From Bacteroidia bacterium (lineage in GTDB: Bacteria; Bacteroidota; Bacteroidia; CAIKAF01), in contig JACVCJ010000016.1 of the NCBI GenBank assembly GCA_016742095.1, positions 1 through 64,000 on the forward strand: a stretch of 64,000 nt of DNA, in the 5' to 3' direction. Positions 1 to 64,000 of the stretch are shown here, in pieces (within the stretch, counting starts at the first letter, position 1; every line of letters starts with the position of its first letter). Position numbers and translations under genes: made by a program. Under the pieces are notes generated by a model, which did no database searches, was not told where the DNA came from, and was given only the letters and a program-made list of their open reading frames with translations.

Positions 1-2
1 CC

Positions 3-203
3 GGACTTCTGCTCGAAAGCGTTGACGGCGAGATCGCCAACAACCTGTTCACCGGGGCGCTGAAGGCCGCGATCTTTTCACTGAACGCCACCGGACTTGC
101 GATCCGCAACAACACCATCCGCAACGCGGGCAACAACGGCATTCTCGTCTGGCGCTCCGAAAAAGGCGACGACGGGACCCTTGTTTCCGGCAACCGCATC
201 GAG
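3..203 (+). other. Foreign beta-helix fragment fused to map
   Basis: The frame open from base 3 encodes about 67 residues rich in Asn and Gly with motifs such as NNTIRNAGNNGILVWRSE and DDGTLVSGNRIEDI. This resembles the right-handed beta-helix repeats of the twin-arginine-exported repeat protein family known from Alphaproteobacteria (TIGR03808-like, from memory), not any methionine aminopeptidase N-terminus. It runs in frame into the Map sequence at GNRIEDI (bases 189-209), where both families have a GNRI-x-DI string. Codons here favour GCG, GTC and CTC compared with the Map part. I infer a chimeric junction at a short homology, probably an assembly or amplification artefact at a contig end. 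A real gene fusion is much less likely because the catalytic domain would lose its first half. Confidence 0.6.
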
Positions 204-590
204 GACATCAGCTATGCCATACAATCCTATTGCGAAGAGCATGGCTACGGCATCGTTCGCGAACTGGTGGGACACGGACTCGGTAAAAAGATGCACGAAG
301 ATCCGCAGGTGCCCAATTACGGTAAACGCGGCCGTGGTAAGGTGATCGCCGAAGGACTCACCGTAGCCATTGAACCCATGGTAAATATGGGCACAGGCGA
401 AGTGAAATTCCACAAGGACGGCTGGACGGTGACCACCAAAGACAATAAACCTTCCGCGCATTTTGAACACGATGTGGCCGTGATCAACGGCAAACCCGTG
501 CTGCTTTCCACGTTTAAGTATGTATACGAAGCCCTGGGCATCGAAAGCAACGAAGAAGAGCCTTTTTTGTATAGCAAGGTGAGCGAATAG
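204..590 (+). CDS. map: Methionine aminopeptidase, C-terminal half (partial)
   Basis: Type I methionine aminopeptidase removes the initiator methionine from nascent proteins in the cytoplasm with a dinuclear metal centre. About 128 residues remain, roughly the second half of a usual ~255-aa protein. Visible metal and substrate ligands are the His of GHGLG, the His of KMHED, the Glu of IEPM and the Glu in FEHDVAV. The first half, with the two Asp ligands, is missing because the frame switches to an unrelated sequence upstream of DISYAIQS. The gene ends just before a bidirectional terminator shared with mdh. The Map identity is secure; its 5' end is not represented here. Confidence 0.9.
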   Translation, partial: DISYAIQSYCEEHGYGIVRELVGHGLGKKMHEDPQVPNYGKRGRGKVIAEGLTVAIEPMVNMGTGEVKFHKDGWTVTTKDNKPSAHFEHDVAVINGKPVLLSTFKYVYEALGIESNEEEPFLYSKVSE

Positions 591-742
591 CTGACCTTAG
601 TACTCATTGTTATGGTTATGTACTTCGTTGTGTGTCAGAATAAGCTGATAGCCGATAGCGGAACGTCAGGGTTTATAACCTATGGCCATATACTTCACTA
701 TATGCGGTATAGAGTATGCTGATAGCTTCTATAAGCTATAAA

Positions 743-770
743 AAAAGGCCTTCCGCGGGGAAGACCTTTT
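743..770. terminator. Bidirectional intrinsic terminator (map / mdh)
   Basis: The stem AGGCCTTCC / GGAAGACCT (one mismatch) around a GCGG loop is flanked by an A-run on the left and a T-run on the right, so it can end transcription from both the plus-strand map gene and the minus-strand mdh operon. I see nothing else in 591-790. Confidence 0.8.
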
Positions 771-791
771 TTCTGTAAAATATGATGCTGA

Positions 792-1733
792 TTACGCGTT
801 CACGGAGTTCATTTTGTCCAGGACATCGCAAACTTCTTTAACGGCAGCGGCTGAATTTTTCAGGAGTTCTTTTTCCTGGTCGTTCAGTTGCAGTTCGATG
901 ATCTTTTCGATACCGTTCTTACCCAGGATCACCGGTACGCCCAGGTACAGGTTGTTTACACCGTACTCGCCGGTGAGCCATGCGCACACGGGGAATACAC
1001 GACGCTGGTTGCGTACGATGGCTTCCACCATCTGTGCAGCCGCAGCGCCCGGAGCATACCAGGCCGAAGTACCCATCAGGTTCACCAGTTCGCCGCCGCC
1101 TTTTTTGGTGCGCTCGATGATGGCGTTCAGGGTGTTCTCGTCCAGCAGTTCGGTTACCGGGATACCGCTCACGGTCGTGTAACGCGGCAGGGGAACCATG
1201 GTGTCGCCGTGGCCGCCCAGCAGCATAGCCTGGATCTCTTTCGGAGATACGTTCAGGGCATCGGCCAGGAAGGCGCGGTAACGGGCCGTATCCAGGATAC
1301 CGGCCATACCCATAACGCGCTCCGACGGAATTTTAGCCGTGAGGTACGCGCAGTAGGTCATTACATCGAGCGGGTTCGAAACCACGATGATCTTGGCATC
1401 GGGGCTGTATTTAATTACGTTTTCGGTTACGCTTTTTACGATACCGGCATTGGTAGCGATAAGGTCGTCGCGGCTCATACCGGGTTTGCGCGGCAGGCCG
1501 GATGTGATCACCACCACTTCGGAACCTGCGGTAGGCTCATAGTTGTTGGTATATCCCTTGATGCGTGAATCGTACACATTGATAGGGGCGGTCTGCCACA
1601 TATCCAGTGATTTACCTTCGGCCACACCTTCTTTGATATCGATCAGGATCACCTCCTGGGCCAGTTCTTTTTCAGCGATCACATTGGCGCATGTGGCACC
1701 TACGTTTCCTGCTCCTATAACTGTAACTTTCAT
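792..1733 (-). CDS. mdh: Malate dehydrogenase
   Basis: NAD-dependent malate dehydrogenase of the lactate-dehydrogenase-like type, interconverting malate and oxaloacetate in the TCA cycle. The 313-aa length is normal. The Rossmann motif GAGNVGAT is at 7-14, with Asp32 (LIDIKEG) giving NAD preference. The mobile loop LPRKPGMSRDDL carries Arg82 and Arg88, where Arg in place of the LDH Gln selects malate. Asp148, Arg151 (DTARYRAF) and His175 (GGHGDTMVPL) complete the catalytic set. It is the last gene of a minus-strand run fbaB-accD-mdh, 25 bases after accD, and is followed by the shared terminator at 743-770. Confidence 0.96.
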   Translation of the reverse strand: MKVTVIGAGNVGATCANVIAEKELAQEVILIDIKEGVAEGKSLDMWQTAPINVYDSRIKGYTNNYEPTAGSEVVVITSGLPRKPGMSRDDLIATNAGIVKSVTENVIKYSPDAKIIVVSNPLDVMTYCAYLTAKIPSERVMGMAGILDTARYRAFLADALNVSPKEIQAMLLGGHGDTMVPLPRYTTVSGIPVTELLDENTLNAIIERTKKGGGELVNLMGTSAWYAPGAAAAQMVEAIVRNQRRVFPVCAWLTGEYGVNNLYLGVPVILGKNGIEKIIELQLNDQEKELLKNSAAAVKEVCDVLDKMNSVNA

Positions 1734-1758
1734 TGTAATTTGAATTTGAGATTATGAA

Positions 1759-2646
1759 TTATTTTTTGGTCTTTTTTACATTCTGCGTAAGGGTATCGAT
1801 GAAGAAGGCCAGCTGATGTTTCATGTCCTTACGGTGTATAATCTTGTCCAGGAAACCGGTCTCAAGCACGAATTCGGCTGTCTGGAACCCTTCGGGCAGG
1901 TCTTTTTTGATGGTTTCCTTTACCACACGCGGACCGGCAAAACCGATCAGAGCTTTGGGCTCGGCAATGTTCAGGTCGCCCAGCATGGCAAAAGAAGCCG
2001 TTACGCCACCCGTGGTCGGGTTGGTGAGTATCGAAATATACGGCAGCTGTGCATCGGAAAGCTGGGTGAGCTTGGCCGAGGTCTTGGCCATCTGCATCAG
2101 CGAAAAGGCGCCTTCCATCATGCGGGCCCCGCCCGATTTGGAAATGATGATGAATGCTTTCTTGTACTTGATGCAATGGTCGATGGCACGTGCGATCTTT
2201 TCGCCTACCACCGAACCCATACTTCCGCCGATGAAATCGAAGTCCATACAGGCAATTACGGCCTCGTGCCCGTCGATCCTGCCCGCGGCCGTCTCGATGG
2301 CATCTTTGAGGCCCGTATTGGCAATTACGCTGCGGATACGGTCGGTGTATTTCTTGGTATCGGTAAAGTTCAGCGGATCGCCCGAGGTAATGTTCGGGTT
2401 CAGCAGGCGGTATTTGCCCTGGTCGAACAGTATGTGAAAATATTCCTCGGAGCCGATACGGTCGTGGTGCTGACAGTTGGGGCATACGTAGTAGTTCTCG
2501 GCATGCTCTTCGGACCGTATGATGTTCTTGCAGGACGGGCACTTGTACCACAGTCCTTCGGGGGTTTCTTTCTTGTCTTCCGTTTCGGTAAGAATTCCTT
2601 TGCGGATACGTTTAAACCATGACATTTCTTCTTCCTGAACAGACAT
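1759..2646 (-). CDS. accD: Acetyl-CoA carboxylase carboxyltransferase, beta subunit
   Basis: Beta subunit of the carboxyltransferase that moves CO2 from biotin to acetyl-CoA, giving malonyl-CoA for fatty-acid synthesis; it works as an alpha2-beta2 complex with AccA. The 295-aa protein has the N-terminal zinc ribbon Cys36-x2-Cys39 ... Cys55-x2-Cys58 and the crotonase-fold core with [16 protein letters not shown] and the [12 protein letters not shown] segment. Two starts are possible: Met1 at 2646 and Met8 (MSWFKR) at 2625; the second matches the usual AccD N-terminus better. It lies 32 bases after fbaB and 25 before mdh, so the three are probably co-transcribed. Confidence 0.96.
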
Positions 2647-2678
2647 CGTTTTTCCTTGTTTTTAGGTTTACACGGGGT

Positions 2679-3749
2679 TTAGGCAATGGTTACGGCCGGG
2701 TCCAGGTATACGTCCTGTATCGTGTTGAGCAGGGCTATACCTTCGTGCATCGGCTTCTGGAAGGCTTTGCGGCCGCTGATGAGACCATGTCCGCCGGCAC
2801 GTTTGTTGATAACGGCTGTGGCCACGGCTTCCTGCAGGTCGCCTGCACCTTTGGAGGCTCCTCCGGAATTGATCAGACCGATGCGTCCCATGTAGCAGTT
2901 GGCTACCTGGTAACGGGTAAGGTCGATCGGGTGATCGGTGCTGAGCTCGGTATACACGCGCTTGTCGATCTTACCGTAGCTGCTGTCGCCCATCTGTACG
3001 GCCGTATAACCGCCGTTGTTCTCGGGCAGTTTCTGTTTGATGATATCGGCCTGGATGGTAACACCGATGTGGTTGGCCTGGCCCGTAAGGTCGGCCGATA
3101 CATGGTAATCTTTATCTTTCTTGAAGGCGTTGTTGCGTACATAGCACCACAGTACGGTGGCCATGCCCAGTTCGTGCGCCATCTCAAAGGCTTTGGCAAT
3201 GTCCACGATCTGGCGGCTGCTCTCTTCGGAACCGAAGTAGATGGTGGCCCCCACAGCTACGGCACCCATGTTCCAGGCGTCGCGGATGGTCCCGTACATC
3301 ACCTGGTCGAATTTATTGGGGTAGGTGAGCAGTTCGTTATGGTTCACCTTTACGATGAAAGGGATCTTGTGTGCGTATTTGCGGGAGTTCATGGCCAGTA
3401 CGCCGTACGTAGAAGCAACGGCATTACAGCCGCCTTCGATGGCCAGTTTTACAATATTATCGGGGTCGAAATAAGCGGGATTCGGGGCAAAGCTGGCTCC
3501 GGCACTGTGCTCTATACCCTGGTCGACCGGCAGAATGGATACATAACCGGTACCTGCCAGGCGGCCGTGATTGTAGATGGACTCTATGCTCCGGAGGGTT
3601 TGATTACTGCGGTTGCTGTGCGAAAAAATGCGGTCCGTGAAATCGGCACCGGGTAAAATGATCTGTTCTTTACGTATTCCCGTACAGGTGTGGCCGAGCA
3701 GATTTTCGGCCTCGTTTCCCAGTAATTCTTGTATTTTGCTAACTGACAT
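2679..3749 (-). CDS. fbaB: Class I fructose-bisphosphate aldolase (FbaB/DhnA type)
   Basis: Cleaves fructose 1,6-bisphosphate to two triose phosphates in glycolysis, and the reverse in gluconeogenesis, by a Schiff-base mechanism. The 356-aa length and the motifs [15 protein letters not shown]-like [21 protein letters not shown] and the C-terminal [10 protein letters not shown] / [11 protein letters not shown] phosphate-binding loops match the archaeal-type FbaB family. I did not assign the Schiff-base Lys with certainty. It is the first gene of the fbaB-accD-mdh run, downstream of a well-formed promoter at 3769-3800, which ties central carbon flow and malonyl-CoA supply to one transcript. Confidence 0.92.
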
Positions 3750-3768
3750 AAAGATATGTAATAGTGCG

Positions 3769-3800
3769 CAAAGCTAATATTTATACATCACTTGGCCAAA
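3769..3800 (-). promoter_or_regulatory. Promoter of the fbaB-accD-mdh operon
   Basis: On the minus strand TTTG (3797-3800) is followed after 20 nt by TAGCTTTG (3769-3776). This fits the Bacteroidota sigma-A pattern TTTG-N19/20-TAnnTTTG. Predicted transcription start is about 15 nt upstream of the fbaB start codon. Confidence 0.7.
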
Positions 3801-4094
3801 AGCAAACCCGAAAACTTGGTACCGCCGGGGAGTAAGTATTTTTCGTCCGCGGCGGGCGGCTCCGGCGGCCCGTACACATAAAAAATGCGGCGGTGAACAG
3901 AGCACTGCCGCATTTGCCTTAGGATTGCCTGTGGAAACTTTCTGAACGCATGACGCGGTATTTACACAGACTGTTTGTCTCAGAATTGCCAACTTATGTA
4001 AGGAGCCGTTTCCGACAGTACAAGATTAGCCATTTTATAACCATGCGATTTATTCGTTCAGGCCATTCCTTTATTCAAAACGGCTACATATAGG
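3801..4094. other. Intergenic region without a supported gene
   Basis: Spacer between the fbaB promoter and the AraC remnant. A 72-codon open frame at 3774-3992 on the minus strand overlaps the promoter, shows no recognisable domain and has a composition unlike the neighbours. I see nothing else in it. Confidence 0.5.
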
Positions 4095-4097
4095 TAA

Positions 4098-4250
4098 TTA
4101 GCAACTTTACACCCCGCTGCTATACTATATGGCGTATTTTGTATAGCAAGTATGGAACAGGACGCCCGGCCTAAATACTTCAGCAATACGTTTACCCGCA
4201 TCATCGGTATGCGGCCCGCGGAATACATGCGGATCAAAGGAATACTGTAA
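4098..4250 (+). pseudogene. Remnant of an AraC-family regulator (C-terminal HTH)
   Basis: The frame ending at 4250 translates at its 3' end to PKYFSNTFTRIIGMRPAEY, the second helix-turn-helix of AraC/XylS regulators, which usually reads like PxYFSRxFKKxxGxTPxEY. Upstream, an Ile-Ala pair sits exactly seven residues before PKYFS, as in intact family members, but the intervening residues are decayed, and a stop at 4095 closes the frame. No DNA-binding first half or sensor domain is visible. An ATG at 4152 gives only 32 residues. I infer the tail of a deleted regulator gene; it stops 3 bases short of the convergent dacB stop codon. Confidence 0.55.
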
Positions 4251-4253
4251 GGA

Positions 4254-5702
4254 TCAGGGCAGCTCGGCCATTTTTATCATCAGGCGTTCCATTTTGTCGG
4301 TAAGTTCCGAGGTAGAACAGCTGTAATTATTGGCCATTACGCAAAAGGCGATCATTTTTCCGCTCTGCGTCTGTACGTAGCCGGCATAGGATTTTACCCG
4401 GCTCATGGTACCGCTTTTGGCATGTACGTTGTTGGCCGCCTTGGTGCCTTTGCACAGGTTGCGCAGGGTTCCGTCCACACCGGCAATGGAAAGCGATTCG
4501 TAAAAGGTCTTATAGCGGCTGCTTTTGTACATGTATTCGAAGATCTTTACAATGCTGTTGGGCGATACGGCATTGCTGCGCGAAAGTCCGCTGCCGTCCG
4601 TAACAAAGATCTGGGGCGAGCTGAGGCCTTTGTTCACCCAGAAATTCTCAATGATGCCGTTGCTGCCCTTGTTGCTGCCTTCGCTCTGGGTCTTGGCCGA
4701 GATGGCCTTGTGCAGGTGTTCGGCATACAGGTTGTTGCTGGGCTTGTTCACCAGGGCCACCAGTTTGCTGAGCGGGGGAGAGGCAATGCTGCCGATCTCC
4801 GTGGCCTGGGCATAGTTTATCTCGATGCCGGCCCGGCGGGCATTGCGCGGAACGCCGGTTACGTACAGCCCGTTATCGATGAACTGCTGATAGAACGTAA
4901 GCGCGGCAATATAGGGCGGATCGGGCATGGAAGCATGCACCTCGAATTCGGTCTGGTTGGGTGTGATGCGGCCGTTGATGTAACGGTGCTCGCTGTATTC
5001 GGAGCCGTACACGTACGCATTGTCGCCGCTGCCGCCGGCCACCACGTCGGCCCGTACCTTAATGCTGGGTATATAGGGCCGCACGCCGATGAACTCCGCC
5101 GGACGTCCTTCTCTTCCGGATTTAAACTTGTACCAGATGGTGTTATCGGCAAAGCTGAGTCCGCTGGGAGCCGCCCCGTAGCGGTTGCCGATATCGCTCC
5201 AGTTCCAGCCGCCGGGCGTCATCAGTTCTTCAAAAAAAGTATCGTCGGCCAGTACGTCGCCCGCAATTACTTTTACACCGCGTTCCCGCAGCTTGACCAA
5301 AGCTTCGCTTACCACGCAGCTGGCGCATCTGCCGGAGTTCTCCTCCGAGCCGAAAGTAGGATCGCCTCCGCCGCGTATAATAAAATCGCCGTTCAGGATC
5401 CCTTCCGAAGAAACTTCCCCGCGGATATAATAGCGTGTCTTAAAGGTGTAATTTTCGCCCAGTATCTCCAGGGCGGCCGCGGTGGTCACGGTCTTCATTA
5501 CGCTGGCCGGCACCATGCACATCTGCGCATTGTGTTCGGCGATCAGTTCCCCGCTCTGCAGGTTCACGGCTTTGAACCCCCAGGCGGCAGAAACCAGTCC
5601 GGCATCGGTTTTTAAACGGTTTACTTCGGAACTTACTGCATTCTGTGCCTGAACACTAAGCAGCGTAATGTAAAATACGACGGAAAAAAGAAATCTGTTC
5701 AT
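4254..5702 (-). CDS. dacB: D-alanyl-D-alanine carboxypeptidase/endopeptidase (PBP4)
   Basis: Periplasmic class C penicillin-binding protein (family S13) that trims or cuts peptidoglycan cross-links. The 482-aa protein starts with a signal peptide (MNRFLFSVVF... VQAQ). It has the three active-site motifs of the family: Ser67-x-x-Lys70 (ASVMK), Ser-Asn-Asn 322-324 (KPSNNLYAEHL) and Lys-Ser-Gly 429-431 (HAKSGTMSRVKSYAGY); the large insertion between the first two is typical of PBP4. It is the last gene of a minus-strand group with the ABC ATPase (54 bases upstream) and a methyltransferase, though no functional link is obvious. Confidence 0.94.
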   Translation of the reverse strand: MNRFLFSVVFYITLLSVQAQNAVSSEVNRLKTDAGLVSAAWGFKAVNLQSGELIAEHNAQMCMVPASVMKTVTTAAALEILGENYTFKTRYYIRGEVSSEGILNGDFIIRGGGDPTFGSEENSGRCASCVVSEALVKLRERGVKVIAGDVLADDTFFEELMTPGGWNWSDIGNRYGAAPSGLSFADNTIWYKFKSGREGRPAEFIGVRPYIPSIKVRADVVAGGSGDNAYVYGSEYSEHRYINGRITPNQTEFEVHASMPDPPYIAALTFYQQFIDNGLYVTGVPRNARRAGIEINYAQATEIGSIASPPLSKLVALVNKPSNNLYAEHLHKAISAKTQSEGSNKGSNGIIENFWVNKGLSSPQIFVTDGSGLSRSNAVSPNSIVKIFEYMYKSSRYKTFYESLSIAGVDGTLRNLCKGTKAANNVHAKSGTMSRVKSYAGYVQTQSGKMIAFCVMANNYSCSTSELTDKMERLMIKMAELP

Positions 5703-5756
5703 GCTCTGCTAATATACTAAACCCATTGGTTTTTCAACGCAGGCGTACAGAAAACC

Positions 5757-6464
5757 TTATAAATGCACTGAAATTTTTTCGGTATTCTGCTCGTCGGTCT
5801 CGATCACGCCGTCGCGCATGCGTATAATACGGCGGGTATGTTTGGCAATGTCCTCCTCGTGCGTCACGATCACAATGGTGTTACCGGCATCGTTCAGTTC
5901 CTGGAACAGGCCCATGATCTCGTACGAGGTCCTGGTATCGAGGTTCCCCGTAGGTTCGTCGGCCAGCAGCAGCGAGGGATTGTTCACCAGGGCACGGGCC
6001 ACGGCCACACGCTGGCGTTGTCCGCCCGAAAGTTCGTTGGGCTTGTGCTTCATACGGTCGGCCAGGTTCACTTTTTCGAGGGCGATGCGGGCGCGTTCCT
6101 CGCGTTCTTTTTTGCCGATACCGCCGTAGATCAGCGGCAGGGCCACGTTTTCGAGCGCCGTGTAGCGCGGCAGCAGGTTAAAGGTCTGGAAAATGAACCC
6201 GATCTCCTTGTTGCGCACTTCGGCCAGGGCATTATCGCTCATGCGGCTTACGTCGGTGCCGTTCAGGAAATATTGTCCGCCGCTGGGGGTATCCAGGCAG
6301 CCCAGTATGTTCATATACGTACTTTTCCCCGAGCCCGACGGACCCATTAAAGCCACATACTCACCTTTTTTTATCTCAATATTGATCCCTTTCAGTACAT
6401 GCAGTACTTCCTGTCCCATTTTGAAATTGCGGGTAATGTTCACGGTTTTGATTATGGATGTCAT
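5757..6464 (-). CDS. ABC transporter ATP-binding protein (LolD/MacB type)
   Basis: ATPase subunit of an ABC system of the LolD/MacB/FtsE branch, which pulls lipoproteins, drugs or other molecules out of the membrane rather than importing nutrients. The 235 residues include Walker [10 protein letters not shown] (41-49), Q-loop [16 protein letters not shown], signature [15 protein letters not shown], Walker [13 protein letters not shown] and the H-loop VTHEEDIA. No permease gene is adjacent, so the partner must be encoded elsewhere and the substrate is unknown. Its start lies 18 bases after the end of the methyltransferase gene. Confidence 0.9.
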
Positions 6465-6482
6465 CGCTTTCGGGATATAAAA

Positions 6483-7259
6483 TTAGTAACGAATATAATA
6501 ATGTTCTTTGGTAAGGTCGGGGTTGAAGAACACAATGCCCATGTGAAACAGGTCGAGGCTGAGGGTCACTTCGGGCCGGGCGTATATTTCCTGCCAGGCC
6601 TTCTGCATACCTTCGCTCCAGTAAATATCGTCGAAAATGATACAGACCGGCTTCTGCGGGGCTCCGGCAAACATGCCGTAATAGCGCAGCGTGGCCTCGT
6701 AGGTATGGTTTCCGTCGATAAATACCATGTCCGGGGGCGGGACCTTTGGTAAAAGAACGGGCAGCACCTCGTCAAAATTGCCTTCGTGACTCAGTATATT
6801 CACAAAACCACTTTTTTCAAAGTTCTGTACGGCCAGGTTGCGTATATAGGGGTTGCCCTCGATGGTGTGTATCTCGGCATGCGGACAGGCATCGGCGAGG
6901 TACAGGGTAGAAATGCCCAGGCTGGTGCCCAGTTCCAGTATACAGCGCGGCTTCAGCCAGGCGGCAATACGGTGCAGCAGGCGGGCTTCGCGTACGGGTT
7001 TTACGGATACGGAGGCAATACGCCGTACCTCTGTCTCACTGCCGTTGTTCTTACGGCTGCCGGCGCCCAGGTCTATATTGGGCACGCGTGCCCTGCTGTG
7101 CAGCATTTCGGAACGCAGCTCCTCCACGGCTTTCAGGGAATGATCGCCCCGCGAAGGAGCAATGGCCCGGGTATAAAGATCGTACAGGAAGGGCGAATGG
7201 ATGCCATGGGCATTTACGCTCTTCATACGCCACTGTATATATGACCGGAACCATCTCAC
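6483..7259 (-). CDS. Class I SAM-dependent methyltransferase
   Basis: Probable S-adenosylmethionine-dependent methyltransferase of the O-methyltransferase-like Rossmann class, 258 aa. Motif I is LELGTSLGISTLYLA, followed by an acidic residue after the next strand (HTIEGNPY) and VFIDGNHTYEATLRYY, the usual metal-side motif. The N-terminus carries NAHGIHSPFLYDLY, characteristic of a Bacteroidota subfamily of unknown substrate. The chosen start is GTG at 7257-7259; the promoter -7 element (7264-7271) ends only 4 nt before it, suggesting a leaderless or nearly leaderless mRNA. It heads a run with the ABC ATPase and dacB. Confidence 0.82.
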   Translation of the reverse strand: MRWFRSYIQWRMKSVNAHGIHSPFLYDLYTRAIAPSRGDHSLKAVEELRSEMLHSRARVPNIDLGAGSRKNNGSETEVRRIASVSVKPVREARLLHRIAAWLKPRCILELGTSLGISTLYLADACPHAEIHTIEGNPYIRNLAVQNFEKSGFVNILSHEGNFDEVLPVLLPKVPPPDMVFIDGNHTYEATLRYYGMFAGAPQKPVCIIFDDIYWSEGMQKAWQEIYARPEVTLSLDLFHMGIVFFNPDLTKEHYYIRY

Positions 7260-7263
7260 ATTA

Positions 7264-7271
7264 CAAAAGTA
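7264..7271 (-). promoter_or_regulatory. -7 element of the methyltransferase operon
   Basis: Minus-strand TACTTTTG, a perfect TAnnTTTG match, ends 4 nt before the GTG start codon, so the transcript would begin at or beside the start codon. No clear -33 TTTG was found. Confidence 0.5.
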
Positions 7272-7332
7272 ATTTTTACGTGCAGTATGCCTTTATTATT
7301 TCGATAAAGGCACGTTATTGCTATACGTTTGA

Positions 7333-7340
7333 TACCTTTG
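7333..7340 (+). promoter_or_regulatory. -7 element upstream of the small lipoprotein / SCO pair
   Basis: TACCTTTG matches TAnnTTTG perfectly and lies 18 nt before the ATG at 7359. It is divergent from the methyltransferase promoter 60 bases away. Confidence 0.55.
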
Positions 7341-7358
7341 CACAGAAATTTTTGCATT

Positions 7359-7778
7359 ATGAAGAAGTTCACGGCATTCCTGTTTTTACCGCTGTTACTG
7401 CTGGCAGCCTGTGTTTCCCCCAAGCAGAAAGAAGAGAACCTGGCTAAGGAAGTAATGGCCATACACGACGAAGTAATGCCCCGCATGGGCGAAATATCCT
7501 CGTACCGCCGCGAACTGAAGCAAAAGCTGCAGGCCCAGGAATTTCAGTTCTCTGCCGAAACACGCATCGAAAAACAACAGATGGAGACCCTGGTAATGAA
7601 GCTCGACAGTGCCGATAAAGGCATGATGGACTGGATGCACAATTACAACGGCGGTAAGGACCTGTATACGCACAAAGAGATCATGGACTACCTGGAAGCC
7701 GAAAAGAAAAAGATCAGCGATGTAAAAGTGTATATGGAAAGCACACTCGACGAAACCAGAAAATACCTCGGTAAATGA
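7359..7778 (+). CDS. Small lipoprotein upstream of SCO
   Basis: A 139-aa predicted lipoprotein. The signal peptide MKKFTAFLFLPLLLLAAC ends in a lipobox (LLAAC), and the mature part is charged, helical and probably coiled (KQKEENLAKEVMAIHDEV onward). An in-frame upstream start at 7329 would put ten extra residues before an otherwise perfect signal, so the ATG at 7359 is preferred. The stop overlaps the start of the SCO gene by four bases (ATGA), which implies translational coupling. I do not know its function; the coupling suggests a role in respiratory-chain assembly or copper delivery at the cell envelope. Confidence 0.75.
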   Translation: MKKFTAFLFLPLLLLAACVSPKQKEENLAKEVMAIHDEVMPRMGEISSYRRELKQKLQAQEFQFSAETRIEKQQMETLVMKLDSADKGMMDWMHNYNGGKDLYTHKEIMDYLEAEKKKISDVKVYMESTLDETRKYLGK

Positions 7779-8386
7779 AACTGAAATATTTGTACGGCGG
7801 ACTTTTGTTCGCCTTTTTTATGAGCTGCGGCGCAGAAAAGAATACGCCGCCTGCACAGGGAGGACCTAAAGAATTTCCCGTACTGGGCAACGGCCCTGTA
7901 ACGCCCTTTGGCTTTGTGGCACACACGGGCGATACCATTACCGAAAAGAACATGGACGGAAAACTGACCGTGATGGACTTCTTCTTTACCTCGTGCCCCA
8001 CCATCTGCCCCAAAATGAAAACGCAGCTGCTGCGTGTATACGAAAAGTACAGGACGAACGACCGCGTGCTGATCCTTTCGCATTCCATCGACCCGGAATT
8101 TGATACGAAAGAGGTACTGGCCGATTTTGCAAAGCGCCTCGAAGTAAGCGGAGATCGCTGGTATTTTCTTACCGGGGATAAGGACAGCATTTATGCCCGT
8201 GCCGATCAGTACATGATCAGTGCCAAAGCCGATGCGTCGGCGCCCGGCGGCTATGCGCACAGCGGGGCTTTCCTGCTCATCGACGGCGACCGCAATATCC
8301 GCGGTATGTACGACGGTACCCGCGAACAGGCCGTAGACAGTATGATGGCCGATATGGACATTCTTCTGAAGCAAGAGTGGAAATAG
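7775..8386 (+). CDS. SCO1/SenC family thioredoxin-fold protein
   Basis: Membrane-anchored copper chaperone and thiol reductase that helps assemble the CuA centre of cytochrome c oxidase. The 203-aa protein has an N-terminal lipoprotein-type signal (FFMSCG), and the copper-binding set Cys74-x3-Cys78 (TSCPTICPK) plus His162 (YAHSGAF) is complete. The fold motifs DFFFTSCP and LSHSIDPEFD are typical. It overlaps the preceding lipoprotein by four bases and is followed at once by a hairpin terminator. No cytochrome oxidase genes lie in the window. Confidence 0.92.
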   Translation: MKLKYLYGGLLFAFFMSCGAEKNTPPAQGGPKEFPVLGNGPVTPFGFVAHTGDTITEKNMDGKLTVMDFFFTSCPTICPKMKTQLLRVYEKYRTNDRVLILSHSIDPEFDTKEVLADFAKRLEVSGDRWYFLTGDKDSIYARADQYMISAKADASAPGGYAHSGAFLLIDGDRNIRGMYDGTREQAVDSMMADMDILLKQEWK

Positions 8387-8406
8387 TCTCGCTATAAGCG
8401 AGATTA
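8387..8406. terminator. Bidirectional hairpin between SCO and the efflux operon
   Basis: TCTCGCT-ATA-AGCGAGA, a perfect 7-bp stem, begins directly after the SCO stop codon and ends directly before the convergent TolC-family stop codon. T-runs are short, so termination may be weak. Confidence 0.6.
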
Positions 8407-9825
8407 TTTCCACCCTCCCCCGAGGGCTCTGTATAATTCTATTTTTGCCAGGTACAGGTTGCAGGTGATGGCGGAGGCTTCCAGTTCGCCCTGCAACAGG
8501 TTCCCCTGTGCGGTGATCACTTCCAGATAGTCAGCCAGGCCGGTCTGGAACAGGAGCCTTGCATCCGTAAGCGCGCCCTGCAGCGTTTTTACCCGGGCTT
8601 CGGCGATCTGCTGCTGTTGTTTCAGCTTTTCCACTTTTACCAGGGCGTCCGAAACTTCGGTCACGGCGGTCAGCACCGATTTTTCAAATTCTATGATGGA
8701 TTTATCACGTTCTATTTTAGCCAGTTCAAACTGGGTTTTGAGGCGGCGGCGGTTAAAGAGCGGCTGGGTAAGTCCGCCGAAAAAGGTACCGAACAGTGAA
8801 CCCGGTATATTGAACCAGTTGCCGGCGGTAAAGGAGTTGAGTCCGGCCCCGAGGTTGATCACCAGCGAAGGGTACATACTGGCCTGGGCCACTCCGGCAC
8901 GGGCATTGGCGGCTTTTACGCGCATTTCGCCCGCTTTTACATCGGGGCGGCGGCTCAGGATACCCAGCGGGAACCCGGCGGACAGGCTGTCGCTCAGCAT
9001 TACGTCGCGCAGGCGGGTGCTGCGGTCCACGGCCGAAGGCTGATCGCCCGAGAGCAGGCGCAGGGCGTTCTCCTGTATCGTAATACGTTGTTCTAACTGT
9101 GGTATCAGCAGGGCCGCGGCCTGTTTCTGCGCTTCTACCAGCTGTACGCCCAGCGAAGTGGTCTGGCCCACGTCTTTGCGCAGTTGCGTCATTTGCAGTA
9201 TACTGTCGTTCAGTTGCAGGTTGCGGCGGGCAATGGCCAGCTGTGCATCCAGCATCAGCAGGTTGTAATACCCCGTGGCTACTGAAGAAACGAGGCTGGT
9301 CTGTACGGCGCGCACACCTTCGGCGCTCTGTATGTAATCGGCCTGCGCGGCTTCTTTCTGGCGGCGCATCTTGCCCCAGATATCGATCTCCCACGAAAGG
9401 GTAACGCCGGCGTTGAAGTCTTCCAGGTGCGTGGTGCCCAGGAAGTTGCTGAGGCTGATGCCGTTGAGGCTGGAACCCGAAGGGCGGTTACTGGCCGCAC
9501 TGATGTTGAAGTTCAGGTCCGGCGCAAAGGCGGCGCGGCTCTGTTTCAGCGTCTGGTTGGCACTTTCGATGTTCTTCAGGGCCAGGCGCATATCAAAATT
9601 GCGTGCGATCGTATGGCTGATCATACCCTGCAGGGCCGTATCCGAAAAGAAATCTTTCCAGGCCAGGTCGGCTATGCTCGACGAATCTTTCGGTTCCGGC
9701 GCATTGCGGAAGTTCCGGGGCAGGTTGGTCTGGGGCCTGCGGAAATTTTTGCCTACGCTGCACGACGCCAGGAACAGTACCAGGGCGGGGAGCAGCAGTG
9801 TGCGTATATATCTGTGTTGCATCAT
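8404..9825 (-). CDS. Outer-membrane efflux lipoprotein (TolC/OprM family)
   Basis: Outer-membrane channel of a tripartite RND efflux pump (NodT/OprM type). The 473 residues start with a lipoprotein signal ending LFLASC and contain the two OEP repeats with long helices (for example AQADYIQSAEGVRAVQTSLVSS) and the family segments GYYNLLMLDAQLAIARRN and LSRRPDVKAGEMRVKAANAR. The trimer would span the outer membrane and dock onto the adaptor. It is third in the operon adaptor-pump-channel and starts 20 bases after the pump gene. Confidence 0.93.
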   Translation of the reverse strand: MMQHRYIRTLLLPALVLFLASCSVGKNFRRPQTNLPRNFRNAPEPKDSSSIADLAWKDFFSDTALQGMISHTIARNFDMRLALKNIESANQTLKQSRAAFAPDLNFNISAASNRPSGSSLNGISLSNFLGTTHLEDFNAGVTLSWEIDIWGKMRRQKEAAQADYIQSAEGVRAVQTSLVSSVATGYYNLLMLDAQLAIARRNLQLNDSILQMTQLRKDVGQTTSLGVQLVEAQKQAAALLIPQLEQRITIQENALRLLSGDQPSAVDRSTRLRDVMLSDSLSAGFPLGILSRRPDVKAGEMRVKAANARAGVAQASMYPSLVINLGAGLNSFTAGNWFNIPGSLFGTFFGGLTQPLFNRRRLKTQFELAKIERDKSIIEFEKSVLTAVTEVSDALVKVEKLKQQQQIAEARVKTLQGALTDARLLFQTGLADYLEVITAQGNLLQGELEASAITCNLYLAKIELYRALGGGWK

Positions 9826-9845
9826 CGTTGTGTTTTTATCCGGTT

Positions 9846-12800
9846 TTAATGGGTTGCTGCGGGTACCGGGACCGCTTTTTTACTTATTTTTTCGTGCAGG
9901 TGCTGGAATACCACGAACAGCACAGGTATGATGAATATACCCAGTACCACGCCGGAGAGCATGCCGCCTACCGCACCGATACTGATGGAATGGTTACCCA
10001 GTGCCGAGGGGCCTTTAGCGCCCATCATCGGTAACAGGCCCACAATAAAGGCCAGGGAGGTCATTACGATCGGGCGCAGACGCAGCCTGGCCGCTTCCAG
10101 GGCCGCTTCGGTGATGCGCATGCCCGACCTGCGGCGCTGTACGGCATATTCCACGATCAGGATGGCGTTCTTGGCCAGCAGACCAATGAGCATAATGAGC
10201 GCTACCTGTACGTAAATGTTATTCTCGATACCGGCAATGCCGATGGCGATAAATACGCCCAGCAGACCGGTAGGGATGGAAAGGATCACCGACAGGGGCA
10301 GGATGTAACTTTCGTACTGGGCAGCCAGCAGGAAGTATACGAAAATGAGACAGAGCGCAAAGATATAGGTCGATTGTCCGCCGGAAGAGATCTCCTCGCG
10401 GGTAATACCCGAGAACTCGTAGGTATAGCCCTGCGGCAGGTCGGTCTTGGCCACTTCTTCCACGGCCTTGATCGCATCCCCGGTACTGAAGCCCGGTTTT
10501 GGGATCACGTTCACCCCGATGGAGTTGAAGAGGTTGTAACGCGTCATGTTCTCCGGTCCGTACACGCGTTTCAACTGTACCAGCGTGTTCAGAGGTACGT
10601 TCTCGCCCAGCATGTTCTTTACGTATACGCCGTTCAGGGCCGAAGGATCGGCGCGGTAGGGAATATCAGCCTGTACCATTACGCGGTAGTATTTACCGAA
10701 ACGGTTAAAGTCAGACGCCTGCATACTGCCGAAATAGGCCTGCATGGTGGTGAGTGCCGCACGTACGCTTACGCCCAGCTGTTTGGCCTTGGCGGCGTCG
10801 ATGCTGAGTTCGAGCTGCGGGTAATCGGCCCGGAAAGGGGTAAAGGCCACCGCTACTTCGGGGCGTGCCATCAGGGAACCGATGAAGCCGTTGGCCACAC
10901 CGCTGAATTTATCTACGGGGCCGCCGCTGCGGTCCTGGAGCACCATGTCCAGACCGTCGATATTACTGAATCCGGGCACGGTAGGGAAGGTGAATACAAA
11001 GAAACTACCGCCCTGTATGGTGTTCAGTTTGCCCTGTATGGTGGCCATCAGCTCGTTCAGGTCTTCGGTCTCACCACGGGTACCCATCGGTTTAAGCTCT
11101 ACAAAGCCCACACCCGATGAGGGACTGGCGGAGTTGGACAGCAGGTTGAACCCGCCGATCAGGTTCACCGATTGTACGGCTTCCATTTCGCGCATCATCT
11201 TTCCGGCCTCCTGCAGTACACCATTGGTGCGGTCCAGCGAGGAGCCGCCCGGCGTAGAGAGCGCAAAAATGGCAAAACTCTGGTCTTCTGCCGGTATAAA
11301 GCCGGTACGTGTACTACGCATCAGCAGTACGGTAGCTACGATGATGAGGGCCAGTCCGCCCAGGCTTACCCATTTGTTGCGGATAAGGAACTGCAGGCTG
11401 CGGCCGTAGCGGGTGGTAAGGGCGTCGAAGCCTTTGTTGAAGCCGCCGCCCAGGCGTTTTACCATGCTCTGACGCAGTGATTTTTCGCCTTTTTGTGCGC
11501 CGTGTGTATTTTTAAGGAAGAGCGCCGAAAGTGCCGGGCTCAGCGTAAGGGCGTTCACCGCCGAAATAAGGATGGCGATGGCCAGTGTAAAGGCAAACTG
11601 CCGGTAGAACACGCCCGAGGAACCTGTCATGAAACCTACGGGCAGGAACACGGCCGACATCACGAGGGTAATGGATATGATGGCGCCGGTGATCTCGCTC
11701 ATGGCCGAAAGGGTGGCCGTTTTGGCGTCCATATGTTCGTTCTCCATCTTGGCGTGCACCGCTTCGACGACCACAATGGCATCGTCCACCACGATACCGA
11801 TGGCCAGTACCAGGGCAAAGAGCGTGAGCAGGTTTATGGAGAAACCGAACAGCTGCATAAAGAAGAAAGTACCGATCACGGCTACCGGCACGGCAATGGC
11901 CGGGATCAGCGTAGAACGGAAATCCTGCAGGAAGATCAGTACCACGATGAATACCAGTACAAAGGCTTCCATCAGCGTACTTTTTACCTGGTCTATCGAC
12001 TGGTCGAGGGCGCGTTTGGTGCTGTAGGGTACAATGTATTCAATGCCCGCCGGGAAACTGGCTTCCTGTTTTTTGAGCAGGGCCGTAAGTGCGGTCTGTA
12101 TCTCGTTGGCATTGGAACCGGCGGTCTGGAAGATGGCGATACCTACGGTAGGCTGTCCGTTCACGAAACTTTCGCCCGAGTAGGTAAAGGATCCCAGCTC
12201 GATGCGGGCCACGTCTTTCAGTTTCAGCAGAGAGCCGTCGGGATTGGCGCGGATGATCATGTTCTCATACTCTTCCGGGCGGTTCATTTTGCCCTTGTAC
12301 TTGATGATGTATTCAAAGGTCTCGTCGCTGCCTTCGCCAAAGCGGCCGGGGGCGGCGTCCATATTCTGGTCCTGTATGGCGGCCATCACTTCCTGCGGGG
12401 TAATGTTGTAGGAAGCCATCTGCGGCGGATTGAGCCATATACGCATGGAATAGTCCTTGGGACTGCCGAAGGCCATGGCCTGGGCTACGCCTTTTACACG
12501 CTTGATCTCCGGTATTACGTTGATCTTGGCATAGTTCTCAATAAAGGCATGGTCGTATTTTTTAGCGTCGGTGCTGTACAGGTTCACGAACATCATGATA
12601 CTGTTCTGCTGTTTGGTGGTGGAAACCCCCATCTGCAACACCTCGGCGGGCAGCTGGTTACTGGCCTGCGCCACGCGGTTCTGTACGTTCACGGCGGCCT
12701 GGTCGGGATCGGTACCCAGTTCAAAGTATACACTGATGTTCAGCGATCCGTCGTTACCGGCCGATGAACTCATATAGGTCATGTTCTCCACCCCGTTGAT

Positions 12801-13004
12801 CGATTCTTCGAGGGAAGGAGCCACCGAACGGATCACCGTTTCGGCATTGGCCCCGGGATAGTTGGCGGTAACCAGTACCACGGGCGGGGCAATATCGGGG
12901 AACTGGGTTATGGGCAGCGTGGCCAGGCCCAGACCTCCGAGCAGCACCAGCAGTATGGAAATTACCGTGGCCAGCACGGGTCTTTCAATAAAAATTTTAA
13001 GCAT
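9846..13004 (-). CDS. RND multidrug efflux pump (AcrB/MexF family)
   Basis: Inner-membrane proton-driven drug exporter of the hydrophobe/amphiphile efflux-1 family, 1,052 aa, the usual length. It starts with the classic MLKIFIERPVLATVISI. Proton-relay residues are visible: the Asp pair in GIVVDDAIVVVE (transmembrane helix 4) and the Lys in LLAKNAILIVEYAVQRR (helix 10). The twofold internal repeat and two large periplasmic porter loops are present. It sits between the adaptor and TolC-like genes. Substrates cannot be read from sequence; regulation is probably by the divergent LytS/LytTR pair. Confidence 0.96.
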   Translation of the reverse strand: MLKIFIERPVLATVISILLVLLGGLGLATLPITQFPDIAPPVVLVTANYPGANAETVIRSVAPSLEESINGVENMTYMSSSAGNDGSLNISVYFELGTDPDQAAVNVQNRVAQASNQLPAEVLQMGVSTTKQQNSIMMFVNLYSTDAKKYDHAFIENYAKINVIPEIKRVKGVAQAMAFGSPKDYSMRIWLNPPQMASYNITPQEVMAAIQDQNMDAAPGRFGEGSDETFEYIIKYKGKMNRPEEYENMIIRANPDGSLLKLKDVARIELGSFTYSGESFVNGQPTVGIAIFQTAGSNANEIQTALTALLKKQEASFPAGIEYIVPYSTKRALDQSIDQVKSTLMEAFVLVFIVVLIFLQDFRSTLIPAIAVPVAVIGTFFFMQLFGFSINLLTLFALVLAIGIVVDDAIVVVEAVHAKMENEHMDAKTATLSAMSEITGAIISITLVMSAVFLPVGFMTGSSGVFYRQFAFTLAIAILISAVNALTLSPALSALFLKNTHGAQKGEKSLRQSMVKRLGGGFNKGFDALTTRYGRSLQFLIRNKWVSLGGLALIIVATVLLMRSTRTGFIPAEDQSFAIFALSTPGGSSLDRTNGVLQEAGKMMREMEAVQSVNLIGGFNLLSNSASPSSGVGFVELKPMGTRGETEDLNELMATIQGKLNTIQGGSFFVFTFPTVPGFSNIDGLDMVLQDRSGGPVDKFSGVANGFIGSLMARPEVAVAFTPFRADYPQLELSIDAAKAKQLGVSVRAALTTMQAYFGSMQASDFNRFGKYYRVMVQADIPYRADPSALNGVYVKNMLGENVPLNTLVQLKRVYGPENMTRYNLFNSIGVNVIPKPGFSTGDAIKAVEEVAKTDLPQGYTYEFSGITREEISSGGQSTYIFALCLIFVYFLLAAQYESYILPLSVILSIPTGLLGVFIAIGIAGIENNIYVQVALIMLIGLLAKNAILIVEYAVQRRRSGMRITEAALEAARLRLRPIVMTSLAFIVGLLPMMGAKGPSALGNHSISIGAVGGMLSGVVLGIFIIPVLFVVFQHLHEKISKKAVPVPAATH

Positions 13005-13024
13005 ATCGTCGTCTACGTTGTTTT

Positions 13025-13068
13025 ACATAAACCGCCCGGCCTCTGCTATATGTAAAGCCAGGCGGTCT
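13025..13068 (-). other. Intergenic hairpin inside the efflux operon
   Basis: In the minus-strand transcript, ACCGCCTGGC pairs with GCCGGGCGGT across a 16-nt loop, between the adaptor and pump genes. There is no good U-run after it. It may set the ratio of adaptor to pump mRNA by partial termination or protection from decay. Confidence 0.45.
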
Positions 13069-13091
13069 TTTATCTTTATATATGGGATGCT

Positions 13092-14246
13092 CTATTTGGC
13101 AGCTTTGGCCGGTACCGGGCTTATCTCGGCGCCGTCCTGCAGCAGGTGCAGGCTTCCGGTTACGATCCTGCTGCCGGGGTTCAGCCCTTCGTTTACCAGG
13201 TAGGCATTTTCGTGTTTGCCACCAATGGTGATGGGCGTCATTTTTACTTTATTGCTGTCTCCGAGTACGTACACAAACGTGCGGTCCTGCAGTTCGAAAG
13301 TGGCTTCCTGCGGGATCATGAGCACGCCCTGGTGTACCTGGTTGAGGCGTACCTTACCGGTATTGCCCGAGCGCAGCATGCCGTTCTTATTGGGGAAGTT
13401 GGCGCGCAGGCTGATGGAACCGGTGGTCTTGTCGAACTGTCCGTCCACCATCTCGATGCGGCCCTGTTCGGGGTACAGGTTCCCGTCGGCCAGTACCAGG
13501 GTCACCGGCAGCAGGTTTTTGATCTTTTCGGGAATGTCTTCGCCCTTGTTATCGCGGTTAAAGGCAATAAAGTCCATTTCGCTCATGGAGAAATAGGCGT
13601 ATACTTCGTGTACGTCCGAAAGGGTAGTGAGGGCCTGTACGTCCATACGTCCCACCAGGTTGCCCAGGCGTTTGGGAATACGGCCTATGTAGCCGTTCAC
13701 CGGAGCTTTGATGAGCGTATAGTCCAGGTTGATGCGGGCCATGGCCACGGCGGCCTTGCTCTGGGCCACATTGGCCCTGGCGGCTTCGTAGGCGGCTTCC
13801 ACGGTTTTCAGCTGAATTTCAGAAACCACGTTGTTGCGGCTCAGTACCTTCATTTTGTTCACTTCCAGCTCAGCGTTCAGCAGGTTGGCCTCGGCGGCCT
13901 GTTGTGCGGCCATGGCATTGTTCAGCTGCTCGCGGTAAGGCTGATCGTTGATCTTGAACAGGGGCTGACCTTCTTTTACAAAGGCGCCTTCGTCTACAAA
14001 GATCTTATCGAGGTAACCGTCTACCTGGGCGCGGATCTCTACGTTCACGCGGCCTTCGAGTGCGGCGGAATATTCTTTGTAGGTTTGTGCCGAGGTGGTG
14101 TCCGTCGCCAGAACGGGTACCGAAGGAGCCTCGCTTACGCCGCCCGGACTGTTGGCCGAGCCGGAGCTGCATCCCCAGGCCAGTAGCAAAGCGGCAAGTA
14201 TGGCAAGCATACCTGTATGTTGGATGGAAATTGTTTTGTTTGACAT
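13092..14246 (-). CDS. RND efflux periplasmic adaptor (membrane fusion protein)
   Basis: Adaptor of the AcrA/MexA type linking pump and outer-membrane channel. About 384 aa from the preferred ATG at 14246 (MSNKTIS...); an upstream in-frame start at 14270 would only prepend a basic stretch. The lipoprotein signal ends LLLAWGC. Domains in order: barrel-sandwich half-motif (VEIRAQVDGYLDKIFVDEGAFVKEGQPLFKI), a helical hairpin around residues 115-185, the second half-motif (INLDYTLIKAPVNGYIGRI), then beta-barrel and membrane-proximal domains. First gene of the three-gene operon; its upstream region carries phased repeats and a palindrome. Confidence 0.94.
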   Translation of the reverse strand: MSNKTISIQHTGMLAILAALLLAWGCSSGSANSPGGVSEAPSVPVLATDTTSAQTYKEYSAALEGRVNVEIRAQVDGYLDKIFVDEGAFVKEGQPLFKINDQPYREQLNNAMAAQQAAEANLLNAELEVNKMKVLSRNNVVSEIQLKTVEAAYEAARANVAQSKAAVAMARINLDYTLIKAPVNGYIGRIPKRLGNLVGRMDVQALTTLSDVHEVYAYFSMSEMDFIAFNRDNKGEDIPEKIKNLLPVTLVLADGNLYPEQGRIEMVDGQFDKTTGSISLRANFPNKNGMLRSGNTGKVRLNQVHQGVLMIPQEATFELQDRTFVYVLGDSNKVKMTPITIGGKHENAYLVNEGLNPGSRIVTGSLHLLQDGAEISPVPAKAAK

Positions 14247-14303
14247 TTTGTGTTTTTTTTGAGGGTACAAAACAACGAAACGCAGAAATATTTAGGAAAG
14301 CAG

Positions 14304-14347
14304 AATGACCAATAAACTGCTGAAATGACGAATTCAATTCGTCATTT
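14304..14347. promoter_or_regulatory. Phased AATGAC repeats and 12-bp-arm palindrome
   Basis: Between the efflux operon (minus) and the LytS gene (plus) lies a near-perfect palindrome with arms AAATGACGAATT (14323-14334) and AATTCGTCATTT (14336-14347) around a single C. The left arm's AATGAC (14324-14329) repeats a copy exactly 20 bases upstream (14304-14309), and the right arm gives an inverted GTCATT. No gene ends here, so it is not a terminator. Direct repeats about two helical turns apart are typical of LytTR-family targets, so this is a candidate operator for the adjacent response regulator controlling the pump. Confidence 0.55.
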
Positions 14348-14507
14348 TTTATTGCAGTAAATGCCTATATTGGGTTCCTTTGCATTCGCATAACATATAG
14401 ATCATACACACTTTGTTATATATGAAGCATACCAGTCATACCGTTTTCATCTGTACAGTCCCCGGCTGTGCGGCGGAAACATTTATTCACTTAACCAGGG
14501 AACTGTT

Positions 14508-15623
14508 TTGAGCGTAGCAACCTTAAGCATAAAGGAACTGGTGCCCTCGTTCCGCGGAAATATCCTGGAACAGCGCTGGCTGCAGGAACTGCTGGTGGTA
14601 ACCACCCTGTTTACGCTGTTCACCCTGAACGAGTGGACCTATATCTCGGGCTGGGACGATCTCCGCAGTGGCATAGCCTATTTCGGCATCCTGTATGCAC
14701 ATGCCCAGGTGCACCGTTTCCTGGTGCTGCCCATCCTGCTCGACCGGCATAAACCGCTTCCGTACATCAGCTATTCGTTACTGTTGCTGCTGGTATTTTC
14801 GGCCATACTGCACTTTGTAAGCATTTACTGGATCTACCCCGACTGTTTCCTGTATAAATCGGCCGCCCAGGATACGTTCATTTTTCATGTGGCCACCTGC
14901 GCCCTTACCCTCATAGCCATGCTTACGCCCTTCCTGATCCTGCGTTTTTACCGTCAGCAGAAACGGGAGGCCATGTCGCGCATCTGTGTGAACGAAATGG
15001 AGCTGAACCTGCTGCGTTCCCAGCTGAACCCGCACTTTATGTTCAATATGTTCAACAACCTCTACGGCATCAGTCTGAAGGAGCCCGAACGTATGCCCGA
15101 CCTGATCCTGCAGGTGTCGCAGCTGATGCGTTACCAGGTGGAGAACAACAGCCGCATGTGGGTGTCCCTGGCCGATGAACTGGCCTTTATCGAAAGCTGT
15201 ATCGCCCTGGAAGAAGAACGGGTGAGCCGCCGCTGTAAAATTCATTACGAGTACGAAAATAATTCAGCCAGGGAATACGATCAGATCGCACCCATGATCC
15301 TGATCCCCTTTATTGAAAATGCCTTTAAGCACGGCACCAACAGCATGGAGTCCTGCTATGTGTGTATCTGTATACAGGTAAAAGACGCCTGCCTGCAAAT
15401 GGAAATAGTGAACTCCATCCCTAAAAATGCCGATATTTCGAAGGTTTCTACCGGTATCGGGCTGCAGAACGCCCGGCAGCGTCTGAATATTCTGTATCCC
15501 GGAACGAAACACCGGCTTACCATAGAGACCACAAAAACCGAATATAAGGTTAAATTAGCGCTGCGATTATTTTCAAAAGAAGAACTGCATGACCGAGAAA
15601 TTCAGGTGTCTGATTGTAGATGA
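14508..15623 (+). CDS. LytS/YehU-family sensor histidine kinase
   Basis: Membrane sensor kinase of the LytS (His_kinase) class, 371 aa. About four hydrophobic segments occupy residues 25-150, with no separate ligand domain. The phospho-acceptor His176 is in SQLNPHFMFNMFNNL, and the ATP-binding N-box is PFIENAFKHG, followed by GIGLQNARQRL. The chosen start is TTG at 14508, preceded by AGGGAA; no ATG is available before the first membrane segment. It overlaps the response regulator gene by 35 bases, so they form one unit. Divergent from the RND efflux operon, which it probably controls. Confidence 0.9.
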   Translation: MSVATLSIKELVPSFRGNILEQRWLQELLVVTTLFTLFTLNEWTYISGWDDLRSGIAYFGILYAHAQVHRFLVLPILLDRHKPLPYISYSLLLLLVFSAILHFVSIYWIYPDCFLYKSAAQDTFIFHVATCALTLIAMLTPFLILRFYRQQKREAMSRICVNEMELNLLRSQLNPHFMFNMFNNLYGISLKEPERMPDLILQVSQLMRYQVENNSRMWVSLADELAFIESCIALEEERVSRRCKIHYEYENNSAREYDQIAPMILIPFIENAFKHGTNSMESCYVCICIQVKDACLQMEIVNSIPKNADISKVSTGIGLQNARQRLNILYPGTKHRLTIETTKTEYKVKLALRLFSKEELHDREIQVSDCR

Positions 15624-16302
15624 CGAATCCGCCGCCCATTACGTACTCACCAGTTATATTGAACGTATCGAGCGGCTTGAACTGGCCGGACAGTGCTACA
15701 ATGTGCTGGAGGCCATCAATTTTTTGCACCAGAACCCGGTAGACCTGCTGTTTCTCGACATCAACATGCCCGAACTCAGCGGTTTTGACCTGCTGAAGAC
15801 CCTCACCAATCCGCCCAAGGTAATTATTACCACCGCCTATTCAGAATTTGCCCTGGAAAGCTATGAGTACTGGGTGATCGATTACCTGCTGAAACCCATT
15901 GAATTCCCGCGTTTCCTGAAGGCCATAGACCGTTTCCTGATCACGCTGCCTGCGGATAGCGATCCCGAAGCCTTCCCGGCCGCACAACCCGATCCGGACC
16001 TGCCTTTTATGGTAAAGGTAGACGGCGAACAGGTGCGTATACATCCCGATGAACTGCTGTATGCCCAGAGCCTGGGAAATTACGTAAAACTCATCACCAC
16101 GCGGCAGACCTTCCTGGCCACCATTACCACCACGGAGCTGGAACACCGCCTGCCCCCCGCACATTTTATGCGTATTCACAAATCGTACATCGTGTCCCTG
16201 GATAAAATTACGCGTTCCGGGAACGGTTTTGTGATCGTAGGCCAAACGGAACTGCCCGTGGGCATTACCTACCGCCGCGAACTGGCCGAGCGTCTGCGCT
16301 AA
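15589..16302 (+). CDS. LytTR-family response regulator
   Basis: DNA-binding response regulator of the AlgR/AgrA/LytR type, 237 aa. The receiver domain (about 5-120) has the acidic pair Asp11-Asp12, phospho-acceptor Asp57 (LLFLDINMPELSG), the switch Thr in ITTAYSEFALES and Lys in LLKPIEF. The LytTR domain (about 135-237) shows FMVKVDGEQVRIHPDELLYAQSLGNYVKL and FMRIHKSYIVSLDKI. It is expressed with the overlapping LytS-type kinase. LytTR proteins bind direct repeats spaced about two helical turns apart; a matching array sits at 14304-14347. Confidence 0.93.
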   Translation: MTEKFRCLIVDDESAAHYVLTSYIERIERLELAGQCYNVLEAINFLHQNPVDLLFLDINMPELSGFDLLKTLTNPPKVIITTAYSEFALESYEYWVIDYLLKPIEFPRFLKAIDRFLITLPADSDPEAFPAAQPDPDLPFMVKVDGEQVRIHPDELLYAQSLGNYVKLITTRQTFLATITTTELEHRLPPAHFMRIHKSYIVSLDKITRSGNGFVIVGQTELPVGITYRRELAERLR

Positions 16303-16333
16303 AAAAAAGAGCCCCGCAATGCAGGGCCCTTTC
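16303..16333. terminator. Bidirectional terminator after the LytTR regulator
   Basis: The inverted repeat GAGCCC(C)GC-AAT-GC(A)GGGCCC is flanked by an eight-A run and TTTCT, between the convergent regulator gene and the T9SS protein gene. Confidence 0.7.
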
Positions 16334-16353
16334 TACACGATATTTTTCTGTTT

Positions 16354-18246
16354 TTACTTTTTGATGAGCAGCGAACTGAGTGTACGTTCTGCCGTTTCCA
16401 GACGGATGATGTACATGCCGCTCTGCAGCGCCTGCAGGTCTATGCTGAAGGTATTTTCCGTAACGTTCCGGCGCTCCTGTACGGTTTTGCCGGCCGCATC
16501 GCAGATGGAAACCGAAGCCGGTCCGAAAGAAGCGGGCAGTACCAGGTTCACCAGGTCGCCTGCCGGGTTGGGGAACATGCGTATACCGGCCGCTGCAAAG
16601 TCGGGATCACCCAGGCTGTTCACCGTGATCTGGGTGCATTGCTCGTCTTCGCAACCGTTGGCCGCTGTGGCCGTGAGGCAAACGGTATAGGTGCCCGCCG
16701 CTGTGTAAATATGCACGGGACTTTGCAGGGCAGAAGTGTTACCGTCACCAAAATCCCAGCTGTAGGTGGCCGCCCCGGTGGACGTATTCTGGAAGCTTAC
16801 CGCCTGGCTCTGTGCGCTGGCGTTGGACGTGAACTGTGCCACCGCGGAAGGCAGCAGGGTCACCGTAAGCTGGTCGGTCTGGTCGCAGCCGTTGATGTCG
16901 TTCACTGTTACGCTGTAGGTCCCTGCGTTGCTTACATTTATGGAAGAAGTGGTCTGTCCGCCGTTCCACAGATAGGTATTGTACATGCTGCCGGCGCTCA
17001 GTGTCAGCGGTGTTCCGGCGCAGATGCTGGTGTCGTTGCCCAGGTTGAGCGGGATAAAGGTGTCGTATATCTTTACAAAAGCGGAGTCTGTGGAAGTACA
17101 GCCCAGCGAATTCACCGCCGTTACGCTCACAAAGCCCAGGCTGGCCGTGTGGGTAGAGTTTCCGGTGGCGCCGGTGCTCCAGCTGTAGCTGTTAAAGCCG
17201 CTCTGCACAAAGGCAAAGGCCGAGTCGCCGGGGCAGATGAAAATGCTGTCCATCGGTATATTCACATACAGGAAGCTGGTGGCCTCTTCCATGCCTGCGC
17301 TGAAGGTCGGCGTAAGCGCGGCGTACTTGCGGGCGCGTATCCAGTTGATGTTGATAGAACCCGTACCGGATGAAATGCCGCCGATACACAGGCGCAGGTC
17401 CGCGTCGCGGGAGTGCTGGTTATCGGTGGTGCTCATGGCTACGGCGCTGGGGTGTGACCCCGTGATATTGCCCGTACCGATCCAGGTGCTGCTCCACAGG
17501 CCGGCATTGGTACCCAGGGTAAACAGGCCGCTGGCCCAGTTGTGGCCCTGGCAGTAACCGCTGCTGGTACCCGATTTGGAGATACGCACCTGTCCGCCGC
17601 CCTGCAGGGTGCCGTAACCGCGGTTATCGGCATTGTTCTTGAGCCAGTAGATGCCCGGCCAGTCGCCCGAGGCAGATACCACCTGCGCTTCGGCGGTATA
17701 CACGCTGGTCTGGGGGAATACGGTGTTGGACGTAAGTATATGTGAACCGGCCCAGCTCATGTTCAGGTTGCCGCCGCTTATCGTATTGGTACCACTGCCG
17801 CAGGCATCCACGCTGAAGTTCTGCAGGGTATTGCCGTCGAAGCCTTCGTATAGGCTGAAGGTGGCCGCTGCATTGGAACCGGCCGCTGCCACAGCGTTGC
17901 CGTAGATCATGTAAACGGTGGCCGAACCGTTGGCGGGCACGGAAGGTACTTTTACCCAGATGGAGGTGCTGGCCGTATTGATGCCCGATTCAATGAAATA
18001 GGGGAGGGAATCGCAGCAGCCGGTACCGGTAAAACGGATGTCCTGGCCCTGTGACTGCATTTTGCCGGCCGTAATGAGCGCGGCCGTATTTACGGTAATA
18101 AGCACTTCGTGTGCCGTAAGCGCCGTAGCGTTGGGATTTGTTACCTGGATAGGTATACGGTACAGCCAGCCCGAGAAACAGGCCTGACCAAATACCGTTC
18201 CTGCCGGCAGCAGGGCCAGCAGCATCAGCATGTAGATCTTTCTCAT
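16354..18246 (-). CDS. T9SS-sorted protein with DUF2341, LamG-like and PKD domains
   Basis: Secreted or surface-attached protein, 630 aa. A signal peptide (MRKIYMLMLLALLPAGTVFGQ) is followed by a DUF2341-type domain (WLYRIPIQVTNPN ... IYGNAVAAAGSNAAAT, ~25-145), a concanavalin-like region (EGFDGNTLQNF, ~150-320), an immunoglobulin-like stretch with CPGDSAF and CAGTPLTLSAG, a PKD domain (FQNTSTGAATYSWDFGDGN, ~470-545) and a C-terminal T9SS type A sorting domain (MFPNPAGDLVNLVLP ... IIRLETAERTL). Probably a carbohydrate- or surface-binding protein; no catalytic domain is seen. Monocistronic. Confidence 0.85.
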   Translation of the reverse strand: MRKIYMLMLLALLPAGTVFGQACFSGWLYRIPIQVTNPNATALTAHEVLITVNTAALITAGKMQSQGQDIRFTGTGCCDSLPYFIESGINTASTSIWVKVPSVPANGSATVYMIYGNAVAAAGSNAAATFSLYEGFDGNTLQNFSVDACGSGTNTISGGNLNMSWAGSHILTSNTVFPQTSVYTAEAQVVSASGDWPGIYWLKNNADNRGYGTLQGGGQVRISKSGTSSGYCQGHNWASGLFTLGTNAGLWSSTWIGTGNITGSHPSAVAMSTTDNQHSRDADLRLCIGGISSGTGSININWIRARKYAALTPTFSAGMEEATSFLYVNIPMDSIFICPGDSAFAFVQSGFNSYSWSTGATGNSTHTASLGFVSVTAVNSLGCTSTDSAFVKIYDTFIPLNLGNDTSICAGTPLTLSAGSMYNTYLWNGGQTTSSINVSNAGTYSVTVNDINGCDQTDQLTVTLLPSAVAQFTSNASAQSQAVSFQNTSTGAATYSWDFGDGNTSALQSPVHIYTAAGTYTVCLTATAANGCEDEQCTQITVNSLGDPDFAAAGIRMFPNPAGDLVNLVLPASFGPASVSICDAAGKTVQERRNVTENTFSIDLQALQSGMYIIRLETAERTLSSLLIKK

Positions 18247-18319
18247 AGTTAAGTTAAGGTTTTACGCCTTAAAACTATAACTTTTTATGAGAAAACCATA
18301 TATACCGGGGGCAGAAATG

Positions 18320-18347
18320 AAAAGGACCGCTTTCGGCGGCCCTTCTT
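18320..18347 (-). terminator. Terminator of the sigma factor / small ORF transcript
   Basis: On the minus strand AAGGGCCGC-CGAAA-GCGGTCCTT is followed by TTCATTT. It lies directly after the 56-aa frame, marking the end of the transcript that includes that frame. Confidence 0.65.
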
Positions 18348-18350
18348 TAA

Positions 18351-18521
18351 TCAGTTTAACATCATCTCGTATTTGGGTAGTACGCGTCCTTCCAATGTCC
18401 GGTAAGCGGCGGCGTAACCCAGGACCACTTTGATCGTATATGCACTCGGTAAAACCATCGTTTTAATGGTAAGAGTGCGGTCAAATGGTGAGTTCGTGTT
18501 TTTGGAGTAGATTTTGAGCAT
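18351..18521 (-). CDS. Small protein of unknown function (56 aa)
   Basis: An ATG-initiated frame of 56 codons, too short for many gene finders, starting MLKIYSKNTNSPF and ending RVLPKYEMMLN. It is basic, contains no membrane segment or Cys motif, and I do not recognise a family. Support is contextual: it lies 66 bases behind the sigma factor gene on the same strand and stops 3-4 bases before a hairpin terminator, so it fills the 3' end of that transcript. It could be a small regulator linked to the sigma factor, or simply a chance frame in a 3' UTR. The rest of 18247-18587 shows nothing else. Confidence 0.45.
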   Translation of the reverse strand: MLKIYSKNTNSPFDRTLTIKTMVLPSAYTIKVVLGYAAAYRTLEGRVLPKYEMMLN

Positions 18522-18587
18522 AGGCGCTTTTACGTTGTTTTTTCTATAAAACGCCCTGTTCTTTTTTTTATTGCAGGTATTCCCGTA

Positions 18588-19187
18588 TTAAAATATGTTA
18601 ACTTCTGAAGTTTCCAGCGGGCTCTTTTCCATCAGCTTACGCAGGTTGATGAGCGCATAGCGCATACGGCCCAGGGCGGTATTGATGCTAACGCCCGTCT
18701 GTTCGGCAATATCGTTGAAGCTGAGATCGGCATAATGGCGCAGGATGAGCACTTCTTTCTGCTCTTTGGGCAGCTTTTTAATAAGCTCGCGCACCAGGGC
18801 CACGTTCTGTTCGCGGATCATTTTGTCCTCGGCGCTCTGCTCGGGAATGCGGATCAGCTTAAAGATATCGAAGTCTTCGTCCTGGGTCTTAATGCCCGGC
18901 ATTTTTTTCTCGCGCCGGAAATGATCGATGATCAGGTTGTGCGAAATACGCATCACCCAGGGAAGAAATTTACCTTCTTCATTGTACTTACCTGCCTGCA
19001 GGGTATGTATCACCTTGATGAAAACATCCTGGAAGATGTCTTCGGCAGTTGCGCGGTCTTTAACAAGCATATAGATGTACGAGAACACCTTGCGCTTGTG
19101 GCGGCTTAATAAAACTTCGAAGGAGGCGTGATTACCTTTCAGGTACATGCGCACTAATTCCTTGTCTTCCATCATTTGCAGCATCAT
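18588..19187 (-). CDS. ECF-type RNA polymerase sigma factor
   Basis: Sigma-70 family factor of the extracytoplasmic-function size class, about 199 aa from the ATG at 19187. A TTG 45 bases upstream would add 15 residues, but ATG-ATG at 19187/19184 is more likely. Region 2 is ELVRMYLKGNHASFEVLLSR ... EDIFQDVFIKVI ... FLPWVMRISHNLIIDHFRR and region 4 is LPKEQKEVLILRHYADLSFNDIAEQTGVSINTALGRMRYAL. No anti-sigma gene is adjacent, which sets it apart from FecI-like factors paired with TonB systems. A 56-aa frame follows on the same transcript. Confidence 0.93.
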   Translation of the reverse strand: MMLQMMEDKELVRMYLKGNHASFEVLLSRHKRKVFSYIYMLVKDRATAEDIFQDVFIKVIHTLQAGKYNEEGKFLPWVMRISHNLIIDHFRREKKMPGIKTQDEDFDIFKLIRIPEQSAEDKMIREQNVALVRELIKKLPKEQKEVLILRHYADLSFNDIAEQTGVSINTALGRMRYALINLRKLMEKSPLETSEVNIF

Positions 19188-19279
19188 AACAGTATATTTT
19201 TGATGTAGGGGGCAGTTTTTCTGCCTGGACAAGGTATAGGTTCTATTCTATAGGCGCGTGTGTTTTTTGTTTATTCGGA

Positions 19280-19311
19280 CAAATGTAAGTGAACAATTTG
19301 TTAAAACCAAA
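19280..19311 (-). promoter_or_regulatory. Promoter of the sigma factor gene
   Basis: Minus-strand TTTG (19308-19311), 20 nt, then TACATTTG (19280-19287): a good Bacteroidota housekeeping promoter. It predicts a leader of roughly 90 nt before the ATG at 19187. Confidence 0.65.
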
Positions 19312-19345
19312 TTTACTTAGTTAAAACGATCCTAACGCAAAAAGG

Positions 19346-20089
19346 TTACATTAAGCGCTTCCATTCGTAAAAAAAGAGGGTGGCACTGATGGCCGCATTC
19401 AGTGATTCCGGGCGGTCCGCGGGGTTGGCGGCGGCAATGTGAACAAATTCATCGGTCATCTTCCGCACCGTTTCGGATACGCCCCGGCTTTCGCTGCCCA
19501 CAATAATCAGTGCATTTTCCTGTTGTCGCACCTTGGTGAGAGGTTGGCCCTGCATATCGGCGGTATATATTTTTCCGTCCCGTTTAAACTCCGGCAGCTT
19601 TTCACGGTCAATATACAGGAAAGGAACGGATAAAAGACTGCCCATGGTGCTTTGTACGGTCTTGGGATTGTACCACTCCACGCTGTCGCTGCTGAGCAGT
19701 ATGCTGCGGATGCCGAACCAGTGTGCCGAACGGATGATGGTGCCCAGGTTACCGGGGTCCTGTAGTCCGTCCAGGAAAACGCGGGTGCCGCGCAGAAAAT
19801 GCTCCTGCCCGGCGTCGTACTGTTTCTGGCGGAATACGCCCAGGATGCCCGGAGGGGCCGCCTGCAGACTGAGTTTAGCCAGTTCGGCCGGGCCGGTCTC
19901 GATCAGTTCGGCCGGGTTGCCCGCAGGAGCCTGCCAGCCGCCGGTGTGTACGATGAATTCGGCTTCGGCGCCATGTGCAAGCAGGTCTTCTATGCATTTA
20001 TAGCCCTCGGCCAGGAAGAGGCTTTCCTGCTGCCGCTGCTTCTTTTGATGCAATAAGCGGATAATTTTTCGTTTCTTTTCAGACAACAT
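19346..20089 (-). CDS. TrmH/SpoU-family RNA 2'-O-methyltransferase
   Basis: SPOUT-class methyltransferase that methylates ribose 2'-OH in rRNA or tRNA using SAM. The 247-aa protein has an N-terminal substrate-binding domain (SLFLAEGYKCIEDLLAHG) and the SpoU core: motif 1 DGLQDPGNLGTIIRSAHWFG, motif 2 LIIVGSESRGVSETV and motif 3 SLNAAISATLFFYEW, which form the trefoil knot. The target nucleotide cannot be inferred. It is divergent from tamL with 73 bases between starts; its -7 element ends 7 nt before the ATG. Confidence 0.9.
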   Translation of the reverse strand: MLSEKKRKIIRLLHQKKQRQQESLFLAEGYKCIEDLLAHGAEAEFIVHTGGWQAPAGNPAELIETGPAELAKLSLQAAPPGILGVFRQKQYDAGQEHFLRGTRVFLDGLQDPGNLGTIIRSAHWFGIRSILLSSDSVEWYNPKTVQSTMGSLLSVPFLYIDREKLPEFKRDGKIYTADMQGQPLTKVRQQENALIIVGSESRGVSETVRKMTDEFVHIAAANPADRPESLNAAISATLFFYEWKRLM

Positions 20090-20096
20090 ACGTGCT

Positions 20097-20145
20097 CAAA
20101 AATACAAAGGCTTTTCACTTTCGTATAATGTTGGTAGTATATTTG
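20097..20145. promoter_or_regulatory. Divergent -7 elements for the methyltransferase and tamL
   Basis: Minus-strand TATTTTTG (20097-20104) lies 7 nt before the methyltransferase ATG; plus-strand TATATTTG (20138-20145) lies 17 nt before the tamL ATG. Both are perfect TAnnTTTG matches. -33 elements are weak. Confidence 0.5.
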
Positions 20146-20162
20146 CAATCGTCAGGACATTC

Positions 20163-22607
20163 ATGAATAAACAAACGGCATTTGTTGTAACGCTTATCCT
20201 ACTGCTTTTTACCGCGGAAGCCTGCAGCCCTACCCGGAAACTTAAGGAGGGCGAACGTTTGCTTGTTAAGAACAAGATCATCGAGGAAGATAAAAAGGAA
20301 AAGGGCTCCACGCTCGAAACCGAAGACTACGTATTGCAGAAGCCCAATAAAAAACTGCTGGGCATCTGGCGTTTTAACCTGTGGGTGTATAACCTGGTGA
20401 ACCAGGAAAAAATGCGCCGGAACCAGGTACGCAAAGATTCGCTTACCGAAGTGAAAAATGAGGCCCGCCTGGCCAAAGGCAAACCCGAAAAGGAACTGAA
20501 ACCGGTTTTCGGGGCCCGCCTGCTTAAATTCGGGGAACCGCCCGCCATATACGATTCGTCGCTTACCCAGATGTCGGACCGCAATATGGAGCAATACCTG
20601 TTCAACAAAGGCTATTTCCATGCACATGTGCGCGACAGCACTTCGTTCCGCGGAAAGAAAAAGGTGATCAAGTACTATTTTATTACCTACGGCCCGGCGC
20701 ATACCTACCGCAACGTAAGTATGATCATCGACGATCCGCGCGTAAAAAGCGCCATGGAACAGGAACGTATCTTTAAGGACACGCCCCTGAAGACCGGTGA
20801 ACGTTTCGACCTGGACCAGATAGATGAGGAACGTATGCGCATTACCAAGGCCATGCGTAAACAGGGCTATTTCTTCTTTAATAACCAGTACGTAGAGTTT
20901 GCCGCCGATACCGGCCTGCCCGATAACAAGATCGACATCAGCCTGCGTATCCGCGACCCGCAGATATCTATGCGCCGCGGCGACGATACGGTGGTGATCA
21001 ACAAGCATATTCCCTGCAAGATCCGCCATGTATACGTAGAACCCGAGTACCGCCCGGGCGTGGACCAGAAATACAGTCATGCAGATACCTTTTACCTGGA
21101 CCGCAACCCCTACATTATCCTGCACAACGGCAACCTGAAGTATACGCCGCGCATCCTCACCAAGCAGATCATCATTGAATCGGGCAATTATTTCAATACC
21201 GACGATAACGACATCACCTACCAGAATTTTTCGTCCCTGCGCAATTTCAAGTACATCAATATCGACTTTACCTATGTGGAAACAAAGGGGAATGTAGGTT
21301 ACCTGGATTGCTACATCAAACTTTCGCCCAGCAAACGGCAGTCGTTCAGCGCTTCGTTCCAGGGTACCACCACGGGGGCTTATCCCGGGCTGGAGGCCTC
21401 GTTCTCGTACCAGAACAAAAATGCCTTCTTTTCGGCCGAGCAGCTGGAGTTCCGTCTGTTCGGACGTGCCGAAAGCCAGATCATCAACGATACTACCTTC
21501 CAGAACATCCGCCGGGTGTTCAATACGCTGGAGTTCGGGGGTGAGTTTTCCATCAAGTTCCCCAAGTTCCTGGTGCCTTTCAACATAGGCCGCTATTCCA
21601 AACGGAATAACCCGCTTACCACGCTGCGCCTGCCCATTACGTACCAGACCCGTCCCGACTATGCGCGTTTCCTCAGCAATATCTCGTTCGGCTATGAATG
21701 GAACGAAACCCCGCAGAAAAGGCATCGCTTTAACCCGGTAGAGTTCACCATTATCCGGGTACAGCTGTCCGACCATTTCCGCAAGACCCTGCAGCAGAGC
21801 CAGGACCGTTTCCTGCTGAACAGTTTCACGAACCATATTATTTCATCTACCTCCTATACGTACCTGTACTCCAACTACAAGGCCAACAATACGCCCGGCA
21901 ATTACGTAACGCTGAAGGCCGGTGTGGAGTACGGCGGCAATATCCTGTACGGACTGGCAAAGGCCGGTAAATGGAAGCAGGACAGCACGGGGCGTTACCT
22001 GATCTCGTACGTACCCTTTGCCCAGTTTGTAAAAACAGAATTCGATTTCAGGGACTACTGGGTCATGAGCAAACGGAACACCCTGGCTTTCCGCGCGGTG
22101 CTGGGTGTGGGCGTGCCTTACGGCAACTCGAACGTAATGCCTTTCGAAAAATCGTTCTCGGCGGCCGGGGCCAACGACCTGCGCGGGTTCATTGCACGCC
22201 GCCTGGGGCCGGGCTCACACTATTCGGGCGGTCTGTTCGATCAGTTTGGCGATATCAAACTGCTGTTCACCCTGGAAGAACGCTTTAAACTTACCGATCA
22301 GATCGAGCTGGGCCTGTATGCCGATGCCGGTAATATCTGGCTCATGCGTAAGGACCTGGACCGGGAATTCGGGGAGTTCCGCTTCGACCGCTTCTATAAG
22401 GAAATTGCCATCAGCGCCGGCCTGGGCATCAGGCTCAACCTGGGTTTCTTTATCTTCAGGCTCGATCCGGCCTTCCCGGTATACAACCCGGCCTCGGTAA
22501 ATAATTTCGACCCCAATACCACCGAAAAAGACCGCGATCCCTGGCGCATTAAATACCTGCGGTTTAGGGACCTGCGCTGGAATTTTGCCATCGGTTACCC
22601 GTTCTGA
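20163..22607 (+). CDS. tamL: Translocation and assembly module lipoprotein TamL
   Basis: Omp85-superfamily outer-membrane barrel with a lipid anchor, the Bacteroidota counterpart of TamA, thought to insert outer-membrane or surface proteins with TamB. 814 aa: signal with lipobox-like TAEACS, then SPTRKLKEGERLLVKNKI typical of TamL, POTRA-like repeats (~30-400), and a 16-strand barrel domain ending at a C-terminal Phe (FAIGYPF). The barrel contains the Omp85 lid-lock region (FSAAGANDLRGFIARRLGPG). The usual tamB partner is not beside it. Confidence 0.9.
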   Translation: MNKQTAFVVTLILLLFTAEACSPTRKLKEGERLLVKNKIIEEDKKEKGSTLETEDYVLQKPNKKLLGIWRFNLWVYNLVNQEKMRRNQVRKDSLTEVKNEARLAKGKPEKELKPVFGARLLKFGEPPAIYDSSLTQMSDRNMEQYLFNKGYFHAHVRDSTSFRGKKKVIKYYFITYGPAHTYRNVSMIIDDPRVKSAMEQERIFKDTPLKTGERFDLDQIDEERMRITKAMRKQGYFFFNNQYVEFAADTGLPDNKIDISLRIRDPQISMRRGDDTVVINKHIPCKIRHVYVEPEYRPGVDQKYSHADTFYLDRNPYIILHNGNLKYTPRILTKQIIIESGNYFNTDDNDITYQNFSSLRNFKYINIDFTYVETKGNVGYLDCYIKLSPSKRQSFSASFQGTTTGAYPGLEASFSYQNKNAFFSAEQLEFRLFGRAESQIINDTTFQNIRRVFNTLEFGGEFSIKFPKFLVPFNIGRYSKRNNPLTTLRLPITYQTRPDYARFLSNISFGYEWNETPQKRHRFNPVEFTIIRVQLSDHFRKTLQQSQDRFLLNSFTNHIISSTSYTYLYSNYKANNTPGNYVTLKAGVEYGGNILYGLAKAGKWKQDSTGRYLISYVPFAQFVKTEFDFRDYWVMSKRNTLAFRAVLGVGVPYGNSNVMPFEKSFSAAGANDLRGFIARRLGPGSHYSGGLFDQFGDIKLLFTLEERFKLTDQIELGLYADAGNIWLMRKDLDREFGEFRFDRFYKEIAISAGLGIRLNLGFFIFRLDPAFPVYNPASVNNFDPNTTEKDRDPWRIKYLRFRDLRWNFAIGYPF

Positions 22608-22648
22608 TGCGCCTCTTAAAAAAAGTTATTTGTTAAAATAAATAATCA

Positions 22649-22679
22649 TTTGCGCAGTTTAGCATAATATATACCTTTG
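22649..22679 (+). promoter_or_regulatory. Promoter of the small lipoprotein gene
   Basis: TTTG (22649-22652), 19 nt, TACCTTTG (22672-22679): an exact match in sequence and spacing to the Bacteroidota consensus, 20 nt before the ATG at 22700. Confidence 0.75.
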
Positions 22680-22699
22680 TTGCAAACAGAGATTAATTT

Positions 22700-22915
22700 A
22701 TGAAAAAATTAGCAATCTATTCAGGTGTTATAGCCATGTTGACTTTGAGTTCCTGTGCAGAAAAAGTTTGTATCAAATGTACGCCCATCCCGGGTCAGAC
22801 AGGCGAGGACCAGACACTCTGCTCCCGAGATGCCGATGAACGTAAATTGTTTCAGACGGACTGGATCTACAAAGGCTACAACTGTGCTACCACTGAAGAG
22901 ACTTCAGCAGAGTAG
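22700..22915 (+). CDS. Small Cys-containing lipoprotein (71 aa)
   Basis: Predicted lipoprotein with signal MKKLAIYSGVIAMLTLSSC (lipobox TLSSC). The mature part has four Cys, two in VCIKCTP, one in QTLCSRDADE and one near the C-terminus (YNCATTEE), which could form two disulfides in the periplasm. I do not recognise a family. It is preceded by a strong promoter and followed 35 bases later by another lipoprotein gene, so they are probably co-transcribed up to the terminator at 23835. Confidence 0.7.
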   Translation: MKKLAIYSGVIAMLTLSSCAEKVCIKCTPIPGQTGEDQTLCSRDADERKLFQTDWIYKGYNCATTEETSAE

Positions 22916-22950
22916 GCGTAAAATTGGGTTAAAGTAAAATTCAGATAACT

Positions 22951-23811
22951 ATGAAAGTAATGAAGTTAAGCGTACTGAGTACGCTGGTGGCTGCCGGGCT
23001 GATGCTGGGCGCCTGTGGTGGAACAGGTTCGAATGCCGAACTGGAAAAACTGAAAGCTGAAAATGCGAAGTTACAGGACGATTTGAAAAACCGTGATTCT
23101 CAGGTGGACGAGATGATGGCCGATTTCAATTCGATCGAAGATAACCTCCTGCAGGTCCAGCAGAAAGAGAAAGCTATCGCCGCCGGCGATGTGAAGAACA
23201 GTGCTGAAACAAGCGGAGATGCCAAAGCACGCATCGAGGCCGAAATTCAGTCGATCAACGAACTGATGGCCAAGAACAAGGAGCAGGTCGCTGCATTGCA
23301 GAAGAAGATCAAAAACTCCAACATGAAGATCGGTCAGTTCGAAAAGACCATCGAACGTCTCAACCTGCTTATCCAGGAAAAAGATGCGGAGATCAGTGCT
23401 CTGAACGAGAAACTGGTTGCCCTCAACTACCAGGTGGAAGGTCTGAACCGTTCGGTTGACTCCCTGCGTACCGATGGCGAGACCAAAAGCGCTACCATCG
23501 TAAGCAAGGACGATGAGCTGAACAAAGTATACTACGCCATGGGTACCAAAAAAGAACTCATCGCCAACGGTGTACTTTCTAAAGACGGTGTTTTCAGCGG
23601 TGGAAAAGGCAAAACGCTGAACTTTAGCAGCAATTACTTTACACAGGGTGATGCCCGTACACTTTCTTCCATCAATATCGGTGGTAAAAAAGTGAAACTG
23701 CTTTCTTCGCACCCGACCAGCAGCTATAACCTTACCGGTGAAAAGCTCGAGATCAAAGATGCCGCAGCATTCTGGAAGGCTTCCAAATATTGCGTGATCG
23801 AAGTAAAATAA
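22951..23811 (+). CDS. Coiled-coil lipoprotein (Cbp1-like)
   Basis: A 286-aa envelope lipoprotein: signal MKVMKLSVLSTLVAAGLMLGAC, then a long heptad-rich coiled coil (about 28-185, for example LEKLKAENAKLQDDLKNR and IERLNLLIQEKDAEISALNEK), then a C-terminal globular domain (KVYYAMGTKKELIANGVLSKDG ... YNLTGEKLEIKDAAAFWKASKYCVIEVK). The layout matches a widespread Bacteroidota family often labelled collagen-binding Cbp1-like; the binding function is not shown by the sequence. Probably periplasmic, anchored in the outer or inner membrane. Confidence 0.78.
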   Translation: MKVMKLSVLSTLVAAGLMLGACGGTGSNAELEKLKAENAKLQDDLKNRDSQVDEMMADFNSIEDNLLQVQQKEKAIAAGDVKNSAETSGDAKARIEAEIQSINELMAKNKEQVAALQKKIKNSNMKIGQFEKTIERLNLLIQEKDAEISALNEKLVALNYQVEGLNRSVDSLRTDGETKSATIVSKDDELNKVYYAMGTKKELIANGVLSKDGVFSGGKGKTLNFSSNYFTQGDARTLSSINIGGKKVKLLSSHPTSSYNLTGEKLEIKDAAAFWKASKYCVIEVK

Positions 23812-23834
23812 AACAGGACCGTAAACGTTTTATA

Positions 23835-23870
23835 AAGACCGTTTCGCTGACAGCGAGGCGGTCTTTTTTA
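23835..23870 (+). terminator. Intrinsic terminator after the Cbp1-like gene
   Basis: AAGACCGTTTCGCTG / CGAGGCGGTCTT stem with ACAG loop, followed by TTTTTTA. Confidence 0.85.
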
Positions 23871-23988
23871 TTGTCCATATGTGCCTTTTTGTGCCATTCG
23901 TAGCAATTATCCATTACACAAAACGGTAAAGAAAAAGTTGTACGGTACGGTAATTTTTGTAAATTGTAGTTACTAAGTTGTTTTGTCT

Positions 23989-24270
23989 ATGGAAAGAGTA
24001 CCAATGATCGCCAAGGAAGAAATACGTTCCGTGGGAGTAGGTCACCGCGCTGCGGCCATCAGTGAAGAAGAGCGCTCATTGCTGCAGCGGAAAATCGAAA
24101 GGGCCGCGTTGCTGGGCAACGGGTACAAAAGTAAGGTACGCATTGTATTTGAAACCAATGAGGGGCCCAGGGCCGTGGAAACCACGGTATGGTCGGCCGA
24201 TGAAAAGGGAATAGCGCTCAAGAGCGGCGTGTTCATCCCGCTCGACGCCCTGTACGATGTAGAATTATAG
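23989..24270 (+). CDS. Hypothetical protein, 93 aa, tail overlapping lpxD
   Basis: A 93-aa soluble protein (MERVPMIAKEEIRSVG ... IPLDALYDVEL) without signal or membrane segment. A TTG two codons upstream is possible but ATG at 23989 is preferred. It has a basic helical N-half and a beta-rich C-half (SKVRIVFETNEGPRAVETTVWSADEKGIAL) that looks like a small barrel or ligand-binding sheet. I do not recognise it with certainty. Its stop (24268-24270) overlaps the convergent lpxD stop (24265-24267), an end-to-end overlap of six bases, with no room for a terminator between them. Confidence 0.65.
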   Translation: MERVPMIAKEEIRSVGVGHRAAAISEEERSLLQRKIERAALLGNGYKSKVRIVFETNEGPRAVETTVWSADEKGIALKSGVFIPLDALYDVEL

Positions 24271-25212
24271 AACGCCCTGTTTTTCGAGGGCTTTTACAAT
24301 ACCCGGCAGCTTACGCAGTAATATCCACTCGCGGTTTTTGGCGAAGGCCTCGCTGGTAGGATTACCCAGGTAACGTTTACCGGCTTCCAGATCTTCAATT
24401 ACACCGGATTTGGCCAGGACCTGCGCACCTTTACCGATGTGCACTTCCTTGGTAACGCCGATCTGTCCCCACAGGATCACTTCGTCCTCGATGTGGCATA
24501 CGCCGGCTATGGCACACTGTGCGGCCATCAGCACGCGTTCGCCGATATAGGTATCGTGTCCTACGTGTATCTGGTTATCAAATTTACAGCCCTTACCGAT
24601 AATGGTATCGCCGGTAACGCCGCGGTCGATCGTACACAGGGCGCCCAGTTCCACATCGTCGCCGATGAGCACGCGGCCGCAGGTCTGGAATTTATCGTAA
24701 TACCCGGGGCGGCCCTTGAAGTAAAAAGCGTCCGCACCGATCACACAACCGGCATGAACGATGCAGTTCTTCCCGATCACCACATCGCGGTAGATACATA
24801 CGTTGGGGTGCAGGATGGTGTTATCGCCGATCTCTACATTGTCGCCGATGGTCACATTGGGACTGATGACCACATTTTTACCGATGCGCGCCGTAGGCGA
24901 GATACCGTTATTGGGCTTTTGCAGGTCGGGCTTGCAGTAGGAGATCAGTTTATTGAGTGCCGAGAAGGGGTCGCTGTGCACCAGCAGGTGCTTGCCGTAG
25001 GTATCTTCGGGAACGGCATTGATAATGACCACCGAAGCGGCTGATTGCAGCGATTTTTTGTAGTATTTGGGATGATCGGTGAAGGTAATGTCGCCTTCTT
25101 CCACCATGTGGATCTCGTTAAGCCCGGTGGCTTTGTAGTTTTCGTCCCCGTGCACGGTGGCCCCGATCAGCTCGGCGATCGTGCGCAGGCTGAGCGCCTG
25201 TTCAAATTTCAT
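24265..25212 (-). CDS. lpxD: UDP-3-O-acylglucosamine N-acyltransferase (LpxD-like)
   Basis: Adds a 3-hydroxyacyl chain from acyl-ACP to UDP-3-O-acyl-glucosamine in lipid A synthesis. 315 aa, a little shorter than E. coli LpxD. The uridine-binding N-domain (LIGATVHGDENYKATGLNEI ... GDITFTDHPKYYKK) is followed by left-handed beta-helix hexapeptide repeats (about 105-260); the catalytic His is expected at 219 in FDNQIHVGHDTYIG. Bacteroidota often carry a second LpxD-like paralogue, so this could be the accessory copy. It sits 6 bases behind efp on the same strand. Confidence 0.88.
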   Translation of the reverse strand: MKFEQALSLRTIAELIGATVHGDENYKATGLNEIHMVEEGDITFTDHPKYYKKSLQSAASVVIINAVPEDTYGKHLLVHSDPFSALNKLISYCKPDLQKPNNGISPTARIGKNVVISPNVTIGDNVEIGDNTILHPNVCIYRDVVIGKNCIVHAGCVIGADAFYFKGRPGYYDKFQTCGRVLIGDDVELGALCTIDRGVTGDTIIGKGCKFDNQIHVGHDTYIGERVLMAAQCAIAGVCHIEDEVILWGQIGVTKEVHIGKGAQVLAKSGVIEDLEAGKRYLGNPTSEAFAKNREWILLRKLPGIVKALEKQGVL

Positions 25213-25218
25213 CCGGCT

Positions 25219-25785
25219 TTATTTTACGCGTTCTTTATACTCACGGGTCTTGGTGTCCACACGTATACGCTCGCCCTGCTCCACGAAGAGCGGAACCATA
25301 ATGCGTACTTCGTTCTCTACGGTGGCGGGTTTCATCGGGCTGCCGGAAGAATCGCCCTTAACGCCGGGCTCGGTATACACGATGGTGGTTTCCACGAACT
25401 GCGGCAGTTCGGCAAACAGCGGAATTTCCTTATCGGCATGGAACACCACTTCGATGTTCTCCATACCGTCCTGCAGGAACTCGGGGGCATCGATGAGGTC
25501 GGCGGTCAGCAGCAGCTGTTCGTAGGTCTGCGAGTGCATAAAATTGTAGCCCTGTTCGTCTTTGTACAGGAACTGGTGCGGACGGCGTTCGATGGTCTGT
25601 ATGTTTATCTTCTCGTCACCGCCGAAGGTATGGTCGATGAGTTTACCGGTGGTAAGACTTTTCAGTTTGGTACGCATGTTGGATGAACCGCGTCCGGTCT
25701 GAAAACGGAGAAATTCCACCACCACGAACAGGTCGTTGTTATGCTCGATGCAAAGGCCGCGTTTGATATCTGCTACTGTTGCCAT
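25219..25785 (-). CDS. efp: Elongation factor P
   Basis: Relieves ribosome stalling at polyproline stretches by entering the E site. 188 aa with the three beta-barrel domains: KOW-like N-domain, OB domain (FLYKDEQGYNFMHSQTYEQ) and C-terminal domain (KPATVENEVRIMVPLFVEQGERIRVDTKT). The tip loop of domain I reads QTGRGSSNMRTK, with Arg32 at the position that is lysylated Lys34 in E. coli and rhamnosylated Arg32 in EarP-type organisms. No modification enzyme gene is in the window. Co-transcribed with lpxD, six bases apart. Confidence 0.95.
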   Translation of the reverse strand: MATVADIKRGLCIEHNNDLFVVVEFLRFQTGRGSSNMRTKLKSLTTGKLIDHTFGGDEKINIQTIERRPHQFLYKDEQGYNFMHSQTYEQLLLTADLIDAPEFLQDGMENIEVVFHADKEIPLFAELPQFVETTIVYTEPGVKGDSSGSPMKPATVENEVRIMVPLFVEQGERIRVDTKTREYKERVK

Positions 25786-25804
25786 AATTTAGTATAATAG
25801 AGTG

Positions 25805-25812
25805 CAAAAGTA
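25805..25812 (-). promoter_or_regulatory. -7 element of the efp-lpxD operon
   Basis: Minus-strand TACTTTTG, 19 nt before the efp ATG. No convincing -33 element. Confidence 0.5.
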
Positions 25813-25873
25813 ATAATTATCTCCGAGCCGCGGAAGGGGAGCGGCGGAATATACGGAGTGCTGCGAAAAGGCA

Positions 25874-25905
25874 TAAAAAAAGCCCCAACAGAGACTGTTG
25901 AGGCT
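25874..25905 (-). terminator. Terminator of the HU gene
   Basis: Minus-strand AGCCTCAACAGT-CTC-TGTTGGGGCT followed by a seven-T run, 20 bases after the HU stop. Confidence 0.85.
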
Positions 25906-25923
25906 TCCAAAAATGGTGTCAGA

Positions 25924-26205
25924 TTACTTTTTAGCAACTGAAGCAGACAGATCAGCACCAGCTTTGAAACGTACCACTTTTTTCGCAGGGATTTTGATCT
26001 CTTTTCCTGTCTGTGGGTTACGTCCTGTGCGGGCTTTGCGCTCAGATACAGAGAAAGAACCGAAACCTACCAGAGATACACGGCCGTCTTTCTTTTTCAG
26101 AGCAGCAGTAACTGCATCAGTGAAAGCATCTAATGCTTTTTTTGAATCAGCCTTTGTCAGGCCGGCTTTTGATGCGATAGCATCAATCAATTCAGCTTTG
26201 TTCAT
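25924..26205 (-). CDS. HU-family DNA-binding protein
   Basis: Histone-like dimeric protein that bends and compacts DNA. 93 aa, the standard length: helical dimer part MNKAELIDAIASKAGLTKADSKKAL, the signature GFGSFSVSERKARTGRNPQTG around residues 46-66 with the beta-arm containing RNP, and a C-terminal helix. It has its own promoter (26256-26285) and terminator, so it is expressed separately and probably at high level. Confidence 0.97.
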   Translation of the reverse strand: MNKAELIDAIASKAGLTKADSKKALDAFTDAVTAALKKKDGRVSLVGFGSFSVSERKARTGRNPQTGKEIKIPAKKVVRFKAGADLSASVAKK

Positions 26206-26255
26206 TTTTGATTTTGGTTTTTGGTTAATAACTTAGTTATGAACGTTTATAGTAA

Positions 26256-26285
26256 CAAATGTAGGCGCAATCTCAATCTGTGCAA
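26256..26285 (-). promoter_or_regulatory. HU promoter
   Basis: Minus-strand TTG (26283-26285), 19 nt, TACATTTG (26256-26263). The predicted leader is about 48 nt. Confidence 0.68.
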
Positions 26286-26320
26286 TAGGTGAAGGTAAAA
26301 AAAAGCTCTTTTTGTTAATA

Positions 26321-26365
26321 AAAACGGGCTTTTGTTAATAACGCAGTCCCGTAAGCCCCGTTTTT
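26321..26365 (-). terminator. Probable terminator after fmt
   Basis: AAAACGGGCTT and AAGCCCCGTTTTT form a stem with a ~20-nt loop; A- and T-runs flank it. It lies between the fmt stop and the HU promoter. A direct repeat of TTTTGTTAATAA (26309-26320, 26330-26341) overlaps it. Confidence 0.55.
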
Positions 26366-26377
26366 AACGGTTTTTTA

Positions 26378-27337
26378 CTATTCAACAGCGGTGTAAACCT
26401 TGCCAGCATTGGGAAAATTCCGCATGCCTCTCAGGAAATCGGCTGCAGGCATACGTTTTTTGCCTTCGGCCTGTAATTCGTTTATGCGTATGCTGCCGTC
26501 CGCCGCGTGCAGGTAAATACCTGTTTTACCGTCGCTTGTATAGGTTCCGGGCGTTCCCTGTACATCGTATGCCGGTTCGGCGCTGAATATTTTCAGCATC
26601 TGTATCTTCCCGGTACCCGGGTCCCAGTAAATACGTGCCCCGGGGTAAGGGCTCAGTCCGCGTACCTTATTATATATGTTTCGTATGTGGTCTTCCAGGT
26701 CCAGGATACAATCCTCGGGGAAGATCTTGGGTGCGGCGGGCAATGCATCGCTGTTCACGGGCTGCGGCTGCGGCTGTATCTCCCCTTTTTCCAGTCCGTC
26801 TATGGTGCGTGCAATGAGCGGGCCCCCGGCCATCATCAGGCGGTCGTGCAGGCTTCCGGCGTCTTCGTCCGGACCGATCTCGAGGCTTTCGCTCAGCAGG
26901 ATATTACCGGTATCTATTTTATCGTCGATCAGGAAGGTGGTAAGGCCCGTACGGGTCTCTCCGTTCATAACGGCGTGGTTAATGGGCGCTGCTCCCCGGT
27001 AGGCGGGCAGGAGAGAGGCGTGCAGGTTAAAGGTGCCCAGGCGCGGAATTTTCCACACCGACCGTGGCAGCATGCGAAAGGCCACCACCACCATTACATC
27101 GGGCCGCAGGGCTTCCAGGGCCTGTATAAAGGCTTCGTCGCGCAGTTTTTCGGGTTGCAGTACGGGTATGTTGTATTGCAGGGCGGTCTTTTTTACCTCA
27201 CTTTCGTGCAGCTGCAGCCCGCGTCCGGCCGGTCTGTCGGGAACGGTGACCACGGCAGATACGTTATAGCCGTTACGCAGCAGGTATTCGAGCTGGGTGG
27301 CCGCAAAAGCCGGCGTACCCATAAAAACTATATTCAT
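26378..27337 (-). CDS. fmt: Methionyl-tRNA formyltransferase
   Basis: Formylates initiator Met-tRNA using 10-formyl-tetrahydrofolate, needed for efficient translation start. 319 aa: MNIVFMGTPAFAATQLEYLL start, catalytic Asn-His pair in FNLHASLLPAYRGAAPINHAVMNGE, and DDKIDTGNILL containing the catalytic Asp; the C-terminal tRNA-binding domain (LSPYPGARIYWDPGTG) is present. The promoter -7 element TACCTTTG (27342-27349) ends four nt before the ATG, which predicts a leaderless mRNA. Divergent from the transketolase operon. Confidence 0.95.
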   Translation of the reverse strand: MNIVFMGTPAFAATQLEYLLRNGYNVSAVVTVPDRPAGRGLQLHESEVKKTALQYNIPVLQPEKLRDEAFIQALEALRPDVMVVVAFRMLPRSVWKIPRLGTFNLHASLLPAYRGAAPINHAVMNGETRTGLTTFLIDDKIDTGNILLSESLEIGPDEDAGSLHDRLMMAGGPLIARTIDGLEKGEIQPQPQPVNSDALPAAPKIFPEDCILDLEDHIRNIYNKVRGLSPYPGARIYWDPGTGKIQMLKIFSAEPAYDVQGTPGTYTSDGKTGIYLHAADGSIRINELQAEGKKRMPAADFLRGMRNFPNAGKVYTAVE

Positions 27338-27341
27338 GGCA

Positions 27342-27349
27342 CAAAGGTA
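27342..27349 (-). promoter_or_regulatory. -7 element of fmt, adjoining the start codon
   Basis: Minus-strand TACCTTTG, then TGCC, then ATG. If transcription starts at the usual distance the mRNA begins at the start codon. Confidence 0.6.
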
Positions 27350-27407
27350 AACGATTTCGGGAGCGGCAACCGCAAAAGCACTGTGGATAACAGGCTGAAA
27401 TATTGTT

Positions 27408-27438
27408 TTTGTGGTTCGGATGTTAAGCTTTAGTTTTG
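27408..27438 (+). promoter_or_regulatory. Promoter of the transketolase operon, leaderless
   Basis: TTTG (27408-27411), 19 nt, TAGTTTTG (27431-27438), an exact consensus match, then CATC and the ATG at 27443. The transcription start would fall on or beside the start codon. Confidence 0.7.
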
Positions 27439-27442
27439 CATC

Positions 27443-28306
27443 ATGAATCCCTACAGTATTTCGCAGGAAAAATTACCTGAGCTGTGCCGGCAGGTCCGCC
27501 GCGACATTGTACGTATGGTACACGCCGTAAATTCAGGTCACCCGGGCGGTTCGCTCGGATGTGCCGAGTTCTTTACGGCACTTTACGGAAGTATTATGAA
27601 GCACGATCCTTCGTCTTTTCAGATGGACGGTATCGGCGAGGATATCTTTATCCTGTCCAACGGGCACATTTCTCCGGTATGGTACAGTATACTGGCCCGC
27701 ACGGGGTATTTCCCGGTGAGCGAACTGGCCACTTTCCGCAAGCTGGATTCACGCCTGCAGGGGCATCCGGCAACGGCCGAACACCTGGAAGGGGTGCGTG
27801 TGGCCTCCGGTTCCCTGGGGCAGGGTCTTTCCGTAGCGCTGGGCGCCGCCCTGGCCAAGAAACTGAACGGGGACGACCGCCGCGTATTTACCCTGCACGG
27901 CGACGGTGAACTGCAGGAAGGCCAGATATGGGAAGCCGCCCTGGCCGCCCCCAATATGAAAGCCGACAACCTGATCTGTACCGTTGACTGGAACGGACGC
28001 CAGATCGACGGCGATACCGATAAGGTAATGCCCCTGGGCGATCTGAAAGCCAAGTTCGAGGCCTTCGGATGGCTGGTATTCGTGATCGAAAAAGGGAACG
28101 ACCTGGCCGAGGTAACGGCCGGTCTGCAACGTGCCGTGGACGCTTCGGGCAAAGGCCGCCCCGTAATGAACCTGATGCGCACCGAAATGGGCGCCGGGGT
28201 GGACTTTATGATGGGCTCACACAAATGGCACGGCGTAGCCCCGAACGACGAACAGCTGCAGAGCGCCCTGGGCCAGCTGCAGGAAACTTCATTCGGCGAT
28301 TATTAA
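27443..28306 (+). CDS. Transketolase, N-terminal subunit
   Basis: Thiamine-diphosphate-binding half of transketolase, which moves two-carbon units in the pentose phosphate pathway. 287 aa. Substrate- and TPP-contacting motifs: AVNSGHPGGSLGCAEFF (His33), and the TPP/Mg motif GDGELQEGQIWEAALAAPNMKADNLICTVDWN. A full-length transketolase is ~660 aa; here the pyrimidine-binding half is encoded by the next gene 21 bases later. This split form is usual in several Bacteroidota, archaea and Firmicutes, so it is not a frameshift: the second gene has its own start and the first a normal end. Confidence 0.95.
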   Translation: MNPYSISQEKLPELCRQVRRDIVRMVHAVNSGHPGGSLGCAEFFTALYGSIMKHDPSSFQMDGIGEDIFILSNGHISPVWYSILARTGYFPVSELATFRKLDSRLQGHPATAEHLEGVRVASGSLGQGLSVALGAALAKKLNGDDRRVFTLHGDGELQEGQIWEAALAAPNMKADNLICTVDWNGRQIDGDTDKVMPLGDLKAKFEAFGWLVFVIEKGNDLAEVTAGLQRAVDASGKGRPVMNLMRTEMGAGVDFMMGSHKWHGVAPNDEQLQSALGQLQETSFGDY

Positions 28307-28327
28307 TCCCTTAAACTGTAAACGATC

Positions 28328-29284
28328 ATGACCAGATACGAAAGCAAAGGAAATAAAGATACCCGCTCGGGTTTCGGTGACGGACTCGCCGAACTCGGAC
28401 GTACCAATAAAGAAGTGGTGGCCCTGTGTGCCGACCTTACCGGTTCGCTCAAAATGGACACGTTTGCCAGAGAGAATCCCGAACGTTTTTTCCAGGTGGG
28501 CATTGCCGAGGCCAATATGATGGGCATGGCGGCCGGCCTTACGATCGGCGGCAAGATACCTTTTACGGGCACGTTCGCCAATTTCAGCACGGGCCGCGTG
28601 TACGACCAGATCCGCCAGTCGATCGCCTACAGCGGTAAGAACGTAAAAATAGCCGCTTCGCACGCCGGACTTACCCTGGGCGAAGATGGTGCCACACACC
28701 AGATCCTGGAAGATATCGGACTGATGAAAATGCTGCCCGGCATGACGGTGATCTGCCCGGCAGATTATACACAGACAAAACAGGCCACCATTGCCAGTGC
28801 CGCCTGGGAAGGCCCGGTCTACCTGCGTTTCGGCCGTCCGGCCTGGCCGGTTTTTATCCCGGAAGATATGCCGTTCGAGATCGGTAAGGCCCAGCTGCTT
28901 TCCGAAGGGACGGACGTAAGCATCATTGCCTGCGGACACATGGTATGGCTTGCCCTGCAGGCCTGCGAAACACTGGAAAAAGAAGGTATTTCGGCCGAGG
29001 TGATCAACCTGCACACCATTAAACCGCTGGATACGGAAGCCCTGTTAAAGAGTATACGTAAAACATGCTGCGTGGTTACGGCCGAAGAACACAATATCTG
29101 GGGTGGTCTGGGTGAGACCATTTCCGGTCTGCTGGTGCGCGAACTGCCGGTACCCCAGGAATTTGTAGCCGTGAACGATACCTTCGGCGAAAGCGGTACG
29201 CCTATGCAACTGCTCGAGAAATACGGACTGAATGCCGAAAGCATTGTTTCCGCAGCCCGCAGGGCGATTGAGCGTAAAGGGTAA
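28328..29284 (+). CDS. Transketolase, C-terminal subunit
   Basis: Second half of split transketolase, 318 aa: pyrimidine-binding domain with the catalytic-dimer Glu region ([19 protein letters not shown]), the segment [29 protein letters not shown], and the C-terminal domain ([34 protein letters not shown]). It lies 21 bases after the N-terminal subunit and must pair with it to form the active heterotetramer. The 115 bases after it hold the promoter of the following secreted-protein gene. Confidence 0.95.
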
Positions 29285-29368
29285 TCTACTGATTCAGTAG
29301 GGATTGAATCCTTGTTAAAAGGATTTAATTTTTTAGCTCTCATTGTTTTATTTAATGAAATGTTTATA

Positions 29369-29376
29369 TACATTTG
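29369..29376 (+). promoter_or_regulatory. -7 element upstream of the Omp28-like gene
   Basis: TACATTTG, 23 nt before the ATG at 29400. A TTG at 29343-29345 is slightly too far upstream (23 nt) for an ideal -33. Confidence 0.5.
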
Positions 29377-29399
29377 ATGAAAACTAAACGTTGAGAGAC

Positions 29400-31310
29400 A
29401 TGAAAAAAAGTTTACTCTTTGCAGGCTTGTGCCTGGGGGCTATTAACTTAGCCAGCGCTCAGATCTTTTCTGAAAATTTTAACGGAGTTCCGCTTACAGG
29501 CGGTACAGGTGTTTTACCTGCAGGCTGGGCCCAGTACAATGTAGACGGGCTTACGCCTGCTTCTGCAACCTCTTATATGGGTACATCGGCCTGGGTGGTA
29601 CGCGCCCAGAGCGGTAACAATGTAGCAACCAGTACCAGCTGGTATAATCCGGCCGGTGTTTCCAACGACTGGATGGTTACTCCCGCCATCACTATTCCCA
29701 ATACGGGCAACCCATACCTGCGATTTAAAGAAATGGCCTTCGAAGCTGCCTATGCAGACGGATACCGTGTATTTATCTCCACTACCGGTAACACGGTGGC
29801 CGATTTCACGAATCCTCCCGTATTAACGGTTGCTGCCGCCAATGCTACCGGACTTACCACCAAACTGGTGAACCTGTCCGGCAATATGGGCCAGACCATC
29901 TATATCGCTTTCCAGAACAACAGCAACGATAAGAACCTGCTGTTCATCGACGATGTGGAAGTGGTTGACCTGCCGGCTTACGATGCCCGCCTCAACAGCA
30001 TCAACCTGCCGCGCTACGGTGTAGTGAACACCAATACGTCTATGATACTGAACGTAAGCAATGACGGTTCTCAGGCCATTACCAGCCTTACCATCGACTG
30101 GAACGACGGAGCCGCTCACAGCGCTACCATCAGCGGTCTGAACATTGCCCCGGGCGCTTCGGCCAACGTTACGCACACTACACCGGTGAACTATTCCACC
30201 GTGGAAGAAAAAACCATCAACGTAAACATTACACAGGTAAATGCCAATACCGATGCCGTTCCGGCCAACAACACCGGCACAAGCCGTTTCAACTCCACCA
30301 GCTCTGCTCCCGATAAAGGCGTGCTGATCGAGGAAGGTACGGGTACATGGTGCGGATGGTGCCCGCGTGGTGCCATTGCCATGGAGTACATGTACGATAC
30401 ATACGGTTCACAGGGTTTCATCGGTATTGCCGTGCACAACCAGGACCCGATGACCGTTTCTGCCTATGACAATGCTGCCAACTTCGGCGGTTACCCCAGC
30501 TGCAACGTAGACCGTACGATCCTGGACGCTTCCGTATCACAGGGTCTGTTCGAACAATACTTCGCTGCCCGTAAAGACCTGCCGGTTCCGGCTTCTATTA
30601 CCATTGCCCCGACCATCAGCGGTCAGGACATCACCATCCCGGTATCTGCCCAGTTCGTTACGAAATTTGCCGCTGCTAACTTCCGCCTGGCCGTTGTAGT
30701 GGTTGAAGACGATGTTACCGGTACTTCTTCCGGTTATAACCAGACCAACTATTATGCCGGCAATGCCAATGGCCCGATGGGTGGTTATGAGTCTAAACCC
30801 GATCCGGTTCCGGCTGCCGATATGGTATACGATCACGTAGGCCGCGCCCTGCTTGGAGGTTACAACGGACAGACAGGAAGCGTTCCGGCTGCCATCAGCG
30901 ACGGACAGACTGCCAGCTACACCTTCAACTACACCGTGCCTGCCACCAGTGACATGGCCCAGATCAAACTGGTTGCCCTGCTCATTGACCAGGCCGACGG
31001 TTCTGTGGTAAATGCCAAAGAAGTAAAAGCCCAGGGTGGTGTTGCCGTGGAAGAGAAAGACGAGAACGCTTTCAGCTTTAACATATACCCGAACCCGAGC
31101 ACCGATTTCCTGAACGTAAGCCTGGAAAACAACAGCAACGTGAACACACTTACAGTGGTGGACATGAACGGTAAAGTGGTTTACACACGCGAGATCAGCG
31201 GTTCTGAGAACCTGCTCAGCGTTCCGGTATCCCAGCTGTCTAAAGGCAACTACCTGATCAGCGTTTCAGGTGCCGCTGCCAGCTACACCAAAGTATTCGT
31301 GAAAAACTGA
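29400..31310 (+). CDS. T9SS-sorted Omp28-like protein with choice-of-anchor J domain
   Basis: Secreted protein of about 636 aa. Signal peptide MKKSLLFAGLCLGAINLASAQ, then a choice-of-anchor J adhesive domain (IFSENFNGVPLTGGTG ... NNSNDKNLLFIDDVEV, ~22-195), a beta-sandwich linker, an Omp28/thioredoxin-like domain (LIEEGTGTWCGWCPRGAIAMEYM ... IAVHNQDPM, ~305-530) with a CxxC pair CGWC, and a C-terminal T9SS sorting domain (FNIYPNPSTDFLNVSLEN ... YLISVSG). The CGWC could act as an extracellular redox or disulfide centre. ATG at 29400 is chosen over a TTG three codons earlier. Confidence 0.87.
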   Translation: MKKSLLFAGLCLGAINLASAQIFSENFNGVPLTGGTGVLPAGWAQYNVDGLTPASATSYMGTSAWVVRAQSGNNVATSTSWYNPAGVSNDWMVTPAITIPNTGNPYLRFKEMAFEAAYADGYRVFISTTGNTVADFTNPPVLTVAAANATGLTTKLVNLSGNMGQTIYIAFQNNSNDKNLLFIDDVEVVDLPAYDARLNSINLPRYGVVNTNTSMILNVSNDGSQAITSLTIDWNDGAAHSATISGLNIAPGASANVTHTTPVNYSTVEEKTINVNITQVNANTDAVPANNTGTSRFNSTSSAPDKGVLIEEGTGTWCGWCPRGAIAMEYMYDTYGSQGFIGIAVHNQDPMTVSAYDNAANFGGYPSCNVDRTILDASVSQGLFEQYFAARKDLPVPASITIAPTISGQDITIPVSAQFVTKFAAANFRLAVVVVEDDVTGTSSGYNQTNYYAGNANGPMGGYESKPDPVPAADMVYDHVGRALLGGYNGQTGSVPAAISDGQTASYTFNYTVPATSDMAQIKLVALLIDQADGSVVNAKEVKAQGGVAVEEKDENAFSFNIYPNPSTDFLNVSLENNSNVNTLTVVDMNGKVVYTREISGSENLLSVPVSQLSKGNYLISVSGAAASYTKVFVKN

Positions 31311-31332
31311 TCCGTATACATAATTTTTACAG

Positions 31333-31367
31333 AAGACCGTCCTGCCTACAGCGGGGCGGTTTTTTTA
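31333..31367 (+). terminator. Terminator after the Omp28-like gene
   Basis: AGACCGTCCTGC / GCGGGGCGGT stem around CTACA, followed by seven T. Confidence 0.8.
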
Positions 31368-31491
31368 TTTTTCTCTGCGGAACGGACCCGCAACATGCCG
31401 GGAAAGGACGGCAGGGCGATGTTAATTTCTTAAGGAACGCCCTGTGGACGGGACTTGTTTTATGTATTTATAAAATCTGGTATACAGTGTA

Positions 31492-31520
31492 TTGCGGATT
31501 TATAAAAAAGATTATTTTTG
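31492..31520 (+). promoter_or_regulatory. Promoter of the 31.6-36.3 kb secreted-protein pair
   Basis: TTG (31492-31494), 18 nt, TATTTTTG (31513-31520). It predicts a ~77-nt leader before the gene at 31601. The remaining bases of 31368-31600 show nothing recognisable. Confidence 0.6.
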
Positions 31521-31600
31521 TAACATCATCTCTTATCTCTTTTGATGTTAAACTCCAAAAAGAAAAACACTCTACACACCAAATAACCTCTTTTATTAGT

Positions 31601-32161
31601 ATGATGATCAGATTAGCACAGATTTTGTCTGTTGTAGTGGTATGCATGCATACGGCAACAGCATCGTTCGCGCAACAGAGCGCTTCCCAGGGAACCTATG
31701 CGAGTCCCGAACTAAAGGAGAAAGCAGAACGCGAAGCACGCGAAAAAGGCACGGTACCTGCGGCCGGTGCAGAGAAAACTCCCGGGCCGGAAAAAGCACA
31801 GGTACTGCCGGATTTTACGGGTTATATGAGCCTGGTCTCGGTAGAAGCGATGAACATAGCGGCCGGTTATACGCCGGAACAGGAAAGCGGTTTCCGTACC
31901 GATGCACGATCGGAATTCGAACTGAACGACGGCAAACTGGACCTTTCGGCAGGGAAATTGTTTTTTATTAAACGTTTACAGGGCGGAGAACTGCGCGAAT
32001 TCAGCCTGGAACGCCAGGGTAGCCAGCTCCGGGTCGTCTGCGCCACCTGCGTTATTCCGCCTTTTACCATCGTGGAAGAGTCGGCGGCGAAAGTGATACT
32101 CGATATCCCCTCGCAGGATGAGGACGCCCGGTTCAGTTACCGTTACACATTTGTAAAATAA
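31601..32161 (+). CDS. Secreted protein of unknown function
   Basis: About 186 aa from ATG 31601 (a second ATG follows directly at 31604). An N-terminal signal peptide (MIRLAQILSVVVVCMHTATASFAQ) is followed by a charged, low-complexity helical linker (SPELKEKAEREAREKG) and a beta-rich C-half with one Cys pair (VVCATCVIPP). An earlier in-frame start would hide the signal peptide, so it is rejected. No T9SS sorting domain, so it probably stays in the periplasm. It stands 23 bases before the giant surface protein gene under the same promoter, suggesting it helps that protein's export or assembly; family not recognised. Confidence 0.7.
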   Translation: MMIRLAQILSVVVVCMHTATASFAQQSASQGTYASPELKEKAEREAREKGTVPAAGAEKTPGPEKAQVLPDFTGYMSLVSVEAMNIAAGYTPEQESGFRTDARSEFELNDGKLDLSAGKLFFIKRLQGGELREFSLERQGSQLRVVCATCVIPPFTIVEESAAKVILDIPSQDEDARFSYRYTFVK

Positions 32162-32184
32162 ACCCACCAACCCTCTTTCATACC

Positions 32185-35100
32185 ATGAAGCAAATAACAC
32201 TTCTATCCGCACTCTTTTTATGTTCCCAATCCGTATTCAGCCAGCTGGCCGAAGCCACTTTCAGCGTACGCACGGTAAGTGTGACCAGCTACGAAGGCGG
32301 AGTAGGCGGGAATTGCTGGGAATCCGGCGATGAGGACTATACGGCCAATATCTGGTTCCGCGATAATGTAAATACGGGCTGGTCGGGAGTTACCTGCCAG
32401 CAGGGAGCGGCCAACGGTAATGCCACCTATGCCGTGGACCAGTTCCTGGGTACGCGCAGCAATACCTCCAGTTGGATCGACCCTATCCTCGAAGCCTGGG
32501 AAGACGACGGCGACCGTTGTAACCGGGGCAGCGGTGATGACTGCCAGCTGGGCGCCACCGACTTTGCCGATGTGTATTACCGCGACCTGGCCTATCCTTC
32601 GAACAACAGCTATTATTCTTTCAGCGGTACCCAGTGGGGCAATGGCGATCATAAGTTCGGCATACGATTCACCTGGAGATATTCCGGCAGCCAGAATGCG
32701 ATATATCCTTCCTGTAACAGCCAGTCGGCAGGATACAGCTCGGGTACCGTCAAATCCTGGTCGACGTATCTTACCGCAGGCAGGACCTACCGTTTTGGTA
32801 CCTGCGGGGCCGGGGAGGATACGTATCTGCGTATATACGGTTCCGATGGCTATACCATAGTGGCTTCGGCTGACGATAACGGCCCCCTGTGCTCAGGAAC
32901 GGCGGCTTCGCTCGACTATACGGCCGGTTCTTCGGGCTGGTATTATGTAGAGGTTTCCAGGTACTCAAGGGCCGCACTTACGGTCAACGGCACGCTTACG
33001 TACGAAGATATCACACCGGCCCCGGGCAATCCGGCCACATTCGGCAATAACCAGTGGCTGGTATATGGCTATACAGGTGGTAACAACAGCCTGAACGGCG
33101 AATATTCCGGTTACTATACCGAAACGGCTCTTTCGTACAATTCACTCAACCGCTGGGGTACCAACGGATCTCCTTCCGATGCCAGTGGCTGGCAGGGCTG
33201 TTATGTTCCGGCGGATTACCATGTGGTGGTATCCAAGCGCCAGGGTTTTCCCTGCGGCATATACAGCTTCGATATTCCTACACACGACGACGATATCATC
33301 ATATACGTGAACGGGGTGCAGGTCTACACCCACGTAGGCTGCTGCGACGTCCACACCAACGTGTGGACGGGACTGCTTACGTCCACCTCTACTGTGGAAG
33401 TGCGGCACCTGGACGGGGTGGGAGGCTCCAGCCAGTCACTCACGCTCAATAATATTACCACGGCATTCAATGCCGGCAGCATCGGGGGGATCAGCAATAC
33501 CAGCGTCTGCAGCGGTACAGACCCGGGCGCGTTCACCAGTACGGCTGCCGCTTCGGGAAGTACTTCGGCCTATGCAACACCGTCTTACCAGTGGGAATCA
33601 TCCACTACAAGCGGAACTTCCGGTTTCAGCAATATAAGTGGACAGACGGGCCTCACGTACGATCCGCCGGCGCTTACCCAGAGCACCTGGTTCCGCCGCC
33701 GCGCTACGGACGCCTGCGGTAATGTGCTTTATTCCAATGTGGTACAGGTGCTGGTGACGACTAGCGCCACACTCAGTTCCACCTATACAAATGAGAGCTG
33801 TCCTTCCGCCAATAACGGCAGCATCAATGTAAGTTTAAGCGGTGGTATGTCCAATGTGCGTTACATCCGTATACAGCAGAACAAGACCGACGGCGACGCC
33901 TTTATCAACCTGGCTGAACTGCAGGCTTACGAAATTTTTACCGGCACCAATGTGGCCCTGAATAAAACCACCAGCAGCAACAGTGTATACAATCCCTCCT
34001 TTGTTTCGGCCAATTTTGTGAACGGAAATACCGGAGACCTGTATCACTCAGCGGGTACAGGTACGAATGAATGGGTGGAGATCGACCTGGGAGCCGGTTA
34101 CAACCTGGACAATATACGTATCTGGAACCGCAGTGATTGTTGTTTTAACCGTGCATCGAACCTGCAGCTGATCCTTCGGAACACGTCCAATTCCGTGGTA
34201 TATTCACAACAGGTGGACGTGCAGCAGGGCATAAACAGCCAGGCCTCACCGGTGTTCAATGTTCTTGACCTGAACTGGGCAGACGGAGCTACCGGCTTTA
34301 ACCGCACCGGTCTGGATGCGGGCAGCTATACCATTAACTATGCCGATGCGGCGGGTTGTACAGCCTCACATAACCGGGTGATCGGCACCACCAATACGGA
34401 ATCGGTGGCCCCGACGGCGATCACCGGTACCACCACCATCTGTGCCGGTGGCAGCACTACGCTCACCCTTTCGGGCGGCACTGCGGGAAGCGGAGCCGTG
34501 GCTCAGTGGTTCAGCGGCAGCTGCGGCAGCACGGTGATCGGTACGGGCAACAGCATCAGTGTATCTCCTACGGTGAATACCACGTATTTTGTACGCTATG
34601 CGGGCACCTGTAACACCACCACCTGCGCTTCGGTAGCGGTAACGGTAAACAGCCCATCGGTAGCGCCGACCGCTATCAGTGGCACCACTACGATCTGTGC
34701 CGGAGGCAGCACTACGCTCACGCTTTCGGGCGGCACTGCGGGCACCGGTGCAGTAGCCCAGTGGTTCAGCGGCAGCTGCGGCAGCACGGTGATCGGTACG
34801 GGCAACAGCATCAGCGTATCGCCTACGGTGAATACTACCTATTTTGTACGCTATGCGGGCACCTGTAACACCACCACCTGTGCATCGGTAGCGGTAACAG
34901 TAAATACGGCACCCGCCGCCTTTACTCCTTCGGTACTTACCTCCACACCGCTGTGTTACCGCGGGAATGCGCAGATATCCAGCGGCGGCAGCCAGTCGGG
35001 AGTTACGTACCAGCTGCGCGACAATACGACCAATGTGGGCGCATCACAGGCGGGTAACGGATCGGCACTCACGTTCCTGAGCACCAACCTTACGGCCGGC

Positions 35101-36315
35101 AGCAGTACCTATAACATACTGGCCTCTACGGGCGCGGGTTGTACGCTTTCGGTGAACGTACCTGCCATTACGGTAACGGCAGCTCCCACCGCCATCGGTA
35201 ACAATAACGATTCACGTACCTGTTACGTAAATAATAACAACAACTTTGTAGAATTCATCACTTCGAACCGCGCTATCATTGCTGTAAACCCGGGTACACA
35301 GGACCTGGGCAACGTAACCGTAACGGAATATGTAGACGGTACCCCGATCGGCGTGCAGGCCTGCAACACCGTCCAGCCTGAGTTCATGGTGGCGGCGCTG
35401 AACCGCCGCTGGGTGATCAGCTCTACGGTGCCCCCGGTATCCCCGGTAAGTGTACGCCTGTACCTGGCCGATGCCGATGTAACGGCCCTGGCCGCAGTGG
35501 CCAATGCCAACCTGAATACCACAGACGACGTATCCGGCCTGGGTTCCCTGGAACTGACCAAATACAGCGGCCCGAACGAGAACAGCACCTTTACGGACAA
35601 CTGTAATGCGGGCGGAACGGTTACCCTGCACACCCAGGGCGCAAGCGGCAGTATCACGGCTCCCATCGCGGGCAATGCCATTGCCGCCGGTTCGTATGTT
35701 ACCTACAGTATCCCGGGATTCTCGGAACTCTGGCTCAACGGTACCAGTATCAGCAGTCCGCTGCCGGTAACGCTCCACAGTTTTGATGCAGTGTGCAAGG
35801 ACGGCCGGGGACTGATCAGCTGGAGCACCGTTTCCGAAGTGAACAATGCCTACTTTACGGTTGAACGCAGCGCCGACGCACAGAGCTGGGAAGTGCTGCA
35901 GACCGTGAGCGGGGCAGGGAACAGCAACAGCCTGCTGATGTACAGCGTTACCGACGAACGCCCGGAAAACGGCATTACCTATTACCGCCTGCGCCAGACC
36001 GATTACAACGGAGATGAAGAACTTTTTGCTGAAAAAAGTATTTTCTGCACGGCGGAAGATGCCCCGGCACTGCTTCTGTTCCCCAATCCGGCGGAAGAGG
36101 TGCTGAACCTGCGTTTCTACCTGGACGAAAGCTCCGATGTGGAAATGAGTATCTACGCCGCCCGCGGCGCCCGCCTGCAGCTGCAGAAATGGAGCGCGGT
36201 ACCGGAGGGTGAACTGGCACGTACGATCGTACTTTCAGACATGGCCCCCGGGGTATACAGCCTGCGCCTGCGTATCGGCAAAGGACTGTACACGGCAGGT
36301 TTTGTAAAGCGATAG
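32185..36315 (+). CDS. Giant T9SS surface protein with tandem 85-residue repeats
   Basis: A 1,376-aa secreted protein. Order: signal peptide (MKQITLLSALFLCSQSVFSQ); a disulfide-rich N-domain with PPC-like segment (~25-280); a beta-domain (~280-430); an Ig-like domain (CSGTDPGAF ... WFRRRATDACG); an F5/8-type-C/discoidin-like domain (FINLAELQAYEIFTGTNVALNK ... WVEIDLGAGYNLDNIRIW, ~555-690) likely to bind glycans; two 85-residue Ig-like repeats starting SVAP (bases 34402-34911); a conserved beta-region; and a C-terminal T9SS module (LHSFDAVCKDGRGLISWSTVSEVNNAYF ... FPNPAEEVLNL). Its last ~640 residues are paralogous to the protein at 37690. Likely a cell-surface adhesin. Confidence 0.85.
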   Translation: MKQITLLSALFLCSQSVFSQLAEATFSVRTVSVTSYEGGVGGNCWESGDEDYTANIWFRDNVNTGWSGVTCQQGAANGNATYAVDQFLGTRSNTSSWIDPILEAWEDDGDRCNRGSGDDCQLGATDFADVYYRDLAYPSNNSYYSFSGTQWGNGDHKFGIRFTWRYSGSQNAIYPSCNSQSAGYSSGTVKSWSTYLTAGRTYRFGTCGAGEDTYLRIYGSDGYTIVASADDNGPLCSGTAASLDYTAGSSGWYYVEVSRYSRAALTVNGTLTYEDITPAPGNPATFGNNQWLVYGYTGGNNSLNGEYSGYYTETALSYNSLNRWGTNGSPSDASGWQGCYVPADYHVVVSKRQGFPCGIYSFDIPTHDDDIIIYVNGVQVYTHVGCCDVHTNVWTGLLTSTSTVEVRHLDGVGGSSQSLTLNNITTAFNAGSIGGISNTSVCSGTDPGAFTSTAAASGSTSAYATPSYQWESSTTSGTSGFSNISGQTGLTYDPPALTQSTWFRRRATDACGNVLYSNVVQVLVTTSATLSSTYTNESCPSANNGSINVSLSGGMSNVRYIRIQQNKTDGDAFINLAELQAYEIFTGTNVALNKTTSSNSVYNPSFVSANFVNGNTGDLYHSAGTGTNEWVEIDLGAGYNLDNIRIWNRSDCCFNRASNLQLILRNTSNSVVYSQQVDVQQGINSQASPVFNVLDLNWADGATGFNRTGLDAGSYTINYADAAGCTASHNRVIGTTNTESVAPTAITGTTTICAGGSTTLTLSGGTAGSGAVAQWFSGSCGSTVIGTGNSISVSPTVNTTYFVRYAGTCNTTTCASVAVTVNSPSVAPTAISGTTTICAGGSTTLTLSGGTAGTGAVAQWFSGSCGSTVIGTGNSISVSPTVNTTYFVRYAGTCNTTTCASVAVTVNTAPAAFTPSVLTSTPLCYRGNAQISSGGSQSGVTYQLRDNTTNVGASQAGNGSALTFLSTNLTAGSSTYNILASTGAGCTLSVNVPAITVTAAPTAIGNNNDSRTCYVNNNNNFVEFITSNRAIIAVNPGTQDLGNVTVTEYVDGTPIGVQACNTVQPEFMVAALNRRWVISSTVPPVSPVSVRLYLADADVTALAAVANANLNTTDDVSGLGSLELTKYSGPNENSTFTDNCNAGGTVTLHTQGASGSITAPIAGNAIAAGSYVTYSIPGFSELWLNGTSISSPLPVTLHSFDAVCKDGRGLISWSTVSEVNNAYFTVERSADAQSWEVLQTVSGAGNSNSLLMYSVTDERPENGITYYRLRQTDYNGDEELFAEKSIFCTAEDAPALLLFPNPAEEVLNLRFYLDESSDVEMSIYAARGARLQLQKWSAVPEGELARTIVLSDMAPGVYSLRLRIGKGLYTAGFVKR
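34402..34911 (+). repeat. Two tandem 255-bp repeats in the giant surface gene
   Basis: Units at 34402-34656 and 34657-34911, each 85 codons, encoding Ig-like modules with the shared string WFSGSCGSTVIGTGNSI and TYFVRYAGTCNTT. The identity at DNA level is high. The same unit occurs three times at 39250-40014. Confidence 0.9.
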
Positions 36316-36333
36316 TTAAATTTTTTATGCATA

Positions 36334-36377
36334 GCCGTAAAAACGGTCCCTCAGGGGCCGTTTACGGCATGTTTTTT
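36334..36377 (+). terminator. Terminator after the giant surface gene
   Basis: Nested stem: outer GCCGTAA / TTACGGC and inner AAACGGTCCC / GGGGCCGTTT around TCA, then ATGTTTTTT. The region on to 36613 shows no gene, but does carry an AAGGAG ribosome-binding site at 36598-36603. Confidence 0.75.
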
Positions 36378-36613
36378 GTAGACGGATTTGTATATTGAGA
36401 AGAAAAGTTCTTTCTTTGATATTATAGTTAGTAATTCGATCACCAAAAAATAAAAAATTTTAACCCCGATATCTGTCACCTGAACCGTACTATCACCAAA
36501 TATCCGTTAACACACATGTGTCCGTACGTAAACCCCGTACAGGACCTGATCCAGATATGAAGACCTAAACGAATGGTGTGGTGTGGTTGTGGCCGGTAAG
36601 GAGCTCCAACACC

Positions 36614-37693
36614 ATGAACAGGAAAGTATATACACTGCTTTTTCTGGTAACGATATGCATCGTTAGCCTGTTCGTGCGCTCCTGTGTCATGCACAGGGAA
36701 ACGGTCTACTTCCGCTACGATATTCCCCCGGAACTTCCGCAGGCCTATCAGCCTTCGCACAATGCAACCACCGAGGCCGGCGTGGCCCTGGGCAAAACGC
36801 TGTTCTTCAGCACGGAACTTTCGCGCAACAATACGGTATCCTGCAGCAGCTGTCATGACCAGGAAAAGGCCTTTGCCGAAAGCAGGACCACATCCGAAGG
36901 GATCGACGGACAAAAAGTGAACCGCAATTCCATGCCCCTGTTCAACCTGGCCTGGGTAGACCGTTTTTTCTGGGACGGCCGCGCAGCTTCGCTCGAAGAG
37001 GCGGTGAATTTCCCGATCACGGCCCACAACGAAATGGACAGCGATACCAACCGCCTGGTGCAGCGCCTGAACCGCTCGGCGCGTTTCCGCAAACAGTTTT
37101 ACGCCGCATTCGGTATCGAGGAGGTACGCTATGTACACGTACGCATGGCCCTGGCGCAATACCTCCGTAGCATTACTTCCTACGCCAGTCCGCTCGACCG
37201 CATGTATCCCATTGTAAGCGAACTGATGGCACAGGGCCTGAGTCAGCCCGAGATCATGCAGCGGGAGTTCGGCTTTTCCGACAAGACCATTCAGACCCTG
37301 CAGCTGTGCGAGACCTGTCATTCGAACATTACCTACGGCAACAACAAAATGAAGAACAACGGCCTGGATATCTCGAATGCAGGCGATATCGGCTTTGCCG
37401 TGGTAAGCGGTAAGAAAACGGACGAGGGCCTTTTTAAAGCGCCCAGCTTCCGTAATGTGGCGTTTTCCGGCCCTTATATGCACGACGGACGTTTTGCCAC
37501 CCTTGAGGAAGTACTCGAACACTACAACTCCGGGATCCAGCCCAATCCCAATTTAAGCGAAGAACTCCGGGACGAGGCGGGGGATCCCGTACGCCTGAAC
37601 CTGGGCGAACGCGAAAAGAAGGAGATACTGTTTTTTTTAACCCGGCTTATGTCGGACACAAGTTTCATCACAAATAAAAAATACGCTCTATGA
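36614..37693 (+). CDS. Di-heme cytochrome c peroxidase (CCP/MauG family)
   Basis: Periplasmic di-heme enzyme, 359 aa from ATG 36614. Support for this start: an AAGGAG sequence 10 nt upstream and the hydrophobic N-terminal segment (VYTLLFLVTICIVSLF). Two c-type heme sites are visible, Cys77-x2-Cys80-His81 (CSSCH) and Cys232-x2-Cys235-His236 (CETCH), with the family strings LGKTLFFSTELSRNNTVSC, LFNLAWVDRFFWDGRAASLEEA and FKAPSFRNVAFSGPYMHDGRFATLEE. CCPs reduce H2O2; MauG members oxidise amino-acid side chains of partner proteins; the sequence alone does not separate these. Its stop overlaps the start of the next T9SS gene (ATGA), tying it to that protein. Confidence 0.92.
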   Translation: MNRKVYTLLFLVTICIVSLFVRSCVMHRETVYFRYDIPPELPQAYQPSHNATTEAGVALGKTLFFSTELSRNNTVSCSSCHDQEKAFAESRTTSEGIDGQKVNRNSMPLFNLAWVDRFFWDGRAASLEEAVNFPITAHNEMDSDTNRLVQRLNRSARFRKQFYAAFGIEEVRYVHVRMALAQYLRSITSYASPLDRMYPIVSELMAQGLSQPEIMQREFGFSDKTIQTLQLCETCHSNITYGNNKMKNNGLDISNAGDIGFAVVSGKKTDEGLFKAPSFRNVAFSGPYMHDGRFATLEEVLEHYNSGIQPNPNLSEELRDEAGDPVRLNLGEREKKEILFFLTRLMSDTSFITNKKYAL

Positions 37694-40600
37694 ACCGAAT
37701 TTTACCTGTTTTTTTATCGCTGATGCTCTGCCTTACGGCCGCTGCCCAGAAGAATGAGACCGGTACGGGAGAGAACCCGGTATCCCGCAGGGAGGCTGCA
37801 GATCCCGTGATCATGAAATTATACGGCGCATCGGGCCCCTATGCTCAATACGACCCGGCCCGTGAACTGCCCGAAAAGCGAACGGAAAATGCCAAACACT
37901 TCCGTAACGAAGACGGTACCGAAACGGCCCTGCTTACCGCCGGACCGATGCACTATTTCGAGAACGGCGAATGGCTTACTTCGTCCAACGAGATTATACC
38001 GGTACAGATGCCCCTGTACCCGGGTTATGTGCTGATGAACCGCCACAACCTGTACAAAACCCTGTACGGAACGGCGGGTAAAGGCATTGCCATTAAAAAG
38101 GCCGACGGCAGCGATCTCCTGTCCGGCTATAACCAGGAAGGCGTTTTCCTATACGACCTGGATAAGAAAATGCAGAAAAATGTACTGCAGTATAATAAAG
38201 AAGCGCTGCCGGTACCGTCTGCCGAAACGGATAATCATGTAGAGTATGGCCTGACGCCCGATATCAGCCTGCAGGTGACCCAGCTTACGGGCAAGATCAA
38301 ATCCCAGTATTTCATCCGTTCGAATCCCTTTGCAACATACGGCGGTTCAAAATACCTCGGTTTTGCCGAACAGCTCACTTTTGCCGAACCGGTAGAGATC
38401 GTGAACGACGAACAGAAAAAAGGCCTGCTGGTAAAAAATGCCGCCGGCGAGGTCCTGTTTTCCTACAATGAAGCCTACTATTTCCAGCAGAACCGCAAAA
38501 GCTCTTCCGAATACGAAGAGGCCGAGTACCTGGTAACCAAAATAGACGATCTTACGTATAAGATAGTATTGCTGGTGCCCATCGACTGGTTCAACAATCC
38601 CGAGCGTGTATACCCGGTGATCGTGGACCCTACGGTTACCTGTACCCCCAATGCTTCTATATACTGGACCGGCACCACCAATGAGGATGCGGACGCACAC
38701 AGCTCGGACAATATCAAGGTCGGTTTTTACGACTGCAGTGGCTGCGATGACGAAACCTGGGCCCCCTACGCCAAGATCAATATTTCATCGATCCCCGACG
38801 GTTCCTGCATACAGAATGCCAGTTTTTCCATGTACCAGCATACCTGGCGTAACGGGGGCGGTGACGATGGACTGCGTTTCGAGATCGGCTGGGCCAATGT
38901 AGAACCGGTATCCGCCTCCTGGGCTTCCATACGCGACAATGTACAGGGACTCAGCGAACGTTATGCCCGCTGGGACGTATGGGGAACACCGGGCAACTGT
39001 TCCGGCTGTAACGGCGGTTACGACTACCCCGAATCACCCAACGGATGGAAGAACTTTAATATCAACTATGCCCTGCACCGCAACCGCGTGGCGAACCGTT
39101 TACCCACCGATTACATTACCTATGGCCTGGACATGATCTACAATGCTTCCGACTGTTTCTGGTGCTGGGGCGATGAGACCAATGAACTGGAATATTACGG
39201 CTGGAGCAATGGCAATCGTCCGCAGCTTTCGGTTACTTACCAGAGCGCTTCGGTGGCGCCCACCGGTATCAGCGGAACCACCTCGATATGCAGCGGTGGC
39301 AGTACAACGCTTACCGTATCCGGCGGTTCCGTGGGTTCGGACGCTACTATTCAGTGGTTCAGCGGCAGTTGCGGCAGCACGGTGATCGGTACCGGAAACA
39401 GCATTACGGTATCTCCCACATCGAATACCACGTATTTTGTACGCTATTCCGGCAGTTGCAATACCACCGGCTGTACATCGGTTACGGTAACGGTAAACAG
39501 TCCGTCGGTGGCCCCTACGGGTATTTCAGGCACAACCACCATCTGTAATGGTAACAGTACCACGCTTACGCTTTCGGGCGGCAGCGCAGGTACGGGAGCT
39601 ACGGCCCAATGGTTCAGCGGCAGTTGCGGCAGCACCGTGATCGGCACCGGCAATAGCATTACGGTGTCTCCCACATCGAATACCACGTATTTTGTACGCT
39701 ATGCAGGCACCTGCAATACCACCGGCTGTGCATCGGTTACGGTTACGGTAAACAGTCCGTCGGTAGCTCCTACGGCTATTTCAGGCACTACCGCCATCTG
39801 TAGCGGTAACAGTACCACGCTTACGCTTTCGGGCGGCAGCGCAGGTACGGGAGCTACGGCCCAATGGTTCAGCGGCAGTTGCGGCAGCACGGTGATCGGC
39901 ACCGGCAATAGCATTACGGTGTCTCCCACGTCGAATACCACGTATTTTGTACGCTATTCCGGCACCTGTAATACCACGGCCTGTGCTTCTGCAGCGGTAA
40001 CGGTTAACCCGGTCCCGGCTGCTTTCACGCCGGTGATCAGTACCGGTACACCGCTTTGTTACCGCGGTAATGCCCGGATCACAGTAGCTTCTTCCCAGAC
40101 GGGTGTAAGTTACCAGCTGCGCGATAACACGACGAACATCGGCGCCGCACAGGCAGGCAGCGGAGCTACACTCAGCTTCCGCACGGATAACCTTACGGCA
40201 AACAGTACTACCTATAATGTGCTGGCAACTACAGGTCCCGGTTGTACGCTTTCGGTGAACGTACCGACCATCAGCGTTACGGCCGCGGCCACGACACTTG
40301 CGAACCATAACGATACACGTACCTGTTACGTAAATGGTAACAACGCTTTTGTAGAATTTGTTACATCCGGCCGCAGTATCATTGCCGTGAACCCGGGTAC
40401 ACAAGACCTGGGACTGGTAACGGTAACCGAGTATGTAGACGGCACCCCGGTGAACATACAGGCCTGCAATACCAATTCCGTAACACAGCCTCAGTTCAAC
40501 AGCGCGGCCCTGAGCCGTCACTGGGTGATCACGTCCGCCAATCCGCCGCTAACGCCTGTCAATGTACGTCTGTACCTGGCCGACGGCGATGTGACCTCCC

Positions 40601-41433
40601 TGGCTGCCGCCGCAAATTTCAATGCAAACCCGGATGACGACGTAAGCGGTATCGGTTCCCTGGAACTGAGCCGTTACAGCGGACCGAACGAAAATGCCAC
40701 TTTCAGCGATAACTGCAACACCGGTGGTACTACCTACCTGCATACACAGAGCGGGAACGGTACCGTCACCGCGGGTATCTCCGGGAATGCCATTGCGGGA
40801 GCTTCCTATATCACCTATACGGTGAACGGATTCTCCGAATGGTGGCTGAGCGGCACAGGTTCCTCAAGTCCGCTGCCGGTCGTGCTCGGTAATTTTGACG
40901 CCGAATGCGGTAAAGGCGGCGTGGAGATACGCTGGACCACCGTTTCGGAAGTGAATAACGCCTACTTTACCATAGAGCGCAGCGCCGATGCAAACCACTG
41001 GGAACTGGTACGCGAAGTAAGCGGTGCCGGCAACAGCAATACGCCGCTGCATTACACCATCACCGACGACCGTCCGCTGAACGGTATTTCGTACTACCGC
41101 CTGCGGCAGACCGATCATAACGGAGACAACGAGACCTTTGCTCCGCTGAGCGTTACCTGCTTCGGCAGCGCACAGAACGGACTGCTGATCTACCCGAACC
41201 CTTCGAACGACTATTTTGTACTGAACTTCAGTGTCGCTGCGGATATGGAAGGTTCCGCAGAACTCATGGACATGACCGGGCGCCGGGTGGCCATACAGAA
41301 CGGCAGCTGGCAGAGCGGCATGAACAGCTTTACGTTCAGGGACCTGGCCGCTTTCCTTCCGGGTACCTATACACTGCGGATCAGTGGCGACGGAAAAGTA
41401 CTTTATACGGCGCCTGTAATTATAAAACGCTAA
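37690..41433 (+). CDS. Giant T9SS surface protein with three 85-residue repeats
   Basis: A 1,247-aa secreted protein overlapping the peroxidase gene by four bases. Signal peptide MNRILPVFLSLMLCLTAAAQ, then a large N-domain (20-310) ending PVIVDPTVTC, the type of segment that often precedes DNRLRE or Rhs-like domains; then a DNRLRE-like beta-domain (YAKINISSIPDGSCIQNASFSMYQ, ~355-515); three 85-residue Ig-like repeats (bases 39250-40014); a conserved region (LCYRGNARI ... VNPGTQDLGLVTVTEYVDGTP); and the C-terminal T9SS module (GNFDAECGKGGVEIRWTTVSEVNNAYF ... IYPNPSNDYFVLNF). The last ~730 residues match the protein at 32185 closely. Probably a second surface adhesin. Confidence 0.85.
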   Translation: MNRILPVFLSLMLCLTAAAQKNETGTGENPVSRREAADPVIMKLYGASGPYAQYDPARELPEKRTENAKHFRNEDGTETALLTAGPMHYFENGEWLTSSNEIIPVQMPLYPGYVLMNRHNLYKTLYGTAGKGIAIKKADGSDLLSGYNQEGVFLYDLDKKMQKNVLQYNKEALPVPSAETDNHVEYGLTPDISLQVTQLTGKIKSQYFIRSNPFATYGGSKYLGFAEQLTFAEPVEIVNDEQKKGLLVKNAAGEVLFSYNEAYYFQQNRKSSSEYEEAEYLVTKIDDLTYKIVLLVPIDWFNNPERVYPVIVDPTVTCTPNASIYWTGTTNEDADAHSSDNIKVGFYDCSGCDDETWAPYAKINISSIPDGSCIQNASFSMYQHTWRNGGGDDGLRFEIGWANVEPVSASWASIRDNVQGLSERYARWDVWGTPGNCSGCNGGYDYPESPNGWKNFNINYALHRNRVANRLPTDYITYGLDMIYNASDCFWCWGDETNELEYYGWSNGNRPQLSVTYQSASVAPTGISGTTSICSGGSTTLTVSGGSVGSDATIQWFSGSCGSTVIGTGNSITVSPTSNTTYFVRYSGSCNTTGCTSVTVTVNSPSVAPTGISGTTTICNGNSTTLTLSGGSAGTGATAQWFSGSCGSTVIGTGNSITVSPTSNTTYFVRYAGTCNTTGCASVTVTVNSPSVAPTAISGTTAICSGNSTTLTLSGGSAGTGATAQWFSGSCGSTVIGTGNSITVSPTSNTTYFVRYSGTCNTTACASAAVTVNPVPAAFTPVISTGTPLCYRGNARITVASSQTGVSYQLRDNTTNIGAAQAGSGATLSFRTDNLTANSTTYNVLATTGPGCTLSVNVPTISVTAAATTLANHNDTRTCYVNGNNAFVEFVTSGRSIIAVNPGTQDLGLVTVTEYVDGTPVNIQACNTNSVTQPQFNSAALSRHWVITSANPPLTPVNVRLYLADGDVTSLAAAANFNANPDDDVSGIGSLELSRYSGPNENATFSDNCNTGGTTYLHTQSGNGTVTAGISGNAIAGASYITYTVNGFSEWWLSGTGSSSPLPVVLGNFDAECGKGGVEIRWTTVSEVNNAYFTIERSADANHWELVREVSGAGNSNTPLHYTITDDRPLNGISYYRLRQTDHNGDNETFAPLSVTCFGSAQNGLLIYPNPSNDYFVLNFSVAADMEGSAELMDMTGRRVAIQNGSWQSGMNSFTFRDLAAFLPGTYTLRISGDGKVLYTAPVIIKR
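39250..40014 (+). repeat. Three tandem 255-bp repeats
   Basis: Units at 39250-39504, 39505-39759 and 39760-40014, exactly 255 bp each, encoding the same Ig-like module as the repeats at 34402-34911 (SVAPT ... WFSGSCGSTVIGTGNSI ... NTTYFVRY). Long stretches between units are identical or differ only at third positions. Confidence 0.92.
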
Positions 41434-41458
41434 AAATTAATTGCATAAACACAGCAGA

Positions 41459-41490
41459 AAGGTCATCATTTTATGATGGCCTTTTTTTAT
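41459..41490 (+). terminator. Terminator after the second giant surface gene
   Basis: GGTCATCA-TTTTA-TGATGGCC with seven T downstream. Confidence 0.75.
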
Positions 41491-41498
41491 TTGACCTG

Positions 41499-41529
41499 TT
41501 TGGAATTGTGCTAAGAAAGGTTAACTTAG
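41499..41529 (+). promoter_or_regulatory. Possible promoter of the 41.7-45.6 kb operon
   Basis: TTTG (41499-41502), 19 nt, TAACTTAG (41522-41529), one mismatch from TAnnTTTG. It would give a ~220-nt leader. That leader contains a 21-codon frame (41531-41596, MSKHQKPFIIMRTL...), possibly a leader peptide or a chance frame; nothing else is seen up to 41751. Confidence 0.45.
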
Positions 41530-41751
41530 CATGAGCAAACATCAAAAACCTTTTATTATCATGAGAACTCTGTATCACTGCACCGCGTCTACCTGAATAT
41601 CCGCAGGTATTTTCCTTCCGTAAATTTTTACAGAACCCCGTTTTTACCGCCTTCCCGGTAATGCCTGTGCATATACGGAGGCCTGTCGGTATGTACCGCC
41701 CTTAGATTTTTCGAGTACACAACAAAAAACGTATAATCCTCTGTGACCATT

Positions 41752-43284
41752 ATGAAGAGAAATCTACTTGAACCGTTCCGTGTGCAGCTGCCTGTAAAAG
41801 GACTGCTTGCGGCAGTAATCACATGCACGGGACTCACGCTTTCGGCGCAGAACGTATCGGTGAATACCGACGGTTCGTCCGGTCCCGGACTTTTTAACGT
41901 GGGTAACACGACCACACCGCCTTTCCAGGTGATGCCCAACGGGCAGGTGCTGGGCTGGGCTTCGGGTACGGCGGGCATGCCCTCGTATTCTTTTGTGGGC
42001 AACGGCACGCTGGGTATGTTCAGACCGGGCAGCGATATCCTGGGCTTTTCCACCGCATCCACAGAAAGGCTGCGCATCCTGGCCAACGGTAATGTAGTGG
42101 TGGCCGGAACGGCCACTACCGCACGTTTTGAAGCGGTGGGACCGGCTACCGGTTCCGGGGTGGCCATACAGGCCGGCGGCGGAGGAGATGTGCTGCTCAA
42201 CAGCGGCGGAAGTCTCTTTTTCGACGGTAACTATTCCTACGGAGCCGGTAACTACATACGGCCCCTGGCAGCCAATACACAGGGCTATTTTACAGCGGGT
42301 ACGGAACGTATGCGTATCGCGCCCAACGGAAACATCAGTATGGGCATGGCCGGTACGGCCGGCGGTTATGGCCTGGAACTGGGCGGCAGCTTCGGTTACG
42401 GTAACGGTGTGGCGGGCTCGTACCGTTCGCGTACGGAAACCCGTAATGACGCAGGACAGATCGCATCCCAATCGGGCTTTTTCGAGACATCGGCACCCGC
42501 TCCGGCCGCTAACTGGTATAACGGGGCTTCCGGCTGGCAGCACCTGCTGGACGTACGACACAGTAACAACGCCAATAACTTTGCCATGCAGTTTGCCGGG
42601 AGTTTCTATGATCAGCGCCTGTACTTCCGCAAGACCGGCGGCAATGCCAACCAGGCCTGGAGCGAAATTATGGTGATACCCGTGGGCAATGCGGCGTCCA
42701 CGAACAATGCCTGGAACATCAGCAGTAATATCGCCTACAGTCCCGACGATATTTCCGGGGCATCTGTGCTCAGCGGAGATGATGCGATCGTTAATTATAC
42801 CATGCCTTTTTCGATCACGATCGACGCGGTGGCCTATAATGTGATCACGATATCGACCAATGGCTGGATATCCTTTGCAAACCCGGGTAGTTCCCTGGTG
42901 AGCAATAATACGCTGCCCAGCGCCTCCTTTTCGGCACCGACCATTTTCCCGTACTGGGACGACCTGGTGACCAATGGCAGCAATATACGTTATTTCAGTT
43001 CGGGTACTGCGCCCAACCGCGCGGTGATCGTGGATTACGAATGCCGTACCTATACCGGTTCCTACAATGTACGCTTCCAGGTGACCATACACGAAGGTTC
43101 GGGCCTCATCAATGTACAGTACCGGGATGAAATGAACAACAACTCCAACGGACAAAGCGCCACTATCGGTTTCCAGATGGCCGGCGGGGGCAGTGCCAAA
43201 GCATTCCCCATTATTTCCGACGGTAAGATCCTCGACGATAACCGCGATAACAACTCCGGCTGGTCCATTTCACCCGTACGCTGA
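41752..43284 (+). CDS. Secreted tail-fibre-like / nidogen-like protein
   Basis: About 510 aa from ATG 41752 (a GTG three codons upstream is possible). Signal region LLAAVITCTGLTLSAQ. The first half (20-300) is made of short Gly/Asn-rich units ending in phrases such as TERLRILANGNVVVAGTATTA and TERMRIAPNGNISMG, like bacterial and phage tail-fibre shafts. The second half (~320-510) resembles a nidogen-type beta domain (ITISTNGWISFANPG ... APTIFPYWDDL ... APNRAVIVDYECRTY ... VQYRDEM). There is no T9SS sorting domain. Its stop shares a base with the next start, so it is coupled to a parvulin-like foldase. Confidence 0.75.
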   Translation: MKRNLLEPFRVQLPVKGLLAAVITCTGLTLSAQNVSVNTDGSSGPGLFNVGNTTTPPFQVMPNGQVLGWASGTAGMPSYSFVGNGTLGMFRPGSDILGFSTASTERLRILANGNVVVAGTATTARFEAVGPATGSGVAIQAGGGGDVLLNSGGSLFFDGNYSYGAGNYIRPLAANTQGYFTAGTERMRIAPNGNISMGMAGTAGGYGLELGGSFGYGNGVAGSYRSRTETRNDAGQIASQSGFFETSAPAPAANWYNGASGWQHLLDVRHSNNANNFAMQFAGSFYDQRLYFRKTGGNANQAWSEIMVIPVGNAASTNNAWNISSNIAYSPDDISGASVLSGDDAIVNYTMPFSITIDAVAYNVITISTNGWISFANPGSSLVSNNTLPSASFSAPTIFPYWDDLVTNGSNIRYFSSGTAPNRAVIVDYECRTYTGSYNVRFQVTIHEGSGLINVQYRDEMNNNSNGQSATIGFQMAGGGSAKAFPIISDGKILDDNRDNNSGWSISPVR

Positions 43285-44084
43285 TGAAATACCTGTTCAT
43301 ATTCCTCTTCTGCGGGGGACTCTGTACGTCTGTACAGGCCCAGTCGCCGAAAGATACGGTACTTGTGGTAGATAAGGAGACCGTGGAACTGCTGCAGCTG
43401 CTGCATCCCCGGTTCTTTTATTCGCCCGATTCCTCGGTATTCGCTTCCAACCTGCAGAAATACCTGCTGCAGGATATGATACTGTGCGAAGAACAGCGCG
43501 CCACACTGGAAAAGGATTCGGCACTGAACCAGCGCTATGCAAGGTTCATGGAACTGGCCGCCCTGCATTTCTGGGCGAATGAGATACGCAAAAATTCGGT
43601 AAAGCAGGAGCCGGGCGAGACGGAGATACGGCAGTACTACGAAGCGCACAGGGAAAATTTCCGTACACCGTACGTTTTTACATTCTACCAGGCCTGGACA
43701 CCCGGGGAGGCTGCCGGGAGCGATGAGGCCGTAAAGGAACTGCAACGCCGTCTGAAACTCTGGAAACAGGGCAACCCGGATGCCGGTAAAATGCAGCTGG
43801 GACAAACGGCCCTGAACCTGGAACAGCGCGTAGGCATAAGTACCGATAACCCGCTGTACCCGCTGCTGCTAAAGACCGGCCTGATGGAAGTGTCGGAGCC
43901 CTTTACCGTAGGTACGCACACCGTGTACATTGCCCTTACGGAACGCAGCGGGGGCGAAGTGATGCCCTACGAAAGCGTGCGCGAGAACTGCCGTCAGCAG
44001 GTACTGAACCTGAAAATGGCCGAACAGGAACAAAATATGCGTATACAGATGGAACGCATTACCCTAATCAATAATGTAAAGTGA
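43284..44084 (+). CDS. Parvulin-like peptidyl-prolyl isomerase / chaperone
   Basis: Periplasmic SurA/PrsA-like protein, 266 aa. Signal peptide MKYLFIFLFCGGLCTSVQAQ, a helical chaperone part (LLQDMILCEEQRATLEKDSALNQRYARFMELAALHFW), then EPGETEIRQYYEAHRENFRTPYVFTFYQA leading into a degenerate parvulin domain (~115-245), and a C-terminal helix. The usual parvulin catalytic motifs are weak, so it may act mainly as a chaperone. It is sandwiched, with one-base overlaps on both sides, between two secreted-protein genes, which suggests it folds one or both during export. Confidence 0.78.
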   Translation: MKYLFIFLFCGGLCTSVQAQSPKDTVLVVDKETVELLQLLHPRFFYSPDSSVFASNLQKYLLQDMILCEEQRATLEKDSALNQRYARFMELAALHFWANEIRKNSVKQEPGETEIRQYYEAHRENFRTPYVFTFYQAWTPGEAAGSDEAVKELQRRLKLWKQGNPDAGKMQLGQTALNLEQRVGISTDNPLYPLLLKTGLMEVSEPFTVGTHTVYIALTERSGGEVMPYESVRENCRQQVLNLKMAEQEQNMRIQMERITLINNVK

Positions 44085-45562
44085 TGAATATACTTAAATA
44101 CAGCGCTTCCCTTGCAGCTATGTTATTGCTGATGCCGGCCTTACAAGCACAAAACGCCCGCCTGGTATTGTCCGGGGCGGCCGTACGCCTGAACAGCAAC
44201 GGAGCGTCTGCACAGATCGTACTGCAGAACGCCAACTGGGAGAACAACGCTTCCACGGCCTCTTTTGTACCGGGAACGGGCACCGTTCTTTTCAGCGGCG
44301 GCACTACGGCACTGCTGGGCGGTACGCAGAACAGCGCCTTTTATAACCTTACAAGCAGTAAAAGCGGCGCGGAACTGCAGCTGAACCGGGACATCAGTGT
44401 GAGCAACCTGGCTACCCTGGGCGCCGGCGATATCAATCTGCAGAATGCACAGATGGACCTGCTTACGACCGGCAGCCTCAGTGGAGAGGTATATCCTTCG
44501 GGCCGCCGTGTGTATTGTGCCGATAACCAGAACGGACGCATACGCGCGGTACGCAGCCTTACGGCGGGCGCGAACAACGATATTGCCGGACTGGCCCTGA
44601 GCCTGACGGTTAGCGGCGCGGCTCCCGGTTCTACCACGCTTTTCCGCGGGCACGACCGGCAGACCAGCACGGCCTTTGTGGGCGCCGGTACTTCCATCGG
44701 ACGCTATTACGACATTACGCCGACCGTAAGCAGCGGGTATACCTATACCTTCGATTTCCGTTACCATGAACTGGAACTGTACGGCATAGCCGAAAGCAAT
44801 TTCCTGTTCTACCGCTCCCCCTCTTACGGCATAACCACAAGCGACTGGGAAGAGTGGGGCGGAAGTCCGGCCGGACCACTGACCCCGGGTTACCCGACGG
44901 CAGGCACGGCCAGCCAGAACAGCGCTGCCAATGTGGTAAGCCTGTCGGGGATAAACAGCTTTTCGCGCTGGACACTGAGCAATGCCCTTACAACGCCGCT
45001 GCCCATTGAACTGGGCAGTTTTACGGCCGCCTGCGACCAGGGACAGGTGCAACTGCAATGGAGCACCGTTTCTGAAGTGAACAATGCTTATTTTACCATT
45101 GAACGCAGCGCCGACAGCCAGAACTGGGAGATACTGGGCGAAGTACCCGGGGCGGGAAACAGCAACAGCCAGCTGCAATACGGTCTTACAGACCCGCGTC
45201 CGTTCACGGGCATGTCGTACTACCGGCTGAAACAGACCGATTACAACGGAGATCATGAAGTGTTCGCCCCGCTGAGCATTCCCTGTGACCCTGCCGGGGA
45301 GAAGGGCCTGCTGCTTTTCCCGAACCCGGCCGACCAGGCTTTCACAGCCCGCTTTATAGTAACGGAAGCCTTTACAGATGAACGTATCAGCCTGTTTGAT
45401 ATGACCGGAAGAAAAGTTTCTGAACGTTCAGTAAGTATTGAAGAAGGTGCTAATGAATATACGCAAACAGAACTTGGTATATTTATGCCCGGCGTATATA
45501 CCGTGCGCATTTCGGCAGGCAGCAAAACACTGTATACCGCTCCGCTGGTAATACGGCACTGA
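44084..45562 (+). CDS. T9SS-sorted surface protein
   Basis: About 492 aa from ATG 44084, which shares its A with the upstream stop. Signal peptide MNILKYSASLAAMLLLMPALQAQ; a beta-helix-like N-half (LVLSGAAVRLNSNGASAQIVLQNANW ... VLFSGGTTALLGGTQNSAFYNLTSS), a middle domain, and the same C-terminal T9SS module as the two giant proteins (LPIELGSFTAACDQGQVQLQWSTVSEVNNAYFTIERSADSQ ... LFPNPADQAFTARF). It is the last gene of the group and converges on the LytTR regulator gene, the stops being only a few bases apart (45562 and 45565). Confidence 0.85.
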   Translation: MNILKYSASLAAMLLLMPALQAQNARLVLSGAAVRLNSNGASAQIVLQNANWENNASTASFVPGTGTVLFSGGTTALLGGTQNSAFYNLTSSKSGAELQLNRDISVSNLATLGAGDINLQNAQMDLLTTGSLSGEVYPSGRRVYCADNQNGRIRAVRSLTAGANNDIAGLALSLTVSGAAPGSTTLFRGHDRQTSTAFVGAGTSIGRYYDITPTVSSGYTYTFDFRYHELELYGIAESNFLFYRSPSYGITTSDWEEWGGSPAGPLTPGYPTAGTASQNSAANVVSLSGINSFSRWTLSNALTTPLPIELGSFTAACDQGQVQLQWSTVSEVNNAYFTIERSADSQNWEILGEVPGAGNSNSQLQYGLTDPRPFTGMSYYRLKQTDYNGDHEVFAPLSIPCDPAGEKGLLLFPNPADQAFTARFIVTEAFTDERISLFDMTGRKVSERSVSIEEGANEYTQTELGIFMPGVYTVRISAGSKTLYTAPLVIRH

Positions 45563-45564
45563 TC

Positions 45565-46248
45565 TCAGAGCGGTTTTATGCGTTCCATCAGCAGGGACCT
45601 GTGCGCGCGGCTTACCGGTATGGCCCGGTCCCCGATGGTGATGGCGGTATCTTCGATATTGTTGATCTTGGAAATATTCACGATAAAGGCCCGGTGCACC
45701 TTTACAAAATCGGGCAGGTCCAGTTTTTCGATCATGGCCTTGATGGTACCGTGTACTACATATTTCTGGTTTTTGTCCATCACAAAGGCTACATAATCGC
45801 CGATGCTTTCGATGTACTGTATCTCTTTCAGCATCAGCTTTACCAGTTTGCCGTTGCTCTTGATGAATATGTATTCCTGGCCCGATCTGTTCTGGTCCTT
45901 CAGCTGTTTTTCCACACGTTCCACCGCTTTTTGCAGGCGGGGCAGGGTAACCGGTTTCTGTATATAGTCGGTAACATCGTGCTCAAAGGCCTGTATGGCG
46001 TATTCGGCCTTGGCGGTGGTAAAGATCACCTGGGGCAGGTTGCTGATGCTTTCTACCAGTTCCAGTCCGCTGAAATCGGGCATTTCTATATCCAGGAACA
46101 GAATATCGACCGTGTTTTTTTTCAGGTAGGCAATGGCGTCGATGGCATTATCGAATATGGCGGCAACTTCGAGTCCGGGGATCTTTTTGCATAAAAAATC
46201 GAGGCTGTGCAGGGCTACCTGGTCATCGTCAACAATAATCGCTTTCAT
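45565..46248 (-). CDS. LytTR-family response regulator
   Basis: Response regulator of 227 aa. Receiver domain (3-118): acidic Asp7-Asp8, phospho-acceptor Asp53 (ILFLDIEMPDFSG), Thr in FTTAKAEYAIQA and Lys in QKPVTLPRL. LytTR DNA-binding domain (~130-227): IFIKSNGKLVKLMLKEIQYIESIGDYVAF and VKVHRAFIVNISKINNIED. Its start overlaps the end of the hybrid kinase gene by four bases, so the two are translated together. Targets are probably direct repeats about two helical turns apart, such as those at 50742-50790 and 51061-51109 near the kinase's 5' end. Confidence 0.93.
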   Translation of the reverse strand: MKAIIVDDDQVALHSLDFLCKKIPGLEVAAIFDNAIDAIAYLKKNTVDILFLDIEMPDFSGLELVESISNLPQVIFTTAKAEYAIQAFEHDVTDYIQKPVTLPRLQKAVERVEKQLKDQNRSGQEYIFIKSNGKLVKLMLKEIQYIESIGDYVAFVMDKNQKYVVHGTIKAMIEKLDLPDFVKVHRAFIVNISKINNIEDTAITIGDRAIPVSRAHRSLLMERIKPL

Positions 46249-49200
46249 ACTAAACGGGTGTTTTGCAGTTGTACAAGACGGACCTCTTCGGCTTCGATCA
46301 GTGGAATAATTTTGTGGATCTGGTCCAGGAGAGGTTCCATCATATAAGGCAGGGGCATGAGTTCGGTTTCGGTTTTGGCCAGTTTGTTCTCCATGGTCAC
46401 AATGGACTGGTGTACCTGGGGCAGGCCGATGAGTACAAAGTTCGATTTTATCTTGTGGAGCAGACGGCGGGTCTCGGCCGTATCGTTGTTTTGCGCGGCC
46501 AGCTGTATCTTTTCGATCTCGGGCAGGTTAAAACGGCAGAAATTGGTAAAGGTCTGCTGCATGTATTCCAGGTCGTCGTGGAAATGCGCGCGGATCAGGT
46601 CCAGGGCAAAATCCTTCTGGAAGCGGTACATTTCGTCCTCGGCATCGTGTGTGCCGCCGAAGGGTTCTTTTACCAGTTCGGCCTTGAAATGGTCCTGGAT
46701 CAGCTGTATCAGTTCTTTTTCTTCGAAAGGTTTGGTGATGAAGCCGTCCATTCCGGCCTGTATGCAGCGTTCGCGTTCGCCTTTCACGGAGCCGGCGGTA
46801 ACCGCTATGATGGGCGTATGGGCACGTTTTTGTCTACGTTCTTCGGCGCGTATCAGCCCGGTGGCCGTAATGCCGTCCATTTCGGGCATCTGTATGTCCA
46901 TGATCACCAGGTCGGGCTGTCGTTCGCGGAACAGGGGCAGGGCTTCCGCGCCGTTCTGGGCCTCATCGATCACGATGCCGGTAAAGTTCTTTTCGATGAT
47001 CTTTTTCACCAGGCGCAGGTTCAGGATATTGTCTTCCACCACCAGTATACGTCTTTCGTTCAGGAAACGGTGTACGTTGCCGCTGTAGCCGGCGGGAGCT
47101 GCGTGTTTTTCCAGGGCGTTGTGCATGGTGTACAGCAGATCGTCGGCCGTGATGGGTTTTACCAGGTGTGCCGATATGCGCAGGCGTTTGCAGGCTTCGT
47201 TGATGGTACAGTCCTCTGCCGAACTGTGCAGCAGGATCACGGGTAGTTCGCGCAGGGACGCGCTGCGGTGTGCACGCAGGTTCTCAATGAACTCAATGCC
47301 ATTGGTCAGCGGCATGTGATAATCGACAAAGAGCAGTCCGGGCGTATTTTTTTCCAGCAGCAGGAAGGCTTCCTGGGCACTGCGGGCCAGCAGTACTTCC
47401 ATGCCGCGGTTGGCCAGTATGTTCTGCAGGATGATCTGGTTGTTCTCGTTATCGTCTACCACCAGCACCGAGCGTATATCGGGCAGACTGATGCCGGAAT
47501 CGGTATACACATAGTTTTCGAAGGGCAGCAGCAGGTCAAAGGAAAAGGTACTGCCTTCGTTCAGGGCGCTTTGCAGTTCGATATTGCCGCCCATCTTCTG
47601 TACCAGGTTGCGGCTGATGGCCAGTCCGAGCCCGCTGCCGCCGAATTTGCGGGTAATGGTGGCGTCGGCCTGTTCAAAGGCGCGGAAAATAATATGTTGC
47701 TGTTCGGGCGAAATACCGATGCCGGTATCGCGTACCGAAAAGTGAAAAATGCCTTCCCGGGGATGGCTGCCGGCGCTGAATGAAATGCTCAGTTCCACCT
47801 CGCCGTTATGTGTGAACTTAATGGCATTGGTAATGAGGTTCAGCAGTACCTGGCGTATGCGCACCTCGTCGCCGTACACGATGCGCGGTACCGAAGGCGC
47901 AATATTGATAAGTATTTCGAGCTGTTTGGAATAGGCCTGGTACTTGATCACTTCCATACAGAGCTCGGCGGTGCGCAGCAGGTCGAAGCGCTGTATGTCC
48001 AGTTCGAGCTTGTTGGCCTCGATCTTCGAAAAATCGAGGATATCGTTGATCAGGTTCATGAGCGTGACCGCGGAGGTATTTACGCTCTGCATATATTCGT
48101 TCTGTATGCCGTTGAGCGGGGTGGACTGCAGCAGGTTGGTAAAACCCACGATACCGTTGAGCGGCGTACGTATCTCGTGGCTCATATTGGCCAGGAAATC
48201 GCTTTTGGCCCGGTTGGCCTGTTCCAGGTCCAGTTCCAGCTGTTTGCGCATCACCGCTTCGGAAATGGACTCGGCAAAAGATTCCAGGATGGCGTTCTCG
48301 GCCGGTGTCCATATACGTTCGGTCTCGCAATCGTCAAAACCGATAAAACCCCAGAAACGCTCGTGGTGCATTACCGGGATCACCAGTACAGAACGTATGT
48401 CCTGCTGTTGCAGTATGCTTTTGGTACCTCCGTCCGGCATCTGTGATACCAGGGCGCTGAAGGACTGTCCCTGTTCCAGGGGCGCAAAGAACTCGGGCAT
48501 GGTATCGAACAGCAGGCCCTGCAGGTCGGGATTGCTGATCTGGGCGGAGGTATCGTCCGAACACCATTCGATCAGCTGACTGCAGCTGCGCTCCACGGGG
48601 TCGTTGCGGAAAAGATATACGCGGTTTACGCCGGTAGCCTCGCCGATAAAGGTAAAACAGCGGGCTATGGCCGGGATATAATCGGGATTTTTAAGCAGTT
48701 CTTTGGAAGAGGAGGCGATGGCGGCCAGCATTTTTTCTTTACGTTCCAGCTCGAGCGTAAGACTTTTGCGGGCGGTGATATCGCGCGAAGTGATGAGCCC
48801 GGTGCCCAGTTTTTCGGTGCTTTTATAGAATACGCCCGTTACATCGAGCCAGATCCAGCCTTTTTCGGGATGCTGGTAGCGGAATTCGGCTGAAATGCCG
48901 TTGCCCGGCGTGCGCATGGCCTCGCGGAAACGTTCGTGTACCGGCTGCCTCGAGTCGGCATCCACCAGTTCGAACACGCTGTTACCGATCACTTCGTCGC
49001 CCCGGCCGAACACGGTGTAGAACGAAGGCGAAACGTAGGTGATGCGGAACTCTTCGTTGATCTCGATCACCGCATCGCTGATGTTCTGCAGCATGTAGCG
49101 GCTGCGTTCCAGCTGCAGTTCGTAGTTCTTGCGCAGGGTAATGTCCTGGAAAATACCGCGGATCATGATCAGTTCGCCGTCCTCCCAGATCGGCTCGCCG

Positions 49201-50699
49201 GATACGCGCACCCATTTTTCGGTGCCTTTGGCCGAGATAAAACGGCATTCCGTATCAAAGGGCCGGCCGTTCACCAGCAGTTCGGTGCGCAGGCGTTTCA
49301 TTTTATCGCGGTAGTCCGGGTGATAAAAATGCATGCCTTTGCCCAGTTCGGGTACAAAGTTCTCGTCTACTTCGTAGATGCGGTATACTTCTTCGGTCCA
49401 TACCACCTGGTGGGTGGCAATATGCATTTCCCAGCCCCCGAGCTGACTGATGCGCTGGGCCTCGCTGAGCAGGGCCTTGCGTTTGTTCAGCTCTTCTTCG
49501 CGGCGTATGCGGTCGGTGATATCGCGGGCTTCGGGCAGCAGCAGGATCACTTTGCCCTGTTCGTTAAAGATCGGTTTTATGGAAAGGTCCACCACCGAAA
49601 GATTGCCCTGCGGACTGATGAACTGGGACTCGAAACGGGCCAGTTTACCGCGGGCGGCGCTGCGCACGGCTTTGCGTACCTTGCCGGTTTCGGCCGAATC
49701 GCGGAACCAGGGCGAATCCCAGAGTTTAAGCCCGATCACGGTCTCGTGCGTTACTTCGCCGTATTCGAGGGTGGTATCGTTTATTTCGAGTATGGTGCCG
49801 TCGGGGCTCATCAGGCCCGAGAACTGGAACGAGGAGTTGAACAGGGTACGAAAGCGGGTCTCCGTTTCCTTGATCTGGGAAAGGTTGGTGGCAATGCATA
49901 CATAACCGATGATCTCCTGTTTTTCGTTCACGATGGCGTTCACCGAAAGGTGCACGGGAATGGCGCTGCCGTCCTTGGCTATATAGGTCCACTCGCGGGA
50001 GTCGGCCGTATCGGCGCTTACCCCGGCCGTAAAAACGCCGAAGCCGCTTATTTTGGTTTTGCCGGCGCGGGTAAGCTGGGCGGCGCGCTGTTTTACCTCC
50101 GATTCTTTGTGGATGATGAGCGGCGTTACATTGCCGATCACTTCTTCGGCGGTGTAGCCCAGCAGTTTTTCGGCTCCTTTGTTAAAGAAGGTGATGATAC
50201 CCGAGACGTCGGTACCGATCATCGAAACTTCGGTGCTGGCATTGAGAATACCGTTCAGGTGGGTATTTACCATGCGCAGGCCGTTCTGGGCATGTTTTAT
50301 ATCACTGATGTTCACGATCTGTGATATAAAATGCAGGGGACGGCGGTTTTTATTGCGGATAAGCGATACGCCGAGCAATACCCAGACGATATCTCCGTTC
50401 TTGTGAAAGTAACGCTTTTCGATGGAATAGCTGTCGCGTTTGTTCTGCAGGGTTTCCTGCAACAGCAGCAGGTCGGCATCGAGGTCTTCGGGATAGGTAA
50501 TGTCCTGGAAGGTAAGGGCCAGGAATTCGCTTTCGGAATAGCCCAGCATGGCGCACAAGCGGTTGTTTACCTTAAGCCATTCGCCTTTGGTAGAAACAAG
50601 GGCCATACCGATGGTAGCGTGCTCGAATGCATTTTTAAAATGCAGTAACCCGGTATCGGTGTCCAGCTGAATCCGTTGTCCCGAAACATTGTCGACCAT
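46245..50699 (-). CDS. Multi-PAS hybrid sensor histidine kinase
   Basis: Large soluble-looking phosphorelay protein, about 1,484 aa from ATG 50699; an upstream GTG (50711) lies inside the probable ribosome-binding site GTGAGGA and is less likely. Domains in order: five PAS domains (~18-640), a GAF domain (~670-820), HisKA with phospho-His841 ([15 protein letters not shown]), HATPase ([19 protein letters not shown]), receiver 1 with Asp1126 ([14 protein letters not shown]), receiver 2 with Asp1268 ([13 protein letters not shown]) and a C-terminal HPt domain with His1415 ([13 protein letters not shown]). No transmembrane segment is obvious, so it senses a cytoplasmic signal through PAS/GAF. Its HPt domain presumably phosphorylates the adjacent LytTR regulator. 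Confidence 0.92.
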
Positions 50700-50741
50700 G
50701 TTTTTCCTCACTGATTACCCATAAAGAGGTAAATCTAAAGC

Positions 50742-50790
50742 AAATATCGTGATGTTTTGCCAAATATCGAAAAAGTTTCCCCAAACTTCG
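50742..50790. promoter_or_regulatory. Three phased direct repeats, first array
   Basis: AAATATCG at 50742-50749 and 50762-50769 and AAACTTCG at 50783-50790, spaced 20 and 21 bases (two helical turns each). The last copy is inside CCAAACTTCGAAAA, identical to the second array, and starts 40 bases before the -7 element of the following transcript. On the opposite strand the first copy overlaps GATATTTG, a probable -7 element of the hybrid kinase gene. This is the layout expected for a LytTR-type activator binding site. Confidence 0.6.
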
Positions 50791-50822
50791 AAAAAGCAGG
50801 CCTTATGTAGCGTTTCATGCCT

Positions 50823-50830
50823 TATATTTG
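50823..50830 (+). promoter_or_regulatory. -7 element of small transcript 1
   Basis: TATATTTG, perfect TAnnTTTG. At the place where TTTG (-33) should be the sequence is GCCT, so the promoter probably needs an activator. Confidence 0.6.
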
Positions 50831-50834
50831 AACT

Positions 50835-50941
50835 ATGGCAGGACAAATAGTCTGCCATAAGTTGTATAGATTATTGTTTGGTTCAACTCTCTGTCCTTAA
50901 TCAGTGAGGAAAAAAACTGCTTCGGGAGAAGCAGTTTTTTT
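50835..50941 (+). ncRNA. Candidate small RNA 1 (LytTR-linked)
   Basis: A ~105-nt unit between the -7 element and an intrinsic terminator. It starts with a 5' hairpin (TGGCAG ... CTGCCA, 50836-50857), continues with a core of 22 nt at 50862-50883 identical to the second unit, a 20-nt variable segment, the octamer GTGAGGAA (50904-50911) and the terminator stem AAACTGCTTC / GAAGCAGTTT. Bases 50898-50914 (TAATCAGTGAGGAAAAA) are identical to the leader of the neighbouring kinase mRNA. An ATG at 50835 opens a 21-codon frame (MAGQIVCHKLYRLLFGSTL...), so a leaderless micropeptide is the alternative reading. Confidence 0.55.
50912..50941 (+). terminator. Terminator of small transcript 1
   Basis: AAACTGCTTC-GGGA-GAAGCAGTTT followed by TTTTA; a textbook hairpin. 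Confidence 0.85.
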
Positions 50942-51060
50942 ATCTGTACCCTTTATCCCTCTGTAAATGATTCGCCCTCTATGCAACGGCTTTGCTTAAG
51001 CCTACTGTTTTCGTAGGGTATCAGGCCTTGAAAGTGCCGGAAATACGGGTATGCGGTACG

Positions 51061-51109
51061 GATTATCGAATACTTTTTCCAAGTATCGTAAAGAGTATAC
51101 CAAACTTCG
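51061..51109. promoter_or_regulatory. Three phased direct repeats, second array
   Basis: GATTATCG (51061-51068), AAGTATCG (51081-51088) and AAACTTCG (51102-51109), again spaced 20 and 21 bases. The third starts 39 bases before the next -7 element and lies in the same CCAAACTTCGAAAA string as in the first array. Equal spacing in both copies argues for a real protein-binding site. Confidence 0.6.
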
Positions 51110-51140
51110 AAAACTTAACGCGATCTACAGGCTTATGCAA

Positions 51141-51148
51141 TACCTTTG
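51141..51148 (+). promoter_or_regulatory. -7 element of small transcript 2
   Basis: TACCTTTG, perfect TAnnTTTG, again without a -33 TTTG. Confidence 0.6.
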
Positions 51149-51151
51149 GAT

Positions 51152-51268
51152 CAATGAACAACGGAAACGAACGTTTTTCAGGCTTGTATAGATTATTGTT
51201 TGGTTATCTTTCTGCTATCACGAACGTGAGGAAGAACAGCTGTTCCGAGAGGTCAGCTGTTTTTTTTG
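51152..51268 (+). ncRNA. Candidate small RNA 2 (LytTR-linked)
   Basis: A ~115-nt unit with the same order as the first: -7 element, a different 5' part (weak AACG / CGTT stem), the identical 22-nt core (51184-51205), a 20-nt variable segment, GTGAGGAA (51226-51233) exactly 42 nt from the core start as in copy 1, and a terminator stem AACAGCTG / CAGCTGTT with eight or more T. A frame from ATG 51154 shares the peptide LYRLLFG with copy 1 but runs through the terminator without a stop before the T-run, which favours an RNA function over a peptide. Rfam membership could not be tested. Confidence 0.5.
51234..51268 (+). terminator. Terminator of small transcript 2
   Basis: AACAGCTG, 11-nt loop, CAGCTGTT, then a run of T. 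Confidence 0.8.
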
Positions 51269-51276
51269 TACCAGGC

Positions 51277-51305
51277 TAAAAGAGCATCGTGTTACGGATG
51301 CTCTT
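51277..51305 (-). terminator. Probable terminator of the giant outer-membrane gene
   Basis: AAGAGCATC / GATGCTCTT, a 9-bp perfect stem with 8-nt loop; on the minus strand it is followed by TTTAG. It lies 135 bases past the stop at 51440. Confidence 0.55.
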
Positions 51306-51439
51306 CTAACCAAATTAAATATAAGAATAGGCATGATGTCACAGGACCCGCCTGTATATTGCCGGGGCAAAGTTCGTGAATAAAGCGTCAAAAACCTTGT
51401 TACAGAAATACTTTCACCTGTTCGGGGTAGATGCCGTCC

Positions 51440-54400
51440 TCAGAAAAAGGCGCGCACCTGCATGCCGGCCACGTGCAGCGGACTGATGGCCCGTCCCGCC
51501 CGGCCTTCGTAGGTAATGCCCGCCTGCATATTGTTACCGATGTTCCGCTGAAAATTAGCGCTCCAGGTGCCGTTGAGCCCGTTGCCCAGGCCGCCCAGCA
51601 TTTCGAAGGCCAGGTTGTTGTTGAGGCTATTGTTGTACAGGATATGATGCAGTTTCAGCTGCAGGGTAAGCACACCCTGGTTCAGAAAGTTCACCGTACT
51701 TTCTACGCCGCCCTGGTGTATATGGGCCATTTCGCCGCCGGGATTCACCGGGTTGCTGGCATTGTTCCGGTTGCGTTTATACTGGAAACCGTAGATGAAT
51801 GCAATACGCCAGCGGGTATCTTTCTGTACGGTGAATTTACCTTCGGCCCGGGCCAGGTCCAGGTTGTAATCGCGGGTGCGCAGGAATTCGGAATTGTAGC
51901 GTTTGTTACCTTTTTCGAACAGGGCCGTCAGTGTAAACAAACGGGATATATTGTAGCGGCTGCGGATCTCCCAGGATTCCTGTGAACGGCTGTCGATACC
52001 GTTGGTGAGCAGCGAACGGTTGCGCAGGTCGCGGTACTCGATGTCCACCCCGAATTTGCCTTCGTTGCGGTTGATGTAAAAGGTGTTCCGGAACGAGTAG
52101 CCCAGGGCCAGCAGGGCCGTATCGGAATAGGAGGCCGAAAAGGGGCTGATCACCGAGGCGATATTGGAATTCTGTGATTTGCGTGTAAGGCGGTACACCG
52201 TCTGGTTGCTGAAAATGCTGAGGACCTTCTGCCAGCCTTTGCCGTTCTTCCAGCGGGCCGGAAAACGCAGGTTCAGGCTCTGGTTGAACTGTGTATTATA
52301 GGTTTTGATGTATTCCAGCGAAGGTATCAGTATCTTGATGTAATTGCCCTGCCCCGTGAACTGGGCTTCCTGGAATTCGTCGAGGTCGGGTACGCCGTTG
52401 CCATTATAATCCAGCGAGGCGTCCCAGAAATGCGTGCCCTGTCCGTTGGTCACCTGCAGAAAGGAATATTCCCGCTTGTTCTCCAGCCCCGAACCGATCT
52501 CGTAATAGGTGTTGATGGTAATGCTCTGTTTCAGGAAACGGCTGTTGTACTCGATGCGGCCGGTGGTGCTTTCGTCGTTCTTCTGTCCCGGCAGCAGCAG
52601 GCTGTCCTGTACGCGCAGGGTGCGGTAATTGAGCAGGAATTTCAGGGTATGGTTCTTACGGATCACGGCCTGGGCCTCGGCGCCCATATTCTGTCCCAGC
52701 CCGGCAAAAGTAAGGGCATTATTCAGTACGCGGTGGTCGGCCCGCGGCCGGTAATACACCTTCCAGCTCAGGGCCGAGGTATCGGAAGAACCCAGGTAGA
52801 ATTCCCAGTCGTTGAACATATAACTGTTGCCCAGCAGAGAATCCTTGCGGAAGACATTGTATTCATCCTCCCCGTTAAGGCCGATACGCAGGTATTTATG
52901 GATGTTCTTGTAAAAACGGGTGCGGTGCCGCAGGAAACGGGTCTGTACGTCGCCTTCGGTGATCTGTGCGCTGCCCCAGAAGTCCAGGAACCATCCCCGG
53001 GTATTCACCGATGCCTGCAGCTGGTTGCGGTAGGCCGTGTAATCCGTCCCTTTTATAAATGCGCCACCCGAATACAGCACCCGGCTCCGGTTTTTGGTAT
53101 TCAGTTCGATCTCGAGCGAGGGTATGTACTCATTGCCCTGGGGGCGCAGGGTGCTCAGGTTCAGGTCGCGGTCAAATTCTACCGTACGCCAGCGTACAAT
53201 GGGCGTAAAGGTCTTTTCCACCTGTTCGTAGGTAAGGGTGGTGCGCAGGGAATTCTGTTTCTGTTCGCCCCGCCCGAAGGGTTTGAGCCAGTTGATCTTT
53301 ACACGGTAGGCATAGCCGTTGTCGTCCTTATTGTCGAGTGTGGAAAAAGTATTTTTGTCCAGGGTGCTCAGGGCGCCTTCGGCTTCAATGCTCAGACCTT
53401 TGGCTATGTCCCAGCCGCCGGCAAAGGTCATCATACGCTGCAGGCGCGGGGCCACCAGCTGTACGGCGGCAATATGATCGCCCGTATTGGGCCCGGTATA
53501 GCGGTATACACGTCCGTTGGCAGTAGAGCGTTCCAGCACGTAATCGCCGCTGCCGGCCGGGGTCTGACTGAAAAATACGCGGTACTGGGCGCTGTCGGGA
53601 TTGGTGCTGTAAGTAAAGATCGGGGTCAGCACGCCGTTCACAATGCTGTCGTTGCGTTTGTACAATACTTCGCTTACATTAAAGGGCACCTGGGTATAGG
53701 ACGGGCTCACGGCGTTCTGCAGACTGTCGCCCACGGAGGCCAGCAACGTCCGCTGATCGGGTGTGAGGGACTGTTGCAGGGACTGGTTCTTCAGGTCCTG
53801 TTCGGCAAAAATGTTCACCCGGTACCAGGCCTTGCCCAGCTGCCATTCGTTGTTCACGTGGTACATCAGGCGTCCGTAATTGCGGTCGCTGTATTCAAAT
53901 TCCACTACGATACGCCGGTCTTTGGTAATGAGCTGTTTGGCGGTAAAGGTAAGTTCGGCAGTATTGTAGTCGATCACGTAATCGTTCTCCCGGCCGCGGA
54001 CCAGCTGCCTGCCGTCTATAAAAACACGTTCCGTACCCGAGAGTACCACGATAAAACTTTCGCCTTCGCTGCCCGTGAGGCGGTAAGGGCCCTGGTTGCC
54101 CTCGATGCCCTGGATACGGTTCTGGGCGAACTTTCCCCGGGCAATGGCCCCGGAAGCCTGTAGCTGTAAAAGTCCGGCCGGAGCCTTCTTTTTAAAGATC
54201 ATCGTATTCTCGAACTGGGTCTGTACCTGCAAGCCCTGGCCTTTTTTCAGGAAATTCAGGAAATACGATCTCGGGCGACTGATGATAAAATCCCCGGCAA
54301 TGATCTTCTGTTTATCGATGCCCACCTGGATAAAGACCCGGTCAAAATCCTGTATACGCTGCGTGGTGCCTTCGGGTTGCAGGGGTACGTTCTCGTCGGA

Positions 54401-54928
54401 GATGGCGGCCTGTATCTCTACGTTTTCGGCCAGTTTACCGCTCAGCTGTACGTTCAGGGCCGAGTTCAGGGCCAGGCTCTGGGCGTTGCCGAACGCGATG
54501 CCGCGGGAGATACTGCCGTTCTTTTCCAGTCCGTCGGTAATAAAAATACTCTCGTCCCGGCTTTCCTCGGGAAAGGTAAGGGTAAAGGGCAGGGCAGAGG
54601 CGGCGCTGTCTTTACGCAGCGGAATACGCTGTACCGTCTGCCCGAACAGGTAAGGCCAGGTTTTATAGGAAAGAGTAAGCTGCCGTACGTCCGGGTGTCT
54701 TTTCAGGAACTGTACGGTATCGATGTTCAGTATGGCCGTGGACCAGTTCAGGCTGTACAAACCGGGCGGCAGGGTGTCGGTACCGGCCGTTATGGCAAAA
54801 GAAGAAGCGCGTATGCTGAGGGTGTCTACCTGTATCCGCGCGGCAAGCGGTACCTGCCGGATGATCTGTGCACGCACACCCAGGCCGGTAAGGAAGAGAA
54901 AGAGAGTAAAAATGCAACGCGCGGTCAT
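51440..54928 (-). CDS. Giant outer-membrane beta-barrel protein, uncharacterised
   Basis: A 1,162-aa protein with a signal peptide (MTARCIFTLFLFLTGLGVRAQ). An N-terminal beta domain (~22-190) is followed by a long series of alternating aromatic/hydrophobic strands typical of a large outer-membrane barrel (for example YRVNIFAEQDLKNQSLQQ, KSFSITINTYYEIGSG-like segments) up to a C-terminal FF. Phrases such as IAGDFIISRPRSYFLNFLKKGQGLQ recur in a Bacteroidota-specific family of unknown role whose layout recalls the gliding/T9SS protein SprA; I cannot assign it to SprA itself, which is about twice as long. No lipoprotein Cys and no sorting domain are present. Confidence 0.72.
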   Translation of the reverse strand: MTARCIFTLFLFLTGLGVRAQIIRQVPLAARIQVDTLSIRASSFAITAGTDTLPPGLYSLNWSTAILNIDTVQFLKRHPDVRQLTLSYKTWPYLFGQTVQRIPLRKDSAASALPFTLTFPEESRDESIFITDGLEKNGSISRGIAFGNAQSLALNSALNVQLSGKLAENVEIQAAISDENVPLQPEGTTQRIQDFDRVFIQVGIDKQKIIAGDFIISRPRSYFLNFLKKGQGLQVQTQFENTMIFKKKAPAGLLQLQASGAIARGKFAQNRIQGIEGNQGPYRLTGSEGESFIVVLSGTERVFIDGRQLVRGRENDYVIDYNTAELTFTAKQLITKDRRIVVEFEYSDRNYGRLMYHVNNEWQLGKAWYRVNIFAEQDLKNQSLQQSLTPDQRTLLASVGDSLQNAVSPSYTQVPFNVSEVLYKRNDSIVNGVLTPIFTYSTNPDSAQYRVFFSQTPAGSGDYVLERSTANGRVYRYTGPNTGDHIAAVQLVAPRLQRMMTFAGGWDIAKGLSIEAEGALSTLDKNTFSTLDNKDDNGYAYRVKINWLKPFGRGEQKQNSLRTTLTYEQVEKTFTPIVRWRTVEFDRDLNLSTLRPQGNEYIPSLEIELNTKNRSRVLYSGGAFIKGTDYTAYRNQLQASVNTRGWFLDFWGSAQITEGDVQTRFLRHRTRFYKNIHKYLRIGLNGEDEYNVFRKDSLLGNSYMFNDWEFYLGSSDTSALSWKVYYRPRADHRVLNNALTFAGLGQNMGAEAQAVIRKNHTLKFLLNYRTLRVQDSLLLPGQKNDESTTGRIEYNSRFLKQSITINTYYEIGSGLENKREYSFLQVTNGQGTHFWDASLDYNGNGVPDLDEFQEAQFTGQGNYIKILIPSLEYIKTYNTQFNQSLNLRFPARWKNGKGWQKVLSIFSNQTVYRLTRKSQNSNIASVISPFSASYSDTALLALGYSFRNTFYINRNEGKFGVDIEYRDLRNRSLLTNGIDSRSQESWEIRSRYNISRLFTLTALFEKGNKRYNSEFLRTRDYNLDLARAEGKFTVQKDTRWRIAFIYGFQYKRNRNNASNPVNPGGEMAHIHQGGVESTVNFLNQGVLTLQLKLHHILYNNSLNNNLAFEMLGGLGNGLNGTWSANFQRNIGNNMQAGITYEGRAGRAISPLHVAGMQVRAFF

Positions 54929-55015
54929 CGGCTAAAAATCACGCTAATGTACAAAATACGAACGGAATGGAACTTCCGGGGAAAAAGAGCCGGTTCCTTG
55001 TTTCATAGTTTATTC

Positions 55016-55023
55016 TACTTTTG
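55016..55023 (+). promoter_or_regulatory. -7 element of the 55-57.6 kb operon
   Basis: TACTTTTG, 21 nt before the ATG at 55045. The divergent outer-membrane gene has no equally good element. Confidence 0.5.
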
Positions 55024-55044
55024 TAAAGTTGTTTTGACGAAAGT

Positions 55045-55989
55045 ATGGATACGAAAGTTCTCATTATCGGTTCCCAAGGCCAGATCGGCACGGAACTTAC
55101 CGCATATCTTACGGCCCGTTACGGCGCGGCGAACGTTATTGAAAGCGATATACAGCAGAAAAATCCGTCGCCCTGCACTTTTGTAGCGCTCGATGCCACG
55201 GATAAAAATGCCGTGTACGAACTGGTGAAAAAGGAAAACATCGATACCGTGTACCTGCTGGCGGCCATGCTTTCGGCCACGGGCGAAAAGTTTCCCGATA
55301 AGGCCTGGGCGCTCAATATGAATACCCTGTTCATCTGCCTGGACCTGGCTAAGGAAAAACACATCAAAAAACTATACTGGCCCAGCAGCATTGCCGTGTT
55401 CGGTCCTACTACACCACGGGTACTTACGCCCCAGTTCACCGTTTGTGAGCCTACCACGGTGTACGGCATCAGCAAACAGGCCGGCGAACGCTGGTGCGAA
55501 TGGTACCACAACAAGTTCGGCGTAGACGTGCGCAGCATCCGTTACCCGGGCCTCATCAGCTATACGGCGCCTCCGGGTGGCGGCACTACCGATTATGCCG
55601 TCGATATTTTTCACAAAGCCCTGCAGCAGGGTTCCTACGAGTGCTTCCTGGGCCCGCAGACCGAACTGCCCATGATGTATATGCCCGACGCCATCCGCGC
55701 TACGGTGGAACTGACCGAGGCCGAAGCGGATAAGGTGAAGATCCGTTCCGGCTACAACCTGGCCGCTTTCAGCTTTACGCCGGAGCAGCTGGCCGCCGAG
55801 ATCCGCAAACACATTCCCACGTTCGAAATACAATACAAACCCGACTTCCGCCAGCAGATCGCCGATAACTGGCCCGCCTCCATCGACGATTCGGTGGCCC
55901 GCGAACACTGGGGCTGGAAGCCGGAATACAGCCTTCCGCAGATGTGCAGCGATATGATTCTGCACCTGCAGGAGCAATACGCCCTATAA
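55045..55989 (+). CDS. NAD-dependent epimerase-type L-threonine dehydrogenase
   Basis: Extended short-chain dehydrogenase of 314 aa. The NAD motif is GSQGQIG (9-15), and the catalytic Tyr-x3-Lys is in TTVYGISKQAGERW, with an upstream Ser (YWPSSIAVFG). The segment YPGLISYTAPPGGGTTDYAVDIFHKAL is typical of the UDP-galactose-epimerase-like L-threonine 3-dehydrogenases, which oxidise threonine to 2-amino-3-ketobutyrate. The 2-amino-3-ketobutyrate CoA ligase (kbl) is not in the window. First gene of a short run with the lipid kinase and rsmE (spacings of about 9 bases). Confidence 0.88.
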   Translation: MDTKVLIIGSQGQIGTELTAYLTARYGAANVIESDIQQKNPSPCTFVALDATDKNAVYELVKKENIDTVYLLAAMLSATGEKFPDKAWALNMNTLFICLDLAKEKHIKKLYWPSSIAVFGPTTPRVLTPQFTVCEPTTVYGISKQAGERWCEWYHNKFGVDVRSIRYPGLISYTAPPGGGTTDYAVDIFHKALQQGSYECFLGPQTELPMMYMPDAIRATVELTEAEADKVKIRSGYNLAAFSFTPEQLAAEIRKHIPTFEIQYKPDFRQQIADNWPASIDDSVAREHWGWKPEYSLPQMCSDMILHLQEQYAL

Positions 55990-55998
55990 ACTACCCAC

Positions 55999-56919
55999 AT
56001 GACTAAACACTGGTTCGTTGTATCCAACACTGCTTCGGGCAAAGGAAAGGCCGGGGCATTCATGCAGACCGTTCAGGAATTTATGAACAGGCACGGGCTC
56101 GATTTTGAATTCGACTCCCCCGATGATCAGAATACCTTTATCAAGGTCTCGAAAGCCCTGCGTGCCGGTCAGCGTAATTTCCTGGTCTGCGGCGGCGACG
56201 GCACGCTGAACCAGTGCGTGAACGCCATTTTTCAGCAGTCGGAAGTACCGCATGCAGACTGTAAAGTGGCTTTTCTGCCCTTCGGTACCGGTAACGACTG
56301 GATCCGTACCGCCGGCATTCCCGCCGATCCCGAAAAGGCCCTCGACGTACTTATTCACGGCCGCGAAGTGCGCATGGACGTGGGAAAAGTGACCAGTCAG
56401 TGGTTCAATGCCCGAAAAGACGCCTACTTTATCAATATAGCCGGTTTTGCCTACGACGCCTTCGTGGTGGAGCAGATGGAACTGAAGTTCCGCAAGGACA
56501 AAATGGGCAAGATCGCCTACCTGCTGGCCGTATTCTCCTTCCTGCTGCGCTATAAACGCACACAGGTAAAGGTACGCTCGGCCGAATACAATTACGACGG
56601 CCCCCTGTTCAGCGGCTGCGCCGGTATCTGCAAATACAACGGCAACGGTATGATGCAGGTGCCCCATGCCGATCCCTACGATGGAAAACTGGCCGTTACC
56701 CTGATGCAGTACACCAGCAAATGGGACGTACTGATGCAGACGAAGAACCTGTATAACGGCACCTTTATAAAACATAAAACGATACATACGTTCCAGACGG
56801 AAAGTTTCACCCTGGAGTCAGACCCGCTGGTACGGCTGGAATGCGAAGGCGAGATACTCGGTTTCTCTCCGTTCGAATTTTCGGTAAAACCGGCCGCACT
56901 CCGCATTATGGTGCCCTGA
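55999..56919 (+). CDS. Diacylglycerol kinase family lipid kinase
   Basis: Cytoplasmic lipid kinase of the DAGK/YegS type, 306 aa. The nucleotide-binding motif is GGDGTLNQCVNAIF (~62) and LPFGTGNDWIRTAGIP (~90-105); the C-terminal beta-sandwich (FSGCAGICKYNGNGMMQVPHADPYDGKLAV) is present. It probably phosphorylates diacylglycerol or a related lipid, or makes a sphingolipid precursor in this phylum; the substrate cannot be read. Nine bases behind the dehydrogenase and nine before rsmE. Confidence 0.88.
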   Translation: MTKHWFVVSNTASGKGKAGAFMQTVQEFMNRHGLDFEFDSPDDQNTFIKVSKALRAGQRNFLVCGGDGTLNQCVNAIFQQSEVPHADCKVAFLPFGTGNDWIRTAGIPADPEKALDVLIHGREVRMDVGKVTSQWFNARKDAYFINIAGFAYDAFVVEQMELKFRKDKMGKIAYLLAVFSFLLRYKRTQVKVRSAEYNYDGPLFSGCAGICKYNGNGMMQVPHADPYDGKLAVTLMQYTSKWDVLMQTKNLYNGTFIKHKTIHTFQTESFTLESDPLVRLECEGEILGFSPFEFSVKPAALRIMVP

Positions 56920-56928
56920 ACAAAAGAC

Positions 56929-57624
56929 ATGCGTATATTTTTCGGCATACCCGTTTCCGGCAGCGTGATCCTCGACGAGGGCGAAAGCCTGCACCTGGCC
57001 AGAGTATTACGTATAGAGGCCGGGGAAACCGTGTACGTATGCGACGGGGCCGGGCATATGTACCGCTGTGAGGTGGTGCTGCCGCATCATAAACGCAGCG
57101 AACTGCGGGTACTGGCCGAAGAAGAGGTGCCGCACGTACATACGGGCCTGCACATCGCTTTTGCACCCACCCGGCACAACGACCGCACGGACTGGTTCCT
57201 GGAAAAGGCCGTGGAACTGGGCGTGCGCAGTATCAGGCCCCTGCGTACCACGAACAGCGAAAAGGTAAAGTTCAATGCCGAACGGGCACAAAAGATACTG
57301 GTGGCCGGACTGAAACAGAGCGGCAATGTATTTTTGCCTGAACTGCATCCGCTGAGCGACTGGGAAAGTTTTCTGCGGAAGAATACCCTGCACCTGGCCG
57401 TGGCCTACTGCGGACCGGAACAAAAAACGGGCCTTCCTGCCTGGGCGGCGGATAAAACGGAGGTATGCGTGTGCATTGGGCCCGAGGGCGATTTTACGGC
57501 GGCAGAAGCAGCGGCGGCGCGCGAAAAGGGAGCGGAGATCGTGGAACTGGGAACGCATCGCCTGCGCACGGAAACGGCGGCGCTATGGGTAGCGGCCTGG
57601 TTTTACGGGAGAACGATCAAATAA
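56929..57624 (+). CDS. rsmE: 16S rRNA m3U1498 methyltransferase
   Basis: SPOUT methyltransferase that N3-methylates U1498 in the ribosomal decoding region. 231 aa: N-terminal PUA-like domain (HLARVLRIEAGETVYVCDGAGHMYRC) and the knot motifs TDWFLEKAVELGVRSIRPLRTTNSE, CIGPEGDFTAAEAAAAREKGAEIVELGTHRLRTETA at the C-terminus. Last gene of the 55-57.6 kb run; no strong terminator is visible before the rpmB promoter. Confidence 0.94.
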   Translation: MRIFFGIPVSGSVILDEGESLHLARVLRIEAGETVYVCDGAGHMYRCEVVLPHHKRSELRVLAEEEVPHVHTGLHIAFAPTRHNDRTDWFLEKAVELGVRSIRPLRTTNSEKVKFNAERAQKILVAGLKQSGNVFLPELHPLSDWESFLRKNTLHLAVAYCGPEQKTGLPAWAADKTEVCVCIGPEGDFTAAEAAAAREKGAEIVELGTHRLRTETAALWVAAWFYGRTIK

Positions 57625-57658
57625 TTGCATGGACCACAAAAAATAATTGAGCAAATTA

Positions 57659-57688
57659 TTTGCTTATTAAATATTATTTGTATTTTTG
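57659..57688 (+). promoter_or_regulatory. rpmB promoter
   Basis: TTTG (57659-57662), 18 nt, TATTTTTG (57681-57688), then about 32 nt to the rpmB ATG. Confidence 0.7.
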
Positions 57689-57720
57689 CAGCCCAATTTT
57701 AAGAAAAACCGATACGAAAT

Positions 57721-57957
57721 ATGGCAAAGATTTGTGTTATAACCGGTAAAGGAGTTCAAAGAGGAAACCATGTTTCTCACTCAAATATTAAAACCAAGCG
57801 TGTTTTTAATCCGAACCTGCAGACGAAACGTTTCTGGCTGGAGGAAGAGCAGGAGTGGATCACACTGAAGCTTTCCGCAAAAGGAATAAAGATCATCAAC
57901 CGTATTGGTGTTAAAGAGGCACTGAAACGTTCCTGGGAAAAAGGGATCATCGGATAA
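57721..57957 (+). CDS. rpmB: 50S ribosomal protein L28
   Basis: Large-subunit ribosomal protein, 78 aa, the expected size: MAKICVITGKGVQRGNHVSHSN, TKRVFNPNLQTKRFWLEEEQEW and the C-terminal NRIGVKEALKR. In most Bacteroidota rpmB is followed by rpmG (L33) and a DUF4295 protein; here it has its own promoter and a terminator follows 25 bases later, so those partners lie elsewhere. Confidence 0.97.
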   Translation: MAKICVITGKGVQRGNHVSHSNIKTKRVFNPNLQTKRFWLEEEQEWITLKLSAKGIKIINRIGVKEALKRSWEKGIIG

Positions 57958-57981
57958 TATCCGTACAAAATATATTGTGTG

Positions 57982-58008
57982 GCCTCGCTATCAGCGAGGT
58001 TTTTTTTT
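57982..58008 (+). terminator. rpmB terminator
   Basis: CCTCGCT-ATC-AGCGAGG followed by eight T. Its stem resembles those at 8387 and 23843. Confidence 0.9.
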
Positions 58009-58059
58009 GCCCGGAACGGAAAAATGTAAGAAATAGCCCTGCCGGGATGTAAATAAGTA

Positions 58060-58090
58060 TTTGTTTATTAAAAGAAAAAGACTACTTTTG
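58060..58090 (+). promoter_or_regulatory. Promoter of the rpsL-rpsG-fusA operon
   Basis: TTTG (58060-58063), 19 nt, TACTTTTG (58083-58090): a perfect match in sequence and spacing. The leader would be about 60 nt, room for autoregulatory structure, though I see none clearly. Confidence 0.78.
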
Positions 58091-58154
58091 CCGTCCCAAA
58101 ATCTGGGAACGTATATTTTATTATTTAATAATCTGAAATTTAATCAAGTAAAGA

Positions 58155-58565
58155 ATGCCTACAATTCAACAGTTGGTACGCAAGGGCAGAAACAAGATTG
58201 AAAAGAAAAGTAAATCTGCTGCGCTGGATTCCTGTCCTCAGCGTCGTGGCGTGTGTACACGTGTGTATACCACCACTCCCAAAAAGCCGAACTCGGCTAT
58301 GCGTAAAGTAGCAAAAGTTCGTCTGACAAACAAAGTAGAGATCATCGCCTACATTCCGGGTGAGGGCCACAACCTCCAGGAACACAGTATCGTACTGGTA
58401 CGCGGCGGAAGGGTAAAAGACCTGCCGGGTGTACGTTACCATATCGTACGCGGTGCACTGGATACTTCGGGTGTGGACGCACGCCGTCAGCGTCGTTCCA
58501 AATACGGAGCAAAACGTCCTAAACCGGGTCAGGCAGCTGCTCCGACAAAAGGAAAGAAAAAGTAA
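58155..58565 (+). CDS. rpsL: 30S ribosomal protein S12
   Basis: Decoding-site protein of the small subunit, 136 aa. The segment [20 protein letters not shown] keeps the Lys residue whose mutation gives streptomycin resistance, so this is the sensitive form. [22 protein letters not shown] is also typical. First gene of the str operon. Confidence 0.97.
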
Positions 58566-58597
58566 TTAAACAGAATCAACGTATTTTTTAAATAACA

Positions 58598-59068
58598 ATG
58601 AGAAAGAGTAAACCAAAAGTTAGAATCATTCTTCCTGATCCGAAATTCGGAGATGTGATGGTAACTAAATTCGTGAACAACCTGATGTATGACGGTAAAA
58701 AGAGCTTGTCTTACGAGCTGTTTTACAATGCACTGGACGAAGTAGCTGCCAAAACAAGTGAAGATGGTCTTGAAGTGTGGAGAAAAGCATTGGAAAATGT
58801 TACTCCGCAGGTTGAAGTACGTTCACGCCGTGTAGGCGGAGCCACTTTCCAGATACCGCAGGAGATCCGTTCTGCGCGTAAGACTTCAATGGCCATGAAA
58901 TGGATGATCGGTTATGCCCGTAAGCGTAACGAAAAAACAATGGCCCGTAAACTGGCTTCCGAGATCGTAGCCGCTTACAAAAATGAAGGTGGCGCCTTCA
59001 AGAAAAAAGAAGACACGCACCGTATGGCAGAAGCGAACAAAGCTTTCGCACACTTCAGATTCAGATAA
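58598..59068 (+). CDS. rpsG: 30S ribosomal protein S7
   Basis: Primary 16S rRNA-binding protein of the small-subunit head, 156 aa. Typical segments are [25 protein letters not shown] and [18 protein letters not shown]. It is 33 bases after rpsL and 18 before fusA. S7 often represses this operon in other bacteria; whether that holds here is not visible. Confidence 0.97.
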
Positions 59069-59086
59069 TAAAGTAAATATACGACA

Positions 59087-61192
59087 ATGTCAAAAAGAGA
59101 TTTAAGATTCACGCGTAACATCGGTATTGCAGCTCACATTGATGCCGGTAAAACCACTACAACAGAACGTATTCTGTACTATGCAGGGGTTAACCATAAG
59201 ATCGGTGAGGTGCACGACGGTGCTTCTACCATGGACTGGATGGTCCAGGAAGCTGAACGTGGTATCACCATCACGTCAGCGGCTACCACCGTATACTGGA
59301 ATTACCGTGGAAACAAATACAACGTTAACATCATCGATACCCCGGGTCACGTGGACTTTACCGTTGAGGTGAACCGCTCCCTGCGTATCCTCGACGGCCT
59401 GGTGTTCCTGTTCAGCGCGGTTGACGGTGTAGAACCGCAGTCAGAGACCAACTGGCGCCTGGCTGACAACTACAACGTTGCCCGTATCGGTTTCGTGAAC
59501 AAAATGGACCGTTCCGGTGCCGACTTCCTGAACGTGGTAAAACAGGTGAAGGAAATGCTGGGTTCGAACGCCGTTCCGCTTCAGCTGCCGATCGGTGCCG
59601 AAGACAACTTCAAAGGCGTGGTTGACCTGGTGAACTTCCGCGGTATCGTATGGGACGAGGAATCTAAAGGTATGACCTATACCGAAGTTCCGATCCCGGA
59701 CGATATGATGGAAGAAGCCAAAGAATGGCGCGAGAAACTGCTCGAAGCCGTTGCCGAATACGACGAGAACCTGATGGTGAAATATTTCGACGATCCCACA
59801 ACGATCACCGAAGATGAGATCCTGACCGCTCTGCGTAAAGCAACCATCGACATGGCCATCGTACCTATGGTATGCGGTTCGTCTTTCAAGAACAAAGGCG
59901 TACAGACCATGCTCGACTACGTGATGCACCTGCTGCCTTCTCCGCTGGACCAGGAAGCCATCACAGGTACGAACCCCAACACCGGTGAAGAAACTTCACG
60001 TAAGCCGGATGAGTCGGAGCCTTTCGCGGCCCTGGCCTTCAAAATTGCCACAGACCCCTTCGTAGGCCGTCTGTGCTTTATCCGCGCATACTCCGGTGTA
60101 CTGGAGGCCGGTTCTTACGTGTTCAACACACGTTCCGAGAACAAAGAGCGTATCTCCCGTATCTTCCAGATGCACGCCAACAAACAAAACCAGATCGAAC
60201 GTATCACTGCCGGTGATATCGGTGCGGTTGTAGGTTTTAAAGATATCAAGACCGGTGATACCCTGTGCGACGAGAACCATCCGATCGTACTGGAATCTAT
60301 GGACTTCCCTGAGCCGGTGATCGGTCTGGCCATCGAGCCTAAAACACAGGCCGACGTGGACAAACTGGGTATGGCCCTGGCCAAACTGGCCGAGGAAGAC
60401 CCGACCTTCCGCGTACAGACCGACGAAGAGACCGGACAAACGATCATCAGCGGTATGGGTGAACTTCACCTCGAGATCATCCTCGACCGTCTGAAACGTG
60501 AGTTCAAGGTAGAATGTAACCAGGGCGCTCCCCAGGTGGCTTACAAAGAGTCTATCCAGGGTTCTGTTCAGCACCGCGAAGTGTACAAGAAACAAACCGG
60601 TGGTCGTGGTAAATTCGCCGATATCATCGTTAAGATCGAAGGTGGAGATAAAGAAAAAGAAGGCCTCGAGTTCCTGGACCTCATCAAAGGTGGTTCTATC
60701 CCGCGCGAATTCATTCCTTCCGTTCAGAAAGGTTTCGCCGAAGCTATGAAAACCGGTGTACTCGCCGGCTTCCCGATGACTTCGCTGAAAGTGTCCCTGA
60801 TCGACGGTTCATTCCACGCGGTTGACTCCGATGCCCTGTCATTCGAGCTTTGCGCCAAAATGGCCTTCCGCGAGTCCCTGCCGAAATGTTCACCGGTCCT
60901 GCTCGAGCCCATCATGAAACTGGAAGTTCTTACTCCGGAAGAAAACATGGGTGACGTGGTAGGTGACCTGAACCGCCGCCGTGGTCTCATCGAAGGTATG
61001 GACAGCCGTAACAACGCCCGCGTTATAAAAGCTAAAGTTCCGCTGAGCGAGATGTTCGGTTACGTAACACAACTGCGTACCCTCACGTCGGGCCGTGCAA
61101 CGTCTACCATGGAGTTCTCTCACTACGAGCCGGCTCCGCGTAACGTGCAGGACGATGTAGTAGCTAAAACAAAAGGTAAAGTAACTGCGTAA
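59087..61192 (+). CDS. fusA: Elongation factor G
   Basis: GTPase that translocates tRNA and mRNA on the ribosome. 701 aa: P-loop [13 protein letters not shown], switch regions ([18 protein letters not shown]), [10 protein letters not shown], and domains II-V ending [29 protein letters not shown]. It is followed by a terminator, not by rpsJ and the S10 operon. Confidence 0.97.
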
Positions 61193-61218
61193 GCAATTAC
61201 ACTGCTAAAATAACGGAA

Positions 61219-61249
61219 AGAGCTGTTCCTTACGGACAGCTCTTTTTTT
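61219..61249 (+). terminator. Terminator of the rpsL-rpsG-fusA operon
   Basis: AGAGCTGT-TCCTTACGG-ACAGCTCT then seven T, 26 bases after the fusA stop. Confidence 0.9.
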
Positions 61250-61354
61250 GTGTTCATATCTTTACTATACCTTTTGGGTAGGATAATGAAAAAATAGCTT
61301 GTGAGGTTTCTGGAAATATTGTTTATTTGCTTCTGACTGAATCTCTAACTTACT

Positions 61355-61696
61355 ATGATGAAGCTATTCTATTCCCTGTTACTTCTTCCCTTACTTTCTT
61401 ATCCTGCTTTTTCACAACATTCAGCTGCTCCGGAAACACAACGCTGTTATTATGCTTTCGGTCCTTCCCCGGGTACCTTGCCGGAATCGTCCTTACTGAA
61501 GGAGATCGATGCGCTGCCTGCCGTGCTGGAGTCGAAGATCAGGCAGAAAGAAGGAACGGGACAGGCCGAGCTTATCATTCGTTTCAGCGCAAGAGCCTCA
61601 AAGGGCGAAGAGTCCGGGTTTTCACCGGCATCCGTAAAAAGACTGCTTATTCAGTACGACCTGGTACCCGGTGATTTTGTCATCCGGGAAGACTAA
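61355..61696 (+). CDS. Small secreted protein of unknown function
   Basis: 113 aa, with adjacent ATG starts at 61355 and 61358. Signal peptide (MKLFYSLLLLPLLSYPAFSQ), then a mature ~93-aa domain with one Cys (TQRCYYAFGPSPGTLPESSLLKEID) and an alternating hydrophobic stretch (QAELIIRFSARASKG). I recognise no family. An overlapping frame at 61327-61674 is rejected because it lacks a signal and uses poor codons. It lies 12 bases before the large surface protein gene, so the two are probably co-transcribed and may work together. Confidence 0.7.
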   Translation: MMKLFYSLLLLPLLSYPAFSQHSAAPETQRCYYAFGPSPGTLPESSLLKEIDALPAVLESKIRQKEGTGQAELIIRFSARASKGEESGFSPASVKRLLIQYDLVPGDFVIRED

Positions 61697-61708
61697 AGCC
61701 TCTTACCT

Positions 61709-64000
61709 ATGAAAAAACTTTTACTCCTTATGGTTCCCCTGCTGGGAACGATCAACCTGTATACGCAGTCCGACGGTTGCAGCGCGGCTGCCACACTGCC
61801 TGTCAGCGCAAACTGCAGCAGTCCCCAGGCCGGTACCACCACCGGTGCCACCCAGACCATCCCCGGCTGTTCGGGTACGGCCGACGATGACGTGTGGTAT
61901 AAATTCACGGCCACTTCCACATCACACCAGATCACAGTGAACGGCTCCGCGGGCTTCGATGCCGTGGTGCAGCTTTTCTCCGGCCCCTGCGGCAGCCTGG
62001 TCTCCCTGGTCTGTAAAGACGATAATTTCACGGGACAGCAGGAAGTGATCAATTATACCGGGCTTAGCATAGGCGCTACGTATACTATTCGTGTTTACCA
62101 TTACGGCGCCGGTTCCGGTTCCGGGAATTTCGATATCTGTGTGACCCAGGCCCCGGCTCCGCCTGTCAACAATAACTGTTCAGGTGCCACAGCACTTAAC
62201 GTAAATACAGCCTGCGTGCCCACGGCCGGTACCACACTGGGGGCAACGGCTTCTATCCCCGGCTGTGCCGGTAATGCCGACGACGACGTATGGTACAGCT
62301 TTGTAGCCACCAATGCCCTGCAGACCATTACGGTGAATCCTTCCGCCGGTATCGATCCCGTGGTACAGCTTTTCAGCGGTCCCTGCGGCACGCTCAACGG
62401 ACTCTACTGCCAGGACGCCGGTCTTACGGGCGGGCAGGAAGTGATCAGTGCAGTAGGCCTGGTGCCGGGACAAACCTATTACATCCGTGTATATGATTAT
62501 TACACCGGGAACGCCGGAACGTTCAATATATGCGTTACGGGAGCGGTGACACCCACCCCTACGAACGACGAGCCCTGTTCTGCCATTGCATTGCCGGCGG
62601 TAACGGCGGCCTGTACCTATTCTGAATTTACTACCATAGGCTCTACGGCCAGCGCAGTGCCGGCGCCTTCGTCCTGTGCGGGCGGGAGCGGGGCGGCCAA
62701 CGGCGGCTGGTCGGCATCCTCACACGATATCTGGTTCGCCATAACCGTACCCGCCAGCGGAAACCTGTACATACAAAGCAAACCCAATATGCCGGCCGGC
62801 CGTATTTCCGACGGGGTGATGGCCCTGTATTCCGGCAGCTGTTCCTCGCTTACGCAGATCGCCTGTTCCGACGATAACCCCGTATATCCCGGCAGCAACA
62901 ACGATAACCTGCCCCTGCTCACCGCCACCGGACTTACACCGGGCGCTACCGTATACCTGCGCTATTTCGGGTACGGATCTTCGCAGGGAACATTCGGGCT
63001 CTGCGTAACCACCGCCGTGAACGATAACTGCGCCAATGCCCTGTACATCTGCGATATCAACGGGTATAGCTCTTCCACCAGCGGCGCCTACACGGCCGAC
63101 CGCCCCTGTAATATGCGGGGCAACAACGAAGATGTGAACGGCGTAAATCAGCCCGACGGCATCAATACAGGCGGCATTTTCGGACAGGGTGGGCCCTGGG
63201 GCACCGGTTCGCCCAACTACGATGTGATCATCAACAACAACAGCTGGATCAAATTTACGGCCGCCGCCGCTACGGCTACCCTGCAGGTAAGTATTTACGA
63301 CTGCTGGGTGGGCAATTACCCCAGCGGGGGCATCCAGATGCAGATATTTTCAGGTACGAACTGCTGTAATTTTGTACCTGTTTCCAATTTTGAAGAAAGT
63401 TCCACCGGGTTCATCATCACGGCCAACGGCCTTACCGCAGGCCAGGACTACTACCTGATGGTGGACGGTTTTGCAGGCGATATCTGCAACTATACCATTA
63501 CGGCTCAGAGCGGCGTACTGTTCCCCGATATCCCGGATGTGCCGCCCGTTTGCGAAGGCAGTTCGGTAACGCTCAGCGCCCCGGCAGGGGCCACTACCTA
63601 CCTGTGGCAGCATAACGGGGCCGCCACGCAGTCGGTAACGGTTACGCCGGCCACCACACAAACCTATTATTGCGAAGTAACGGGCCTCTGCGGCCACAAA
63701 CAAACCCTGGACGTGGTGGTGGCGGTAACGCCCAGACCCATCGTATCCATTAACAACGGCAATGCGGTAAGCACCTGTCAGGGCAGTCCGGTAACGCTTA
63801 CGGCTTCGGGAGCGGCGGGCTATGTGTGGAGCACTTCACAGACCAGCACTTCAATTAATGTAAACCCGGCGGCCAATACCAGCTATTCGGTGATCGGCAC
63901 TTCCGCGGGCTGCAGCGATACGGCCCAGGTGACGGTAACGGTGAATGCCCTGCCCACGCTGAGCGTAAATCCCACGGAAACGCCCAGCAACTGTTCACAG
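61709..64000 (+). CDS. Large secreted PPC/Ig-repeat surface protein (3' truncated)
   Basis: Frame open from ATG 61709 to the window end, 764 codons, no stop. Signal peptide MKKLLLLMVPLLGTINLYTQ, then at least two related modules (about 25-150 and 155-285) with the shared pattern GCxGxADDDVWYxF ... VVQLFSGPCG ... GQEVI, which fit bacterial pre-peptidase C-terminal-like domains, a third variant (SSHDIWFAITVP), a longer domain (NSWIKFTAAAATATLQVSIYD), and Ig-like domains with CEGSSVTLSAPAGATTYLWQ and CQGSPVTLTASGAAGYVWS. A C-terminal T9SS module is expected beyond the window. Probably an adhesin or surface scaffold. Confidence 0.82.
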   Translation, partial: MKKLLLLMVPLLGTINLYTQSDGCSAAATLPVSANCSSPQAGTTTGATQTIPGCSGTADDDVWYKFTATSTSHQITVNGSAGFDAVVQLFSGPCGSLVSLVCKDDNFTGQQEVINYTGLSIGATYTIRVYHYGAGSGSGNFDICVTQAPAPPVNNNCSGATALNVNTACVPTAGTTLGATASIPGCAGNADDDVWYSFVATNALQTITVNPSAGIDPVVQLFSGPCGTLNGLYCQDAGLTGGQEVISAVGLVPGQTYYIRVYDYYTGNAGTFNICVTGAVTPTPTNDEPCSAIALPAVTAACTYSEFTTIGSTASAVPAPSSCAGGSGAANGGWSASSHDIWFAITVPASGNLYIQSKPNMPAGRISDGVMALYSGSCSSLTQIACSDDNPVYPGSNNDNLPLLTATGLTPGATVYLRYFGYGSSQGTFGLCVTTAVNDNCANALYICDINGYSSSTSGAYTADRPCNMRGNNEDVNGVNQPDGINTGGIFGQGGPWGTGSPNYDVIINNNSWIKFTAAAATATLQVSIYDCWVGNYPSGGIQMQIFSGTNCCNFVPVSNFEESSTGFIITANGLTAGQDYYLMVDGFAGDICNYTITAQSGVLFPDIPDVPPVCEGSSVTLSAPAGATTYLWQHNGAATQSVTVTPATTQTYYCEVTGLCGHKQTLDVVVAVTPRPIVSINNGNAVSTCQGSPVTLTASGAAGYVWSTSQTSTSINVNPAANTSYSVIGTSAGCSDTAQVTVTVNALPTLSVNPTETPSNCSQ

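Follow-up and report, generated by a model that had tools for sequence, protein, structure and literature searches.

Candidate twin small RNAs with an identical core beside a hybrid-kinase/LytTR operon in a Bacteroidia bacterium

What do two similar tandem units beside a hybrid-kinase/LytTR operon encode, and what controls them? The units lie in a 64,000-nucleotide stretch of DNA from a Bacteroidia bacterium (the window), within the 728-bp intergenic region that separates the start of the kinase gene on the minus strand from a convergent gene for a 1162-aa protein. This region is richer in AT than the window (60% compared with 47%). The sequence-only reading of the region had proposed regulated twin small RNAs (sRNAs) under the control of the LytTR protein that partners the kinase.

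Anatomy of the two units

Both units run in one orientation and follow the same order of elements, namely direct repeats, a -7 box, a variable 5' part, a 22-nt core, a 20-nt stretch, GTGAGGAA and a terminator. The core, a putative antisense seed, is identical in its two copies (50862-50883 and 51184-51205, plus strand). The longest exact repeat in the intergenic region measures 22 nt, whereas 500 dinucleotide shuffles averaged 8.9 and never exceeded 14, and the best 40-nt ungapped self-match of the repeat zone is identical at 31/40 positions, where 150 shuffles reached at most 26. Behind the core comes the 20-nt variable stretch and then GTGAGGAA, which in both units begins exactly 42 nt after the core does (50904-50911 and 51226-51233, plus strand). 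Each unit is closed by an intrinsic terminator on the plus strand, at 50910-50941 (a 14-bp perfect stem with a T7 tail) and at about 51232-51267, with stem energies of -17.9 and -19.3 kcal/mol, respectively, far better than those of shuffles (z below -5). The shared order, the identical core, the distance to GTGAGGAA and the terminators had all been claimed beforehand, and all were recovered in detail.

We predict two transcripts on the plus strand: one of about 107 nt (50835-50941), consisting of a 5' hairpin, the core, the variable stretch and the terminator, its 5' end predicted from the promoter position, and one of about 114 nt (51154-51267), its 5' end likewise predicted. Since the downstream neighbour is convergent and the kinase divergent, the units cannot serve as the leader of any gene. 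Each has its own promoter and intrinsic terminator without an adjacent coding frame, and the best reading is that both are free-standing small-RNA genes. Two folding results count against the reading as sRNAs: once the terminator is removed, RNA 2 is no more stably folded than shuffles, and the core is partly paired in the predicted folds (mean unpaired 0.42 and 0.60). The convergent neighbour (51440-54928, minus strand) encodes a protein with a signal-peptide-like start and without a Pfam or NCBIfam match. An 11-mer of the core, ATTGTTTGGTT, also occurs at locus L221 on contig C31 (G000:C31:14547-14557), where the surrounding stretch follows a TACCTTTG promoter and resembles the leader of a ribosomal RNA.

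Direct repeats, promoters and the neighbouring regulator

The kinase gene (46245-50711, minus strand) encodes PAS repeats, GAF, HisKA and HATPase domains, two receivers and an Hpt domain, and its likely start is the ATG at 50699, behind GTGAGGAAAAAC. Its 3' end overlaps by 4 bases the gene for a response regulator (45565-46248, minus strand), in whose product Pfam identifies a receiver (Response_reg) and a LytTR DNA-binding domain. The units thus adjoin, and diverge from, a kinase partnered by a LytTR regulator, as had been supposed. In genomes of the Cyclobacteriaceae type (L033, L034, L035, L036, L037), a related PAS hybrid kinase is convergent to a LytTR regulator gene rather than sharing an operon with it. 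The window also contains a second LytTR-domain gene, at 16030-16296 (plus strand).

Upstream of each unit, three direct repeats with periods of 20 and 21 form a candidate operator on the plus strand. Operator 1 (50741-50794) consists of CAAATATCG (50741-50749), CAAATATCG (50761-50769) and CAAACTTCG (50782-50790), and operator 2 (51060-51113) of GGATTATCG (51060-51068), CAAGTATCG (51080-51088) and CAAACTTCG (51101-51109); the first repeat of unit 2 matches that of unit 1 at 6/9 positions. The repeats are followed by a -7 promoter element of the Bacteroidota type, TATATTTG at 50823-50830 in unit 1, without a -33 element, and TACCTTTG at 51141-51148 in unit 2, without a -33 TTTG. These are the only TAnnTTTG boxes on either strand of the intergenic region, and they begin 41 nt (unit 1) and 40 nt (unit 2) from the start of the third repeat. 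Repeats and promoters alike had been described correctly by the sequence-only reading.

This arrangement fits published LytTR operators. In the LytTR Regulatory Systems of Streptococcus and Bacteroides, direct repeats of 9-11 bp with spacers of 11-13 bp stand close upstream of the promoter (PMC6193735), and the repeats here are 9 bp long with spacers of 11 and 12 bp. In the Bacteroides operator, the repeat is followed by 11 bp, a 4-bp -33 element, 19 bp and then TATCTTTG, so that 34 bp separate the repeat from the -7 box (PMC6193735); the corresponding distance from the last repeat to TAnnTTTG is 32 bp in unit 1 and 31 bp in unit 2. Within the whole 3.7-Mb genome, pairs of the repeat motif with at most one mismatch occur only at these two operators. 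This restriction to the locus makes the neighbouring LytTR regulator the best candidate activator. On the minus strand, the best candidate for a kinase -7 box, GATATTTG (50748-50741), lies within the first repeat, and a bound regulator would therefore be expected to repress the kinase. Among other matches to the repeat motif, two inspected genome sites (contigs C55 and C51) are not paired sRNA operators, and one in the window, at 30640, falls inside a gene. At positions 3361-3415 of locus L139 on contig C55, three loosely similar repeats with a period of about 21 bp bear a weak likeness to the operator and run up to, or into, the start of a gene.

Distribution and candidate targets

Neither unit matches an Rfam family at the gathering threshold, so the comparison returned no unrelated known RNA, which had been named as a refuting outcome. 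The only notable sub-threshold match, BTnc231, scored 27.6 bits against a cut-off of 80.4; being weak, terminator-driven and aligned mainly over the unit 1 terminator, it was rejected as an identity for the units. Pattern searches for the core in 60 and then 395 genomes gave matches no commoner than a reversed control, and the matches inspected elsewhere were without GTGAGGAA at the right distance and without a terminator. A covariance model built from both copies, in effect a sequence model because its RNAalifold structure missed the terminator, scored its own copies at about 100 bits across the 395 genomes, whereas the best other match reached 32 bits (E 0.01 per genome), which is chance level; there was no recurrence above chance in the 394 other genomes. 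The core with its context is absent from 15 genomes of the same family and 379 others of the class, a set that includes no genome of the same genus. The family yielded no full-length kinase orthologue, nothing comparable to the repeats or the core was seen near the related kinases and regulators examined, including those of Cyclobacteriaceae with a convergent LytTR gene, and viral contigs gave no match. As neither the core nor the covariance model recurs in the 394 other genomes of the class, the units are, by these searches, lineage-restricted.

If the core acts as an antisense seed, its complements may mark targets. We combined whole-genome pattern searches for complements of core pieces with a 0.44-Mb sample. 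Three pattern searches returned 6 non-self sites, 3 of which fall in sense translation-start regions, compared with 12% for shuffled patterns (P about 0.02); because the three patterns overlap, this modest enrichment over six sites is suggestive only. All 3 stand a short way upstream of an ATG. The candidate targets are the Peripla_BP_2 protein encoded first in a FecCD ABC operon (contig C48, site -21 to -6) and a T9SS-exported kelch/choice-of-anchor protein (contig C34, -23 to -13), with a further candidate site before a TerC-like protein named from its N-terminal sequence alone (contig C69, -35 to -23). By core duplex energy the C34 site ranks first and the C48 site third among 354 sampled start regions, both having been pre-selected from the whole genome, and in cofolding with each RNA both are in the top 14 of 347. 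A T9SS-exported protein on contig C30 has a cofolding score as good as these two.

Alternative readings and comparison with known systems

The ribosome-binding region of the kinase mRNA raises the question of whether the RNAs act close to home. Its start region reads TAATCAGTGAGGAAAAAC-ATG, and the first 17 bases, TAATCAGTGAGGAAAAA (50701-50717, minus strand), recur without change and in the same sense at 50898-50914 of unit 1 (plus strand), a stretch that includes GTGAGGAA; the sequence-only reading had not listed this feature. No other site in the genome matches this element with fewer than 2 mismatches. In the 64-kb window GTGAGGAA occurs three times (1.3 expected), only in both units and at the kinase start, and the local alignment of the kinase leader with unit 1 beats all 2000 shuffles. 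Taken together, these observations indicate that the kinase leader and both RNAs carry one element, its sharing being either inherited by inverted duplication or functional. They also favour a reading, possible but doubtful in our view, in which the units work mainly in cis on the two-component operon as feedback, either sponging a regulator of kinase translation through the copied ribosome-binding region or pairing with the lytTR start. The latter forms the best core duplex among the 45 window genes (-14.4 kcal/mol). However, some 2-3% of random stretches or shuffled cores do as well as that duplex, cofolding gains 8-9 kcal/mol only, GTGAGGAA is mostly paired in the predicted folds, and an inverted duplication alone might account for the 17-nt identity. 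More speculatively, the locus could be a dedicated LytTR two-component system whose main output is a paralogous sRNA pair carrying a copy of the kinase ribosome-binding region, thereby combining a seed for antisense pairing in trans with feedback on the translation of the sensor.

The remaining alternatives concern what the units are and what controls them. They could be genes for leaderless small proteins, starting at the ATGs at 50835 and 51154, 5-6 nt after the -7 boxes; these lie in frame 27 and 30 nt before the core, which reads LYRLLFG in both units, and unit 1 yields a 21-aa ORF, MAGQIVCHKLYRLLFGSTLCP. The frame of unit 2, however, reads through the terminator, whose T-run is at 51267, and closes only at 51279; outside the core the two peptides have nothing in common, and neither unit has a ribosome-binding site. 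Moreover, not one synonymous site of the core codons differs between the units (about 5e-5 on simple codon degeneracy, if synonymous sites are saturated), which argues for selection on the nucleic acid and leaves coding unlikely. Equally improbable is that the region is what remains, without function, of a tandem duplication whose exact identities stem from recent gene conversion. Such a remnant would suit units found in a single genome, the second of them weaker in its first repeat and in structure, yet conservation here is patchy and falls exactly on functional elements in fixed register (both promoters, terminators and operator geometry), which a decaying duplicate would be expected to lose first. 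There is a somewhat better chance, still a minority one, that the twin sRNAs are real but answer to another regulator. Because the genome holds 17 LytTR domains, assignment to the adjacent protein rests on adjacency, and direct repeats are bound by many transcription factors. Adjacency and an operator restricted to the locus nonetheless favour a dedicated local regulator, and the adjacent LytTR protein is the likeliest, though not the only, candidate for control of both units.

Given that order and distances are conserved between two units that have otherwise diverged, we consider it fairly probable that the locus encodes lineage-specific, regulator-controlled twin sRNAs that act in trans under LytTR control. 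The proposal that we set out from thus stands as the best reading: its anatomy, the locus-specific repeats and the fit to published LytTR operators, including that of Bacteroides (PMC6193735), are borne out, while transcription and LytTR binding are what we infer from them. According to this model, two tandem free-standing RNAs of about 107 and 114 nt would be transcribed divergently from the hybrid-kinase/LytTR operon. Each of the two weak promoters, which lack a -33 element, would be activated by binding of the phosphorylated regulator to the three direct repeats in front of it, and the same bound protein, covering GATATTTG, would turn down its own operon. The RNAs would then act through their identical core by pairing with the translation-start regions of target mRNAs, of which those encoding envelope and secreted proteins are the best computed candidates. 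The two RNAs have diverged in their 5' part and in the 20-nt stretch behind the core. The GTGAGGAA region may have been inherited from the kinase leader or may compete with it for the same binder. To our knowledge, the transcriptional regulator is known for very few Bacteroidota sRNAs. The locus may offer a compact case in this phylum, in which a two-component system appears to act mainly via two RNAs and in which operator, promoter, seed and candidate targets are all specified as predictions.

VirR of Clostridium perfringens is a LytTR-type two-component regulator. In the VirSR system, VirR binds direct repeats, the VirR boxes, and activates several signal-spreading sRNAs, VR-RNA, VirT and VirU (PMC4877802). 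This system resembles our locus, as read from its sequence, in combining a LytTR-type regulator, direct repeats and an sRNA output. It differs in belonging to another phylum and in that its sRNAs are not two tandem copies sharing an identical core next to the kinase; the kinase here is a PAS-rich hybrid with an Hpt domain. We found no LytTR-sRNA pair for Bacteroidota in the open full-text literature; the LytTR-driven sRNAs found there are all from Firmicutes, where the twin-sRNA kind is known. Paralogous sRNA families are already known in Bacteroides: members of the FopS/GibS family of Bacteroides thetaiotaomicron share a seed, carry a terminator hairpin and repress at the start codons of envelope-protein mRNAs (PMC11697453). 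The units described here share the first two of these traits, their seed being putative, but the 14 members of FopS have canonical promoters, and LytTR control is not known for them.

The operators of LytTR Regulatory Systems drive the regulator's own operon, and the partner there is a membrane inhibitor rather than a kinase; here, the three repeats precede predicted RNA genes. In GacS/BarA systems, a hybrid kinase with a receiver and an Hpt domain controls a redundant sRNA pair (RsmY/Z or CsrB/C), and RNAs that act as CsrA/RsmA sponges carry several GGA motifs in hairpin loops. Such repeated GGA motifs are lacking in the RNAs predicted here, and we rejected a sponge identity because their single shared GGA lies within GTGAGGAA and is predicted to be mostly paired. 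The output regulator also differs, being of the LuxR type in GacS/BarA and LytTR at this locus. Of the NCBIfam models, BarA fits the C-terminal half of the kinase best, with a score of 468.8 that is far below the cut-off of 890.
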